Shown: piece after piece, positions 1-64,000 of the stretch
Numbering within the stretch: the first letter of the stretch is position 1
Layout: every line of letters starts with the position of its first letter
Assembly (NCBI GenBank): GCA_030581615.1
Contig: JAKTTT010000048.1
Span: 62,001 to 126,000, forward strand
DNA length: 64,000 nt
Direction: 5' to 3'
DNA from: Alloascoidea africana
Lineage: Eukaryota; Ascomycota; Alloascoideomycetes; Alloascoideales; Alloascoideaceae
Notes under the pieces: model-generated
The model's input: only the letters and a program-made list of their open reading frames with translations
What the model was told of the DNA's origin: nothing
The model's database searches: none
Position numbers and translations under genes: made by a program

Positions 1-1
1 A

Positions 2-112
2 ACATACTTTTCAGCTTGGGTCAAGATCATCAGCGCCTGGATTTGCTATGCTCTGTACATTTGGACGCTTCTTGCTCCTGTTCTTTTCCCAGATAGGTTT
101 GGACAACAATGA
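2..112 (+). CDS. C-terminal end of a multi-pass membrane protein (partial, runs off left edge)
   Basis: An open frame enters from the left edge and ends at TGA 110-112, giving 36 residues. They contain one hydrophobic stretch (around AWICYALYIWTLLAPVLFP) followed by a short polar tail ending FGQQ. The frame is open from base 2 and its composition (Trp, Tyr, Leu) looks like a last transmembrane helix and tail rather than chance. The family cannot be named from so short a piece. The gene converges on the WHI5-like gene on the other strand. Confidence 0.45.
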   Translation, partial: TYFSAWVKIISAWICYALYIWTLLAPVLFPDRFGQQ

Positions 113-532
113 TGAAAGGGTCTTTACTTTTTGTTTCGTGTATGCCTTTGATTTACTACATTTCAGGATCCGGTTTTCTATGAGGTATTGGCTACTCCTA
201 CTGTTCTCGCATTTAATCTGAGGTTGGAGAAACTACAAACGTGTAACATTTTTTTTATATTCTTATTTTTCATTAAAACAGTTCAATCCAGTCCAATGTA
301 TATTCTAAAACAAGAGAGGTTATTAAGTACCGGTAGTACAATACATAGCATTAATTGAAAATGCAAAAGCTTCAAACAAAATAAAAGGGTATTAGAAAAA
401 CTAGTAAACTCCTTGTTGAGCCAAAAAGAAAAAGATAAAAAAAAAAAAACTAAAAAAGCAACCACATCACCATCATTGTGAAAAAATCAAGAGAACCATA
501 AAAGAAGAAAAAATTACAGGTTTTGTCTTGAA
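113..532. other. Convergent 3' intergenic stretch
   Basis: AT-rich DNA between the stop of the left-edge gene and the stop of the WHI5-like gene. It has several A/T homopolymer runs (for example around 437-450) suited to 3' ends of both transcripts. No gene seen; a 60-codon minus-strand frame here is hydrophobic low-complexity and not convincing. Confidence 0.5.
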
Positions 533-1957
533 TTAGCTTTCAGCGTCTACTTCAAGATCCGTGTCCGTTTCACTGTCTGATATCGTCATGGAGCTATCTG
601 ATTTGTTCCCATCTTTATTCCGATATGGACTCGTAAATGCGCGGCTGACGTTCGTATCTTCCGGTTCCTCTTTCACACGAACAAACCTCCCACGCCACGG
701 AGAGCCAGGGCCTGAACTGGGACCCGAACCCGTGCCAATCAAAGTTGACAGAGACATTAGAGATTCCACGGCTTCGGATTCTATTTGGTCTCTCTGGTCG
801 TGGCCCGGGGTCGGTGTTTGCGGCATGCTCCTTGCAAAGCCATACGGTGATGGTGGATGTCGAGCTTGAGCTCTTGCTGTGACGTTTGCCTGTGTTTGAG
901 AGTGTCCTGGTTCTTGATCTTGTTGTCTAGGTAAATACTTTAGTTCAAACATGCTTTTCGCTTCTCGCAATGTAGCAGAGGAATAAACAGTGAAAGGTGT
1001 CTCCTGTTGAGCCTTTACAGGTGTCGTTGGACTTGGGAGCTGAGATTGTCCGATTCCACGCTCCGCGGAGCTGTCACGTATGATACTCTTGTCAGGGGAG
1101 GAAGGAAAAGTCGGTAGACGAGGTGGATAGCTTCTCTCTCGGTTTGTAGGAGAAAGAGCCAGAACATCCTGGAAACGCTGAGATGGTAAAGTGTCAAAGG
1201 GGAAAGGTCGAAGACGTGCTGGTCTTTTCGCTTGGTTGCCTTGCTGCTGGAAAGATTTTGAACGAGGGAGACCAAAATTTGGACTTGGTGGTCGATTTTG
1301 AGCAAAAGGCAAGGGCTGAAGACCAAGACCAAGACCAAGACCAAGTCTGCCGCGTGGAGAGCTGAGGGTGTTCCTATTATACTCGTCCTCCAGCTCGTCG
1401 ATAGACTTGTGCACCCATTCGTTGTCGACTTTGACCATGGCGTAGGTTAGACGGGTCTTGAGAGTTGAGGAAATCTTTCGAAACCGCTCTTTGTCGATGG
1501 GCACCGACAGCGGGAAAGGTTGGGCCAATCCTGCTGGAGTTGTGTGTCCAGCGGGCTCTGGGCTGGATAAAAACGGGGTTTCTGGGTCCTTCACGAGCCC
1601 TTCTGCGGTTCGCTTGGACCTGTTTGAGGGAGTCCACGGAAGCGAGGTCGTTTCCACAAACCGTGAAGGACTTGATGGAGTTGGCGTGGTTGAGACATTA
1701 TGCCGACAGACTTGCTCAGGCTCAAGCTCAGGCTCAAGCTCAGGCTCGGGAGAAGATGACGATTGCTCAGCGGCTTTCCCCTGCGACGGAGCACTTTCGC
1801 TCTGAAACGCCGATTCCGTCCGGCTGGGGGTCGTCGCAGGTGGCGATCGGGCCCCGGAGTCGGAGGACTGGCCTGGATGGAGCTCTTCGTCCTGTTGCTG
1901 CCGATGGCGTCGCATGGGAATCCGGTGCATCCCCATATCACTGATGCTCGCGCTCAT
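533..1957 (-). CDS. Whi5/Nrm1-family G1/S transcriptional repressor
   Basis: Encodes 474 residues, intronless. Most of the chain is disordered, rich in Ser, Pro, Gln and in SP/TP sites expected of a CDK target. The only conserved block is around residues 155-190 (KISSTLKTRLTYAMVKVDNE followed by W), which matches the short Whi5/Nrm1/Srl3 motif that docks on SBF and MBF factors and represses G1/S transcription until cyclin-CDK phosphorylation. The C-terminus is acidic. Whi5 and Nrm1 cannot be told apart by eye; an ACGCGT box about 165 bp upstream favours an MBF-responsive, Nrm1-like role. It is transcribed divergently from ASE1. Expanded short repeats encode a PELEPELEP run (about residues 70-81) and a GLGLGLGLGL run. 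Start: the first ATG of the frame with a plausible fungal N-terminus. Confidence 0.75.
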   Translation of the reverse strand: MSASISDMGMHRIPMRRHRQQQDEELHPGQSSDSGARSPPATTPSRTESAFQSESAPSQGKAAEQSSSSPEPELEPELEPEQVCRHNVSTTPTPSSPSRFVETTSLPWTPSNRSKRTAEGLVKDPETPFLSSPEPAGHTTPAGLAQPFPLSVPIDKERFRKISSTLKTRLTYAMVKVDNEWVHKSIDELEDEYNRNTLSSPRGRLGLGLGLGLQPLPFAQNRPPSPNFGLPRSKSFQQQGNQAKRPARLRPFPFDTLPSQRFQDVLALSPTNRERSYPPRLPTFPSSPDKSIIRDSSAERGIGQSQLPSPTTPVKAQQETPFTVYSSATLREAKSMFELKYLPRQQDQEPGHSQTQANVTARAQARHPPSPYGFARSMPQTPTPGHDQRDQIESEAVESLMSLSTLIGTGSGPSSGPGSPWRGRFVRVKEEPEDTNVSRAFTSPYRNKDGNKSDSSMTISDSETDTDLEVDAES

Positions 1958-2120
1958 GTTCGCATGAACTGCCTATGCTGCTTCTACAGAAAGAGACGAT
2001 CTCCGTGGTGTAATCACTTTCAAGAGAAGAGACACACCAGCCGATCGATCGAGGGTCTCTGGGGAAAGGAGGAAAAAAGGTTTATGGAGCTGGTGAGGCA
2101 GTTTTGTGTTTTTGTCTTTG

Positions 2121-2126
2121 ACGCGT
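2121..2126. promoter_or_regulatory. MCB (ACGCGT) element
   Basis: A palindromic ACGCGT core, the binding site of MBF (Mbp1-Swi6), 164 bp upstream of the WHI5/NRM1-like ATG. NRM1 is a known MBF target that feeds back to repress MBF; the site is compatible with that loop here. A single hexamer can occur by chance. Confidence 0.4.
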
Positions 2127-2911
2127 GCGTGCTCTGCTGCTCGGTGATCACAATATGACAGCTCTCCTGGGCCCGAAAAGGGCTCCGGGTGCCCTCTGGA
2201 GGGAAAGACACGGCCTCCGGAGCAAAGGGACTGGCCCAGGTTCTTTCTACGCTGGTGCTACGGGAAGCTGGACGCTGTGCGAGGGTGAAGGCTCCCTGGC
2301 AGGCAAGATCGTAGGCCTGCCGGGCCAAGGAGCCAAGGATTCGCCAACAATTGGGGAAACCCCAAGGCCGAAAAAGAATACCAAGAGGGATCATAGAGGG
2401 AGCACCTCTAGGTTTTGCGCTCCGTCGCGTCCAGCTCGGGCTGGTGGATAACAAGCCGCTTTGCTCAGGTCCACAGCCGCAAAATAGTTCCCAGTTGAAA
2501 CTAGTCGAAACTAGCTGAGACCGAGCTGGCTGGCTCTTGTTCCCAGGTTCCAGCACGATCAGAACCAGGTCCTCCTTCTCCATGCAATTGTTAATCTTAT
2601 TTGGGCTGACAGAGCAAGCATTGTCGGCCCGTTCTAAGCTCTAAACAGAAAGCTTGCAAATCTGCCTCCGCCGCCACCGGCAACCTTCTGCCTGGCGTCT
2701 GTGCCTGTGACAGCAGCCTCGCAGAATCATAGGTCCACGCCACCAGCTCCACTCGCTCTCTTGCGAGAATTGCTCATCGATCATGTCTCTAGTTTCTGGC
2801 CTTTCACAGGCTCCAATTTTTTTTTTTGGTTTCTCATTTTAAAAAGCTTTGTTTTCACGTGACGTGTATTGTTTACTTTTTGGCTGTTGTGGTACACCCG
2901 TACGCCCAAAG

Positions 2912-2918
2912 GTAAACA
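2912..2918 (+). promoter_or_regulatory. Forkhead-type box (GTAAACA)
   Basis: GTAAACA lies 68 bp upstream of the chosen ASE1 ATG. Yeast ASE1 belongs to the G2/M CLB2 cluster driven by Fkh1/2 and Mcm1. The position also argues that the in-frame ATG at 2869, upstream of this box, is not the main start. No Mcm1 site was recognised beside it. Confidence 0.35.
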
Positions 2919-2985
2919 TGGTGTTTTCGCCCACAGCTGCTCTCTTGTAAAGTCAAGCTACGCAACAACAACAACAACAGGCAGA

Positions 2986-5526
2986 ATGGGGAGAAAGTCT
3001 TCATTCATATCATCGCAGCTGGAAAGAGTGTTTGGGTCGTTGCAGCTTGTTTATGACGATATTGGCCTTTCGGATAACGAAATCATCGCAAGAGAGCAGA
3101 AGATCTATGCTCTGATATCAGATACCCTGGATGAGCAAGTTGCACTTGCCACGAAAGAGCGAGAAGAATTGGAATCGAAATGCAGCATTCTCTCGCAGAA
3201 CATCAAGCTGATTCTGAACGTGGTTGGCGACTGTGCGGACTCTGAAAACTGTTTAATAGAGCCAACTCATACACCGTTGTTAAATACACATGCAGAATTG
3301 CAGAAAAAATCAAAGAGAATACTACAAGTCTTTAAAGAACGATTGAGACAGCTGGTTCACACAAATCGAGAGATTTCAAAGTTTGCAAATGTAATTGACG
3401 ATTTACAACTGCCCGATGATGTCCGCGATCAAATCAAGATCGATGTGAGCGTTGTGGACTTTGATAAGCTGGATGATAAGACTATTCACGAGATTCTCAT
3501 AGAAAATGCCGGGCTATTGAATTTGAACCCCGATTTTCTTAACAAAGTTCAGGATGCCTTGCTCCATTGCAAGAACGAATACGAGATACGTTTAGAGGCC
3601 ATTATAAGCTTGGCAAGCTCCATTTCCCAGTCCTGGAACATTCTCGGCTCCCCAGATAACGAAATAGAGGTTGATGTTATAACAGTACTGAGAACCAACT
3701 CGATAGACAATACTTCAATTGGTTTGAAACGGAAAGATATCGATAGACTGCAATCGCTTGAATTGGCACTGAATCAGGAACAATGCAATCGAACGATGAG
3801 ACTAGAACAACTGAAAAAAGATGTTGGGTATCTTTGGGAGAAGCTGCAAGAGAAAGAAGATTACGTTCAACAGTTTATGGACCTTAACGAAGCTCTCACA
3901 CTAGCCGCTCTAGACAACTGGGAGACAGAAATGAAAAGACTCCAAGAACGCAAAAAAGAGTTTATTCAGGTTTTCATAGAAGATGCAAGACAAAAGATCT
4001 CCCATCTTTGGGAGCGCCTTTATTATAGTGAGGAAGAAACAAAGTTGTTCCATTTGTTTTGGAGCTCAGATTACTCAGACGACGTTTTGGAATCGCACGA
4101 AAAGGAAATCTCAAGGCTGGAAGAACTGGTCGAAGAAAGAAAACCAATATTGCTTCTCATTGCTTCCTTTTTTGAGTTGGAGAAAGAAGCTGAGGTACTG
4201 GAAGAATCTATGAAAGACCCCAACAGGTTACTAATGAAAGGAAAGGGCTATGATCCAAAGCGTCTATTAAGGGAGGAACAAATGAGAAAGAGGATAACTA
4301 AAAGAAGGCCAAGGGTGATTTCAGACCTTGGAAAGAGATTAGAGCAATGGGAAAAGGAAAAAGGAACCGCGTTTCTCGTTAATGGCGAATCTTTCCTTGA
4401 AAATCTAAGACAGATGGAATCTTCAAAGTCCACCAGATCTACAAAAGCATCTGCAACCAAGGCAGCGGTGCCAACACCAGCACCGGGAAAAACACCACGA
4501 AGAGGTAATGCTAAGCAGCCTATGTCTACTAAGCAAACAACCGACAAAGTCAAAAGCCGAGTGAGGAAAGAACCGCCAACTGTGTCGCCGGTAAAGAGAA
4601 GAGAGTTACACCGGGCACCAGCTCCCGTGGCCACCCATTTACGACCAAAACCTGGTCTTCCAATGAATAGAAATGCAACAAAACCTGCCACTAGAAGAAG
4701 ACCAAATCTTTATCGACCTAGGAATGCACCTGATACCCCCTGTCCCATGAATTCTAGTGATCTGGTTACTCCCATCAGTCTCCTTCGTTCAACCAAGGAT
4801 CAATTCCCTAACAGTAATATTCCTTCTTCAGTAGCTTCTACCTCCTCTTCCTCCTCTTCTGCTTCCTCAACTATAATTCATTCTGTTTCAACAAGGCGAA
4901 ATGCTCGTCATTTTGAAAACGAAACAGGAGAAAGTTCTCCCAAGAGAATGAAATTGAATCCACCGTCTCCAGAAGAGCCCAAAACGATACCCAATCTCGA
5001 TAATATGGTCCGGAACGTCTCACCTCCTTATTCTCCAAAGAAGTCAAACGAGACAGATGGCAATAACGATCTGTCAAAAGAGACCAGCACCACTGTGCCA
5101 AACGTATCGATAATAGAAGGAGAAGGTTCTCCCAAAAAGCACCTGAGAAGTATACTGGAAGATATATCAACGACAATTGATAGACGACTAAACACAGGAG
5201 GTCGCCAATTATTGGACTCACCTCCAAAACTGAATGGTAATAAGGATCTTCCTTCGCCTCTTGGCTCAGAAGAAAATAATGGAGAGCATACATCTGTTGA
5301 AATGGCAATTCCTCACGAAGAGGAAGAGCTGGATTATTTAAAATGGAGAAAACAAAAGTTTGGAGAAAGCCAAGCAGTATCGGTAGCGCCACCCCCAATT
5401 CCCTATGCCACGACAGGCGCCTCGGATGGATTGGACGCAAGTGTTGACTATTTGAAATGGCGACAGAAGAAGCTTGAAAATAAGGCAAATGTGGTCCAGC
5501 TTTATTCTCCGGAGAGAACAGACTAA
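2986..5526 (+). CDS. ASE1: Ase1/PRC1-family spindle midzone microtubule bundler
   Basis: About 846 residues, intronless. The MAP65/PRC1 family crosslinks antiparallel microtubules in the anaphase midzone. The N-terminal two thirds is long alpha-helical coiled coil; the conserved spectrin-like microtubule-binding core is visible from about residue 280 to 480 (VGYLWEKLQEKEDYVQQF, KISHLWERLYYSEEE, KGYDPKRLLREE, RPRVISDLGKRLEQWE). The C-terminal third is basic, disordered and rich in SP/TP sites, with two related DYLKWR motifs near the end (about residues 780-835). The frame is open 39 codons further upstream, to an ATG at 2869, but that extension is not family-like and overlaps promoter elements, so the ATG at 2986 is preferred. 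Confidence 0.9.
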   Translation: MGRKSSFISSQLERVFGSLQLVYDDIGLSDNEIIAREQKIYALISDTLDEQVALATKEREELESKCSILSQNIKLILNVVGDCADSENCLIEPTHTPLLNTHAELQKKSKRILQVFKERLRQLVHTNREISKFANVIDDLQLPDDVRDQIKIDVSVVDFDKLDDKTIHEILIENAGLLNLNPDFLNKVQDALLHCKNEYEIRLEAIISLASSISQSWNILGSPDNEIEVDVITVLRTNSIDNTSIGLKRKDIDRLQSLELALNQEQCNRTMRLEQLKKDVGYLWEKLQEKEDYVQQFMDLNEALTLAALDNWETEMKRLQERKKEFIQVFIEDARQKISHLWERLYYSEEETKLFHLFWSSDYSDDVLESHEKEISRLEELVEERKPILLLIASFFELEKEAEVLEESMKDPNRLLMKGKGYDPKRLLREEQMRKRITKRRPRVISDLGKRLEQWEKEKGTAFLVNGESFLENLRQMESSKSTRSTKASATKAAVPTPAPGKTPRRGNAKQPMSTKQTTDKVKSRVRKEPPTVSPVKRRELHRAPAPVATHLRPKPGLPMNRNATKPATRRRPNLYRPRNAPDTPCPMNSSDLVTPISLLRSTKDQFPNSNIPSSVASTSSSSSSASSTIIHSVSTRRNARHFENETGESSPKRMKLNPPSPEEPKTIPNLDNMVRNVSPPYSPKKSNETDGNNDLSKETSTTVPNVSIIEGEGSPKKHLRSILEDISTTIDRRLNTGGRQLLDSPPKLNGNKDLPSPLGSEENNGEHTSVEMAIPHEEEELDYLKWRKQKFGESQAVSVAPPPIPYATTGASDGLDASVDYLKWRQKKLENKANVVQLYSPERTD

Positions 5527-7269
5527 TGTCTGTGGTTGTAGTTATAGGGTTAGATCTTTTTTTTTAACGTTTATATTTGTTTTGTTTTGAATGCGGATTT
5601 GTTATTTTCCTTCTTCTAATTATTGTACTATTTAAAGCCTTATGGACGATTGTTTATTCAAAAGAGATTAAAGAGAGAAAAGTATGACTGTTAAAAGTTG
5701 GAGTTTTGTTCTTGTGTACGCAATTTTAATTTTTCGAGTTAGACAAGTTGAGGGAGAAAAAATGAATTGAATTGTAAAGTAATGGCTGCCATTGCATCTG
5801 CAAATCTTTCATTCCAACGGCAGTTCCTGATGGATGATACCCTGTCATGTCCGATATTGTTTTCGATATATGGGAATTGGATGAAGAAGCCATCGAGATG
5901 AATTTTCGGTTTGATCGAGACTCAATAATCAGGTTAACCGAACTGTTAGAGATCACAGAAAGGGCAGCTTGAGGATACAAGATTGGCCTTTTGAAGCAAT
6001 GCGTATAACGTCTTTCACTGCAGATTGGCCCTAACCAAACGTTGGTCCTTGGCATTACCGGTTTGTTTGGGTGGAATATTGGAGCTCTCAGCCATATTTT
6101 CATCAGTGTTTTGGATTATGTCTCAACAAAGCAATTACATTTTCTTGAGATGGAAAGCTACCCGAGCTTGCTTATCGAAGAGTCCCTTCGTGGATATGAT
6201 GTTGCGATTAAAAAAGAAGAGGAGGAATAGTTCCCCATGTGGTTGCACTTTTGGATGGCACTCAACATCAAATATGTAGACTGCCGGATCAAAATAGGTT
6301 CTACGGTGGATATAAAATAAGGTCTTCTGTAGCGTGTCGCTAGTGTGTTGATATAGAATAAAGTGAACATCAGTCAATTGAAAGGTTTAATTAAAGGAAA
6401 ATGTAGATATGATTTCTTGTTCTTTCTATCTAAGGAATGATGCACTATTTAAGTAGCTCTACTTGTGCTAACGATAGATTGTTCATGATGCTCTATGAGG
6501 TTTAAGAGCATAATAGTAGGAAATAGGGTACTTTTAGGTGAATAAAAGTAAATAGGATGTGACCATGTCTGTCACATATTACATCTTCTCTTTATGCCGC
6601 GTTGGTTTGTATTTTGCTAACACGTTGTTACAGGCAAATTGCAGTTTTAAAATACAAGCGTTAATCACACCAGATGGCCTATTTTTCGATATGTATGGTG
6701 TTGTAGCGGGCCTGTCTACAGGATAATCGGCCTTGAAGATAAAACGAGAAGCTGCTTCAACGTCAATGGAACGTAATTTATTGCTTACGCAGATCAAGCC
6801 ACCATCGCATAGTAGCAGTATTCCTGTTCACGATGAGGGTAGGGCTTATTCTTCATTCAAAAAGACGAATCTGGGAATATATGTGTCACAAATACAAAAA
6901 TAGCAATGGATAATAACAAATCTTTTGCAATTGGTAAAATGAAGAAACATTCCCAATCCACTAGCATTTACAAAATTTGTCTTGGATTCTCGCAATCTCT
7001 AATACCAAGATATGCCTTGGACATAACTCAGCTAAAGCAATGACAATTCAAGAATGATTCTTTCAATTTGTCCAGTTTTTCAAGTCATAAATCAGCATGC
7101 TGTAAACTACTATCCTCCACTAAAAGCACGTTCTTCATCTTTTCCTATTTTACAGAAACTGCATACTTTTGCTATATAAAGCCGCCCCACATGTCGGTAT
7201 TGACATTACCGATCATGATAAAAAAAAACAATGGTTGTAATTGCAGTAAAAAAAAAAATAGCCAGTTTA
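5527..7269. other. AT-rich gene-free stretch with degenerate open frames
   Basis: About 1.7 kb between the convergent ASE1 and DNAJC3-like stops. Several short frames occur on both strands (for example minus 5726-6103, 6135-6377 and 6579-6797), but none has a recognisable domain and they overlap each other in different frames. It may hold an old decayed gene or element, or only 3' ends. No RNA gene recognised. Confidence 0.45.
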
Positions 7270-8964
7270 TTATCCGAAATGAACATTGAAGGCTTGTCCA
7301 CCCCTTCCTCCTTGGAAGAATTGGTGAAACTGTGATCCTCCACCTTGTTGTTGTTGGAAAAACGGATGTCCACCAAATGGACTCCCACCTTGCTTGAATC
7401 CTCCAGGTCTTGTACCTTGTTGCTGTTGCTCATGATTATTTGGATCGATGCCATTGTCAAACTGCTCTCGCTTTTCAGGATCACTGAGAACCTCGTAAGC
7501 TAGATTTATTTCTGACATTTTGGATTCCACCTCTTCTGGGCTCAGATCATTGCCCCTGTATTTATCTGGATGGAAGGTTTTCACCTTTTGCCTGTAAGCT
7601 TTTTTGATCTCGCGGTCATCTGCCTTTCGCGACACACCCAAGATCTTGTAATAGTCCTTGTTACCAGCCTGTCTCTTCAATCTATCTGCCTTCTGCAACA
7701 GTGAAATCACAGTTCTATTGTTTTTATCTTGCTCGTGCGCTTTCCGTAAAAGAGCCATTGCTTCATCGTATTTTTCTTGATCCAACAGACTAGAGCCAAT
7801 TTGAATCAGAGCGGGCATATAGTTATCGTCGTAATCAGAAAGGACCATTCCACAAACATCTTTAGCCAAGTCATCCTCTTGAAGATTAATGTGCATTTGG
7901 CACATTGCTTTATACAGGTTGGACTCAAGGGGCAACTTTTTCTTAATATTTACAAGAGAATAGGGCTTGATTAGTGATTCGTCGATTGTTTGCGTTAGCA
8001 TGTCAAGCTTATTTTGGTACTTTTGATTATCTCGTTTTTTCAATTTTGAACGATCCAACAGTTCCTGCTTCAAGACCCCCCACTCTGACGTTTTCAATCG
8101 AGCACCTTCATTTGCCTTTGTAACCAGATTCATTATTACAGCAAAATTCTTTGCAGACTTTGTCATCGCTTTGCACGGACCGTAGTCAAAATCGTAATGC
8201 AGGCACTTACGAAGATGCTTTTGGCCATTCTCGTATTCACCGAGGCCGAACAGATAAATCTTGATCAGTTTTTCGTAGGTTTCCATTTCGTTTGGTGCAA
8301 GCACTTCCAGCTTTATCAAGTCTGTAATCATTGACACCAGTGATTCCACGCCCGAATCTTGTTCATTTTTAACCGCCCGCTGCTGAAGAATTTCCAGTCG
8401 CATCTTTCTAAGAGCAGTAGATGTTGGACATGCGGAAAGCGCTTCTGCGAGAAGTGTTTCTGCAGAAGAATAGTCTTTCTTCTTGAGTGCGTCCTGGGCC
8501 TGACGCCACGTTTCTCGAATGTTCCGAATTCTCTCAGTGGCTTCTTTCTTGTATTCTTCATTATTCGGCATCTTTTGGAGGTAGCTCGCAGCCTCGTCAA
8601 GTTTTCCTTGAGCTATTAGCATTTCAAAAATTTGTTCGTGTGCCTTTGACTGTTTAGGATCAAGCTCAACGACTTTCTGAAAATCTCTTAGCGCCTGTGC
8701 ATCTCTACCCAGAGAGTATTGGGCTATGCCACGTTTGTAGTAAATGTTTGGTAGATAAATGGTCATATCGTCGTCGGATTTGTCTGATATCAGCTCGTCT
8801 AATGCCTGGACTCCTTCCTTCATCTGTCCCTGCGCTAGTAGTTTGTTGGCCAAGGTAAGCCGGGCCTGGAAGGAGAGGTCCAATGAATCTGACGATGACG
8901 ATCCTTGGACGCATGCTATCGGTGCAAGGAGTAGATATGTGAAATAGTATGGCAGGATTTTCAT
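7270..8964 (-). CDS. P58IPK/DNAJC3-like ER-lumenal TPR-J-domain co-chaperone
   Basis: 564 residues, intronless. An N-terminal signal peptide (residues 1 to about 21, hydrophobic core [14 protein letters not shown]) is followed by TPR-like helix pairs to about residue 425 ([39 protein letters not shown] and so on). A J domain follows ([20 protein letters not shown], with the HPD tripeptide in KTFHPDK), and the tail is Gly/Gln/Phe-rich. This is the DNAJC3/P58IPK layout: an ER-lumen protein that passes unfolded clients to BiP/Kar2 and is UPR-induced in animals. S. cerevisiae has no clear orthologue, while many other fungi do. No HDEL-type retention signal is seen at the C-terminus. It converges on ASE1 across a long spacer. 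Confidence 0.88.
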
Positions 8965-10168
8965 CGCTAGGGTATACTTGTGAGGAAACTACAATGTCTT
9001 TGTAGTTGTCTCTAATCGAAAATGTGCTGGCAATTAAAAGGTTATTTCAGTACTCATATTACCCGCGCATGCGTAATTAATGGCACACCGAAGAGTAGTA
9101 ACTTATCCTTCTACCTAACACAACCTGCATAGACTACTTTCATTCACGAGGTTCAATACTGAAAATGTGTAGCTGAAACACTGCATAATACTCTCGAACT
9201 ACCAAATGAGGCATCCAGGACTTGACGCTGTACTGGTTTTCGTAATTCAGTTACTTAAACGTTGCAAGCAGAAAGGGGCTAGCTGATTAGGTGATGGACA
9301 GTAAAAGAGTGAGGAGATATAAGGAAGGAGGGAAGACCTCGGAAGCGTGAAACAAGCAGAGACTATATAAACTGAATAAAATACATACGATTACCACTTG
9401 TTCAATGTGAGCTGGAGCAAAATCTAAACGTTACCGATCAGTAAATGATTTAATGACACTATTTGTAGAGATTTTTAAGGAACGATCAAAGTACCAGCTT
9501 TACACCTTAAGTTTCACCTGCGTACTCCCCTAACAATATGAAAGCCGATATAAATCGAGCCACTACTTTTTCATTTGTTGGCCAGTTGGATCCCAATATT
9601 AGGAAATAGTTTTAGATTTGGCTTTAGCTTTCTTTTAAATAAGACATTCAATTGTCCAAGTTTCGTTCGGTTTCAGCTTTGATACAAAAGTTGCTCTCTT
9701 GACACGAATAGTATTGATAGCCAATAGCTTCCCTTGACGCTCCAAGCATAACATCTAACTTATTATGGTTGCCTATCAAATCCTTAGAAAGAATGTCAGG
9801 TACAACTTTGGGAGAAACCACCTGAAAACGAATTTTTCTCAAATAATGATGAAATTCTCTTCTTTTGTTTCTATTATTCTTATTGATTACAATGACGTTC
9901 TCAAAAGGGAAAGTGATTACAATTAATGAAAACAGAACTAGGCGCTTTGGTGTTACAAAGCTAACTGAAAGTATTCAAGTAAACTATATATGTATGATGA
10001 AAAATAGTTCATTTATACACTTACAGGACAGATGATTGTGAAAATACAAACGGTTTTTTATTAGAAAGATGTGTGTGTTGAGTTCGCTGATGAGGATTTT
10101 TTTTTTTAGTTTGGAGATCACTGTGGTGTATATAAATGCTAAAAGAGAATCTAGTACGCATTTCCTCT
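8965..10168. other. AT-rich upstream region of the DNAJC3-like gene
   Basis: 1.2 kb between the DNAJC3-like ATG and the SDS23 stop; both genes are on the minus strand, so it includes the DNAJC3-like promoter. A 64-codon minus-strand frame at 9648-9842 has faint resemblance to retroelement protein sequence but is too short to call. No canonical UPRE or tRNA was recognised. Confidence 0.4.
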
Positions 10169-11899
10169 TCATCGTGGCTTTCTATCCAATCTTTCGGATC
10201 TGGAATCAAAAGACGACCTGCTAGATTTGGAAGATATGCTTGCTATACTGCTGGAAGAGCTTCTTCTCAACCTTCTGGCATAGTGGGGGTCAACCTGACC
10301 TCGACCAGCATGATGAGCCAAAACTCCTAGGATATCGCTGAGAGATACAACACCAATCAGTCTTCCAGCACGCAGATCAATGTCGTTACTTAGAGATTGA
10401 GGCGGCGGGTTGAACTCGTCGTAGGGCTGAACAATCCACAGTCGATGGGCCTGTGTAGCGACGAGCTTCGCAATGGTTCTCCTTAGCGAGGTGGTAGGGG
10501 TTATATGGAAAATGGGGTAGGAGTCTTTCCCATTCTCTAGACCTCGTGAATTTAGAATAACGGAAATGAAATGTAGACACGGCTGGAATAGATAACGAGA
10601 TTGTGTAGATTTTGTAACATGTTTGACATCGGTGACGGAAATGTTTCCCAACAGGTTGCCTCCGTTATCGACAACAGCAAGGGAAGAGATTCCCTCTGTG
10701 TGCATTTTCAGCAGCGCTTCAATAAGCGGCTGTTCGCCGTTTATGGTGATGACATGCTGTGAGCCAATATTCAAGTCTTTGATTGTTGTTTGGAACAAGG
10801 GTTCAAGAGACTTGAACTTTCCCCTACCATTTTTCCAAATGTATCTGGTTAAGCGTCTCTGGGATAGGATACCGACGATATGTTTCGGGTCGCCATTTTC
10901 TGTGATTGCAATTCTGTGTACACCTTTGCCAAGAGTTTCGACGACTTTCCCCAGAGTTTCGGACTCGGGGTATGTGATAAACGGGTTCTTTGCAGCTAAC
11001 TGGGAGACAAAGCCGACGGGGACAGACCTTCCATTTTGAGCCTCGCTGATCAGGTGGTTTGCCTCGGAGACAGAAGAGACGATATTGCTCTGGATCATGG
11101 ACTGGATGGCGGAGGCCGAAGGAGTGAATTTTCCAAGTAGTAACAGCAAGTAGCCGTTGACATCGGAGTAGTCGAATGTGAGACAGTCAGGGTCGGTTGG
11201 AGATAGAATGACAGGCAAGGAGGTGAGGTTATGGGTTATGAGCTTTTGGAAGCCCTCTTCGACGGTGACGCTGCCATTAATGAAGACCAGTTTTGTTTCT
11301 TCGATGAGCTCTGTCAAGGGGACGTCTTTCCAGTCGGTGATGGAGGTTGAGGCCTGGGTGTTGGTGGAAGCACTGGAGGAAGATCTTGAGAGGCTGGAAG
11401 GGGCGAGCGAGGAGGAGGAAGTGGTGTCACTGGCAGCAGCCGCTTTTTGGGCTCTGGCTGTGGAGGACGAGGACGACGAGGCGGAGGATACGGGTTCGGA
11501 GGACAAGCGCGGCGGAGTCGAAAGCATTTCCACGATCGAGGTAGGCCTGGGAGAGGCAGGAGTGGTTGTTGAGAAGGACCTGGAGGAAGGGAGCAGCAGG
11601 TTGGAGTAGCCTGAGGATGGCTTATGGGGGCCGGCGAAAGCTTGAGATGACGAAGCGGTTTTCGCAGCGACAGGAGCAGTTGCCGTCGTCGCGGAGGAAC
11701 CCTGCGACTTCCTTGTTTCAACTTTGTCTAGGTTTTGCTCTTCAACGGGTGACAGAGGATCTAGAGGCTCTGGGGCAGGGTTGTTCTCCTTGCGCTGATC
11801 GCTGGGGCCCGTGGACACAAACGGGTTGCCTGCGTGGTGGAAGACGTCTTTGGCTGCCGAGGGCTCATCGACGAACGGGTTTGAGTTCGAGTCGCACAT
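10169..11899 (-). CDS. SDS23: Sds23/Sds24-family CBS-domain protein
   Basis: About 576 residues. Sds23/Moc1 proteins carry tandem CBS motifs, inhibit PP2A-type phosphatases and act in cell separation, nutrient response and anaphase-promoting complex function. The N-terminal 200 residues are Ser/Ala-rich and disordered, with NPF motifs (SNSNPFVDEP, GNPFVS). The CBS region begins near WKDVPLTELIEETKLVFING and runs through SVTVEEGFQKLITHNLTSLP, HRIAITENGDPKHIVGILSQ and SLAVVDNGGNLLGNISVTD to VSLSDILGVLAHHAGRGQ; the tail is Ser-rich. The frame continues open 103 codons upstream to an ATG at 12208, but that extension is repeat-derived (RVRVRVRVRV, then a hydrophobic run), so the ATG before CDSNSNPF was chosen. 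Confidence 0.87.
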   Translation of the reverse strand: MCDSNSNPFVDEPSAAKDVFHHAGNPFVSTGPSDQRKENNPAPEPLDPLSPVEEQNLDKVETRKSQGSSATTATAPVAAKTASSSQAFAGPHKPSSGYSNLLLPSSRSFSTTTPASPRPTSIVEMLSTPPRLSSEPVSSASSSSSSTARAQKAAAASDTTSSSSLAPSSLSRSSSSASTNTQASTSITDWKDVPLTELIEETKLVFINGSVTVEEGFQKLITHNLTSLPVILSPTDPDCLTFDYSDVNGYLLLLLGKFTPSASAIQSMIQSNIVSSVSEANHLISEAQNGRSVPVGFVSQLAAKNPFITYPESETLGKVVETLGKGVHRIAITENGDPKHIVGILSQRRLTRYIWKNGRGKFKSLEPLFQTTIKDLNIGSQHVITINGEQPLIEALLKMHTEGISSLAVVDNGGNLLGNISVTDVKHVTKSTQSRYLFQPCLHFISVILNSRGLENGKDSYPIFHITPTTSLRRTIAKLVATQAHRLWIVQPYDEFNPPPQSLSNDIDLRAGRLIGVVSLSDILGVLAHHAGRGQVDPHYARRLRRSSSSSIASISSKSSRSSFDSRSERLDRKPR

Positions 11900-12898
11900 G
11901 CTGGAGGTGGTGGCGGCGTGCTGTGGCGGGAGCAGAGTAGAGCTAGTCCAGTGAGAGGAACGTGGAGAGGCGAGATTGGGTTTGTGTGGAGGAGTGCGAG
12001 ATGCTGAAGAACGAAAAGGCGAAAAAGTGAAAAAGCGAAAAAGCGAAAAAGCGAGAGCGAGCTGGAGCACCAGTGCCAGCACCACCAGCACACGAACACG
12101 AACACGAACACGAACACGAGTCCTCCAGAAGGCTCGCTCACGTTCGCACTGGCCAGAGCCTTGGCGGCCGGCCATGCCAGCGCCAGGCGGGCCGCGAGCT
12201 GGGGCCACGCAGGAGCCACGGGGCCGTTTTCAAGCGGCCTGGCAGCTGTCGGCAGCTCTGGCCAGCTCTCTCTTCAGCCGCGAACGTGTGCCAGACTGGT
12301 CCCTGGTCTCTGGTTCCCGGTCCCCGTGGGTAGCTGGGAACTGCCGACTAAGGCTCGTGTCGCCGGGATGACCAGTTTTAGGCTCCGGGTGTCGTAGGTT
12401 GGTGAAGCTTAACCTAGGTTGGCTCCAGCCGCGATGAGCATGTTGGGCTGGTCCTGCCGTGTCCGCTCTTCTGGCATCTGGAATTAATTCTATCAGATAT
12501 CTTTTCGCCTTTTGCACTTGCTGAGCTATCTCGGCATCAAGCACTATGAGACAATATCTAAAGAAGAAAATGGTGGTACTAACATGAAGATAAGACCCCA
12601 GTATCGGAGACCAAACAGAGACAAGCCCCAGCCATCCCGAACCACGCCTCCCGAGATCTTCTCTTCTGCCTGTTTCCGTCCTTCTAGAAGCATTCCAGAC
12701 CCTCCATCCCCCATCGCCATAGCTCCCCGTTCGCTCTTTGCTCTTCGCAGCTCCAAAAGCCCCGAGTTTCCAGCCCCACCGGGTGTGTATATCTCAAACC
12801 ACAGGCGTACATAAGAGCACACACATATCCACTGTGGAAGTCTCTCCAGTGCTGAATCTGAATCTCAGCACCAGTCCAAATCAACCGATCTAGCCACA
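11900..12898. other. Divergent promoter region SDS23 / KIN17-like
   Basis: About 1 kb, GC-rich next to SDS23. It contains an ACGAAC tandem repeat (12091-12119) and a repeated GCGAAAAA-type stretch (12020-12055). Several overlapping open frames occur on both strands; none has a recognised domain and they are attributed to GC-rich, repeat-rich composition. Confidence 0.45.
12091..12119. repeat. ACGAAC hexamer tandem repeat
   Basis: Roughly five copies of ACGAAC/CACGAA in the leader or promoter of SDS23. On the minus strand it reads as an Arg-Val run in the open frame upstream of the chosen SDS23 start. Likely a slippage-expanded microsatellite. Confidence 0.8.
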
Positions 12899-13762
12899 AT
12901 GGGGAAAGCAGAAGTGGGCACGCCCAAGTACATAGCGAACCAGATGAAGTCAAAGGGCCTTCAGCGACTGCGGTGGTACTGCCAGGTCTGCGAAAAACAG
13001 TGTAGAGACGAAAACGGGTTCAAGTGCCACACACAATCGCCATCCCATCTGAACAAGATGATGCAGCTGGGAGGCAAAAAGGGGAAAGACCAGATTGAAG
13101 AGTATTCTGAGCAATTTTTAAAAGCGTTTGTGTTTCTGTTAAAGACGAGTCATCGCGAGAAGAAAATAAACGCAAACAGATTCTACCAAGAGTACATCCA
13201 AGATAAGCAACATATACACATGAATGCAACAAAATGGACTTCTCTGACCTCTTTTGCCATGCACCTCGGGAACGAAGGAATATGTAAAGTAGAAGAAACC
13301 GAAGAAGATGGCCTATGTATCTCATGGATTGACAACAGTCCAGAGGCCCTGGAAAGGAAAGAGTTTTTAAAGAAGCGAGAGCGTCAGGAAAAGACCGAAG
13401 AACAGCGGCAGGCTAAACTGATACAGCAGGATATCAGACGAGCTCAGGAAACGCTAGCGAACGTGGGCAAAGATAAAGACGGACAAGACTTGGCCAAGGA
13501 CAGGTCTCTGAAACTTGACAAAGATGGAGAGCCGTTAAAACTCAGCTTTGGCAAATCGATCAAAGAAAATGCTCCCAGTAAAACTCCCATCACGAAATCC
13601 AATACAAACGTTTTCAAGATGGCTTTGACCAAACATGGCGTGCCTACAAAATCTGCTCCAAAGAAGAAGCCAGTGAATCTGTTTAAGACGGGACTGAAGA
13701 TCGACGCTCGCAAACGAGGTTTACAAGAACAAGCTGTGACTGTCAAGAAGCAGCGGAATTGA
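12899..13762 (+). CDS. KIN17/Rts2-like zinc-finger protein
   Basis: 287 residues, intronless. It opens with the family signature GKAEVGTPKYIANQMKSKG, then a C2H2 finger (CQVCEKQ, followed by HTQSPSHLNKM, about residues 28-53). Next comes the winged-helix-like Kin17 core (NRFYQEYIQDKQHIHMNATK, WTSLTSFAMHLG, CISWIDNSPEALERKEFLKK). KIN17 proteins bind curved DNA and RNA and join replication, DNA-damage and splicing complexes; S. cerevisiae Rts2 is the short yeast form. The protein ends in a Lys-rich tail without the C-terminal KOW part found in animals, as is usual in yeasts. The start is firm because family similarity begins at the first residues. Confidence 0.88.
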   Translation: MGKAEVGTPKYIANQMKSKGLQRLRWYCQVCEKQCRDENGFKCHTQSPSHLNKMMQLGGKKGKDQIEEYSEQFLKAFVFLLKTSHREKKINANRFYQEYIQDKQHIHMNATKWTSLTSFAMHLGNEGICKVEETEEDGLCISWIDNSPEALERKEFLKKRERQEKTEEQRQAKLIQQDIRRAQETLANVGKDKDGQDLAKDRSLKLDKDGEPLKLSFGKSIKENAPSKTPITKSNTNVFKMALTKHGVPTKSAPKKKPVNLFKTGLKIDARKRGLQEQAVTVKKQRN

Positions 13763-14006
13763 AGGGATTTGGAATGCATAAAAGTAATGTTTTACGATTG
13801 TACTCTATATACATAGACTAATATCATTCATTGGTTTGGGTTTCTGACCATCATCATCGTAAATGGGAAAAATCAAGTCCGTGTGTAAATTTCAGTCCTC
13901 TGAAAAATATGCAAAAGAAAAGTTAACTAAGGTCTCCGGGTGGATGTTTTTCACTGAAGCCAGGCAGAAGTAGAAGAGAAAAAAAAAATCTGCTATTGCT
14001 GGGGAC

Positions 14007-15086
14007 ATGTCTTTCGACAATCAGAAAGAAATCATTCCATATCTCTCCGATTTTTTGGAGAGAAATGGACTTAAAGAGACCAAAAAAGCTTTGAAAAAGG
14101 AGTCTAAAAAGCTGTTTGGTAAAAATGATGGAGAAGAAGAACTGCTATTCAACCTGGAGGCTATATTTTGGTTATGGAAGAATAACAAGACGATGAAGGA
14201 GTTTGAAGAAGAGGCAGCGGATGATTCTGATGACGATAACGATGAAGAAGAAGAAGAAGAAAATTCTTCAGATTCTTCAGATTCAGATTCAGACTCAGAC
14301 TCAGACTCGGACTCAGATTCTTCTGATGCTGAGGAAGAAAAGGCAGATAACGAATCTGATAAACAGTCTTCTAGTGATGACGATGAAAATTCTAGCGATT
14401 CTTCTAATAGTGGGTCTGAAAGTGAAGGAAAAAAGAACTCTGCAAAGGATGATGATGATGATTCTAGTGATTCTGATAGTAGCTCTGATAGCGATAGCGA
14501 TAGCGACAGTGACAGTGACAGCGAATCTGAATCTGAATCTGAGTCCGAGTCCAAATCAGAAGATGAAGAAGATGAAGAAGATGAAGAAACCAGTAAAGAA
14601 GTTTCAAAAAAGAGAGCAAGATCCAGCTCCTCATCATCTTCCTCGTCTTCCGACTCTGATTCCTCTGATTCTGATTCCTCCAGCTCTTCAGATGAGGAAC
14701 CACCCAAAAAGAAGGCGAAACAAGCCACTGGCGCAACCTCACAGGCATCTTCAACAACCTCATCGGTCTCAAGTTCACCTGATACAGACAGCAACGTGAA
14801 CAACACTGTTACAAAAGTGTCAATACCTGCAACACAAGAGGAATTAAGACCAGGCCAAAGACGCCATTTTTCACGTATAGACAGGTCAAAAATATCGTTT
14901 GAAGACCACACACTTATGGATAACACTTATAAAGGCGCTGCTGGAAATTGGGGTCAACTTGCAAATGAAAAATTATTACAGGTTCGAGGTAAAAACTTTA
15001 CCAAAGCCAAAAACAAGATGAAAAGGGGATCTTACAGGGGCGGAACTATCACCATGGCCAGTGGGAGTTACAAGTTTCAAGATTAG
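14007..15086 (+). CDS. SRP40: Srp40/Nopp140-like nucleolar phosphoprotein
   Basis: 359 residues. The N-terminus (about residues 1-60) is a LisH-like helical module (EIIPYLSDFLERNGLKETKK). Residues about 70-250 are almost entirely Ser/Asp/Glu blocks with Lys spacers, matching CK2-phosphorylated repeats. The C-terminal 80 residues carry the conserved Srp40 C-terminal domain (FSRIDRSKISFEDHTLMDN, GAAGNWGQLANEKLLQVRGK, SGSYKFQD). Nopp140/Srp40 chaperones box C/D and H/ACA snoRNPs between nucleolus and Cajal-like bodies. The acidic Ser repeats also leave the other strand and frame open, so shadow frames there are not genes. Confidence 0.92.
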   Translation: MSFDNQKEIIPYLSDFLERNGLKETKKALKKESKKLFGKNDGEEELLFNLEAIFWLWKNNKTMKEFEEEAADDSDDDNDEEEEEENSSDSSDSDSDSDSDSDSDSSDAEEEKADNESDKQSSSDDDENSSDSSNSGSESEGKKNSAKDDDDDSSDSDSSSDSDSDSDSDSDSESESESESESKSEDEEDEEDEETSKEVSKKRARSSSSSSSSSSDSDSSDSDSSSSSDEEPPKKKAKQATGATSQASSTTSSVSSSPDTDSNVNNTVTKVSIPATQEELRPGQRRHFSRIDRSKISFEDHTLMDNTYKGAAGNWGQLANEKLLQVRGKNFTKAKNKMKRGSYRGGTITMASGSYKFQD

Positions 15087-15608
15087 AAACATGATAGAGA
15101 GAGGCGGCATATTTGTAAAGAAATTTCATTCTAATTTGTTTTGTTGCCATTAACTAGCCTTATCTTCATAATTAATACATAGGTATCTGATGGTCAAAGC
15201 AAATAGACAAGTTCTTCTATATCTTTAAATATACTACTGACAAGACATGTATAACCTGTTTTTTGGCGTTACTAGTTATAGTGACAGCATTTCTTGGTTG
15301 ATTATTATATGAATAATGACAAAAAAACATTTATACAACACAAAATAAAAGAAAATATAAAAATGTAAGAGTAGACATCGGGAGTTAGGGACAGGGCCAG
15401 GGGATGATGAAGAAAGCTAATATAGATGCCATGAAGGTGGGTAAGAGCGCGTGTGTAACTATATAAAAAATAGTAACCTGGATTGTTTTCATATCTCAGT
15501 AGAATATGCAGAATTTTCAGATTTTGCATTTATATTCTTTCTTTCATTTATCGATTGATTGTATTTTTTTGTTTGTTTTTTTCATCTCGTGGATATATTC
15601 TCATTCAT
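15087..15608. other. Convergent 3' region SRP40 / TPD3
   Basis: About 520 bp of AT-rich DNA between convergent stops, with T-rich and A-rich tracts suited to polyadenylation. No gene or RNA feature seen. Confidence 0.5.
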
Positions 15609-18197
15609 TCATTCGTGTTGACTCCCATCCATCTCTACATCACTGGTAGACGCCAATCCATTTGTTGCGTCCTCCATAACCACATTGTTCGGACTATTTG
15701 CATTCCCACCGTTTCCCTCATCCGAAACTCCAACCGATTCTCCTCCCAACTTGTCAACTTTTAAAAGATTGTTGTTATTATTGTTATCTTCAGCACTGTT
15801 CACATCTTTTTCAGGTTGGTAACTCCGGTTATCGTTCAACGAATTCACAATCGCAATGTTTATGTTGGTATAACCGGCGTCGTGTAGCAGACCTTCAATC
15901 CCTTTTAGGGCCTTGGAGCTAAAGTAGCGTACGTCAATGTCCTTCTCAAGTTCCAATTTTTGTAAATTTGGAATTAGATGCGACAAAATCAGTTGTCGTG
16001 CAGCTTCTTTTTTCTCTTGTCGACCAGGCTCTGGTGTTCTTTCGGAAAGACTTAACAACACTTTTGCCAGTGCTTCATAAGATCTCGCAACGTTGAATTT
16101 TATATTTGGAACCTTGTCATCGAGCAACTGGTCGATAAAGGACATGATTGATCCTTTTACCAAATATTCACTCTCCTCCAAACTTTTTTCATCTTTGATA
16201 TCCCCTAGAGAAAGAGCCAGCTCTTTGACTGCACTTAAACTCGTCAGTCTATAGATGAAATTTGGGTTGTGTCCAGATTGAATAATTGGCAGAATAATCT
16301 CATTCTTTGACCACTCGGAACCAAACAGAACAGTCAGCTTTGTAAGGTTATGTATAGCAGCGTTCCTAATAGTGAAAACCGAATCCCATAGCCAGTTCAT
16401 ACATAGATCTCCAAGCTCCTTGTCGAAGAAAGAAGGACCCAGTTGCTCTGCAAGGGGAGACATTTGGTTGATAATTGCCAACCTGACTCTCCATTGTTTA
16501 TCCATGGCCAGTTCGGTTATAGCTGGGAGCAACGACTCGGAGAGCATGTCGATGCCGATAGCGTCATTGATGACCTTCAACTTTGAGATCACGTTAAGCC
16601 GAACGTCGGGGTATTCATCTCGAAGCATGTCCAAGAAAATGGGTAGCAGGTATTCTGTAGTAGGTTCTTTCCCCAAAACTGGACACATGTTCCCGATCTC
16701 GAGTGCAAGAGCAGTTCGGACATGTTCTGAAATGTCTTTTGAAAGCTCATTAACGTTTGGAATGATTGTATTGATAATTACCGCTTTCTCCTTATCGCCC
16801 TTTGACAGCTTGCAAAATTTTGGGAGTTGTTTTGAGATGGCTGTGCGAACCTCCGCCTCGGTGTCCCTCATGAGGCCAATTAGCGGGGGTATGAATTTTG
16901 AAAACATGTCTTCGCTCTCGAGAGCCAAGGCTAATTGGGCGAATCTGTCTGCAACCTGGAAACGAACTCTCCAGCTCTTATCTGTGGCTAAAGATTGGAC
17001 AAAAACCGTAAGCTCTGCATTGAACTGGGAGTTTTTGTTTGTCTTTAGAGATTCGGCAATCGCGATTAAAACCTCGACAGAAAGTGATCTGACCGAGTCC
17101 TGTTCGTCGGTTGCTTGAGACTCGAACATTTGAAAAATCTTGTCTTCCAGTCTGATTTCGGGTAACTGTTTGATGATTTTGGGCAAGTTTGCAGTGACTG
17201 CTCTTCTAACAATGGGCGCTTCATACTGGGTAAGTTCAGAGTAAATGTTGAGCAGATGGGCCTTGAGTTCTGGAGAAACGACGGTTATACAGGGAGCGAA
17301 AAGGCCAGTGGCAGCCACACGGCTGGAAAACCAGCCAGCAGAAGCAAGCCGTTCAATAAGAGGGATTATATGGGCCTCAACCTGATCTTTATTCAGCTGG
17401 GAAGTGATTTTGTTGATCGAATCGACAGCCTTGTCTCGGACAAGAGGCTCTTCAATTGCCGAAAGTGACTCCAAGCAGGGGATGAGAACAGGAACGTAGT
17501 CGGGGCCTCCAACGAAGGGTACAAAGGCACCCAGCTGTCCAGCCAACACTGAAAATACTTCATCCTCATCGTCCTCAGTGACATCTACGTAAAGAATGTT
17601 TGGTTTAGTCTTGCGAAATTTATAATATTTTTCAAGGAGGGAGGAGGAAGAACCAAGGCGATCCCTTGGGGGTATCAACATGAACAACAACAACAAAACA
17701 AAACACAAACGTACCTTCAAGGAAAGGAATCAGTTCGCGACGAGTCCGTTCAGGACCCAAAGCAATCGCGATGGTGGATACCCGTTCCATGGCACTTATC
17801 CTATTTGCAACATCTTCATGCTGTTTCCATCACAAGAATGAGCATGTTCGCTCTTCCTCCTCTCTTCCCAATGTTGTTTATCCCATTGCTCTGGGACGAA
17901 AGTCGGGCGCATTGCCAGAGAGGACAAGCCAGACCAAGAACACTGGATCCGAGCCAACGTGTTCTGCCACTTTGGCGGCTCTGCCAAAGCACATGCTCCC
18001 AGAAGCAATGGGAACGGGTCGAGAGCGAGCAAGAGAGAGAGGCCCATGGCAGTGGGGTTAGTTTGTCATGATCTCTGGCCGGGAAACGCCAAACACAGGA
18101 CACACGAACGTACCTTGAGCTCATCCATGAGCAGCGCGAGCGGGAAAAGCTCCTCGGACGGCTCTACTGTTTCGGGAGCGGTCTGGATATCCGTCAT
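15609..18197 (-). CDS. TPD3: PP2A regulatory A (scaffold) subunit, three exons
   Basis: Exons on the minus strand: 18114-18197, 17715-17820 and 15609-17584, joining to 721 residues. Both 5' sites are GTACGT. The joins give MTDIQTAPE...LLMDELK / HEDVANRISAMERVSTIAIA LGPERTRRELIPFLE / DVTEDDEDEVFSVL, matching the PR65/Tpd3 N-terminus. About 15 HEAT repeats follow, including the typical DKSWRVRFQVADRF, DSVRSLSVEVL and DKQWRVRLAIINQM intra-repeat ridges that bind catalytic and B subunits. The C-terminal ~100 residues past the last HEAT repeat form an acidic Asn-rich tail (an NNNNNN run) not present in animal PR65. The frame of exon 3 stays open into intron 2, so an intronless call would give a false MKVRLCFVLLLL start. 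Confidence 0.93.
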
Positions 18198-18360
18198 CGT
18201 GGTGGTTGGGGAGGGAGAGAGGAAACAGCGGTGGTCTCCAGGAGAGGTGTGAGGGCGGGTGTCCGGGTGTATGGCTAAAGGCCAGGTTTACTTTGCACTT
18301 CTCGCACTTACAAGTCTAAGAATTCGCTTGCACTTTCACTTTCATTTCCATTGCGCTCTG

Positions 18361-20025
18361 CTACAAGTACGTCACCCTATACGCTGCCGCCCGGGGCCGG
18401 TGGGCGCCGATCGCAATGGCGTTCAGCGAGTATTTGTCCAGCAGGCCCTTCATGAACTCCCCGTGCCGGAACATGACAAACGACGCGATGAACGCGAGAA
18501 CCCCCATCTGCTTCGCCAGCATGGAGAGCGTCGAGGTGCCTTTCCGTTTCAGCAGGCCCACCATTTCAAACAGCTTGGTGAAGAAGGTGAACACGGGGTT
18601 GCCTCCGCCTGTGCCGCGTTTGGTCCTTCGGCGCCTTGCACGGAGCACCTCGGTCTCGAACCCGCTGCTGCTGTCGTACGTAGTGTCAAAGTGAGAGTCC
18701 TGTTGGTTTCGTCTCGCGCGATGAGGCTTGGGCAGCGGTTGTGGTTGCAGTTGCTGCTGCTCAGGTTGAGGCTGAGGCTGAGGCTGATGCTGGTACTGAT
18801 ACTGATGCTGTGCTGCTTGAGGATTGTAGTCATTTGGTGGAAATCTGCCCGTTCCCCGGTTGTAGTTCTGAGGCTGCCACGGCGTGTGAAATCTGTCTCT
18901 TTCCTGATCGTGGGAGTAGTATTGCGATGACAGCTGCTGTTCTTCTGGGCTCCGGCTATGCAGAAAGCTATCTCCCCTGGCCACGGTTGTGATAGACGGA
19001 CGCTGGAATGGCGTTTGTAACTGTTGAGGGAAAGGCTGCTGGAAGGGTGCCTGGTCGTTATAAACATGGGACTTGGAGACCTGGCTGAACTGTCCAGGAC
19101 CAGAACTCGATCGGGCCTCGTTTCTTTGCATCTCTTTCTCCTTCTCTTTTTGCAGCTGTAGTTGCTCCTGTTGCTCTTTTTGCTGTTGTTGCTGTCGCTC
19201 TGTTTTCAACTTGCTCAAAGTAGAGAAATACCGGTCCTTGTCCCCATCACTTAGATACTGGCTTTCCTGGACATATTCAAAAGCCTCTTCCCAAGCATCC
19301 AAACGGGGCAGCACATGCAAAACGTACTGTTCAATAAGCTTTGAATACTTCCCCAGAGCTCGGTCGTCTAGGTTGAAAACTTGGATCGAAGACAAGTACT
19401 CGCAAAGCCTCTGTTTCGTCACGCGGTTTTGGGAATCGCAATATTTGCCTTCAAGAAGTACAATAGCCAGGGCGATTTCTGGATGGATGTAGCCCATGCC
19501 TCCACAAACGAAACTAAGCTGGTCCCAAAGCTCGTTATTTGTGATTCTGGAGACGAGATCAAGCCGGTCGGGACGGGACCAAATGTCTGGTGATACGGGG
19601 TCCGTGCCTGGCTTCTCTGTGCCTTTGCCAGCAGCCCCAGTAGCTCCAACATGTTTATCTGATTCCACAGAGTACTTAGCTGCAATCTCAAGCAGGGCAA
19701 AGTATAGAGCCCATAACTTTAACCAAACCTTAAGTTGGATCTCTTCCGCTGAGTAGTATAGTGGAGCATACTCGAGAATCGGAACCAGGGTATTCCAGGA
19801 CTGAACAAACTTTTGGTTCACAAACAGACGGGCAGCACTGTTGTAGCTCTTTTCGGTTATTTGCTCCTTTGTCGCGTATTTTGAAGCTCTGGATGTGACC
19901 ATGGAGTAGGAAGATGACCGTACTGGTTTGTTGGTGTTGGCTTTCCCCACAGAAACCACGGCCTCCTGGGAGGTCTTCGCCGTGTATCCCGAGTCCGAAC
20001 TGTCAGCAAGAGCAGCCGAGCTCAT
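18361..20025 (-). CDS. PEX26: Pex26/Pex15-like tail-anchored peroxisomal membrane protein
   Basis: 554 residues, intronless. The N-terminal half resembles filamentous-fungal PEX26: a helical repeat (NSAARLFVNQKFVQSWNTLV, LKVWLKLWALYFALLEIAA) and the signature YVLHVLPRLDAWEEAFEYVQ (about residues 230-250). Then come Gln-rich coiled and disordered stretches and, near the end, one hydrophobic helix (LSMLAKQMGVLAFIASFVMF, about residues 490-515) preceded by basic residues (RARRRRTKRG), fitting a tail anchor. Pex26/Pex15 docks the Pex1-Pex6 AAA complex that recycles Pex5. Unusually, about 35 residues follow the helix, longer than a normal tail-anchor end. Divergent from the permease gene. The Gln-Pro repeats reflect CAG/CTG-type slippage. 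Confidence 0.72.
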   Translation of the reverse strand: MSSAALADSSDSGYTAKTSQEAVVSVGKANTNKPVRSSSYSMVTSRASKYATKEQITEKSYNSAARLFVNQKFVQSWNTLVPILEYAPLYYSAEEIQLKVWLKLWALYFALLEIAAKYSVESDKHVGATGAAGKGTEKPGTDPVSPDIWSRPDRLDLVSRITNNELWDQLSFVCGGMGYIHPEIALAIVLLEGKYCDSQNRVTKQRLCEYLSSIQVFNLDDRALGKYSKLIEQYVLHVLPRLDAWEEAFEYVQESQYLSDGDKDRYFSTLSKLKTERQQQQQKEQQEQLQLQKEKEKEMQRNEARSSSGPGQFSQVSKSHVYNDQAPFQQPFPQQLQTPFQRPSITTVARGDSFLHSRSPEEQQLSSQYYSHDQERDRFHTPWQPQNYNRGTGRFPPNDYNPQAAQHQYQYQHQPQPQPQPEQQQLQPQPLPKPHRARRNQQDSHFDTTYDSSSGFETEVLRARRRRTKRGTGGGNPVFTFFTKLFEMVGLLKRKGTSTLSMLAKQMGVLAFIASFVMFRHGEFMKGLLDKYSLNAIAIGAHRPRAAAYRVTYL

Positions 20026-20119
20026 CTTGAAGCTTTAGATATCCCACACAAGAAGAGAAAGGGAGTTGGCGAGCTGGACCGCTGGGGCTGGCGAGAGGGC
20101 AGGGTAACGTGTAATTCCT

Positions 20120-20120
<1 letters not shown>

Positions 20121-20151
<31 letters not shown>

Positions 20152-20152
20152 C
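20121..20152. repeat. (GCCA)8 microsatellite
   Basis: Eight uninterrupted GCCA units between the divergent PEX26 and permease genes. Confidence 0.95.
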
Positions 20153-20335
20153 TGTTCTTTTACGGGGGAAACATCGAGCTGATCAAGAGGACTAAAGATC
20201 GAGTGCCGAGTGCCCAGGGACTGAAGATCCAGGACGGTAGAGCTTCCCCCAGAGTCCACGAGCTCTCTCTCATGAAGCTCCACCATAGGCTTTTCCTTCT
20301 GGCCCGCAAAGCCTATTCGCGCATGTCACGTGAGA

Positions 20336-20343
20336 TGGGGGCA
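20336..20343. promoter_or_regulatory. TCACGTGA palindrome (Cbf1-type E-box)
   Basis: A perfect 8-bp palindrome with CACGTG core, 112 bp upstream of the chosen permease ATG. In yeasts, Cbf1 with Met4/Met28 binds TCACGTGA in sulphur amino-acid genes, which fits a methionine permease. Confidence 0.5.
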
Positions 20344-20454
20344 TGGGAAAAATGACACATTGGCGAGGGAGTTAAAAAGACGGTCTGGTCCTTGTTTCCT
20401 CTCCTTTTTCTGTTTTGTGATTGCCATTGTTGTGTCGGTTACGGCTTCGCTTCT

Positions 20455-22119
20455 ATGAGTTCAGGGACTTCTTCGAGCAGAGGCGAAAGCGAGAGTGCAC
20501 CGCTGTTGGAGCACTCGGCGTCGTATGGCTCTACCCACATGGCCACAAACAGCAGTGCTGATCCCGACACGAAGCGAACAAGTGTGTCTACGACTTGTAG
20601 CAGTGTTTATGGGGGTTCCAAATCCTCGTACAGTGAGGTGGTCCTGGATCTGGATCTGGAGGCGAAGGAGCGAGAAAGCGGCGGAGAGGAGCAGAAATTG
20701 GGACTTTGGTCCTGTGTGATGCTGATTCTGAACAAGATGATCGGGACCGGTGTGTTCAGCACCCCGGCTATAATCTATGCCTCGACAGGCTCCATCGGTG
20801 TCAGCTTGATAATATGGATAATCGGGGGCCTCGTTGCCTTTTCAGGGCTCAGCGTGTATCTCGAGTTTGGTCTCGAGATTCCCAAATCTGGAGGAGAAAA
20901 AAACTACTTGGAAAGAGTATATCGTCAGCCTCCTCTTCTAGCAGCCTCTGTGTTTGCATTCCAGATGGTCATCTTGGGCTTTTCTACCGGCAACTCTTTT
21001 GCCTTTGGGAAATACATACTGTTTGCACTCCGTGGCGAAGGTCCAGCAGATTCACCTGAAGACGACTGGCCTGCACGTTACATTGCCATTGGATGCATCA
21101 CTTTTGCAACGGTGGTGCACTCTGTATTCCCACGCACCGGCAGACTGTTGTTCAACGTTTTGGGAATATTCAAGATAATTGTGCTGTTTTTCATTGTTCT
21201 ATGTGGTGCAGCGGCGATTTTGGGATTCTGTCCAAATGTCGAGAGAACAAACAATTTTTCCGGCAACATTTTCAAAAACGATGGATTTGGTGGAGGTGCT
21301 TATAACACAGCCACTGCTCTTTTACAAGCAGTTTATTCTTTCAAAGGTTGGGAGAATGCGAATTATGTGCTTAACGAGGTCAAGAACCCGAAGAGGACGT
21401 TATCGTTGGGTGGGACATTTGCAATTTTACTGGTTCTTATTCTCTATGTTTTTTGCAACATTGCATATTTTGCAGTGATTCCAAAGGAAGAAATCACGTC
21501 CTCGGGGGTAATTATCGCAGGTGCTTTTTTCCAGAAAATATTTGGGGATTCAACAGCTTCAACAGTGTTGCCAATCCTCATTTGTTTTTCAAACATGGGG
21601 AATGTGCTTGTGGTTAGCTATGCCCATGCCAGAGTCAACATGGAGTTTGCAAAGCAGGAATTGTTGCCCTTTTCTCGTATCTTTGCCAGTATGAAGCCAT
21701 TTGGCACTCCCATGGCTTCGCTGTGTTTGCACTGGCTTGTAACTGTGTTGGTCCTGGTTGTGCCGCCTCCCGGGGAGATTTATGAGTTTATTGTCAATCT
21801 TTACACGTATCCTGGAGCCTGGATCAATGCGTTTGTTGCAATTGGACTCATTTATCTCCAATTCAACTCGGAAAAAGAAAACTGGGGGGTTGAGAAACAG
21901 CTTGGTCGTGGATATCACTCGCCTTTGGTTCTCACACTTGCTTTCTTCGCCATAAATCTGTTTCTGGCTCTGGTTCCGTTTTGGCCTCCTCCCGCGACCG
22001 AAGCGCCCAAAACTTATCCTTATTACGCTTTCCCTGTAACTGGAGTCTCTGTTTTGCTTCTAGGAGCAGTATACTGGGCACTATTTATTCGACCACGGCA
22101 ACGGAATTTGGCTTTATAG
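20455..22119 (+). CDS. Mup1-like methionine/L-amino-acid permease (LAT/APC superfamily)
   Basis: About 554 residues. A polar N-terminal tail of about 80 residues (likely cytosolic, Ser-rich, with ubiquitin/arrestin-type acidic stretches) precedes 12 predicted membrane helices. The first helix carries the APC signature NKMIGTGVFSTPAIIYASTG. Later landmarks are GGEKNYLERVYRQPPLLAAS, AFGKYILFAL, YSFKGWENANYVLNEVKNPK (the conserved W/N region of LAT-type fungal permeases) and SYAHARVNMEFAKQELLPF. It is closer to fungal Mup1/Mup3 methionine permeases than to the YAT family. The ATG at 20455 was chosen over the in-frame ATG at 20392 because similarity-like sequence starts later and the extension is Cys/Phe-rich. 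Substrate is inferred. Confidence 0.8.
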   Translation: MSSGTSSSRGESESAPLLEHSASYGSTHMATNSSADPDTKRTSVSTTCSSVYGGSKSSYSEVVLDLDLEAKERESGGEEQKLGLWSCVMLILNKMIGTGVFSTPAIIYASTGSIGVSLIIWIIGGLVAFSGLSVYLEFGLEIPKSGGEKNYLERVYRQPPLLAASVFAFQMVILGFSTGNSFAFGKYILFALRGEGPADSPEDDWPARYIAIGCITFATVVHSVFPRTGRLLFNVLGIFKIIVLFFIVLCGAAAILGFCPNVERTNNFSGNIFKNDGFGGGAYNTATALLQAVYSFKGWENANYVLNEVKNPKRTLSLGGTFAILLVLILYVFCNIAYFAVIPKEEITSSGVIIAGAFFQKIFGDSTASTVLPILICFSNMGNVLVVSYAHARVNMEFAKQELLPFSRIFASMKPFGTPMASLCLHWLVTVLVLVVPPPGEIYEFIVNLYTYPGAWINAFVAIGLIYLQFNSEKENWGVEKQLGRGYHSPLVLTLAFFAINLFLALVPFWPPPATEAPKTYPYYAFPVTGVSVLLLGAVYWALFIRPRQRNLAL

Positions 22120-22336
22120 AGCTGTCTTTTTTATTTTTAGTCTTTTTGTTTGTGATTTTATTGGAATGGGGTGGGATGAGACTTTATGCATTTGTATTAT
22201 TTCAACAATAGCACTTGCAAAACTTGCATTTTATGACAGTGATTTTTATTTTTATTCTGGTTTTTTTGTTAGAGGTTAGAACTAAGGATAGCTAGCAACA
22301 ATTAATTTTGTAGTATCAGGGTATTTCGATTCCCAT

Positions 22337-23297
22337 TTATTGAGGAAGATCTTTGAATTCTTCAGGTATTCCAAACTCTTTCCTAATGGCATTCACATCC
22401 ATTCCTTGATTTCGAAAATACTGTAACAAGGAGTAGATGTTGTCTGGATTTGGGGTTAGTAGGAGTGAAGAAAGATATATTGAAAGCACAAACCTGTGTA
22501 AGTTTCGGCTGCTTGGTATAGCAGTTTTGTATTTGCATCGATTGCCGTTATTCGTTTTGGGTCCAGATCTTTAAACTCTTTTAGACGAGTCTTGATGGTA
22601 TCCAGCTGAGCACGCAGTTGTTGTTCCTCTTCAACGAGTTGTCTCCGCTCGCTCTAAGAGATGTGCCCGTTGGTATTAGTCAGACTTGTTGGGTATGGTA
22701 TCATGCTATCTTACGGTATCCAGTCTGAGGTGTTCCTCGTGGTCGACTTTCGCCTCGAGCTCGTCGGCTTCGCTCGTCAGGGCTTCGATCTTGGTTTGCA
22801 GCCTTTGGATGGTCTGGCGACACTTGTGGACGGCCGCGGACGGGAAGCTCCAGTAGATGTTGGTGGAGCCGAGTTTTTCCACGTTCACCAGCCCGTCATC
22901 TATAAGCGACTGGAGAATCTCCTTGATCTGCATCGAGGAAATGCCCGTGGCCTTGGCGATAGCGGACTCGACCTCCTTGATGTTGTAGAAGGACATGGTC
23001 GAGTGGAAGTGGGCCAGCAGCCTCTTGCGCTTTTCGGCCAGCGACAGGCCCTTTCGCGACGACTACGCGGACGTGTTAGTGATCTCCGGACATTGCAGGC
23101 CGATATTTTGCGGATACTCGCCATTTGCTCTATTTCTGGCGGTCTGACGGCGAGTTGCGGAAGACAGAGAGGCCCTGGATGTGGTCTGAGTGCGTGTGTC
23201 TAGAACCGGCGGGCGGTGTCGTGACGGGTGTCTTGTTTCCCATCCTGCTCTTCTCTTCTTCTCCAGCTCTGCCTCTCTCTTCTGCTTTCCATACCAT
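22337..23297 (-). CDS. MND1: Mnd1 meiotic recombination protein (Hop2-Mnd1), four exons
   Basis: Exons on the minus strand: 23295-23297 (ATG only, inferred), 22715-23062, 22494-22653 and 22337-22443, giving 205 residues, the normal family length. Similarity starts at RKGLSLAEKRKRLLAHFHST, then MSFYNIKEVESAIAKATGIS, LQSLIDDGLVNVEKLGSTNI and YWSFPS (winged helix), a coiled coil, and the C-terminal FGIPEEFKDLPQ motif. Mnd1 with Hop2 stabilises the Dmc1 filament for strand invasion; DMC1 lies about 6 kb away. Splice sites: 5' GTATGG, GTAAGA and a rare GTTTGT; branch sites CACTAAC, GACTAAT and TACTAAC. The first exon is the weakest part: no in-frame ATG lies directly before the core exon, and ATG/GTATGG at 23297 is the only phase-0 solution found. 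Shares a 160-bp divergent promoter with GTS1. Confidence 0.88.
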
Positions 23298-23457
23298 CTC
23301 CCGTGCTCCCCAGCCCTCCGATCTGTGATTTTGACACCGACCGGCGATTTCTTCAACAGCAGAACCCTACCAAAGTCATCTTTAAACTTTGCTTCGCAGT
23401 AGGCGTGACATTCCCATAAGGGGCATACCCGCAGAAACTTGACAAGTACCACGAAAT

Positions 23458-25352
23458 ATGGGGAGGACCAATCCACAACAAAAGGCGCTCGAGAACGAGC
23501 TCAAAGAGATCCTTTCGAGAAGAGGCAACAACCGATGCGTTGAGTGTGATAGCAGGTTTCCGAGTGAGTAGAGATTGACGATTGGCAGCAGATCCTGGGT
23601 GAATGATGCACTTGTCCGAAAGCATTTTACGCTGATGAACTTTCCAGTCTCTAACCACATCCTATGTTTGGTTTTCTCTAGGCTGTGCGAGTTGGACGGT
23701 AAGAACTAATTTTGTGTTTGCCAAGGGGAGGGATCATGATTGTTTTTGGGGCTCGTTGTGGTGGAACTAACTTTGATTTTTCATGTCCTAGCTTGGAGTG
23801 TTTCTATGTGGTAGATGCGCTTCGGTCCATCGCAAGCTGGGATCCGACGTTTCACGGGTTAAAAGTCTAACGTTGGATAGTTGGGCACAAGACCAAATAG
23901 CGGTAAGTAATGTCAAGGAGGGTCATGGAGAGGGGGGGTTGTTTTCTCTATTGTGCTGACTGGTTAATGAGGTAGAATCTTCGGGATATCGGGAACAGAA
24001 GAGCGAATGCGTTCTGGAATCCGCGGGATGTGCCGTTCCCGCTGGTGAATGACGATAGCGATAGGTACGAGATTGAGACGTTTTTGAGGAGAAAGTATAT
24101 CAACAGAGAGTTTCAGTATGGAGATGAGGAGGACATTTACCGCAGCAGCCGGGAGATTTATGGGATCAGAAGCGAGCATGGACCGGTTTCTGGCAGTGGC
24201 AGTGGCAGTGGCAGTGGCGCTTCGAGACTAGCCAAAATACGATATGACAACCATGTTGACCAGTACGAGGATCCGACATTTGGACGAGGCCCTAGAGACA
24301 GGTCACAGCGATTCGGGAGAAACAGAGCCATGTCGGAGTACGGTTACTACGACAGGGCGAGAGACGGATACCGAGGAGGATACAGAGGATATCGAGAAGA
24401 AAACGATGATTATGGGAATGGGTATAGTAGAAACCGACCACGGGGAGGAAGAGGACGGGGGATTCCCAGGTTGACACACCGGGAGCCCAGCGATGAGGAG
24501 ATCAGAAGGTATCATATCACGGTCAAGAGACAGTTGGATCCGCTGGGATTCACGAACCGGTACGCGATGTACGAGGCGATGGCCCTGGCGGAAGGAAACG
24601 TTGACCTGGCTGTGGAGATTCTCGAGGAGGACCAAAAGATCAATGGTAAGGGCGAGGATGCGGCAAACGACCAGAACGGCAGAGACCAAAGCAATGGCAA
24701 TGGCAATGGCAATAACAAGCCTGCCGAAACGGAAAAGGAGAAGGAGAAGGAGAAGGAGAAGGAGAAGGAGAAGGAGAAGGAGAAGGAGTCGAAAGGGCCT
24801 GTGGCCACATCGGAGTGGTGGGCGAAAGAAGAGAGCTCGTCGACGTTCAAAACGCCCTTTTCCGATCTCATCAACAAGAGCAGCGAGACTCAGAGCAGTC
24901 TCCCGCCGCAAGTGCCCGCCACAGCTCCAGCTCCCGTTGCGGCTTCTGTGACGGGATATCCCTCGGCGACCATGGAGGCCCAGAAGACGGGGATGGGCCG
25001 GTCGGAGCTGTTGTCGCTGTACCAGCAGCCTACGCGGTTCACCACGCCCCTGGCCGTTCCACAGGTGCCACAGGTGCCACAGGTCCAGCAGGTCCAGCAG
25101 GTCCAGCAGGTCCAGCAGCCGTTCGCGAGCCTCCAGGGTCCACAGCTGGGTCCTCAGCTGGGTCCTCAGCTGGGCCAGCTCTACGGCGGGCCTGGGTTCG
25201 CCCAGCAGGCTCCCGCAATGGCTCCGATGGCTCCCGCGATGGTGGTGATGCCCCAGGGCTACGCCACGGCCCCGGCCCCGGGGGTCGTCTACGGGCCGCC
25301 CCAGCCATTCTCGGCCCAGCCGTTCTCGGTCTATGGCCCGGCGTACCAGTAG
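23458..25352 (+). CDS. GTS1: Gts1-like ArfGAP / UBA / Gln-rich protein, four exons
   Basis: Exons 23458-23563, 23682-23698 (17 nt), 23792-23902 and 23976-25352 join to 536 residues. The joins rebuild the ArfGAP zinc finger: [20 protein letters not shown] then [20 protein letters not shown] and the [10 protein letters not shown] segment typical of Gts1/SMAP. A UBA-like helix bundle follows ([35 protein letters not shown]), then a KE repeat and a Pro/Gln/Ala-rich C-terminus ([15 protein letters not shown]). S. cerevisiae Gts1 has this order and acts in Arf-GTP hydrolysis, endocytosis, budding timing and stress. 5' sites are GTGAGT, GTAAGA and GTAAGT. The region from 24.9 to 25.3 kb is strongly GC-rich. 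Family and domain order are clear; exact cellular role is inferred. Confidence 0.9.
24735..24787. repeat. GGAGAA/GAAGGA tandem repeat inside GTS1
   Basis: About nine copies of a 6-bp unit encoding a Lys-Glu alternating run, between the UBA region and the Gln/Pro-rich tail. Likely variable in length between strains. Confidence 0.9.
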
Positions 25353-25402
25353 CAGAATAGACCGTATAGACAGACAGAAAACGACTAATATAGGGCTCTG
25401 GA

Positions 25403-25410
25403 TGAGTCAT
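25403..25410 (+). promoter_or_regulatory. Gcn4-type site (TGAGTCAT) upstream of ATG1
   Basis: A perfect Gcn4/AP-1 core, 159 bp before the ATG1 start and just past the GTS1 stop. Gcn4 activates autophagy genes under amino-acid starvation in S. cerevisiae. Confidence 0.55.
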
Positions 25411-25568
25411 TCCACGCTGGCTAGCGACTCTTTTTTCGAGCAGCGCCCACACGACTCGCTCCCCCAAACACCCGTGCACCCCCGCCCATCGCTTATCGGC
25501 CGCTCTTCTCTCTTCTGCTCCTCCTCTCTTCTCTTCTCTTCCCACCACATCCTGGATGTAACGCACCC

Positions 25569-28200
25569 ATGGCTTCGCAGAGAGACTCTTCCGCCCCAGA
25601 GCTGGTCATCGGCCGCTACGCCAGAGGCATCAAGATCGGCCACGGCAGCTTCGCCACCGTCTTCAAGGGCGCCCATGTCGTACGTACTGCTGCTTTTGCT
25701 CTTATCCTTAGTCAGAGCCTTATCCATACTCTTTCGCTGCGGTTTTGGCTTGCTTGCAACGCTCACAACAGACACCGCCGCGCTCTCTTGCAAACCGTAT
25801 CTTCTCCTATTGCTACATTTACTGCTGCTGCGCTTGCCGCTGCTGCACTTGCCGCTGCGGCTCGGCTCTGTTGTGGCCCTCCCCAGAAAACTAACTCCAT
25901 CTCAAAACACCTTATAGGATACAAACGCCCCAGTGGCAATAAAGTCCGTCGTGCGCGCTAAACTGAACAAAAAGCTAGAAGAAAATCTACAGGCTGAGGT
26001 CTCAATACTCAAACAGCTCAAACATCCCCATATCGTCCAGCTAATCGGCTGCGAAAAAACCAAGGGCTATTTCCACCTAATCATGGAGTACTGCGCTTTG
26101 GGTGATCTATCCTACTTTATCAGCAAACGAGAACAACTATCCGTTTCCCTCCCTCTCATGACCTCCTTATTCAAAAAATACCCTTCTCCACCTGGTCGCG
26201 GCCTAAACAAAACACTTGTGATTCATTTCCTGAAACAGTTGGCTAATGCATTGAAGTTCTTGCGTCACTCTAACCTGGTTCATCGCGATATCAAACCTCA
26301 GAACCTTCTTTTGTGCTACCCCTGCAAATCAGAGCACCAGTTTCTCACTCAAAATTACGACGGCCAGTGGGACCTCCCCGTTCTAAAAATCGCAGATTTC
26401 GGCTTTGCCAGATTTTTGCCCAGTACAGGCCTGGCAGAGACTTTATGTGGTTCTCCGTAAGTGTGCTACTGCCTTCTACCCCCCCACCCTCCATGTCTTA
26501 TCTCAGTTACTAACCTTGCCTGAGGAACACATTAAAGTCTATATATGGCTCCTGAAATTCTAAACTACGAACGATATAATGCAAAAGCTGACCTGTGGTC
26601 TGTTGGTGCAGTGCTCTATGAAATGACAGTGGGCAAACCGCCCTTCAGAGCAAGTAATCATGTCGAGTTGTACAAGAAAATTGTAAAAACCAAGGACCAA
26701 ATAAAGTTCCCCGAATACTGCACAGAATCATGCGAAGATATTAAAAGACTGATACGGTCTTTACTGAAGCGAAATCCTACAGAGAGAATGTCCTTCAACG
26801 AGCTTTTTTCCGACCCCATAATAGTATGCGACTTGACTGCCTCAATAGTACCACTGGACAGATCTGATGAGCCTGAGGACGGAGAAAATATGTTTATATC
26901 AGAGTACATTTCCGAAGCTGAACCACTTCCGGTTTCAACTAATAGGTGGGAACAGACCAGAAACGCTCGGTATAATACCAACAATAAACCAACCTTCCTC
27001 GACCGGGCGCCTAAAACTCCAAGGAGTGAAGAAAAGAACCCATTAGGTGATCAATGGCAAGACCAGTCATTGCTGTTACAAAATGACGCTGTTCCCAAAA
27101 CCTCACTGATTATGGGTAACGAAAACTCTACCACTACTAATACAACCGGTGGTGCTAATGAATCAATCATGATGGAAAAGGGATACGTTGTTATAGAAAA
27201 AAGAACAGTGGAGGTTAATGCTCTTGCAGATGAACTGGAGTTTTCACCTCATTTCTCTCAGACAGTACTGAATCGAAGACGCTCGAGCAATTCCAAAAGT
27301 CCAACGAGTATACATGGGAAAGATAACCGCCGTTATAGTATAAACTTCTCAACCCCAACAAATGCTTTAACAAAGGCTCTCAACATGGCTGCAGTGAGAT
27401 TATTTGGCACAGGAATCGACAAAAATGGAGCTGAACTGTCCGTAAGTCCCCCCAATTTTGCAAAACAGAGATCTAGATCGGACAGTGCAAGCTCTATTAA
27501 AAGTCACAACGATTCCGAGTTGGACGGTATTATCAGAGCTTTGGAGGACTTGGCTACAAAAGCCAATACTATAGGTCTGTTTGCTGAGGTCAAGTTTTCG
27601 CAATTGGTTCCGTCAAGCATCAGTCTCTCTTCTTCTCGTGGTGACGATCTAGATCCTGAGAATATTCTGCTTGTTGCCAACGAGGCTGTTGTATTGTACG
27701 TGAAAGCACTATCTCTGTTGGCGAAAGCGATGAAAGTGGCCTCGGATTGGTGGAGACTGTACCAGTCCAAAGGCACGTCCCAGAGACTGAATGAGGTGGT
27801 TCAGTGGATCCGCGCAAAGTTCAACGAGTGTCTTGAAAAAGCAGAATATGCAAAACAGAGACTAAACGAAGTTGAGGGGTACAAGTCCTCAATTTCTGTG
27901 GCCACTGTTGTTTGTGAAAAACTGATTTTCGATAGAGCCTTGGAGATGTCAAGGTCCTCGGCCGTTAGTGAACTTTCTGGTGAAAATCTTCAGGACTGTG
28001 AAATGGGGTATGCAACAGCAATATGGATGTTACAGGCCTTGTTGGAACCTGGAGAAGATGGTGAACATTTGGACGAAGAAGATACGGCATCTGTGGAGCA
28101 GTTTATTTCGCTCATCAGCAATCGCTTGGTAATATTAAGAAAGAAGCTCGAGCGATCAAATGAGATTACCACCGCTTCTTCAAGTGTCACCAGAAAGTAA
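25569..28200 (+). CDS. ATG1: Atg1 autophagy-initiating Ser/Thr kinase, three exons
   Basis: Exons 25569-25679, 25918-26456 and 26538-28200 join to 770 residues. Kinase landmarks: Gly loop [33 protein letters not shown] (the family KL insertion), [43 protein letters not shown] then [20 protein letters not shown] across the second intron. The long middle is disordered and Ser-rich. The C-terminal ~220 residues form the tandem MIT-like early-autophagy-targeting domain ([20 protein letters not shown]) that binds Atg13. Atg1 phosphorylates Atg9, Atg13 and others at the phagophore assembly site. 5' sites are GTACGT and GTAAGT; the second intron has a perfect TACTAAC branch site. Intron 1 (238 nt) interrupts the kinase domain just after the Gly loop. 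Confidence 0.94.
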
Positions 28201-28762
28201 AATTTCCATGGCTATATTATTAAACCTCAGCGCGCCACTGTTGAAACATCTACAAATTTTTGGTAAACTCTGAACAAAGAAAGAGCATGAAGCTCATTCA
28301 GCTGCTTCAAACAGGTCCTATTTTCTCATTTTTCTATCTATGCTCGGACTTTTTGCAGCTCTTTTTTTTTTTATTATTATTTCTCTCTCCAATAATGTGA
28401 GCACTTGAGTTTTTTTTTTTCTTATTACTAATACCGGTCAAGTACTTTATATTTGGTAGTAACGGTTACTTATGTCTTTACTTTTTGTGTCTTGGTGGGC
28501 ATTGATTTCTTTCTTTCTCTTCTACATTGAATGGTGTTATTACTCTACTACTCCCTGGGCAAGGAGAATTTTTTTTCTGCTTAGGCTACTACTATATGAT
28601 GATCAATTGGTTGTGTGTATGTTTTTTAATATGGAGTTTATGCTTTACTTTCGGTAGCGCCGTAGCATAAAGGTGATAATTATCACCATAAATCATTATG
28701 CTTTTCGTTAGCTATTCATTTTTTGCAACACGCACTAACCAAGCTGGTGGGGTTATTTCGCA
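28201..28762. other. Convergent AT-rich region ATG1 / DMC1
   Basis: About 560 bp with T-runs (28362-28372, 28410-28420). Near the DMC1 end is a strong inverted repeat (28664-28702). No coding sequence recognised. Confidence 0.5.
28664..28702. repeat. Dyad symmetry, possible hairpin
   Basis: A perfect 16-bp palindrome, GGTGATAATTATCACC at 28672-28687, flanked by a second pair of inverted arms (AGCATAA 28664-28670, TTATGCT 28696-28702). It sits between convergent ATG1 and DMC1 stops, 61 bp past the DMC1 stop, so it could help 3'-end formation; a protein-bound dyad is also possible. Confidence 0.6.
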
Positions 28763-30568
28763 CTAAGCGACGTCTGCGATGCCGCCTGTGTAATTCCGTT
28801 TGGATCTTGTTAGCAATGAAGAAAACACAAGTGCTCAAGGAAATCTTACCTTCTGTGATGATGTAGGTGCATTCGCTCTCGGGCATATCAGGGCTATCTT
28901 GGAGCTAAACAGATGGTGCCGTTTTAGTAATTGGTGGGATATCAGAAAACACCCAAAAAAGCGTACTTTTGCAACTCTTTCTTCGCCTCTTCCTTTGCTT
29001 TCATTTGTAATATAGTGTTAATGAGAAAACAGCAGCAAGTGAGTGGTGTATGTTCTCACCGTAAAAGAATTCTTGTAGCACTGGCATGTGCCAACACATG
29101 TCCACCAACCCTAGCAAAGAGCAGGTTAGAATAAGTTGACAAATCAGAAACGAAAAGTGCTCACGGTTTCCTCCCGTCAGCAGCTGCGAAAAGAGCAGAG
29201 GCGCCAGGGTCTGATTGTACTTGGTTTGTCATAAAGACAGCAACGTTATAGTCCTCTGCTATTCTGTTTAGTCGTGATAGGTGTTGATTCAGTCTGCATT
29301 CAATAATAGTTATAACAACAAAGTTTTTCAAAAGCGTCTTCTATCTTATCCATACTTTTGCTGTCTCTCCCCAAGTTCTCCTCTTCCCGAATACTGTTCC
29401 AAGTGGTTAGAAATCTGAAATGTGCTTGAAATCTTGATCTCGTTTCATACGTCTACCCTAAAGCAAGCCATTATGGAATCCACAATCTTTGGAAGAAGGT
29501 GTTAGTACCATTTTTTCAGCTCTGTTTTAGAAAAGCAAGATATACCAAAAGTCTGTATGAACCATCTGCAAGATCCATGCCTAATTCTTCAATAAGCTCC
29601 ATTTGATGCTCACTGTTCAAAGCCCTGGCATATGAAATGTTGTCTAAACAGGCATCTCCATCAACACCAAACCTTGCAGCAATCGCCTGGATTCTAAATA
29701 TTGGCCAAATCTTATTAGCCAAATCCATAAGTTATCGATTTTCTTGCTGGCTTACCTTTCGGGCCTGAAAGTTCCTTCTGTGTCAATATATGCCACCTTC
29801 CCTTCTGCTCCTCCCATAGACTAAACAAAATAGTCAGTGAATTATCCCCATATGCTACCCTGATGTTGTGTGTACCTTGGGCAGCTGTGCAGTTACACAC
29901 ATGGTATGAGCCATTTGGGTTTTCCCACATCGAAACTCTCCAAAAACTTCTGTTATGCTCATCGTTTTAACCCCTAAACCGAGAATCGCATCCAGTTGTT
30001 TAGATCCCGTGGATATGGGGATTACTTTTCGTCTTAGCTCTGCTTGAATCGTGGCAGGCACAAATCCAACGTGCTGCAAGGAGACCACCAAACCACAAGA
30101 ATTGTTGTTTAGTTTAGTTTTGATATCGCATATGATGTAGAATGTGTGAACTTCTCACCAGTAGCTTCCCAGCAGCATCTTTTATCTTTTCCACTTTCAT
30201 TTCGCTTAATCCTTTTATCTTCAACATGTTTCTTCGCGTTGTTGAGAGACATGTCTATCACCACATTAGCAGTGCAACGGTGCATCATCATCAAACCTAA
30301 ACCACCCAGAAAGTCTTACGGATATGCTACAAATCCCAGCAGATTTTAGTTTTTGTATATCGGAAGCATTTATCCCATGGTCTTGCAATTCATCGATCTG
30401 GATGATATCGTTCTCGTTCTCGTTGTCGTGGGCTTGACCGTTGCCATTGCCATTGCCGTTACCGTCTTTCATCACTTTGCCATTCCCATTCCCATTGCCA
30501 TTGGGGTTGGCACCTGCTGGAGCTGGTGTTTCTCTAGGGGTAGAAGAAGCCTTTTTCGCTTTGGACAT
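28763..30568 (-). CDS. DMC1: Dmc1 meiosis-specific RecA-family recombinase, twelve exons
   Basis: Exons (minus strand, 5' to 3'): 30320-30568, 30159-30254, 29876-30073, 29756-29820, 29546-29693, 29451-29486, 29356-29393, 29165-29293, 29060-29110, 28967-28997, 28850-28904, 28763-28785. Total 1119 nt, 372 residues, in frame throughout. The joined protein follows Dmc1 almost position for position: [39 protein letters not shown], Walker [24 protein letters not shown] (Walker B region nearby), [20 protein letters not shown], Walker [94 protein letters not shown]. Dmc1 forms the strand-exchange filament with Hop2-Mnd1. The N-terminal 50 residues carry an Asn-Gly repeat. Introns are 54-85 nt with relaxed 5' sites (GTAAGA, GTGAGA, GTACAC, GTATAT, GTATGG, GTACGC). 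Confidence 0.95.
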
Positions 30569-30679
30569 TTTACAAAAAAGCTAAATGAGATTTTGCAAAC
30601 TTGATCAATTGAAGGTGATGTTGATAAAGAGAGAAAAAAAGAAAACAAAAAAAATTACTCCATAAATACACCATCCACT

Positions 30680-31918
30680 CTAACTATTATTCAACTCTTT
30701 TGCAAACGACTCGATAAAATCCGCCAGTTTATCCGCACTTTCCACTGCAACTGCGTTATAGTTGGAAATGCGAATGCCCCCAACAGACCTGTGCCCTTTC
30801 AAACCGGTGAGTTCCTGATCAGCGGCCCTCTTGAGGAAAGCGGCCTCTCTTCCCTCACCAGAAACCGTAAACACAATGTTCATCCGGCTTCTGTACTGGG
30901 GCACAACAGGAAGGTTGAAGATAGCGGGATACTGGTCCAGAATCTCGTAAAACCTTGCGGCCTTCTTCTCGCTCAGCTTTTCTTGTTCCTGGATGCCTCC
31001 CTTGATCAACAATCTTTGCACCACGAGATCGATTATCCGCAGAGTAAAGATGGGAATCGTGTTGTAAGCAGAGTCATTTTTCACAACTGTAGGGAAATCA
31101 ATTGCAATCGGGGTAATAGGAATACCCAATTTGACCAGTTCTTGAGTAGGAGGGATGTCCAGCAAAGACTTTTTTATGATATAGATTGAAAGTCCAGCCA
31201 GTCCCACATTTTTCTGTGCACCTGCCTATTGCCAAGGGTTAGATTTCATACTAGATAATGCAAAAAACCACACTCTCAAACTTACAAAAATCAAGCCGTA
31301 CTTGCTAACGTCAATTTTCCTCGAGAGAAAGTTTGAAGACATGTCGGCAACCAGTTCAACACCTTCAGCAAGCTTAGGGATCTGGGGGAACTCGACGCCA
31401 TGAACAGTCTCGTTATCACAAATATACACATATGCTGTGTCTTTGGGGTCTGAAAATTTCCACTCGCTCTCTGGCGGGATGTTGTCAAACTTGCCATTTG
31501 CACTGGACTCTTTGCCGTTTGCAACAACATTGGTATCGAATCCAAGTCGTCTTGCCTCTTGTTCAGCCTTGTTACTCCAACCACCGGTGACAAAATAATC
31601 TGCTTTGCCCTTTCTACCAGTCTTTTTCGCAAAGGCTGCAATTAGGTTATAGGCGACTGCGGAAAACCCAGTCGTGCCTCCTCCTTGCAAAAAGAAAACC
31701 TCGTGCGTATCGGGTATGTCCAAAAGCTCTTTCAAACCTTGCTTTGTGCTCTTGATGATTTCTCCAGCTGGAGCCGAGCGATGGGAGATCTCGCCAACGC
31801 CAATGCCAACGTCCTGGTAGTTCACCAGCTCGAGAGCTGCTTGTTGGAGGACCTCTGTGGGCAGCAACGCCGGACCCGCACCAAAGTAATGAGGAAGTTC
31901 ACGATCAAGAGATACCAT
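30680..31918 (-). CDS. SER1: Phosphoserine aminotransferase, two exons
   Basis: Exons 31286-31918 and 30680-31225 join to 392 residues, the usual SerC/Ser1 length. It converts 3-phosphohydroxypyruvate and glutamate to phosphoserine in serine synthesis, in the cytosol, using PLP. Landmarks: HYFGAGPALLPTEVLQQA, GVGEISHRSAPAGEII, FLQGGGTTGFSAVAYNL, ADMSSNFLSRKIDVSKYGLI then F/AGAQKNVGLAGLSI across the intron. The QK lysine just after the intron is the expected PLP Schiff-base residue. The C-terminus contains GHRSVGGIRISNYNAV. The 60-nt intron has a GTAAGT 5' site and a TCTAAC branch site. A TGAGTCAT and a TCACGTG box lie upstream, fitting Gcn4 and Cbf1 control. Its stop is 111 bp upstream of DMC1. 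Confidence 0.95.
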
Positions 31919-32256
31919 ATCTATCTATATTTCAAAAGAAAGAAGGAAAGACAGAGAAAAGCAAAGAGCAAGAACATGAATCATAAATTCATCTATATCC
32001 GGGTCACGTGCCCAAGGGAAAAACGGGCAAATCTGCGATTTTCTTGAAAAAAGGCGATGGAGGCCCCAAGATTTAAAAAAAGTGAGTCATTCATTGTTTA
32101 ACTTGTTACACAGTTTGTATTTCTATTTTCTATTTTCTCTAAGAAAGTCATAATGCGAATAATGTCCAAAAAGCGTAGGCAAAAGAAAAATGTACAAAAA
32201 AACAAAACAAATTCTACACAACGTCCAGTTTTGATTTTTTTTTCTATTAGCAGATT
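31919..32256. other. SER1 promoter / PCK1 3' region
   Basis: About 340 bp between two minus-strand genes. It contains TCACGTG (32004-32010), TGAGTCAT (32093-32100) and T-rich PCK1 3' sequence. Confidence 0.55.
32093..32100 (+). promoter_or_regulatory. Gcn4-type site (TGAGTCAT) upstream of SER1
   Basis: A perfect Gcn4 core 175 bp before the SER1 ATG (the site is bound in either orientation). SER1 is a Gcn4-responsive serine-pathway gene in S. cerevisiae. A TCACGTG box lies between it and the start (32004-32010). Confidence 0.6.
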
Positions 32257-33921
32257 TTAGAACTTGGGTCCTGCAGCAATAACCTCTGCGGTTGCCTCGC
32301 CGCTGTATTTTTTAAAGTTATCGTCAAAGAGCTTACCAAGCTTGACAATCTCGCCTGTAAAGTCTGAGCCCTTCCAAGCAAGCTTGGGGTTGAGGATTTC
32401 GCGGGGCAGGTCGGTAGAGCCAGGGACGGAGGTTGGGATGGACAGGTTGAAGACTTCGAGTGTCTCAAACTCGGCCTTGGCGAGCTCGCCAGAGTGGATC
32501 GAGTCCAAAATGGCTCGGGTGTACTTGAGTGGACATCTCTTACCGCCGCTCTGGACGGACTGGCCGGTCCAGCCTGTGTTAAGCAGCCAGGCGTTGGCCT
32601 TGTGCTCGGTCATCTTCTTTGCGAGCATCTCTGCGTACTTCATTGGGTGGAGAACCAAGAATGGCTGGCCAAAGCAGGCGGAGAAGGTGGCCTCGGGCTC
32701 AGTGACACCTTCCTCGGTACCGGCCATCTTGGAAGTGTAACCGGAGATGAAGTGGTACATAACCTGTTCAGGAGTCAGGCGAGAGATAGGAGGCAGGACA
32801 CCACGGGCGTCACAGGTGAGCAGAATAATGTTGGAAGGATGGTTAGAAGAGAGACATGGGAGCTTGGCGTTGGGGATGTACTCGATGGGATAAGAACATC
32901 TTGTGTTTTCGGTGAGAGTGGAATCGTCGTAGTCGACTTCTCTGCTCTTGGGGTCAAAAACAACGTTCTCAAGGACGGATCCGAACTTGATGGCGTTGAA
33001 AATATCGGGCTCCTTTTCAGCAGAGAGACCAATGCACTTGGCGTAGCATCCTCCCTCGATGTTGAAGACACCATCGTTGGACCAACAGTGCTCATCGTCT
33101 CCGATAAGCAGTCTCTTGGGGTCAGCAGACAGAGTAGTCTTACCAGTACCGGAGAGACCAAAGAACAAGGTCACATCACCATCGTGGCCCTCGTTGGCAG
33201 AGGAGTGGAGAGTGAGAACATCGTATTTGACTGGCTGCAAGTAGAACATGACGGTGAAAATACCCTTTTTCATTTCACCAGCGTACTCGGTACCCAGGAT
33301 AAGCATCTCCATCTCTTTGAAGTTGATGGCGACGGATGTGGAAGAAGACATGCCAGAGGTGTATCTGTTGGCAGGGAAAGAGCCGGCATTGTAGATTGTA
33401 AAGTCTGGCTTGCCAAATTCCTCCAATTCCTTCTTGGAAGGTCGGATCAACATGTTTCTCATAAAGAGAGCGTGGTAAGCACGGGCGCACACGACTCTGA
33501 CCTTGAGTCTGTACTTGGGGTCCCAGCCAGCGTAGGCATCGACGACATAGATTCTTTCCTTGGTGTTGAGGTAGTCAATGGCACGCTCTCTGTTGATCAG
33601 CCAAGTCTGCTCAGAGACCTTCTTGTTGACAGGCCCCCACCAGACATGCTTGGAAGACGAGGGCTCATCGACAATACGCTTGTCCTTTGGCGACCGGCCA
33701 GTTTTGGCACCGGAGGAAGCGACGAGCGCGCCTGTGGAGTTTATAGCAGATCCGACCTCGTGGACCAAAGCGTCCTCGTACAATTGGGGCACGCTGGGGT
33801 TGTGCTCGATATGGACTCTGTTGTAGTCGATGTGAGCGGTCTCAAACAGCTCTTCTTCTAGCTCAGAGTGTGGTTCGACACCCTTTGGGTGCAACTTTGT
33901 GACGTTAACTGGAGGCGACAT
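32257..33921 (-). CDS. PCK1: ATP-dependent phosphoenolpyruvate carboxykinase
   Basis: 554 residues, intronless, very close to the ~549-residue yeast enzyme. Converts oxaloacetate and ATP to PEP, CO2 and ADP, the committed step of gluconeogenesis in the cytosol. Landmarks: [69 protein letters not shown], the P-loop [31 protein letters not shown] (metal site DD and EGG) and [29 protein letters not shown] box reads on the minus strand at 33993-34000, about 75 bp before the ATG. The coding region shows well-biased codons expected of a highly expressed gene. No sign of disruption. Confidence 0.97.
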
Positions 33922-34577
33922 TGTGGGATTCTAGTGGAGTGGGATAAGAGGATAATTGATATGTTGCTGGAAGCCGGGGGCAGTTGCTGGTGCTTTTATA
34001 CTGGCGGTTTTTTTTTTTCGATTTTGTGGGGAAGCGCTGTGCTCGGAACAGGCCGGAGCGCCTCGGAACGCAGAGTGGGCTCGGAGCAGAACGGAGCCGC
34101 CCGGAACGGCGGGGCTCCAGCCAATCACGGGCGCTGAGGGAATTATCGTGGGGCGTGTTACCCGGCGCGTACCCCGGACTGGCGGTTTTGAGGCTCTGGG
34201 CGCAGCGATGGGGATGCGAGCGGGCTTTTTGGCAGCTTAGTTTCGAAGTTTCGTGGGAGACAACAGGTCTAAAACGGCGGCCGGGGACAGCGACTGGGCC
34301 CGAGCTGGAGGCCCTGGGCGCTGGGAACTAGCCCTAGAACCGGTGGCCGTGGACCGTAGACTGTGGACTGTGGACTGTGGAGGGTCCAGCAGCACAAGCA
34401 GCACCAGTCCTCTCCATCTGGGAAAGCTCCTCGTCGTGTGCTTCAAATAGTGTGCTGCTAATGTATATTCCGAAGCAAAATCTAAAACCAAAAAGATAAA
34501 AAGAAAAACTCTATTCTACACTCCTCTTCCTAAATAGTCCGCAACGGGGCTGTTCCGATGTTCGCTATAGCTCTAGA
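33922..34577. other. PCK1 promoter / YEN1 3' region, GC-rich
   Basis: About 650 bp, GC-rich between 34040 and 34330. It holds the PCK1 TATA box (33993-34000, minus strand), several CGG/CCG pairs that could serve zinc-cluster activators of gluconeogenesis (not assigned), and a tandem of the heptamer TGGACTG near 34354-34380. Confidence 0.5.
33993..34000 (-). promoter_or_regulatory. TATA box of PCK1
   Basis: TATAAAAG on the minus strand, about 75 bp before the PCK1 ATG; fits a strongly regulated gene. Confidence 0.6.
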
Positions 34578-37500
34578 CTATTGGGAGCTGATCAACACGG
34601 GCGACGAGGCACGGCGAGCTTGCGCCGGTTCTGCTTCCTGTTTCTGCCTATTCCGGCACGAGGAGGAACCAGAGGAAGAGGATGGGGGGACTCCAGCAGC
34701 AGGCGACGAAGATGAAGCCAGCGAAATCACCACCGCAGCTCCATCGTGACTTTCAGCTCGTTCGCTGGCTCTGACACTTCCAGTCGTGCTCACAAGGACT
34801 CTTTTCGTCGCTGCTGCCCCTTCTCCTGCATTCGTATCTGTGTCTGCTCTCGTATCGACGTCCGTATCAACATCCGTATCGGCGTCCGTATCTGCTTCGG
34901 TATTAGAGTTTGAGTTTGAGTCCCAGTTGTCCTCCACAATAGACTTTTGAAAACTCTCCAGCAAATTCATCTTCCCTTTTCTAAATGGAGAGCTCGGAAT
35001 CCGTGCGTAATCCGCATTACTGTTGCCGTCTGGCACGGTGGTCTCGGGACCCAAGTTGGGCCGTTTGCTCGTTTTCAAATCTGGCACGGGGCTAGAACTG
35101 GCCCCAGCTTTCTTCCTCTTATTGTCTTGAAGCCGCGCCCGCAGCGGACTGGAGGACACTTGATCGCTGCCAACCCCACGATTGGTGTTGGCACGACTAC
35201 TTAGAAACGGCGAATTCGACGATCTTTGTAAAGTCTTGACTCTTTTAACCGAAGATCCAAGCCCTTTCTGTGAGCCTGTAAACGGTGAATATGAGTGTCT
35301 TGGTACGTCATCTGAATCTGGCTCCATCGATACAACCCCATCAGAAGAATTAGCAGGACTCGAAAGAGCAATAAGACGCCGTCGGAGATCACTAGAAGCA
35401 GCTTTGATCGGCGACAGCACGTTTTTGGTACTTGCCACTTCTTCCTCTTCATCCTCGTCAAGACTCACAACAATCGGTAGCTTTTTAGAACCTGTAGTGC
35501 TCGTATCACTTTTTGTGCTCCCCAATGTCCGTTTCCCACGAGAACCAGGAGACTTTGAGAAGTATGCCACCAAGCTAGTCTGCTGGGCCTCCTTCTTCCT
35601 CCTCGTTTGAGTGCTGCTGCCCTTGGAAGGACTTTTGGACTTTGTTCCCAAAAATGATCCACCGCTGTCCCAAATTCCATTCTTTTTCGTCTTTGATGGC
35701 GTCATTTGTAGAATTGTGCTGGACTCTTCTTCCAAATCTTCGAGAACACTTCCACCACCTAGAAGCAAGGCATTTGGCGCCGTTCGGGACCGCCCATTAG
35801 AAGAAGACCTTGAGCCAGTGCTATAGGACGTTATTAGTCTTTGTCCGCCGCTCGTCGGCGTCGTGGTTCTGCTACGGTTGTTCCGCCGTCTGCCTGATCC
35901 TCCTTGAGATTTAGCCTGTTTAGCGTCCTCCAATACTTTTCGGAAATGATCTGTGGCCTTTGCATTTATCACTTCCAAAATACTGCTAGGAATCCAGTCT
36001 TCCAACTCCACTATATCCTGGGAAAAATTCAAATTTGCAGCCCGCCCTCTTGTCGATCCACTCTCACTGGTTGTCAGTTTGGACAGATAGTACTCTTTAA
36101 ACTGTTCCGGCGTTTCCAATTCTGGTGAAGGCAGATTATCACACATGATTTTTTCAGCATTGTACTTGACTTTAAACGCCATGTAGGAGGTCCCTTTTGT
36201 AGTCTTGACCTTTTCGCTTATAAACTCTACCCACAGTTCATTAGTTTCCAACAGGCTGTTGATCTGAGCGTAATTTTGGTAGAAAAAAGGCATTGAAAAA
36301 TAATGTTTAAAGTACGATCGAATAGGTTCAAACCGGTTTATTAAACTTGCTTTCATGAAATGTTTTGCCAAGGGTGTCAAATCCAAGTTGTTACTCTTTC
36401 TGTCATTGTTGGCAACATTACTGAAAGAATGTTTCCAGTCTTGTACAAAACCTGTGAGTTCTGTCTCCGATGAAACAAATGGACACAGATACTTCACAAT
36501 CATTTCATCGCTGGGGAAATGCTTGAGACCATCTCTTAGATGTGTCAGTCTTCCGAAAATGAGCGATGAGTGGTCGAGCACTTCCTGTTCCACTTTTCTT
36601 TTCCAACTTTCCAGCTCTTGGACTCTTTCCAATCTCTCGCCTTTCCCTTGTCTCAAACCAGAGTAAATTTGTGTAAACTCGCCGCAAACATCAATGGTTT
36701 CACTCTTGTACAGTGCAAGCCTTCGGGCTCTTGCTATTGACATATCAGCAACGCCCGAATGGTAATCTCCACCCATAAAAAGACAGATGAGTAAAAAATG
36801 AAATCGGTCTATCCCCAACTTCAATTGAACTTTCTCCATGTCTACTGGTGTCACCCAGATATTGCTAGAATCGGCACGCAGCTTTGATTTTGCACCAGTT
36901 ACACCACTACTTTCGCTCTCGCTCCCAGAACCCGTACTAGCAGATCGACCCGCTTTTGTGTTTGCACTATGGGGTCTATCCTGAACGAATCTGGACCAAT
37001 TTTTCAATATTCGTTTCCCTCCAAACATGAGCGTATCCGAGTCGTTTGTAACTATGAAATCGCAGAGTCCCTTCTCTTGTAATTGAACACACTCAGCCTC
37101 TGCTTCCCCCCTTGCCGTGTAGTACGTGACATTCATCATTCGTAAAACCTGTTTCACCTCGCGAACATCATTTGCAAACTTTCCTCTTAGTGTATGCATC
37201 ACCAAGTCTTGTTCATCAGGTTCATCTTCAGCTTCATGTGGAACCGTTGAGCTTGGATCTATACGGTAATAATCACTGCCTTTCAGTTTAAATCTCCTCT
37301 TTTCCCAAGGCTTTTCATCGCCATCAAAAACCAAAATCACGCCAATGTTCAAGGAGAGCAGCAATCTGATTCGTTCAAAGAAGAGTTGATAAACTTTCTT
37401 GCTTGGTCCACTTTTGCCCTCCTTGTAGAGCGACGCCGTGACACTTGAGTTTGCCTCGAATACCCACACAAACGCATCTATCGCCACTGTCGGAGGTCTC

Positions 37501-37724
37501 TTATACCGTGCGTGAAACTCGGAGGAAAAGACAGGAAGGGCTGGGTTGGATCGTGTTAGACTTTTTCCCTTTTGTGGGCAGAGAGGCGCCCACAAAAAAT
37601 CGGTCCGCACTTACGCACTCGTGGATCGCTTGCTTCAGCAACCAGGCTCCAGGCTCTATTCCAAAGTTAGAGAATTTGCTTATTCAAACGTGCTTATATA
37701 TGTTACACACCCTACTATTCCCAT
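34578..37724 (-). CDS. YEN1: Yen1/GEN1-family Holliday junction resolvase (XPG nuclease), three exons
   Basis: Exons 37711-37724 (14 nt), 37615-37655 (41 nt) and 34578-37540 join to 1005 residues. The join gives MGIVGAWSLVAEASDPRVPL then PVFSSEFHARYKRPPTVAID, the XPG N-terminal signature with the catalytic N-terminal glycine. Nuclease residues follow: VAIDAFVWVFE, VFDGDEKPWEKRRFK, ARGEAEAECVQLQ, CDFIVTNDSDTLMFGGKRIL and FMGGDYHSGVADMSIARARR (helix-two-turn-helix). The C-terminal ~450 residues are disordered, Ser/Arg/Lys-rich, with many SP sites, as expected for CDK-controlled nuclear entry of Yen1. 5' splice sites are GTGTGT (weak) and GTAAGT; branch sites TCTCTAAC and GTCTAAC. Read without introns the nuclease would lose its N-terminus. 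Degenerate Asp-Thr repeats occur near 34843-34912. Confidence 0.9.
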
Positions 37725-37867
37725 ACAGCCATAAGTTTAAGCCCAAGGTTTTTGTGGTTTTTGTGTTTGTGAACAGAGAGGCAAAGTACGAAACACCATC
37801 CATCTTTTCTCCATCACCTCTTCACAAACTGACACACTCTACACACACATACACACACACACACAGG

Positions 37868-38380
37868 ATGAGCAACCCGCACTCGCTTTATCCAAAGCGG
37901 TGGCTACTCTCGACCGGAGTCCCCAATAGCGTGTGCACGGACGAGCGCCGGATGCAGAACTACCGTCCACTGACAAAGGAGACGGCGCCGCGGTTAATCG
38001 ACGCCTTTGGGAACTCGATCAAGGTGCTTGGCGTAGGTGACATTTGCATCCGTGTTTTCAACTCGAGGGATGAGTGTTTTGAGATTATGGTCCATGATGC
38101 ATTCCATGTACCCAAGGGGAGAGAAAACATTTTGCAACTGCATTATCTTATTTCTAGAGGTATAGGGTTCCGTTATGGATCGGACCCAGTTAGCAAGGAC
38201 CCAAACGATATGGCGATGCTGTTTTCGATGCAGGGTTACGACTTTCTCAGCGTCCCACCAAACCCCATCAACAGGCTTTTTTATTTTTATGAGGAAGGAT
38301 GCGATCCTCTTGATGTTCCTGAAGGAATCTCTGTAAATACGATACTAGTGGCAGATGATGAAGATGATGAAGAGACATGA
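37868..38380 (+). CDS. Stand-alone copia-type protease-fold (Pol beta-barrel) protein, possibly domesticated
   Basis: 170 residues from the ATG at 37868. The chain follows the Ty1/copia Pol beta-barrel region in order: RWLLSTGVPNSVCTDERRM, then IDAFGNSIKVLGVGDICIRV, then MVHDAFHVPKGRENILQLHY and LISRGIGFRYG, ending in an acidic tail (DDEDDEET). No integrase, reverse transcriptase or flanking terminal repeats are seen, and the frame looks whole with its own upstream region, so it looks like a single old captured domain rather than a transposon copy. The frame is open 141 codons further upstream to 37445 but that part overlaps the 5' end of YEN1 on the other strand, so the ATG at 37868 was chosen. 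A short CA/ACAC tract lies just before it. Function unknown. Confidence 0.6.
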   Translation: MSNPHSLYPKRWLLSTGVPNSVCTDERRMQNYRPLTKETAPRLIDAFGNSIKVLGVGDICIRVFNSRDECFEIMVHDAFHVPKGRENILQLHYLISRGIGFRYGSDPVSKDPNDMAMLFSMQGYDFLSVPPNPINRLFYFYEEGCDPLDVPEGISVNTILVADDEDDEET

Positions 38381-38425
38381 AACAAAAAAAAAAATACTTA
38401 TAAAGTATGGACATTTATTTTTTTT

Positions 38426-39847
38426 TTACTCTATAAACCCATCTTCCCCAAGAGCAAATTCTTCAAATCTCTGGATAAAGCAGTTTAGACGTGAGAGTAA
38501 AGACCATTTCTGGGCCCCAGCAGTTATCGATGCATTGTCACACCAGACATTGAAATTTCTCTCAATCTTGTCCAAAATGCCATCGTTATCACACTTTTCC
38601 CCAAATTGGTTTCTGGGTATGCGTATTGTAATGTTGTGGACTGTAGGAGTACTGGTTGAGCCCTTGTACTGGATGGGGACACAGAGTCTAACAATTCTGG
38701 TGTCTCCTGTTAGGAACGAGATGCCTGTTCTCACCACGATCTCTTTTTCGTTCCCAGTTGAAGCCGTGTTATCCAGAGACTCGTAGTGGATGCGCACTGT
38801 AAATACCGTTTCCATTGCAGATTTTGTAAACTCGGAGATTGTTGTTTCGCCAAGTCTCGCTTTAAGCAGCTTGATCTCTTGCCTTCTGGTCTCGGATTCT
38901 TTGAAACGGGGTGTGCGCGGCTCAATTTGCACTTTCGCTTTTGTCGGACGCAAACCAGAATCGCTTCTAGGTGTGAGTCGTGTTTGTGGCTTTGATTGTG
39001 TAACTTTCTGTATGGAACGGACAATTTTTATTGTTTCTCTTTTATCTTCTGCGAGAAACTCTTCCAGCCGCGAGTCCAGCGTACGAATCATCTCCAAGAG
39101 GCCCTCACCTCGTGGGAAACGACGCTGGTTCCCCTTCGCGAACAGAGCGTAGACCTCGGTCACAATGTTTCTGAATCCGAGTTCGACGTTGATGGCGTAG
39201 CCCCGTGGAATATCTTTGTTTAGCACAGCCAGACGCACTTTTTTATCATCATCTTGTTGGTGTGAAGAGGGCGGGTATGAAGCTGGGATGAAAAGGTTGT
39301 AACTAAGGGTTTGCAACTCATATGGGAACTCGGGATCAGAGGGACTAAAAGAGAGTTGTACTGTCAGATCGCCTTTCTCCAGATCCACTGCTCCAGGAAC
39401 AGATTCGTGCTGTAAGAAGTTCTGAATATCACGAAAAGATTTGGATTCTTTGGGAATCGGTATCCCATTTATGCGCTCTGGAGACCATTTTTGGAACAGA
39501 TGTGTGAGCTCTGAGGTTCGGACAGAGGGTCTTTTCCCTCTTCTTCGTTCCTGTCTTTGTTGGGTGCCCTGTTTTAGTTGATTCTGATTCTGATTCCGAC
39601 CTCGTCCTGGTGGTCTTTTCTTTGCTGCTTCTATAGTTGTGCTTGTGCCTGTGCTTGTACTCGTACTCGTACTCGTACTCTGTTGGCCTGATGTGCTCGC
39701 ACTGTTAGCGTTGTTCTTTCTCCTTCTTCTTCGTCGCTGTTGTGTGTTATTGCGCGTGCTTTGACGTGCTTGGTCCTGGCCTTGGTCTTGAGAACGACTC
39801 GCAGCAGTTTGTGCTGTTTGCTGTTCGTGGTGGTGGTGTTCTGCCAT
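38426..39847 (-). CDS. Unrecognised protein with basic Gln/Arg-rich N-terminus
   Basis: 473 residues, intronless, not assigned to a family. The first ~115 residues are low complexity: Gln/Arg/Asn-rich, His-rich start (AEHHHHEQQ), a Ser-Thr repeat and a basic patch (RRRRRKNN). The rest looks folded: RTSELTHLFQKWSPERINGI, an alpha/beta stretch LSYNLFIPASYPPS with KKVRLAVLNKDIPRGYAINV ELGFRNIV, a helical coiled part (LDSRLEEFLAEDKRETIKIV), and a C-terminal alpha/beta part (VHNITIRIPRNQFGEK, then NVWCDNASITAGAQKW). The YNLFIP...YP arrangement is reminiscent of RWD/UBC-like folds, but that is a guess. It converges on the copia-like gene with a 45-bp gap. Good coding composition and a firm ATG make it very likely real. 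Confidence 0.8.
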   Translation of the reverse strand: MAEHHHHEQQTAQTAASRSQDQGQDQARQSTRNNTQQRRRRRRKNNANSASTSGQQSTSTSTSTSTGTSTTIEAAKKRPPGRGRNQNQNQLKQGTQQRQERRRGKRPSVRTSELTHLFQKWSPERINGIPIPKESKSFRDIQNFLQHESVPGAVDLEKGDLTVQLSFSPSDPEFPYELQTLSYNLFIPASYPPSSHQQDDDKKVRLAVLNKDIPRGYAINVELGFRNIVTEVYALFAKGNQRRFPRGEGLLEMIRTLDSRLEEFLAEDKRETIKIVRSIQKVTQSKPQTRLTPRSDSGLRPTKAKVQIEPRTPRFKESETRRQEIKLLKARLGETTISEFTKSAMETVFTVRIHYESLDNTASTGNEKEIVVRTGISFLTGDTRIVRLCVPIQYKGSTSTPTVHNITIRIPRNQFGEKCDNDGILDKIERNFNVWCDNASITAGAQKWSLLSRLNCFIQRFEEFALGEDGFIE

Positions 39848-40050
39848 GGGACGGTGTAAGCGTGTGAGTTGAACGAAGAAAAAAGAAGGATGGGATGGAG
39901 TGCGGGAGAGAGATCACCAATAGATCTCAATTACTCATAACTACGCATTACGTTTCCCCCAGGACAATCTTTTGTAACAAGTACATAGATACATAGATAG
40001 ATATATATATATTGGGAGCTGTATCTGTAAAGTACTATTGATAGGAGAAT

Positions 40051-41123
40051 CTAGTGGCCACCTGTGGTGGGGAATCCGACGTAGACCTTGAACGAGTCGT
40101 AGATAAGCCATTGTAAGCCGGTCAGGGTACCAATCATGACGATACGGACAGGCAAACCGTTCCAGAGACCTGCAAAGCCGATCTGTTTGTAGATACGGCC
40201 GACGGCCTGGTTCAAGGACTCTGTGGCCTTTTTGTCCGCGTTCACTTTGGAGACCATCACGTCAGCTGGGTGGGAGACAACGGCACAAAAGATACCGGCA
40301 ATGTAGCCTCCAAGGAAAGAAACACCGGTTTGGGCAAGAGTAGAGTACTCTGACTTCTTTTTAGGCAGAGAGTTATAGATGGCCTCTACGGTGCGCTCGA
40401 ACGATGCAAACTTGACCATGGTGTAAGGGATCTGGCGGGCCCAGAGAGGACCAAGACCTTTATAGAGACCCGCAATGCCCTCCTTTGCGGTAATTTTTTT
40501 CCAGCCGTCAGCGACAGAGGTGGCATAAGGCGGGATAGTGGTTTGGGTCTTGACCTTGATGGCTTCCCAGGGGCAGAGCAGGACGTCTGCGATAAATTCA
40601 GCAGAGGCCGAGGCAGTCAGATAGAGGGTGGTCTTATACTTATCGGCAACTTCCTGGCCAACGATCTGGGCATAGTTGTATTTGAAGAACTCGTAAAAGC
40701 CGTACTTGCCCGCGCCTTGGAAAGAGTATCCGATGAAGGTAGCACCGAGGCCAGTCCAAATGCCACGGAAGCCTTCTGTTGCGATAATTGATTTCCAGCC
40801 CTGGAAGTTGGAGGTGTAGAGGGTCGGGTTCACCTGACGGCGGCACTTGACGAGATCAAGAGGAGTGACGGCCGAGTGGGTAGGGCCACAGGCTAGGAGA
40901 AGGAGATTAGTGTGAAATTGTTTCAATTGGACGCAAACCAGCGGTCATAGTACATACCCAGAATGCCGCCAAGGGTGCAGAGAGCAAAGTACTCGTTGGA
41001 GAAGAGCTCAATGTTCTTTGCTGGAGGAGCAGGGGGTTCGAATGCCGAGCGAAGCCAGGAGGAGTACGAGTAGGGGTTGGGGCGGGCGACCGCGGAGTCT
41101 CGGGGCGGGAAGAGATGCGACAT
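40051..41123 (-). CDS. MIR1: Mitochondrial phosphate carrier (Mir1/PIC type), two exons
   Basis: Exons 40958-41123 and 40051-40892 join to 335 residues. An SLC25 carrier moving phosphate with protons across the inner membrane for oxidative phosphorylation. Three repeats with PX[D/E]XX[K/R] motifs are visible: [27 protein letters not shown] and [11 protein letters not shown]. The N-terminus ([20 protein letters not shown]) has no long presequence; the exon join reads [21 protein letters not shown]. The 65-nt intron has a GTATGT 5' site. A TATAAA box reads on the minus strand at 41208-41213, about 85 bp before the ATG. An in-frame ATG 12 codons upstream (41159) was rejected because the extension is Ser/Cys-rich leader. 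Confidence 0.95.
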
Positions 41124-41422
41124 GGTTGATAAGGAGGAAGAAAGGCAGGAGCAGGACAAGGAGAAGAAGAGAAGGAGAAAAGAGCACGGAGGCAGAGACC
41201 GGGGCGGTTTATAAGGGCCCCGCGTAGAACGGCCGGATAGCGCGGATTAGCGTGGATTTTTGGCTTTGGCTTTGGCTTTTGGATTGGGTCTGGATAGGTT
41301 TAGGCTTGATCTTGGAGCAAGGAAGTGCAAGAAAAGAAAGCACACAAAAGACGCCGCCGGTACGAAAGATACGGCTTTGTGCTCTGCTGGGCTCTGCCCT
41401 GCCGTGTGCTGCTCTGCCGGCC

Positions 41423-42049
41423 TCAGTCGCCGTCGCCGCGGCCGTCATCGTCATTGTCGTCGTCGTCCAGCAGGTGCCAGAGCAGCTCCACGGTTTTCTT
41501 GCGGTTGTTGCTGGTTTCGCTGGTTTCGCTGGTCTCGCTGGTGCTGGTGCTGGTGGTGCTGGCAGAGCAGAAAAAGGGAACGCCCAGCGTGCCCAGGCGG
41601 CGAGCCATGGCCGAGCTCATTTCCACCTGGGCCTCGTAGATGCCGTCGTCCAGCTTCTCGAGCTCTTTGGTGCCCGGGGCCTTATCGCTCTGCTTCTGCT
41701 GCTTCTCCAGCAGCTGTGTTCGCATTTCGTACCACCTTTTTTCCAGTGCCCGCTGTTTGCGAATCATCTGCCTGATAGACTTTGTCTTCTCGCGGTCCCG
41801 GCTCAGCACAAACACAATGTACCGCACCGCATCCCGGTACTGGCGAATCTCTCTCGGATCTCGTTTGTACTGGGTTTGTTCTGGCTCAGCAGCTGCCACA
41901 GTGGCCTCCTTTTCTCTAGACAGCATGGGGCTACTGCTACCAGCCGGGCCCTCGGATCCGTTGGCACGGATCTGGGCCATCAGCTCTTGGATCTTTTCTG
42001 CGGGCGTCGCAGCCTCGCCCTTGCTCCCGTGCTGGATCGCCATTAGCAT
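41423..42049 (-). CDS. DUF2458-like fungal protein of unknown function
   Basis: 208 residues from ATG 42049 (an alternative ATG is two codons on, at 42043). A helical middle (DPREIRQYRDAVRYIVFVLS, MIRKQRALEKRWYEMRTQLL) leads to a block ending AQVEMSSAMARRLGTLGVPF, which matches the end of the fungal DUF2458 family (typically ...LGVPFF). The tail is a Ser-Thr-Glu repeat (SETSETSETS) and an acidic DDDDNDDDG run from expanded triplets. Role unknown; the SMC- or kinetochore-like helical character gives no firm hint. It lies in a GC-rich island between MIR1 and SLN1, both on the same strand. Confidence 0.62.
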   Translation of the reverse strand: MLMAIQHGSKGEAATPAEKIQELMAQIRANGSEGPAGSSSPMLSREKEATVAAAEPEQTQYKRDPREIRQYRDAVRYIVFVLSRDREKTKSIRQMIRKQRALEKRWYEMRTQLLEKQQKQSDKAPGTKELEKLDDGIYEAQVEMSSAMARRLGTLGVPFFCSASTTSTSTSETSETSETSNNRKKTVELLWHLLDDDDNDDDGRGDGD

Positions 42050-42222
42050 ACAGCCAGTATTCTTAGCATTACAAGTACAAGAGCCCGTCCCGAACACAAA
42101 TAGAAATAGAAATAGAAATACAAAATAGAGATACACGTAGATGTGGGGCCGCGGCGTAACCCCCAGCACGGCAGCACGGCCCGTCCCGGCCCCGTGCGGG
42201 CCCGTGCTGGCCCGTGCCAGGG

Positions 42223-42816
42223 CTAGGGGCAGGGGCAGGGGCAGACCTCGGCCAGGACCCGGCGCAGCTCGCCGCGGCGGATGGGCTTGGCCAGGAAGGC
42301 GGCCATGCCCACGCGGCCGCACGCGCGCACGTTGCTTTCGTCGGCAAACGCGGTGAGCGCCACGACCGGGTGCGCGAAGCCCAGCTGCTCGCGGATCACC
42401 GTCGTGGCCTCCAGCCCGTCCATCCGCGGCATCTGCACGTCCATGAACACCACGTCGAACGCCCGGTGCTCCGCCAGCGACTCCCGCACCCTGGCCACCG
42501 CGACCTCGCCGTCCGGCGCGATCGTGATGTCCTTGTAGCCCTCCAGCTGCAGCATCCGCTTCACCACCTTCTGGTTCACGTCGTTGTCCTCCACGATCAG
42601 AATCCGCAGATCCGTCCGCAGCGCTCTCGCGGCCACGGGCGACGGCGGCAGCGTCCCGGAGAAGGAGTCCTGCGACGTTGTCGTCGAGCATCCGCCCGTG
42701 GTGACCGCCGAACTGTGTCGGCCCGCCAGATCCGGTCGCCGCTCAACGGCTCCTCCAGCTTCAGCTCCAGCTCCTGTGCCGGAGACGCTGATCGGAGCCG
42801 GCGAGCCCAGTTCCAA

Positions 42817-42847
<31 letters not shown>

Positions 42848-45003
42848 TTGTCTGTCTCCAGTTCCTGCTCCAGTTGCCGCTCCTCGACCTCGAAAGGCGA
42901 CCTGGCCTTGATCACGTCCGGCGGAATCAGATCCGGAGTGTCCACATCCTCCAGCACCAGCCCCAGAGTAGAACTCAGATTCGTGTAGCTATTGTACATT
43001 CTCTTGCTCTTGCCTTTCCGTCGCGTGTCCTCGCCCTCGCCCTCGCCCTCGCCCTCGGCCCGTGATTTCGAAACTGTCCTGCTTTTCAGCCGTTTCAACG
43101 GTATCCTCAGCTTGAACACAGACCCCGTCCCGACCGTAGATTCCAGCTCCACGGCCCCTTGCATCACGCTCGCAAGCTGTTTACAAATGGACAGTCCAAG
43201 TCCTGTGCCCCCATGGGATCGAGATAGTGTCTGGTCTCCTTGCACAAACGGCTCGAAAACCCGCTCTTGCAACTCTGGAGAAATCCCTGATCCACTATCC
43301 TCAACCTCAAACTCAAACACAAACGTCTTATTTTCAACTTCGCTATTGGTGGTGTCCTTAACCTCCACTTTTGTAAATTTGGTGCTTGCACTGGCCCGCT
43401 CATCGTATTCTCCAACCAGCCGTATTCGTACTCGAACATACCCTTTCTCCGGAGTAAACTTCAAACTGTTAGAAACCAAATTCATCAAAACCTGGATGAT
43501 CCGGTTAGAGTCTCCGTACAGTACCATCGATTTTACACTTTCAGGTACAAATTGTATCGTCAATTCCACGTTTTGGTCGTGTGCTATCTTGGCAAAAATC
43601 GAGTCTATCTGTCTCGAAATCTCATACGGTTTGAACTCTCGCAATTTCAAATTATCGTTTGTACCCACACCAGACTCATTGGACTCAATACTGTCATTGT
43701 TATTACTATTGGCTTGATTTTTGGAAAATACCAACAGCTCGGTTAAAATGTGAAGTAGCAACTCGCCCGATCGAAAGATGAGTTTTAAGGAATCCCGAAT
43801 CTTTTTAACATCACGCTCCGCAATGGCCACCGCAGTCATGCCCAGAATACCATTCAATGGCGTCCGTAACTCATGGGAAATATTCGCAATAAACACGGTT
43901 TTCGCCTCGTTTGCCGCCTCGGCCTCCACTTTGGCCCGTTCCAACTCGGCTGTTCGCTCTTTTACTCGATCCTCCAGGTGCATGTACTGTTTATAAAGCT
44001 CATCAGTCATGAGATTATACATGTCTGTCAAGTCCGTCAACTCATCTCGGAAATGCCGCCGTGTCTGTGGAATCTTTTTAGGAATTCGAAACCCTGTGCT
44101 CGCAATCCCCCTCCAGCCCTCTGTTTCCTGCTCTTCCGCATCTTGAGAATCCGTGGCTGGTCTCTTGCGCTTTCGCAACTTGAACCATTTCTCCCTCATT
44201 GTGCCAGTCCACCCCCATTTTTTCGACGAGCAAAAAGAATGCCGCTTTGAAAACTTGTCATCGTCACCAGACTCCGACCCTGCCACGGATGATGCAGAAT
44301 CGGGTTTGGAATCTTCTAAACTGGTCGCCTCACGCAGTCTGGTTATCGGCCTCACAAAGTAATGTGCGAGCGGGAAAGTCATAAAACAGATAAAACCGGC
44401 AACGCCAAACACGGTGCCCACCACCGTATTTCTAAGTTCTCGAGTCGGCTTGTTGAAGTTGGACATGGATTGTTCAATCAACAACCCCCACTTGTTGTTT
44501 CGCGTAAGACCCACAGAGGTGTACCCCACGGCGACAGACTGCATTTCCGTTCCAATTTCAAATGAATCTGGCCGTCGAGCGTTTCGGATAGACCCAGGGC
44601 TGACGGCATTGAGTGCCAATTGTACAGGCCGGTAAATGCGAGCGTCAATGGGTTTGTCATCCCCTTCTTTCCCATAGGAGAATAACGGAATAAAAGTGTT
44701 ATTTGGAGAACTGGACACGAGAATGATGTTCAGATCGTGTAATTTCGCTGTAGGGTCTGGATCAAAAGGAGTTACAACCGATAAAAGACTGCTTGCGTCC
44801 ATAACCACAGTCATAAACCCGCAAAGCGAGGGCTGCGTGATGATGCTGGACACATTGCTATATATCGGGGTGGTGATGGACATTATGGAGTCTATCACAC
44901 AATGGGAGGCTGAATCATTTAATGAATAGTGTTGGGACAGGAGATAGGGCCCTGCAATAAAAGGAGAGTTCACATCATGGTCGTTTTGTCTGGATATGGA
45001 CGA

Positions 45004-45037
<34 letters not shown>

Positions 45038-45582
45038 TTGTTGAAATTTAAAAGAGGGAACACTCCGGAAGGAACTGAACCCATCTCACAATCCAGATCT
45101 GCTGTCACATTAAGAATAACTGCCAAAGCAAGGTCGTAAAGAAGCACCTGCGTAAAAGTGTTGGAGGACATGAGAAACTGATTGATGATGGCCTGGGACT
45201 CGCTCCACACGGAAGAGCTCTGACTTCTCGCATTATGCTGGGCCAAGGGCACCTGGATCGTTGGCTTCATCGAGAGAAGTTGTACTTGGTATGAGAGAGA
45301 CTGATAGGCCTGTTTCAACTGAGTGGCTTTCAGCTGCGCAATGACCTCTAGCCGACTGGCTCTCAGCGACAGAACATTGTTGGCGTTATACACACCCTAT
45401 CAGATAGTCTGTTAGCATCAACATACTACTGAGAGGATACACGTGTAGAGAACAAAAGATCTTACCGTCACGATTGCCAGCGTGATCAGAGAAAGGATCA
45501 CGGTCGTCGAGACCAGGAGAATCAACTGCTGCCATATTCCAATCTTTATGTGCTTGATCTTGAAGTTGAAGTTGACTCGCAT
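42223..45582 (-). CDS. SLN1: Sln1-type hybrid histidine kinase osmosensor, two exons
   Basis: Exons 45466-45582 and 42223-45396 join to about 1096 residues (an in-frame ATG 11 codons upstream, 45615, is possible). Two membrane helices (QLILLVSTTVILSLITLAIV; VFGVAGFICFMTFPLAHYFV) flank an extracellular sensor domain; the intron lies just after helix 1 (T/GVYNANN). Then come a HAMP-like coiled coil, the H box FIANISHELRTPLNGILGMT with the phospho-His, N box RIIQVLMNLVSNSLKFTPEK, G boxes (EDSGSGISPELQERVFEPFV, GGTGLGLSICKQLA), and a receiver domain with phospho-Asp in DVVFMDVQMPRMDGLEATTV and the conserved Lys in AKPI. In yeast, Sln1 signals through Ypd1 to Ssk1 (HOG) and Skn7. The receiver-coding end (42.2-42.7 kb) is far more GC-rich than the rest. 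Confidence 0.96.
45005..45036. repeat. (GAC)n trinucleotide repeat in SLN1
   Basis: About ten GAC units, read on the minus strand as a Ser run in the extracellular sensor domain. A likely length-variable site. Confidence 0.92.
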
Positions 45583-46107
45583 TCTACGCTGGCAGTCATT
45601 CACCGGGACAGACACAAAAGCAGGGAACAGAAGCGAAAACGAAAATACTACGGGCGAAAATAAATAAAAAAGTTAATTGTCCTCAAGGAATCCATTTCTG
45701 GGCTTTTGTATAAAACCTAGTATGAACGCTAAACCAAAGGCTAATGCTAAATGGCTGCTCGGCCACAAATCTCTCCACCACGGCTGCCCAGGGCGTGAGG
45801 ACCAGAGAGACCTGGCATCTCCAGGGTCTTTTCCTGACGTGCCCATCCTAGTTCTTGTCCCTTCTGTCCTCTCCTCTGTTTGCACCTTCGATATCCCAAG
45901 CCAAGACCTCCAAAACCAAGGCCTTTTTCCTTTTTCCGCACCCATTTGGCACCAAATCTTAGCTTTCGAGCTCCTTCCTGATGAGGAAACACCCGTGCAC
46001 CCCCAGTGGTGCCTGGTGCCCGGGCAACAAATCGCAAATGCCGCCGCAGACGCACGGTCTAGCCGCCAGCCAATCAGCGCGCGAGCCGGGGTGTGTAGAT
46101 TTGGGTC

Positions 46108-46115
46108 TGAGTCAT
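46108..46115 (+). promoter_or_regulatory. Gcn4-type site (TGAGTCAT) in the GCN4 promoter
   Basis: A perfect Gcn4 core followed 10 bp later by a TATA-like ATAAAAAG, about 150 bp before the first uORF. It suggests autoregulation. Confidence 0.5.
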
Positions 46116-46256
46116 TCTGCTCAAGATAAAAAGCCACGCCTCCCAGCTCTCTCTTTTCCTTTCTTTCTTTTCTTCAGTCATACATTTCTAAATTTTTTGA
46201 TACTACTTACAACCCCACACAGTTTATTATATTGCGAATCGTTGAAGTTTATCAAA

Positions 46257-46268
46257 ATGGCTTGTTAA
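46257..46268 (+). promoter_or_regulatory. GCN4 uORF1 (Met-Ala-Cys-stop)
   Basis: ATG GCT TGT TAA, the first ATG of the leader, 310 nt before the GCN4 start. S. cerevisiae GCN4 uORF1 also encodes Met-Ala-Cys and permits re-initiation. The sequence after the stop is A/T-rich, as needed in S. cerevisiae for keeping 40S subunits scanning. Confidence 0.8.
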
Positions 46269-46345
46269 ATTGAGTTTTTTACCCCCGTCTCGATTAAAAA
46301 AAAAGTCTCTTTAAAAAATTTTTAAAAGAGATTTCTACTTACACT

Positions 46346-46522
46346 ATGTTGTCTTGTCTGAAATGTTATGAATGAAAGAATAAAAAAAAAAGTTTAGTTC
46401 TCCCCCAAGAATTAAAACTACACCTTTAAACAATGATGTTTATTTGAAAGTTTTCCAAAATGTTTACCTTTAACCCCCCGCCTCCTTCGCCTCGCTGCTG
46501 GATATTTCCCCGATTATATTGA
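46346..46522 (+). promoter_or_regulatory. GCN4 downstream uORF cluster
   Basis: Upstream frames after uORF1: 46346-46375 (9 codons), 46363-46371 (Met-Leu), 46368-46397 (9 codons), 46372-46383 (Met-Lys-Glu), 46433-46447 (Met-Met-Phe-Ile) and 46460-46522 (20 codons, proline-rich). The last ends 44 nt before the GCN4 ATG. These would block ribosomes re-initiating early in fed cells, in the manner of uORFs 3 and 4 of S. cerevisiae. Confidence 0.6.
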
Positions 46523-46566
46523 TTGAAGAAGTTTTACAATTTACTGAATTATTACCCATTACTGAA

Positions 46567-47373
46567 ATGTTATCATCGAAACCAACAACACCAATGAATT
46601 TAACATCACTCGCCAAGATGAATCCTATTGCAATTCCCAAGGATGACCTCAAGGGGTCCTTCCTCTTTGGAGAGTCTGTTCTCGAGGGATTCGAGACCGA
46701 GAGGAGCTTTGTAAAGCAAGAAGAGGATCTTCCTCTAGGTTTTATTGAGTCCTCGGAGTTGTTTATGAATTCTGAGATTCCAGATGCTCCTGAGTTTACA
46801 CCTTCTACCGGAACCGTTTCCCCCTTGGAACTCTTACTCCCTTCCTCCGGTTCTCTCGATGCTGGAGACGCTGGCTTTGACGTGACCCCCATGTTTGGTG
46901 AGGTCGAGTTGGGAGAGGCTAATGATTGGCCTTCTCTTTTTGACGACTCGGTTCATAGTTTTGAAGCACCTACAGAAGAAACAAAATCTTCACTTACACC
47001 TGCTCCTGAGCCTGTGACTGTCAAGCCAGTCACACCAAAGTCTAGCCTGAAGAGAGCTGCTTCCGAAGTTGAAGGATTGATCACTCCCTCAGAATCACTT
47101 GAGTCCTCAAGATGCACTAAGAAAGACCATTTGGGAATCATTACCTACAACAGAAAGAAGAGAAACACTCCTCTACAGGATGTTTCGGTCCCAGAAGGTA
47201 GTGACGTCGCCGCTATCAAGCGAGCAAGAAATACAGAAGCTGCTCGTCGTTCAAGAGCAAGAAAGCTTGAGCGAATGAACCAGTTGGAAGAAAGGATTGA
47301 TGCTCTCTTAGCAAGGAACTCGGAGCTTGAAGCTGAAGTGATGAGACTGAAGAAGATTGTTCAGGAGGCTTGA
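46567..47373 (+). CDS. GCN4: Gcn4 bZIP activator of amino-acid biosynthesis
   Basis: 268 residues, close to the 281 of S. cerevisiae. The first ATG of the coding frame is at 46567; the frame is open further upstream but lacks an ATG. The N-terminal half is acidic with aromatic/hydrophobic clusters typical of activation domains (FLFGESVLEGFE, ANDWPSLFDDSVHSFE, the latter matching the Gcn4 central acidic WxxLF motif). A CDC4-type phosphodegron-like TP/SP region follows (KPVTPKSSLK, LITPSESLES). The bZIP is at the C-terminus: basic region AAIKRARNTEAARRSRARKL, then the zipper (ERMNQLEERIDALLARNSEL). The zipper leucine in MRLKK is written CTG, showing CTG is read as Leu. It binds TGAGTCA sites, of which three are seen in this window. 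Confidence 0.95.
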   Translation: MLSSKPTTPMNLTSLAKMNPIAIPKDDLKGSFLFGESVLEGFETERSFVKQEEDLPLGFIESSELFMNSEIPDAPEFTPSTGTVSPLELLLPSSGSLDAGDAGFDVTPMFGEVELGEANDWPSLFDDSVHSFEAPTEETKSSLTPAPEPVTVKPVTPKSSLKRAASEVEGLITPSESLESSRCTKKDHLGIITYNRKKRNTPLQDVSVPEGSDVAAIKRARNTEAARRSRARKLERMNQLEERIDALLARNSELEAEVMRLKKIVQEA

Positions 47374-47453
47374 TTTGTAATAAATTTTTGTTTTAGTATT
47401 GTGTCAGTTACATAAACCTATTAGAATGCTATGTTTTTCATTGTTCAAAGTTT

Positions 47454-49286
47454 TTAGCTCTTTTTGAAGTGGCTCAGTGTAGTTTGCCCGCGGTCTATCC
47501 TTCTTTTCTTCTGCCTGTTAGCTGGCGGTGTGTTACTCCTTTGTTTTCTGTTGGACGTAAAGTTTTGTGTCTCAACAATATCTGTCCCATTCATCTCCAC
47601 CAGCAGATCCATCGCAACATGCCAGTCCTTGTGCTCCGCCAGTTTTGGCTCTGTTGTAAACTTTTCCGTGCATCGAGGACATGCCAGCATATTCTCCTCT
47701 TGTTGCTGCTTCTTTTCGTCATTGTGGAATGAGAAAGGCGGTTCTGGCATTTCCTTCACCACCTTCACAAAGCCATCCATCGACCCATTGTTTGCTAGGC
47801 CTGTAAAGTTCGATACGCCTAGAGAAAGAACCAGAATCGGGTACATTGGCGTCTTATCGGCCCAATTCTCCTCCATCTCACGAATCAGTTTGCACCCTGT
47901 TTGATACAACGTCTCTTGGAGACGATCCCTGGGCACATTGGGAAACGGACACTGTCGAGATCGGCCTCCACCATAAGCCATCTCTGAGTTGAACCCCCGG
48001 CGATGGACCGATATCGTTTTCGGCCGCCTGCTTGACCCGGTCTCTTCCTCCAACTCCACTACCCGTTGGTACAGGTCTGCAGCAAAGACTTTGAGCCAGG
48101 GCTCCGCATCCCGAGAACTTTTCACAGACTCACGCCTAAAGTTCTTGACAGAAATCATTGTTTTGATCTCCGTCCGCGTTTTCAACTCTGTGTACTCCTG
48201 GCCCCGTACCAGATTATAAAGCCGCTTTGCAAGAGCCCTATCGTTGTTCAAGATCCGCTCCATATCTGTCAGCGAAAAGCTCATCAAGTGCTCAAACGAA
48301 GCCTTGTGAGAATCATTATCATTGTCCCCCGATTGGAGATTAAATGCCTCCTTCACCATGCGTCCCGTTTTCCCTCCCATGCTCCACAGATCAGTGACAT
48401 CGTGTTTCGATAGCATCACTGGTATTGCTGATGTCCGTAGGATGGTCTGATTATCTGGCTTGTTTTCCCCACATGCCAGCTTTGCGAGAATCTTGTTCCT
48501 CGCAATTCCCGCGGATGTTGTGTACCCCAATCGAGCCTCGATCTGTTTGCGGATTTCAAAGGCTATAGAGGCCCCAATCATTATGAAAATGTCGTCCCAG
48601 TCCTGGACAATGTGCTCGTTACCATCCAGGCTAGGCACCACAACGCCGTTGGACTGTGTGAACCACGGCCGGCCCTCCAATTCATCTGAACCTGGCACAG
48701 GGGGCAGCATTCTACTGCTGCTCTCGTCGTCCCGTGTAGTATTGTTCGTGTCAACCGCAGCTCTCAGCTGTGGAAATTCGTCCTGTGCCTTTCTGTAAAC
48801 TAGTCGCCCAAAATCCAAAAAGCTCTCATCCACACTAGCTTTCTCCACAACATCACAAGACTCTTGAAAAATCCTCATAATCTTTCTGCTCTCTCGTCGG
48901 TATGGGTCCAGGGAAACCTTGTGGTCCTCAGGACTAGGCATATTCTGGCCCTTGGAGTCCTTCGGTCCTGTGAAATAAGTCCAGAACGATTCGCCCCTTT
49001 TGTAAACAGCAGTGTGCGCTGCGATCAGACCAGGACATTTGAGTCTGGCAGTCTGAAGGGTATCCATCCGGCTTATGCCATACTTGCGAGCAGCGTACGA
49101 AACCGCAATTAGCGAGTTCCACTGAACACAGACAACTGGGTCATCCCGCGACAACCCCAGCCTGATCTGCTCCGCCTGGGCGAAGAACGCATTGATGTCA
49201 ATGTGCGCAATCACTGCCAGCGGCGTCCGAGATGACCTCTGTTGGCTGTTCAGAGCTCGAAACTCGCTGACGGAGAACTTGGTCAT
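47454..49286 (-). CDS. RAD30: DNA polymerase eta (translesion polymerase)
   Basis: About 610 residues, intronless. Y-family polymerase that bypasses UV cyclobutane dimers. Catalytic motifs: AHIDINAFFAQAEQIRLGL (first Asp), CVQWNSLIAVSYAARKYGIS RMD (family hallmark), SVDESFLDFG (Asp-Glu pair), GYTTSAGIARNKILAKLACG. The little-finger region covers IKTMISVKNFRRESVKSS to TISVHRRGFN. A C2H2 UBZ finger that binds ubiquitinated PCNA is at CPRCTEKFTTEPKLAEHKDW H. The C-terminus ends in a PIP box (QTTLSHFKKS). The ATG at 49286 (MTKFSVSEF) aligns with the S. cerevisiae start MSKFTWKEL; an in-frame ATG 19 codons upstream (49343) gives an extension without similarity. Confidence 0.95.
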   Translation of the reverse strand: MTKFSVSEFRALNSQQRSSRTPLAVIAHIDINAFFAQAEQIRLGLSRDDPVVCVQWNSLIAVSYAARKYGISRMDTLQTARLKCPGLIAAHTAVYKRGESFWTYFTGPKDSKGQNMPSPEDHKVSLDPYRRESRKIMRIFQESCDVVEKASVDESFLDFGRLVYRKAQDEFPQLRAAVDTNNTTRDDESSSRMLPPVPGSDELEGRPWFTQSNGVVVPSLDGNEHIVQDWDDIFIMIGASIAFEIRKQIEARLGYTTSAGIARNKILAKLACGENKPDNQTILRTSAIPVMLSKHDVTDLWSMGGKTGRMVKEAFNLQSGDNDNDSHKASFEHLMSFSLTDMERILNNDRALAKRLYNLVRGQEYTELKTRTEIKTMISVKNFRRESVKSSRDAEPWLKVFAADLYQRVVELEEETGSSRRPKTISVHRRGFNSEMAYGGGRSRQCPFPNVPRDRLQETLYQTGCKLIREMEENWADKTPMYPILVLSLGVSNFTGLANNGSMDGFVKVVKEMPEPPFSFHNDEKKQQQEENMLACPRCTEKFTTEPKLAEHKDWHVAMDLLVEMNGTDIVETQNFTSNRKQRSNTPPANRQKKRRIDRGQTTLSHFKKS

Positions 49287-49593
49287 CCCGGGGCGATGAA
49301 AGCAAAATGTACACGGTTTCTGCTCTCCAGTCGCGCTCTTCATCTATTTTTTTTTTGGCGCCACTTTCGCGTGCTTCACTCCGGGTAATCTGAATGTTTG
49401 GTGAAGATGAAATGGCAGTTCTGGAACGTCTCCCCAGAGTGTTTAATTATTTCATGGATATGATCCCTTATCTCATACAAACCTGATGTCTGTAGTGTTG
49501 GGCAATTCGTAAAAAAATGGGATATAAGAAGATCAAAATGCCCTCTACAATCCTCATCTTAACTGTCTGTATCTGATCAAACTATAAGAAATA
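49287..49593. other. Divergent promoter RAD30 / glycine-zipper gene
   Basis: About 300 bp, AT-rich toward the small gene. No strong regulatory box recognised. Confidence 0.4.
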
Positions 49594-49869
49594 ATGGGTG
49601 AAGCTGATTCCTTTTACGGTGCACAAACAAGAGCTGCAGCTCCTGCTCAATCCAACTCCCAACAACAATGCCAGCAAGGAGACATCCAAGCCCAAGAGGG
49701 TGAGCGCGGAATTGGCGGTGCCATTGTTGGAGGTGTTGCCGGTGGACTCCTAGGCAAGCTGACTGGACATACCAAGTCTGGTGCTGCGGCCGGTGCTGCT
49801 ATTGGCCTTTTTGATAACAAAATCAAGGAAGGCTTTAAGAAAATGGGAAAACGTGGAGAGGAAAAATAA
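49594..49869 (+). CDS. Small glycine-zipper protein
   Basis: 91 residues. After a polar Gln/Ala-rich N-terminus (about residues 1-38) comes a Gly-x3-Gly type segment, GIGGAIVGGVAGGLLGKLTG, then SGAAAGAAIGLFDNKIKEGF and a basic tail. This is the glycine-zipper 2TM layout seen in small fungal proteins, some stress-induced. The hairpin could insert into a membrane or assemble. It is not recognised as a named yeast gene. The compact frame, clear ATG and composition unlike the surrounding AT-rich DNA support a real gene. Divergent from RAD30. Confidence 0.75.
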   Translation: MGEADSFYGAQTRAAAPAQSNSQQQCQQGDIQAQEGERGIGGAIVGGVAGGLLGKLTGHTKSGAAAGAAIGLFDNKIKEGFKKMGKRGEEK

Positions 49870-51416
49870 GCGCGAAAAGTTTCTCAATCTGAATGAATTC
49901 AATGTGATGGTTCGTTCCCCTATTGGGATATGATTTTTGTTGACTATAAATTTTAAGATGTTGTTTTTGTTTTTTAAATATATATAAGGCCTTCAAAAAA
50001 CATTGCTGTTTCTCTCTACTGAGAGATGATGCAATTTTTGTCTAGATTCTTTTACTCGCGTAAAAAAATGCAATGTAACTCTTAGGGTCATCAAAATGGA
50101 TGGGATCTGGTTTTGTACTGCTTTCTTGGTCTTTAGTAATGAAAATTACTAGCCACAATTTATTCTCATGTATCGGTTTTGTCTGTTTGGTTCCTACCAG
50201 ATATAGTCGAAATATGCGTCGGCGCTTGTCAAGACTGAAGTATCTGATCGCTACAAATGTTTCAAATTCGATAAAAACTGTTTGAACAATTTCAGTAATC
50301 CAAATTTTAAATGTCTTTAAAATCAGCATCACTATCTTTTTAAATTCGAGCGACATTTTTTTCAAACGTTACAAAGCTCACAGCTCTCTTTGACACTGGC
50401 GTGCCCAAAAGTTTCATTATTTACACATATGTATGTGGAGGTACTCTTTCTATATGAGTCTAATATTAATTCCCGATAGAAATAAAGAGCCCTTGTTCTT
50501 CTGATCGCTGTTTGAATGTGGATGGTTCCCTGCCGAAAAGTATCGGAAAAGTACTCCAAATTTAGACGCTACAGACCCAATGGCATGTACTTGAGTTTTC
50601 TATGCTATAGCTGTTGATATAGATGCTCTCTTTAAAAGGTAATATTTCCCATTTTTTTGCAGTTTTAAAAAAAAGGAATGATGCATCGGCAATCCACAGG
50701 TTTGATTTTGTGATTTAGTGATAAGATGGTGAAATTGGTGATTGATTGATGATCTGAATGAGGCCTATATATTTGTGTCTTATATCCTACAAACTTTAGT
50801 TTCTTTCTTTACCATACGTAAGCACAAGAGGAACGTTATAGATGTGCTCATCGCCTAACCACTCAATTTGGCTACGAGTGACGAGACAGATTCATCCAAC
50901 GTTTCAAGCTTCTACATTTGGCAGACTATAAGTTAAGCGCTGGTGCTACTCTTGGAGGGGAAAAGCTCGATACAACTTTTGTATCTGTCAATACGGTTCT
51001 GATTCTCTTAGAATTTCAATTGGATATCCAGTTCAATCCAAGGTTGAAACCAGCAAAGATATATGGTTACTGCTCTTTATGAATGCTTTTGGGGGCATCA
51101 ATTCTAGTGTTTGGTGGAAGTTACTTGTCATCCTGACTGGATCATAATTTACCAAGTATTCCAATAAGGAGATAATTCACGATTTGTGTGACCTCTGTGC
51201 TATCACTATTAAGATAATCAGAATTTGTATGACTATACTGAATCTTCAGCTGGATAGAAGACACAAAAGTCGACACTGTATGCTTGCCTTGTCCAAGAGT
51301 TGCTCAAGCGCTTAATGTGTCAGCTTGAAGCTTGGCTTTAACCCGTCCTGCCATTCGTAACCAACTTGAGTGGTTTAACCATTTTGCGTGTTTTCAGAAA
51401 GAGCAGTCTGTAACTG

Positions 51417-51545
51417 CTATAATGAGATCTCATCACACATGAAGACTGTATCTCACTACGTTTGGTATACAAGCCAGCCTCTTGCCAACCTCCTTTGTTG
51501 TTATCTAAATAATCCATTCTCTCATTTGTAATAGATCAAGCTTTA
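51417..51545. repeat. Direct repeat copy A
   Basis: Pairs with copy B, 660 bp downstream. The last 30 bases (51516-51545) are identical in both copies; the upstream ~100 bp align with small gaps (shared TTGGTATAC, GCCTCTT and TAATGAG/TAGTGAG motifs). Could be degenerate remnants of an LTR-like or other element; no coding parts seen between them. Confidence 0.65.
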
Positions 51546-52082
51546 TACAGACTACTTTTCCGGATAAACCTCCTAACAAACTAGATTCTGTCATCTAGCA
51601 AGTATAAATGGAAGTCAACATGAAAAAGAACAGATCAAATGAAGCAATTATTGCCATGATAATGAAAAGTTGCTAGTATATGTTATGTCTCTGGAGTTTT
51701 TTATATCTTCTAGATACCTGATTATACCTCCAAGATGTTTCCCTGAGTTATTGATTGTGAAGCATTACCACTGTCCACGGGTAGGTATACAAACTGTGGG
51801 CTTTAAAGTGAAAAATAATAGAAGTAGTGCTTTTAATACTTAATGACATGATAAAGATAAGTTTGTAAAGAAATACTTGACATGGATCATTGTAGATTAA
51901 ATAAAGAGTTGAACAGATTTCTATTTCTTACTTCCTTCATTGTTTAGTTCCAATTACATGTTACTGTTCTAGTGTTTTCACCAACTGGTCGAAAGAAAAC
52001 TAGTTTCAAAAAAATTGGCAAAACAAAAAATTCAAAAGACGACAAGGTAAAAGAAAGAACACTAACAATAACTCAAGTAGCG

Positions 52083-52205
52083 TTATAGTGAGATAGATGG
52101 CTTAACACATATAAGGACTGACTTGCTAGTATTGGTATACGAGCAAGCCTCTTACCAGCCTCATTTAAATAGTCTATTCTCTCATTTGTAATAGATCAAG
52201 CTTTA
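52083..52205. repeat. Direct repeat copy B
   Basis: Second copy, same orientation as copy A; identical core at 52176-52205. A short CCCATT tandem (52228-52244) follows it. Confidence 0.65.
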
Positions 52206-52645
52206 AACCGACTATTATTGTGAAATACCCATTCCCATTCCCATTGGATGGGCACTAATACAATCTGTGCCATCTTACAATCGATTCTCCTACGAAAATC
52301 CAGCAAACTTGTGATAAGGTTGAAAGCGTTTCTGAATCATAAGTACGGAGATTTTGAAAGCCAGCGATGAGTTTCTTGGAAGCGTCTATTGTGGTCTTTT
52401 CAAGAAATATTAGAACGAAACGATCCACACAAACTGGCAATTTCTGTAACTACTTTATATATCCAAGCAAATTGCATTTTTATTAGTCTATACTAAATCA
52501 TTAGAATCTCCATATCGTTCAAAGGAAATAAACATATCAAAACAAACAAGCATACGATGCTCAAACTCAACCGTCCTGGAAAATCAGCATCTTATTTGCA
52601 AATTATTTAACAAAGACAATCTTACCCCTTTATTAGCACATTTGG

Positions 52646-55600
52646 CTAAAATACACCCAATGCATCCGAACCATCATCAATATAAAAATCATTCGTAACC
52701 AATTGAACAACAAGCTGTCTATCAGGAGCCAGAGGATGGGAGAGGCAAACCTTCACTTTATGATCAGAATCATCTAAAATCTTTATGTTTTTGCCCGTGA
52801 TTATTTGTTTAACTGACCCAACCGTCGGAAATAGAAGTTTATCATTTATCATCTTTAGGTTTGATTGGTAATTGTGCCCTCCTGAGGATTTCAATTTCAT
52901 TCTTTCTATTTTCCTCACCTCCAGAATGTCATCTCCAGCGACTATCAAAAAGCCGTCTTGATAAGCAACGGATTTTGCCTTTGCACTTAAATAAGTAATC
53001 ATCAATGGCCTGGAAATTAAACCAATATTGTTGCAGAAAATGGCAAACTCGTCATAACATAACAAAAATTCTCCATTTGAATTGTTCTCAGATAGTTTAA
53101 ACATTCCTAATGGGCGGCACCCAATTGAAGACGTTGCTGATGAGCTCAACTTCTTTCTAACGTACTCAAAACTAAAGTCCTTAGTGTTTTGAATTCTCTT
53201 CTTCTCCTCCATGGTAGTGTAGTTTACCATATCCGGTATACTCTGCGGCTGCAACACTTGCAGAGACATGACTTCAAATCCTTTATTACTGTGAACAGCA
53301 AACGTTTGGTTGAAAATCGTCATGTCATAACAGTCGCATTGAACATAAAACTTTTGGCCAAATCTGAAATAATCTGTCTTGCCATATCTTTTAGCAACAG
53401 ACTCATCAAACACAGGAATACAGACCTTAAACTTGGACGATGTGGTCACTGACTCCTTTTTCATGTAAAATAGTGTTAAGGAATTTTTGATCACACCCAT
53501 CCTGAAAAATGAAACATCATGTTTTGATATTTTCTTGCAAATAGCTGTTGCAGAAATCGCTTCATTCTTGAAACCCGCCATTACATCATCCAGCTGATAG
53601 TAAATCAAGTTTTTATCCGCAATCAAAACAACAATGTTAAAAGAAGGGAGTATCTCGATCTGCGTTATGGACCGTAAACTAAGAGTCCTCTTCCAACCTC
53701 TGGTATCTTCAGATTCAGCAATATACAACCCACTTTGTGAACCAAGAGCAACATACTCTACGCCTTTAAAACTGAACGACATGGCACAATAAAGCTTTGA
53801 CCAGACAATTGGTGGCTGGATCTTTATATTCTTTGGAGAGTCTGAATAGTCATTTCCATAGCTTTGCTCAATCTGTCGAATCGCAAAATCAATAGCATTT
53901 GCTTCAACATGAAACGGCACCTTCATAGGCTTATCTTGAGATTCGTAAGCAAAAGAATAGTCGGATATCACTTTTAGTCTAAATGGTTCAAAGTTTTTGG
54001 ACAAAATATCATAATTAAACTTTTTCTTCGCCTTCAAGATCATCTCTATCCAATTGTTACGTTCGGCAACTGTTTTTGTGTGAAAGGTAAACAACTGTCC
54101 ATGACGTCCTAGGTGTCGTATTTTGAAAACGTACTTGACATCAGATTCGTTGGCTCCTGAAGATCCATTTACTGAAGTATCTGAGGAGTTTGTTCTGGGT
54201 AAACTAGGGAATGCTTTTGTGACTGTTTTGGCGACTGTCACTTCATCAGACACTTGCTCTGCAACTAGCAGGGACATTGGAATAGGCTATTACAAATATT
54301 AGAGCTTTAGCTTTCAGAGGGAAGACAAAAAAACATACCTGTTCAACAACTTTATACCGAACATTGTTGGAATCTTTTAAAATATCACAGATCAACAAGA
54401 AATTGTCGAATAGAATAAGGTAGCAAGTTGAATAGTTATTCAACATGCCTTTTCTCAAAACGTTTCCGTGATACATCATGCACCTGTTGATATCCGAGAT
54501 GTTCAAATTCCTCATATCCTTGGGATCCTTAAAATGAATCTTGCTTAGCAGTGTGATGAATTCTTGCTTTTTCTCGCCTTGTTCAAAATGACTGTTTATC
54601 TTAGATGAAAGCTTCAGACATTCATTTATCGCCTTGCCCAAGAGCTCATACTGAGGGTCGGTCTCACGGGTTTTACCTTTTATTGCCTCAAGCATAATCT
54701 TGTATTGAAGTACATGGCCAATGATGCCAGTGGAAAACAATCTGTTATGGTCAAGACCAAGAGCTTTCACTCTTTTGTCTTCATCCATCATTTTAAGCCA
54801 ATTGATAAAACGGCTTTCTGGTTTAGTTTTTTCTGTTTTGATATAATCAATAACTTTGCTGAGCCCCTTGGCATATTTTAGATAGGGCTGTTCTGCTTCT
54901 TTTGCCCAATCGAGAAAAATGTCACCAACACCTTCCATGAATTTGCCTTGCAACAGTTGCCTTTGAAGCAAGGGCTCTAATAGTTTCTTCTGGTGGAGAT
55001 CTAGAATAGGAATAATGTTCCCAAAAGCGCTTTGCCAATAGCTCTTTTGGTTAGCCACCACAGCAGGAACCACCTTCTTCAAATTCTCTCCATAAACTTG
55101 TAAGAAGAGTCTATTATCTCTTAGGAAGCGCTTTTCACCTTTGATTACATCATAGGTATGGGATTGTTTCTTTACAATATCAAGTCCCAACTCTTCAATC
55201 TCTTCTTTAGTGATTGACCAGTAAGAGACCCAGTCTTTTTCAAATTCCGAGATGTCTGATCCAGGAAAGTCTGATTTGGTAGTAGAGTTTATTTGTTTTA
55301 ATTTGAGAGGTATTGTTCTTGAGCATCTTGTACTATAACATCTTCCAGAAATGTGAGTGCCAGTATGTGATTTGACCGCGTAGCACCCTTTTCCGGTTAA
55401 AATGGGTAACACTCCAGATATCAGCAATCCGGGATAATAAGTCAGAAGCATTGCTTCATCATCATCCTCTGCCATTGCAATTGCAGCATAATTTTCTTGT
55501 GTTTTTTGTTCTATTGATAGCGCTCCTGCATCCATTAACTCGTTCAAAATTACTCTAGAAAACTGTTCTGCAATGGCATTGTTGAGTGTAGGAATGGAAT

Positions 55601-57221
55601 GTGTGATGAGCCCTGCAATTGCCAGTTTCAACTGGAGCTTGGACGTTTCAATTGTGTAATCCCAGATTAGTCCTAGCCATTTATAGATCCCGCTTAATGA
55701 CCAAATCTCTTTACACTTTTCGTACTGTTCACTAGACAGCTTCTGCGAGTTGAAGCATTTTTTGGCCTCGGGTATCCGTGGTAAATCAAGATTGACCGAC
55801 GAGACAGTGGTATATTCAGAATGGAAAGTTGATTTGCTTGTTGTTGATGACATTGAATACGTCCTCTCGGGACGTACTGAGGGCGGTTGGAGGAAAGAAG
55901 ATATGCTTGGAGTTGATCTTGAAGGGACCGCAGGCCGCAAGCGATCAAAAGAAGCCACTTTTTGCAAAGAATGATTTTGTGGTGCAAAGACATTACCTGA
56001 TGTCAAATTGCTTGCGAGTGGTGGGGATTTGGGAACAGTTCTGCGTGGGGGTAATACAATTTTCTTCTTTGGCTTTATGTCCGAGTTTTCATTGTTAGTG
56101 TCCTTTTTTACATGATTGGTCTTTTCCATTGCATCCGAAAGGACATGGGAATCGCTTTTAGCAGAACTTTGAGAACTATTGTTGGAAGAATGGGGGGAAG
56201 TTTTTGGATCGAGAGAAGTGTAAGAGGGTTCGAATTTTGGCAGAACAGGAAGCGAGATAACCTCATTATGTTTTTCGGAAAAATTATGTACGGGTCTTGA
56301 ATCTTCCGGTTTGGAAGTTGAGGCAGTTAGGGAAGAGGATGCTGAAGATTTTCGAAACGAGGAAGTTTCGAGAGGAGGCAGTGATGGCAACTCCAGGTCA
56401 CCAATCTGAACCGAGGTTTGATAACCATCTACAGGAGTTGGCAGTTCGTGCTTTGGATGTGTTGCATGTAGAGAGTTTGAAAATGACGATTTGTAAGAGG
56501 TTGCTGTAGATGGTATGCTGTCTGTAATAGATTTTGAACTCAAAGAACTAATAGAATCATCGTACTTGTGCAAAGGAGAGGAATCATAATGTACAGGTTC
56601 TTCCTCCTGGAAAGACGATTGCGGTTTTATATGAGACCTTTCCTCAATCGGGGGAATAGAGGGCAAATCAAACCTGTTCAGCGGCAGTGCAACATCTTCA
56701 TGAACACCTGTGGAAAGAGGAGGAGGTCGCCTTTTCATCGTTCTCCCTGACGAGGTGGTATGCGATCTGGACGTGGCGGCGGGTATCAGATTCCTTCTAC
56801 TGATGGTATCGTATCTGGATCCAGGAAGTGGGATTGAATGTGTTTGATTTGGCTTTGGAGGAAGCATAGGGGGCTGACGAGGACCTATTAGCCTTGTAGA
56901 AGCTTCTCGTGCCGGCAGGGTCCGGTCATCGCGCGGGAGGGAGGCCAAATCCAGACCTAGAAACTCGCTTACCGCCCTGCTCGCTTCGTTTTGTTTCAAA
57001 AACTTTGGTGGCTTTACTGGCAATGGAGGTGGATTATTTCGTTGTATGCTGCCAAACTCTTGGATTCCACAGTTCGCGTTCGGCGCTCGGCCGTAAACAT
57101 CGTGTTGCTGCCCGTTCAACGTGGCAGTCCTGGTGCTGTTCCCATTGGCATAGTGCGAGGGTCTCTCTCCATAGTAGGCCGAATAGAAGGGTCTCTGATC
57201 GTAACCATGGGGAGCAGACAT
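52646..57221 (-). CDS. ROM2: Rom1/Rom2-type Rho1 guanine nucleotide exchange factor, two exons
   Basis: Exons 54339-57221 and 52646-54286 join to 1507 residues. The N-terminal ~500 residues are disordered, Ser/Pro-rich with poly-Pro patches (NPPPLPVKPPKF). A DEP-like domain follows (GIYKWLGLIWDYTIETSKLQ), then the DH (RhoGEF) domain (YWSITKEEIEELGLDIVKKQ, QSAFGNIIPILDLHQKKLLE, GLDHNRLFSTGIIGHVLQYK), a PH domain that spans the intron (VVEQ/PIPMSLLVAEQV, VFKIRHLGRHGQLFTFHTKT), and a CNH domain to the end (WSKLYCAMSFSFKGVEYVAL onward). This is the Rom2/Rgf layout: GTP loading of Rho1 at the plasma membrane for glucan synthase and Pkc1 signalling. The 52-nt intron has a GTATGT 5' site. Rom1 and Rom2 cannot be told apart here. 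Confidence 0.93.
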
Positions 57222-57639
57222 GATGCTGGTGGCGGTGACTGGAGGAAGTCTCTTTTCCTTGGTCTGGTGTCCGTGATAAGATGAAGATGGAGCAAAACAC
57301 CCGAACTACCACCTTTCTTCTCCAGCTTTTTCTTTCAACATGAATATCGCTGGTGAAGTTAAGGGTAAGGCGAAGCAAGGATTTGGGCGTTCTTTTGGAG
57401 ATTGAGAATGTTGAGGGTGAAACGAAAACTAGATTTTACCTCTCATCCTAGGAAAAGCGTAATCACACAGGAGGCGTGTTATGAAACCCCAAAATCAAAT
57501 CCATTATAATGATTGTATCTTTATTGTATGTAGCACACGGAAACTTCTATCTCAATCCATAATGTAAAAGTATCCCAACAAGAAAAACACAAACAGAACA
57601 AAATCAGAACAGAACAAGTTACATGACTGTGGTTTGAAT
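57222..57639. other. ROM2 promoter / PYC1 3' region
   Basis: About 420 bp between two minus-strand genes. Open frames crossing 57222-57378 are antisense extensions of ROM2 sequence. No clear regulatory box recognised. Confidence 0.4.
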
Positions 57640-60600
57640 CTATTTAACAATCTTGCAAACAAGGTCTCCTCCATCAACAGAGTCGCCTTCTTTGACCGAA
57701 AATTCAGAAACTTGACCACTAACTGGAGCACTGATAACCATCTCCATCTTCATCGCGGAGAGAACAATCACTGGATCCCCCTTCTTTACCTCGCTGCCAT
57801 CGTGAACCCGGGTTTCAACAACAACACCGGACATTGGAGCTCCAATTTCATTAGGATTGTGAGCATCGGCTTTGGGTCTGGATACAGTTTCGACTGCGGC
57901 ATGTTTGTCTTCAACAGTAACCTTTCTCATTTCACCATTGAGTTCAAAATAAACCTCTCTGGTACCGGTCTGTGTACTTAGAGCCGAGATTGCCATCAGC
58001 TTCACAATCAACGTCTTACCCTTTTCAATTTCAATCCACATCTCCTCTTCAATCTCAGGAGGCGCGAGGAAATATCTGGTGGGCAAAATTGACAAATCGC
58101 CATACTTTTCGATGAAAGCCCGATATTCTTCAAACACTTTGGGATACATGTTGTAACTTGCAACATCGGTTTCGCGGATATGACCAAAACGCGAATCCAA
58201 CTCTTCACGAATAGCTGCCAGATCGTAAGGAGCGAGGGATTTCCCAGGTCGTTCAAACAGTTTCTCACGCTTGCCTGCAAGCACATCTGTGCGCAATGGT
58301 TCGGGGAACCCACCAAAAGGTTGTCCCATCATGCCTTGGAAAAAATCAAGCACTGATGCTGGGAAATCAAGAGTATTTGCCCTTGCTCTGACCTCGTCTG
58401 CAGTTAGTTGGTTGGAAACCATAAACTGGGCAAGATCACCAACGACTTTGGAGGTTGGCGTCACCTTCACTATATCTCCTAGCAGATTGTTTGCCTCGAT
58501 ATAAGCCTTTTTTGTTTCGATCCATTTTTCACCAAGGCCAACCTGCTGAGCCTGGAACAACAGGTTTGTCAATTGTCCACCTGGAATCTCGTGGTCATAC
58601 ACCTCTGGGTCTGGTCCTTTCAAATCAGCTTCAAAGCACGAATACAAAAGCCTCATTTGAGCCCAATAGTTGTCAATTGCTTTAAGATGGTTAACATCAA
58701 GGCCTGTGTCAATGGTTCCCTCAAGTGTGGCAATCAAGGCACTGATGGATGGTTGAGATGTCATTCCGGAAAGACTGTTTGAGGCAACATCCACAACGTC
58801 AGCTCCAGCTTTAGCACAAGCGGCCATAGATGCAACTCCAGTACCAGCCGAATCGTGTGTATGAACATGAATCGGGAGGCTGGGATACTTGTCTCGGATG
58901 GTGCTAATGAGCAAAGTAGCAGCAGCAGGTTTAAGAGTTCCGGCCATATCTTTGATACCGAGAATATGGGTCCCCATTGCGACAATGTTATCCACCATCT
59001 TCATGTAATAATCCAGGTTATATTTCTTTTTGGGGTTGAGCATATCCCCAGAGTAGCAAACAGTGGCCTCAACGACACCACCGGCTTTCTTCACAGCATC
59101 AACGCCAACCTTAAGTTGGTCCAAGTCGTTTAGAGCGTCAAAGACTCTAAACACATCAACGCCATTTGTCTTGGCCTGCTCGACAAAGTGGTCAATGGCA
59201 TTGTCAGGGAGGGAAGAGTAGGCGACACCATTAGCACCTCGCAACAGCATCTGGAATGGGATATTTGGAACAAGCTTTCTGAGCTTTCGTAGTCTTGCCC
59301 ATGGATCCTCGTGCAAAAATCTAAGCGCCACATCAAAGGTTGCTCCACCCCAGCACTCGAGTGCAAAGGCATTGCTCAAAGCGTGAGAGGTTTGAGGAGC
59401 AACGCCCAACAAATCTGCAGTTCTTACTCTTGTGGCCAAAAGAGATTGGTGTGCATCTCTCCAAGTTGTGTCCATGATCAAGGTGCCCTTGTATTCCCGA
59501 ACTGCTTTGGCAAATGCCTCGGGTCCCTTTGAAACGAGAATGTTTCTCCATCCTGAAGTGCATGGTTCGCTGACATCGATTTCATCACCGGTGGATGGGT
59601 CGAACAGTACAGGCAATATAGCTTCGGTTTTGAGCTTTGGGAGGCCGACTTGGCCTTTAATTGAAGAGCCGTTCACGGCCAGATCAGCAAGGTAGGCCAA
59701 TAGCTTTTGGGCTCTGTTTTGAGAAGACAGCATTTCAAACAACTTTGGAGTATCATCAATAAAAGTAGTCCAGCAGTCGCCGCGAATAAAAGTTTCGTTT
59801 GTGAGTAGAGCCAACAGGAAAGGAATGTTTGTTCTAACGCCACGAATACGGAACTCGATAAGAGCCCGGATCATTTTTCTCCTTGCAATTTCATAGGTGG
59901 CTCCGGAACAGGTACACTTGACCAGCATGGAATCGTAATGTGGGGAAATGACCGCACCGGCAAAGTTGTTTCCACCATCGAGACGGACGCCGTTTCCACC
60001 GGAGGATCTGTAGACTTCGATCTTGCCAGTGTCTGGTTGGAAATTCTTGGAAGGATCTTCGGTGGTGATACGGCATTGGATTGCGTAGCCTCGTAGATTG
60101 ACGCGGTCTTGGGTGAGGCCGAGCTGGGGCAGCGAAGCGCCAGCAGCAATTTGGATTTGAGCGGCAACGAGATCGACGCCTGTGATTTCTTCAGTGATTG
60201 TGTGTTCGACCTGGATTCTTGGGTTGATTTCAATAAAGTAGTGTCTGTTTTGCTCATCGACGAGGAACTCTGCTGTTCCGGCGTTTCTATAGTTGACTGA
60301 ATTTGCCAGAGTGACGGCATCGGCCAATATAGCATCTCGAACATGCTTGGGCAATTTGCCAGCGGGAGCCAGTTCAACGACTTTCTGGTGTCTTCTCTGC
60401 ACGGAACAATCACGTTCGAAAAGATGGATGCAGTTGCCTCTTCCGTCAGCCAGAAGCTGCACTTCGATATGCTTAGGTTTGTCTAAGAATCTCTCAATAA
60501 ACACTGTACCATTACCAAAAGAGGTTTTTGCTTCGGACACGGCTCTGTTGAAGGCATCTCCAATGTCATCGCCCTCTCTAACGACCCGCATGCCTCTTCC

Positions 60601-61164
60601 ACCGCCGCCGAAAGCGGCCTTTATGATAACGGGATAGCCGTACTCTTGCACAAACTTGTCGGCGTCTTCAACCGATTCAACGGGGCCAGGAGTACCTGGG
60701 ATGACGGGGACTTTGTTTGCAATTGCCAGTTTTCTGGCGGAAACCTTATCTCCCACAGCGTCGATTACGTTTGCTGGAGGGCCGACCCATTTGATACCAG
60801 CCTCCTCGACTTTTTTCGCAAACTCTGAGTTTTCAGAGAGGAAGCCGTAGCCCGGGTGGATCATGTTTGCGCCGTGCTGATGGGCAATTTTGATAATTTC
60901 GTCGATTTGCAGATAGGCCTGGACCGGGGTGTACTGATTGCGCTTGCCAATGACGTAGGCCTCGTCGGCCTTGAGCCTGTGCATTGACAATCTGTCTTCA
61001 TGGGAGTAGATAGCTATAGTGTGGAGGGACAATTCGTGGGCGGACCTAAAGATACGGATTGCGATTTCGCCTCTGTTTGCTACGAGGACCTTGTTCATGG
61101 AGCCCAGCAGGGCGCTGTCGCTGCGGATGTGCCCAAAAGTCGGGACTTTCGGGGTGCTTGTCAT
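57640..61164 (-). CDS. PYC1: Pyruvate carboxylase
   Basis: About 1174 residues, the normal eukaryotic length, intronless. Carboxylates pyruvate to oxaloacetate using ATP, bicarbonate and biotin, feeding the TCA cycle and gluconeogenesis (PCK1 is in this window). Domains in order: biotin carboxylase (NKVLVANRGEIAIRIFRSAH, KAAFGGGGRGMRVVREGDD, HYFIEINPRIQVEHTITEEI), carboxyltransferase (LIMDTTWRDAHQSLLATRVR, ECWGGATFDVALRFLHEDPW, HVHTHDSAGTGVASMAACAK), allosteric region and biotinyl domain (VLSAMKMEMVISAPVSGQV, with the biotinylated Lys). The ATG at 61164 (MTSTPKVPTFG) was chosen; an in-frame ATG 20 codons upstream (61224) gives a Pro-rich leader. There is no mitochondrial presequence, as in yeast cytosolic Pyc. 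Confidence 0.97.
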   Translation of the reverse strand: MTSTPKVPTFGHIRSDSALLGSMNKVLVANRGEIAIRIFRSAHELSLHTIAIYSHEDRLSMHRLKADEAYVIGKRNQYTPVQAYLQIDEIIKIAHQHGANMIHPGYGFLSENSEFAKKVEEAGIKWVGPPANVIDAVGDKVSARKLAIANKVPVIPGTPGPVESVEDADKFVQEYGYPVIIKAAFGGGGRGMRVVREGDDIGDAFNRAVSEAKTSFGNGTVFIERFLDKPKHIEVQLLADGRGNCIHLFERDCSVQRRHQKVVELAPAGKLPKHVRDAILADAVTLANSVNYRNAGTAEFLVDEQNRHYFIEINPRIQVEHTITEEITGVDLVAAQIQIAAGASLPQLGLTQDRVNLRGYAIQCRITTEDPSKNFQPDTGKIEVYRSSGGNGVRLDGGNNFAGAVISPHYDSMLVKCTCSGATYEIARRKMIRALIEFRIRGVRTNIPFLLALLTNETFIRGDCWTTFIDDTPKLFEMLSSQNRAQKLLAYLADLAVNGSSIKGQVGLPKLKTEAILPVLFDPSTGDEIDVSEPCTSGWRNILVSKGPEAFAKAVREYKGTLIMDTTWRDAHQSLLATRVRTADLLGVAPQTSHALSNAFALECWGGATFDVALRFLHEDPWARLRKLRKLVPNIPFQMLLRGANGVAYSSLPDNAIDHFVEQAKTNGVDVFRVFDALNDLDQLKVGVDAVKKAGGVVEATVCYSGDMLNPKKKYNLDYYMKMVDNIVAMGTHILGIKDMAGTLKPAAATLLISTIRDKYPSLPIHVHTHDSAGTGVASMAACAKAGADVVDVASNSLSGMTSQPSISALIATLEGTIDTGLDVNHLKAIDNYWAQMRLLYSCFEADLKGPDPEVYDHEIPGGQLTNLLFQAQQVGLGEKWIETKKAYIEANNLLGDIVKVTPTSKVVGDLAQFMVSNQLTADEVRARANTLDFPASVLDFFQGMMGQPFGGFPEPLRTDVLAGKREKLFERPGKSLAPYDLAAIREELDSRFGHIRETDVASYNMYPKVFEEYRAFIEKYGDLSILPTRYFLAPPEIEEEMWIEIEKGKTLIVKLMAISALSTQTGTREVYFELNGEMRKVTVEDKHAAVETVSRPKADAHNPNEIGAPMSGVVVETRVHDGSEVKKGDPVIVLSAMKMEMVISAPVSGQVSEFSVKEGDSVDGGDLVCKIVK

Positions 61165-61775
61165 TGTGAGAACAGGGAATTGGAATCGATGGATGGGGTG
61201 TGGGGGAGGAGGAAGAGAAGACAAGGGGGAGTTTTTTAAATAAAACGACCGATGCCTATTTTGCGTTGGGCCAATCAGCGGGCGCTGGCGGGGGTTCTAA
61301 CGGCCTAAGAGAATAAATTATTCGGACATGCACCGCATCTGCTCGTATCTGGGGCCAAAGGCCGAGCAACGACTCTGCCGGCCGCGGAGGGCCACCGGCC
61401 ACCGGCCAGGGGCCTGTGCTGGGGCCTGTGCTGGGGCCCGTGCTGGAGGGCCTTGTAGTCGACTGGGCCGTTCGGCGAGGCCTGGGGTAGCGAGAGAGAA
61501 GGGGCCGGGGGACCAAAGAGGGACCCTAGAGGATCCCAGAGGACCTAAACCTAATTGCCAAGTTGCTTGTTTGGCATCCAGCACAGGGCCATTTCTCCGA
61601 GTCGGCAGACCGCGGGAGGTTAGGTGCCCCAAAGCCAGCAACGGGCAAGGGCTCAATGCAGCAGTCAATGTTCAATTGGAGGCCGCTTTTGCGCTGGGGG
61701 TTCTGTCGATGATGGATCATCTGGTGCTCAGTGGAGGACCACAATGGCCCAAACGGGCAAGTACTCTAATAATTA

Positions 61776-61818
<43 letters not shown>
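61776..61818. repeat. (CTAT)n microsatellite
   Basis: Nearly eleven uninterrupted CTAT units in the PYC1-HAC1 intergenic region. Confidence 0.97.
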
Positions 61819-62590
61819 CTCTGCGCTCAGCACTCGCCAATCTCAATCTTGAGCAGCCCATTGTTGCTTGCCCCGACCCCAGATAAATCGTCCCGACGTG
61901 TAGGGACTGCGGTCCGCACAGCAACTGCCATTTGCAAACCGTCCAATTGGCACACGCCCGCACATTCTCTCGCTGAGCAGAAAGCTGGGGTTCGTAAAAG
62001 TGACCAAACAATCCTAGCTGTCAAAGTAAAAATTTTTCCTCGTGCTGGCTGACAGCTCACGTAGATAACCGCTAACCGCTAACGACTGCTCTCCCCACAA
62101 TTTCCCTTTCCACGCCGCCAAAACCCGCGCGGCCGCGTGCTCTGGGCCCGTGCTGAGGAACCAACAACTGCTCGTCCAGCTCTTCTGGAACCCGTCTGTT
62201 CGCCGACTCCTCCCAGAACAGCCAAATCTCCGTTTTGTGCCAGCTGTTTCTGGCGAATGGGCGTCCAGCTAGTTGCGCGGGTGCAGCTTGCACAGCTGCA
62301 ACGTGGTCATTACAGGAACATCCCTCGGCCTAATTGTACCACATCCCGCCACACACCCGCCCACACTTGACAGAATCGTCCGCTCTTTCGCCCAAACAGG
62401 CAACTGCGTACGTAATGGCGCATTTGCCCACAGCCCAATTTGCCCGATCAGGAACGCTGCATGCTGCTCTCGTGGCAAAAAAAAAAGATCTGCTTACGTG
62501 TCAGGTTACCCGGTGTTTACTCATAAAAAGCCCCAACCGATGATCATCCTCCTCCATCTTTTTCCTTAGGCTGCCACAAAAACAAAGACT

Positions 62591-62598
62591 TATAAAAG
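62591..62598 (+). promoter_or_regulatory. TATA box of HAC1
   Basis: TATAAAAG, 85 bp before the HAC1 ATG, followed by a 13-base C-run at 62611-62623. It implies a short leader of roughly 30-50 nt. Confidence 0.6.
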
Positions 62599-62675
62599 AA
62601 CCAGTCCCTTCCCCCCCCCCCCCGTCCCACCTACACCTTTTCTAGGCATTTGTGAACCTACTGTTATTGACACAA

Positions 62676-63748
62676 ATGATGGGCGCTTCTACTGATGGCT
62701 CACGTACCTCTGAGCCCTCCCCGATACCTTCCGTGCTAGACCCATCATCTGTTGCTTGGCCGTCCACGGACAACAAGAGGAAAGATGATGACTCCTCAAT
62801 GATCCTGCTTAATGGCTCTCTGGAGCCCCGCAAGCGTGCTCGAACCGACGATGAAAAAGAACAGCGGAGAGTCCAACGTATAATGAGAAATCGCCAGGCT
62901 GCCCACGCTTCCAGAGAAAAGAAACGTAAACACATGGAGGACCTAGAGTCCCAGTGCTCGCATTTGACTACAGAAAACAGATTGCTGCAGGATGAACTGG
63001 ACAAGACCAAGATAAAGCAGATCTCTTTGATCAGACAAACAAATTCCATGGTTAGCCAAATCAAACAATTAACGTCCATTATTCAGCAGGCAACTGGCAT
63101 CAAAATCCCAGAAGTCGAATTCAATACCCCAACCATATCTCTGAAAAGAGTCCCTTCTTCCCCCATCCTCTCCCCTTCCCCTGGCTCCTCCGGTTCTTCT
63201 CCCCCATGTATCGATTCAGACTCGTCCTCCAGTTCTGTTGTCACCCCTCCTTCATCATCAGACTCCTCGGATCTGGACCTCATGTCCTCCAAGCTTTTGT
63301 CCGGTAATGAGCAAACCTCCTCCAATCTTGCCAAGCGACCGCGTTATCCAGCAGAGATAATGCAACGCTTTAATGCCTACCCGCTGCGTCGGCTCTTGAA
63401 CAAGATGAGAGTGTCGTTTGCAATCAATTACCTTTTGATTTGCTTTTTGATGGCCCAATTGATGCCAATCTTGACAACGAGATTTTTTCAACAGCATTTC
63501 TTGAAAAGCTTGGTCCACAACAAACAGGCAATGAACAACTACTTGAACTCTCAACTCCAAACCTACTCGAGGAAAAAGACTTGCCAGAAGTTGAACAAAG
63601 AACTACCCCCGATGAACCTGGATCTAACCAATCATCTATCTTCGACGAGCTATTTTTTGAAAAAGACTTCGAATTATTTGCAAGTGCTGAGAGCAGAATT
63701 ACAAAGCCGATCTTTAAGGAAGAACTCCTGACCAGTACTAGCGTTTAG
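62676..63748 (+). CDS. HAC1: Hac1 bZIP transcription factor of the unfolded-protein response (Ire1-spliced)
   Basis: Spliced product: 62676-63351 joined to 63384-63748, 346 residues. bZIP: EEKEQRRVQRIMRNRQAAHA-type basic region (residues about 65-90, with NRQAAHASREKKRKH) and a zipper (MEDLESQCSHLTTENRLLQD). A Ser/Pro-rich middle follows. Two hairpins with CNG/CNG loops (63341-63363 and 63375-63393) mark Ire1 cuts after 63351 and 63383, removing 32 nt and shifting the frame: YPA/ASALEQDESVVCNQL, then FDLLFDGPIDANLDNEIFST to the acidic, aromatic end FDELFFEKDFELFASAESRI and TSTSV. The unspliced frame instead continues to 63731 (351 residues) with a hydrophobic tail. Tandem ATGs at 62676 and 62679; either may start. 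Activates ER chaperone genes; the DNAJC3-like gene in this window is a plausible target. Confidence 0.95.
63341..63363 (+). promoter_or_regulatory. HAC1: HAC1 5' Ire1 cleavage hairpin
   Basis: An 8-bp stem (63341-63348 with 63356-63363, one G-U pair) closes a 7-nt loop CAGCAGA, fitting the Ire1 consensus CNG/CNGN. Cleavage is expected after G63351. Confidence 0.88.
63352..63383 (+). other. HAC1: 32-nt unconventional HAC1 intron
   Basis: The segment between the two predicted Ire1 cuts. Its length (32 = 3x10+2) shifts the reading frame, and the shifted frame is the one encoding an acidic activator-like C-terminus. It is far shorter than the 252-nt S. cerevisiae intron and close to the 20-32 nt introns known from filamentous fungi and some basal yeasts. 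It lacks GT...AG ends, so it is not spliceosomal. Confidence 0.88.
63375..63393 (+). promoter_or_regulatory. HAC1: HAC1 3' Ire1 cleavage hairpin
   Basis: A 6-bp stem with one internal mismatch (63375-63380 with 63388-63393) closes a 7-nt loop CCGCTGC, again CNG/CNGN. Cleavage is expected after G63383. Confidence 0.82.
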
Positions 63749-63824
63749 TATTGCTACTACCAATTTTTTTTTTGTTAAACTTGGTCTACTGCTTACACTC
63801 TCTAGCGCTACAATGCAATCGAAA

Positions 63825-63971
63825 CTAACCGCTAGTGTTTGAAACGGTCTCTTTTGTTGTTTTCTTTTGGATTAATGGCTTCAAAGGCGCGTTACCTAAA
63901 ACTGCGACGGGACCATTATCCGAAGACTCTTGAGAGAACATTTCATGTACTTGGCCTATTGTTCCGATGCA
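63825..63971 (-). CDS. Possible 3' exon of a minus-strand gene (partial, right edge)
   Basis: A minus-strand frame with no stop from about 63971 down to TAG at 63825-63827 reads QVHEMFSQESSDNGPVAVLG then NAPLKPLIQKKTTKETVSNT SG. Just upstream is CGCTAAT followed 11 nt later by TAG, which could be a branch site and 3' splice site (exon then starting at 63955). The peptide looks coding but is not recognised. It would converge on HAC1. Confidence 0.35.
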   Translation of the reverse strand, partial: CIGTIGQVHEMFSQESSDNGPVAVLGNAPLKPLIQKKTTKETVSNTSG

Positions 63972-64000
63972 TTAGCGCTATTGTTGAAAGCATTGTCCAG

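Follow-up and report, generated by a model that had tools for sequence, protein, structure and literature searches.

A yeast HAC1 gene with a second open frame and a hydrophobic tail past its candidate Ire1 intron

In animals, plants and fungi the mRNA of a bZIP transcription factor of the unfolded protein response (UPR) is spliced by Ire1. The HAC1/XBP1 mRNA is recruited in baker's yeast via an element in its 3'UTR and in animals via a hydrophobic peptide of the unspliced frame. For animal XBP1u a hydrophobic region, HR2, has been described which brings the XBP1 mRNA to the ER co-translationally (PMC9217131, PMC4138184). In this work we have analysed a HAC1 gene in a stretch of 64,000 nucleotides from Alloascoidea africana, here called the window. 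Like animal XBP1u, the gene has a short intron, predicted to be removed by Ire1, with a frame switch, a hydrophobic region in the unspliced form only, and overlapping frames (PMC9217131, PMC4138184, PMC7580959); unlike XBP1u, it also has a candidate yeast-type docking element in the 3'UTR. In plant bZIP60, too, a membrane segment is present only in the unspliced form, although that segment is described as a single transmembrane domain, whereas the one in the window is a prediction (PMC4891664). With S. cerevisiae HAC1 the window gene has in common a bZIP domain, splicing of the mRNA by Ire1 (predicted here) and a docking element in the 3'UTR (a candidate here), but the 252-nt intron of baker's yeast itself contains the stop, and the last 10 residues of its Hac1u have been proposed to be a degron (PMC8002603, PMC6627864). 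A long alternative unspliced tail is also found in the HacAu/Hac1u proteins of filamentous ascomycetes (Verticillium, Aspergillus, Penicillium). The V. dahliae Hac1u has 526 aa against 417 aa for the spliced protein and was not detected on immunoblots (PMC8071499). There the unspliced form is much the longer one, whereas the two tails of the window gene are nearly equal in length and overlap almost wholly. For A. fumigatus, tethering of the mRNA to the ER by the unspliced hacA product, or further roles of this product, has been raised as a question (PMC3943501, PMC7580959).

The gene lies at 62676-63748 on the plus strand with its start codon at 62676. Its bZIP domain (Pfam), near relatives named HAC1 among its protein matches and its place in the tree identify it as HAC1, and the closest named proteins among the best 120 of 512 matches come from Yarrowia and Sugiyamaella (both named HAC1) and from Blastobotrys. 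Its parts are as follows.

62676-63351, plus strand: HAC1 exon 1, common to both products, with the start codon and the basic region and leucine zipper (residues about 60-112; Pfam bZIP_1 and bZIP_2 above cut-off)
63342-63362, plus strand: 5' Ire1 hairpin, stem CGTTATC paired with GATAATG, 7-nt loop CAGCAGA, cut after 63351; read from the sequence, with the hairpin formed in the predicted fold
63352-63383, plus strand: candidate non-conventional intron of 32 nt, placed from the sequence
63375-63393, plus strand: 3' Ire1 hairpin around the loop CCGCTGC, with the cut after 63383; it extends over the first codons of the unspliced tail
63384-63748, plus strand: acidic, aromatic tail of the spliced frame (LPFDLLFDG, FDELFFEKDFELF), presumed to be the activation region
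63384-63731, plus strand: unspliced-frame tail, 115 sense codons and TGA as codon 116, +1 relative to the spliced frame
63411-63470, plus strand: hydrophobic run VSFAINYLLICFLMAQLMPI of the unspliced frame, lying inside the frame of the spliced tail, with RRLLNKMR just before it
63886-63908, plus strand: GGCGCG-N12-GCGAC in the 3'UTR, candidate 3' bipartite element for Ire1 docking

The loop of the 5' hairpin fits CNG/CNGN (the slash marks the cut), which we take to be the Ire1-site consensus. The borders CAG/CAGAGATAATG...CCG/CTGCG give a length of 32 nt, and the pair of hairpins with CNG/CNG loops around a frame-shifting intron, as expected of a HAC1 gene, was found both in the sequence and by folding; splicing of this intron is predicted from the sequence. 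The spliced product would have 346 aa and end at the stop at 63746-63748, and the unspliced product 351 aa, with the stop TGA at 63729-63731. The initial annotation of this DNA, which was made from the letters alone, had both frames open for about 116 codons past the intron and a hydrophobic run in the unspliced one; this holds with 115 sense codons, codon 116 being the TGA. The acidic and aromatic composition which it ascribed to the spliced tail was likewise borne out, the activation role being presumed. The best 19-residue Kyte-Doolittle mean (KD19) of the run VSFAINYLLICFLMAQLMPI is 2.01, and the hydrophobic region is confined to the unspliced frame, as it is in XBP1u. In an AlphaFold2 model of the unspliced product, which is poor overall (mean pLDDT 61), a helix is predicted at residues 235-307, with pLDDT 71-74 over residues 241-260.

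We propose, giving it a little less than an even chance, that this HAC1 orthologue is dual-coded past its Ire1 intron, with a hydrophobic tail on Hac1u in unstressed cells and an activation tail after splicing. According to this model, the unspliced mRNA would be translated without stress to the 351-aa Hac1u, the tail of which would consist of a hydrophobic, largely helical segment that follows basic residues. Under stress Ire1 would cut out the 32 nt, and the same nucleotides, read one base earlier, would then give the acidic, aromatic activation tail, which lacks the hydrophobic run. Translation of the unspliced mRNA, on which the model depends, is something that we infer without proof, and the immunoblot result for V. 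dahliae Hac1u counts against the model. What we show here, by comparison of sequences, is the two frames, the splice signals and a conservation of the unspliced frame which goes beyond the constraint from the spliced one; targeting to the ER by the putative membrane-seeking tail is plausible, and an effect of the tail on splicing would be a further step of inference.

In one sequence, an open hydrophobic frame is only mildly unusual, and it is through comparison that it exceeds chance. The chance of the open frame had been put at well under 1 percent at the outset, which was too strong: openness by itself has a chance of 4-12%, and it is jointly with hydrophobicity that the value falls to about 0.5%. 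Among the 21 ORFs of the window that we took as genes, 413 of 10180 stretches of 116 codons (4.1%) are open in the +1 frame. Resampling of synonymous codons of the spliced tail left 115 codons open with P 0.119 (0.041 if 116 are demanded, one above the actual tail) and gave a KD19 at least as high with P 0.023 and both together with P 0.0046. Could the open frame and its run then be a by-product of the codons of a selected activation motif, plus chance and common ancestry? With a shift of one base, F, L and D codons that end in T yield L, I and M, and the run overlies LPFDLLFDG, which is conserved in the spliced frame and identical in the paralogue L004 described below. The mean maximal KD19 of the synonymous resamplings is already 1.0-1.3, and there are 11 +1-frame runs of at least 115 codons in the same 21 ORFs, of which three have a KD19 of at least 1.9. 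The comparison with related genes bears directly on this explanation.

The host genome, searched over 23.2 Mb in 138 contigs, contains five HAC1-like genes, that of the window and L002, L003, L004 and L005. We place introns of 41 nt in L002, 26 nt in L003 and 29 nt in L004, all with remainder 2 modulo 3, past which the unspliced frame is open for 21, 18 and 51 codons, respectively. The KD19 of the unspliced tail is 1.92 in L004 and peaks at -0.14 in L002, and the tail of L003 is too short for a 19-residue window. Relatives with the same intron but frequent stops in the unspliced frame had been named in the initial annotation as a refutation of an XBP1u-like tail, and for L002 and L003 this refutation applies. 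As L002 and L003 are without a long open unspliced frame, the frame is dispensable for an Ire1-spliced HAC1, and its loss there counts against a general need for the tail. We also observed that about 30 nt (GATTTCGAGGCGCGTTTCGTACTGCGACTG) are identical between the 3'UTRs of L002 and L003, although the synonymous sites of their exon 1 are saturated.

The window gene and L004 were aligned without gaps from the end of the intron. Our main tests leave out the first five tail codons because they belong to the 3' splice hairpin, and RRLL was discarded as protein evidence since its codons overlap that hairpin. The codon ranges computed were 0-15, 15-30, 30-45, 0-30, 0-36, 0-42, 5-15, 5-30, 5-36 and 5-42 as well as distal ones, and the P values are uncorrected across these ranges. 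Over the first 36 spliced codons the two genes share 15 amino acids, 12 of them with the same codon where 5.1 would be expected (P 1.6e-4), and over codons 5-36 the codon is the same at 11 of 13 shared amino acids (4.7 expected, P 2e-4). When the spliced proteins were kept fixed and synonymous codons resampled, 13 of 25 unspliced residues over codons 5-30 were identical against 6.1-6.3 expected, and the unspliced BLOSUM score was 58 against 9.1-12.4 expected, with P at most 3e-4 in either case. In exon 1, used as a control, the codon is kept at 17 of 64 shared amino acids, compared to 20.2 expected at saturation, which means that the synonymous sites of this pair are saturated there. The five other exon-1 controls gave 12/46 (15.4 expected), 27/86 (27.1), 38/86 (28.5), 41/130 (42.0) and 22/60 (19.6); the pair of the window gene and L002, with 38/86, is the only one of the six with an excess of shared codons. 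That pair, above saturation in exon 1 as well, agrees with a by-product of codon use and ancestry. Such an origin is nevertheless unlikely in our view, because the excess persists with the spliced protein held fixed, and the exon-1 synonymous sites of the window gene and L004 are saturated. Conservation might also be mimicked if the window gene and L004 had undergone gene conversion or had recently exchanged sequence locally, since both genes are in one genome and their differences are spread across the three codon positions (22, 19 and 21 identical bases, respectively, in the first 30 codons). After an exchange, however, differences should pile up at spliced-synonymous sites, which they do not, and the same pattern is seen in P0001, a protein from another genome, so that we regard conversion as the most improbable of the explanations considered.

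P0001 is a 329-aa protein encoded on an 8753-base NCBI contig and was found by a search with the unspliced protein of the window gene, to which it is identical at 142 of 319 aligned positions from the bZIP domain to near the end. It also has the bZIP domain nearest to that of the window gene (70% identity over 105 columns). Its unspliced-frame tail is open for 108 residues and keeps the hydrophobic run, with a KD19 of 1.65. Scans of viral contigs with P0001, and of genome contigs with the window gene and P0001, gave no match, and P0001 was therefore usable, and compared, as a protein only. An unspliced residue fixes the second base of its codon, and in the spliced codon this base takes the wobble position; positions with serine in P0001 were left out because serine does not fix this base. 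Over codons 5-30, the spliced-wobble base is the same in P0001 and the window gene at 19 of 24 positions against 10.0 expected with a wholly conserved spliced protein (P 9e-5), a value that takes saturation of synonymous sites between the two as an assumption. With an eight-fold T bias, 14.4 would be expected (P 9e-3). Over codons 5-42 the count is 26 of 36 against 15.1 (P 1.2e-4). Unspliced identity over codons 5-30 is 14 of 25; the inferred identity in the spliced frame is expected at 8.3, and the highest value among 5000 draws was 14. The excess is most marked at codons 15-30, where 13 of 15 wobble bases are the same. It is non-significant at codons 5-15 taken separately (6 of 9, P 0.17) and is weak at the distal codons 80-116 (15 of 28 against 11.3, P 0.10), where the gapped alignment was built in the unspliced frame and is biased towards it. 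Between L004 and P0001 the wobble base is the same at 16 of 24 positions (10.6 expected, P 0.016).

In the tree, the window gene, L004 and P0001 form a clade with support 100/98, although the bootstrap had not fully settled, and this clade sits within a seven-row clade together with L002, L003, P0002 and P0013 (support 98/99). A protein search with only the tail gave 50 candidates and no match at E up to 10. The check suggested at the outset, whether the unspliced frame is conserved beyond what the spliced frame imposes, thus came out positive against L004 (P below 1e-3) and P0001 (19 of 24), and so did that of hydrophobicity (KD19 2.01 in the window gene, 1.92 in L004 and 1.65 in P0001). The unspliced frame is probably a selected coding sequence in one sub-clade; as in XBP1u, it appears to be under selection as protein, a result carried by L004 and P0001 only and, for P0001, with saturation assumed. 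Is it possible that the synonymous sites are instead held by an RNA structure or signal beside the splice site? The 3' hairpin does span the first tail codons, but the excess remains without the first five of them and peaks further on, at codons 15-30 in the comparison with P0001. Three stretches that we folded gave z-scores of 0.36, -0.12 and 0.87, and Rfam gave no family at its cut-off in 62600-64000. On the z-scores we discarded RNA structure as the cause, and structure and signal taken as one explanation seem very unlikely to us.

It may also be that the unspliced tail is indeed a selected protein but acts as a degron, or makes a dominant-negative Hac1u which pairs with Hac1 and removes it, with no targeting of the mRNA. 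All the evidence for coding conservation fits such a role equally well, and there are precedents: a degron has been proposed at the end of the Hac1u of baker's yeast, and XBP1(U) makes XBP1(S) decay faster (PMC8002603); a repressor role has been proposed for Cib1u in U. maydis (PMC6988420). A candidate docking element is present in the 3'UTR anyway, and the paralogue L005, in which splicing has been lost, would act only in trans. In our judgement, however, a degron needs less than this long run, which is of transmembrane character (KD19 2.01) and preceded by basic residues. We consider this role doubtful, though a serious possibility, and a hydrophobic, membrane-seeking tail on Hac1u is the simplest reading of the sequences, even if a degron or repressor accounts for the conservation just as well.

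We presume that the 3'UTR element of the window gene resembles the 3'BE of S. cerevisiae. GGCGCG followed by GCGAC within 60 nt also occurs in the 3'UTRs of L002, L003 and L004. The Ire1 RNase domain PF06479, expected in a genome with a HAC1 gene, has one match in the genome (E 8.5e-48), in a protein whose linker has the basic stretch KKRRKRGTRGGKK. A basic box in the linker of Ire1 has been described for fungi (PMC4279078), and the box KKRRKRGTRGGKK and the candidate docking element appear to be like those of baker's yeast. Given the two together, recruitment of the mRNA may not need a peptide signal. As a separate observation, this single Ire1 RNase match stands against five HAC1-like genes in a 23-Mb genome. 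The longest pairing between the intron and the 5'UTR is 8 nt. When Watson-Crick pairs alone are counted and the 5'UTR is limited to its last 150 nt, this is above all 100 shuffles; when G-U pairs are allowed, or 300 or 500 nt are taken, it is not beyond shuffles. Some block to translation of the unspliced mRNA may come from this pairing. Release of an anchored form by a site-2 protease, as for bZIP60 or ATF6, was rejected, a six-frame search of the genome for PF02163 having given 0 matches.

More questions are raised by the fifth HAC1-like gene.

G000:C2, 1399-2346: L005, HAC1-like gene in which the 3' splice site and the GGCGCG...GCGAC element are lost, with a 162-codon tail in the unspliced frame only

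The 5' loop is kept in L005 (CAG/CAGC), though folding predicts no hairpin around it, and the position of the 3' splice site reads CAA/CAC. There is no other CNGCNG downstream in the 3231-nt locus, and in the longer locus L007 the next one is about 1.3 kb past the stop of the ORF. The GGCGCG...GCGAC motif was not found in the 3'UTR, and GCGAC is absent from the locus of the gene. The frame which matches the spliced tail ends after 54 codons and is without the activation motif, whereas the unspliced tail of 162 codons has a moderately hydrophobic stretch with a KD19 peak of 1.59. This tail is weakly similar to those of P0001 (P 0.016) and L004 (P 0.022); its similarity to the window gene is at chance (P 0.27), and we make no claim that its homology to the tail of the window gene is proven. 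L005 took no resolved position in the tree, and by eye no tail like it is present among 154 proteins (the best 120 of 512 and best 120 of 363 matches). From its sequence L005 appears to be a copy of HAC1 that is locked into the unspliced state. Perhaps there is a fungal counterpart of XBP1u, with a dual-coded ER-targeting tail selected in one yeast lineage, in which after duplication to five genes L005 turned into a HAC1u that is always unspliced, is bound to the membrane and regulates the other copies; we hold this larger picture to be rather unlikely.

The initial annotation had taken a yeast XBP1u-like, dual-coded tail to be new, which is too strong as regards long tails. These have been published for V. 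dahliae (PMC8071499) and are present in database records of Lipomyces, and tethering has been raised as a question for A. fumigatus (PMC3943501, PMC7580959). In the same 154 proteins, 100 have a peptide like that of the 5' splice site, some of them spurious; 39 of the 100 tails that follow are under 19 residues and 9 have a KD19 of at least 1.6. Among the proteins listed, tails of Geotrichum, Blastobotrys, Sugiyamaella, Trichomonascus and Yarrowia are short or non-hydrophobic. Of 19 records that we chose by name and tail for a further check, 13 have a KD19 of 1.6 or more no further than 86 residues from the splice-site peptide: 12 of the 15 from Lipomyces and Dipodascopsis, with one Lipomyces-like record in this group, and one of two from Penicillium; Umbilicaria (1.40) and Villophora (0.63) are below this value. 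The Lipomyces and Dipodascopsis records, in which the unspliced frame is read, are mostly like the window gene in having a hydrophobic run soon past the intron, but their tails have 209-278 aa in 14 of the 15 and by eye no clear similarity to the window tail. A distal block around RHMALA...ATGL is common to several of them (P0065, P0068, P0077, P0082, P0090, P0103 and others). The XBP1u-like reading thus stands in part, as the run and the frame are conserved in L004 and P0001, but it is no general rule for HAC1, with stops in L002 and L003 and 9 of 100 database tails at a KD19 of at least 1.6. In open-access titles and abstract openings, a search field that leaves most of the subscription literature outside, we found no yeast Hac1u described as having a hydrophobic or dual-coded tail. 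Such a tail may be new in a yeast, long unspliced tails being known in filamentous ascomycetes and present in Lipomyces. By analogy, the tail would plausibly work like XBP1u. If this is true, a HAC1 with a candidate 3'UTR element, an Ire1 with a basic box and a conserved hydrophobic tail would show that 3'UTR docking and recruitment by a peptide can coexist in one yeast; among yeast exons, that of the window gene is a clear candidate for dual coding, and it makes membrane tethering by fungal HacAu/Hac1u directly testable.

Some other genes of the window should be mentioned. A second bZIP protein (Pfam bZIP), Gcn4-like by eye, is encoded at 46567-47373 on the plus strand. On the minus strand, the ORF at 7270-8964 has TPR repeats together with a DnaJ domain, and its N terminus looks by eye like a signal sequence; it is perhaps an ER J-protein of the p58IPK kind, a typical UPR-linked chaperone. 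The ORF of 340 aa at 32839-33861 on the plus strand is antisense to a PEPCK gene and is probably a by-product of codon use. Two overlapping ORFs on the minus strand, 52646-54277 and 54246-57221, have PH/CNH and RhoGEF domains and probably belong to a single Rho-GEF gene that is interrupted by an intron or a frame error.
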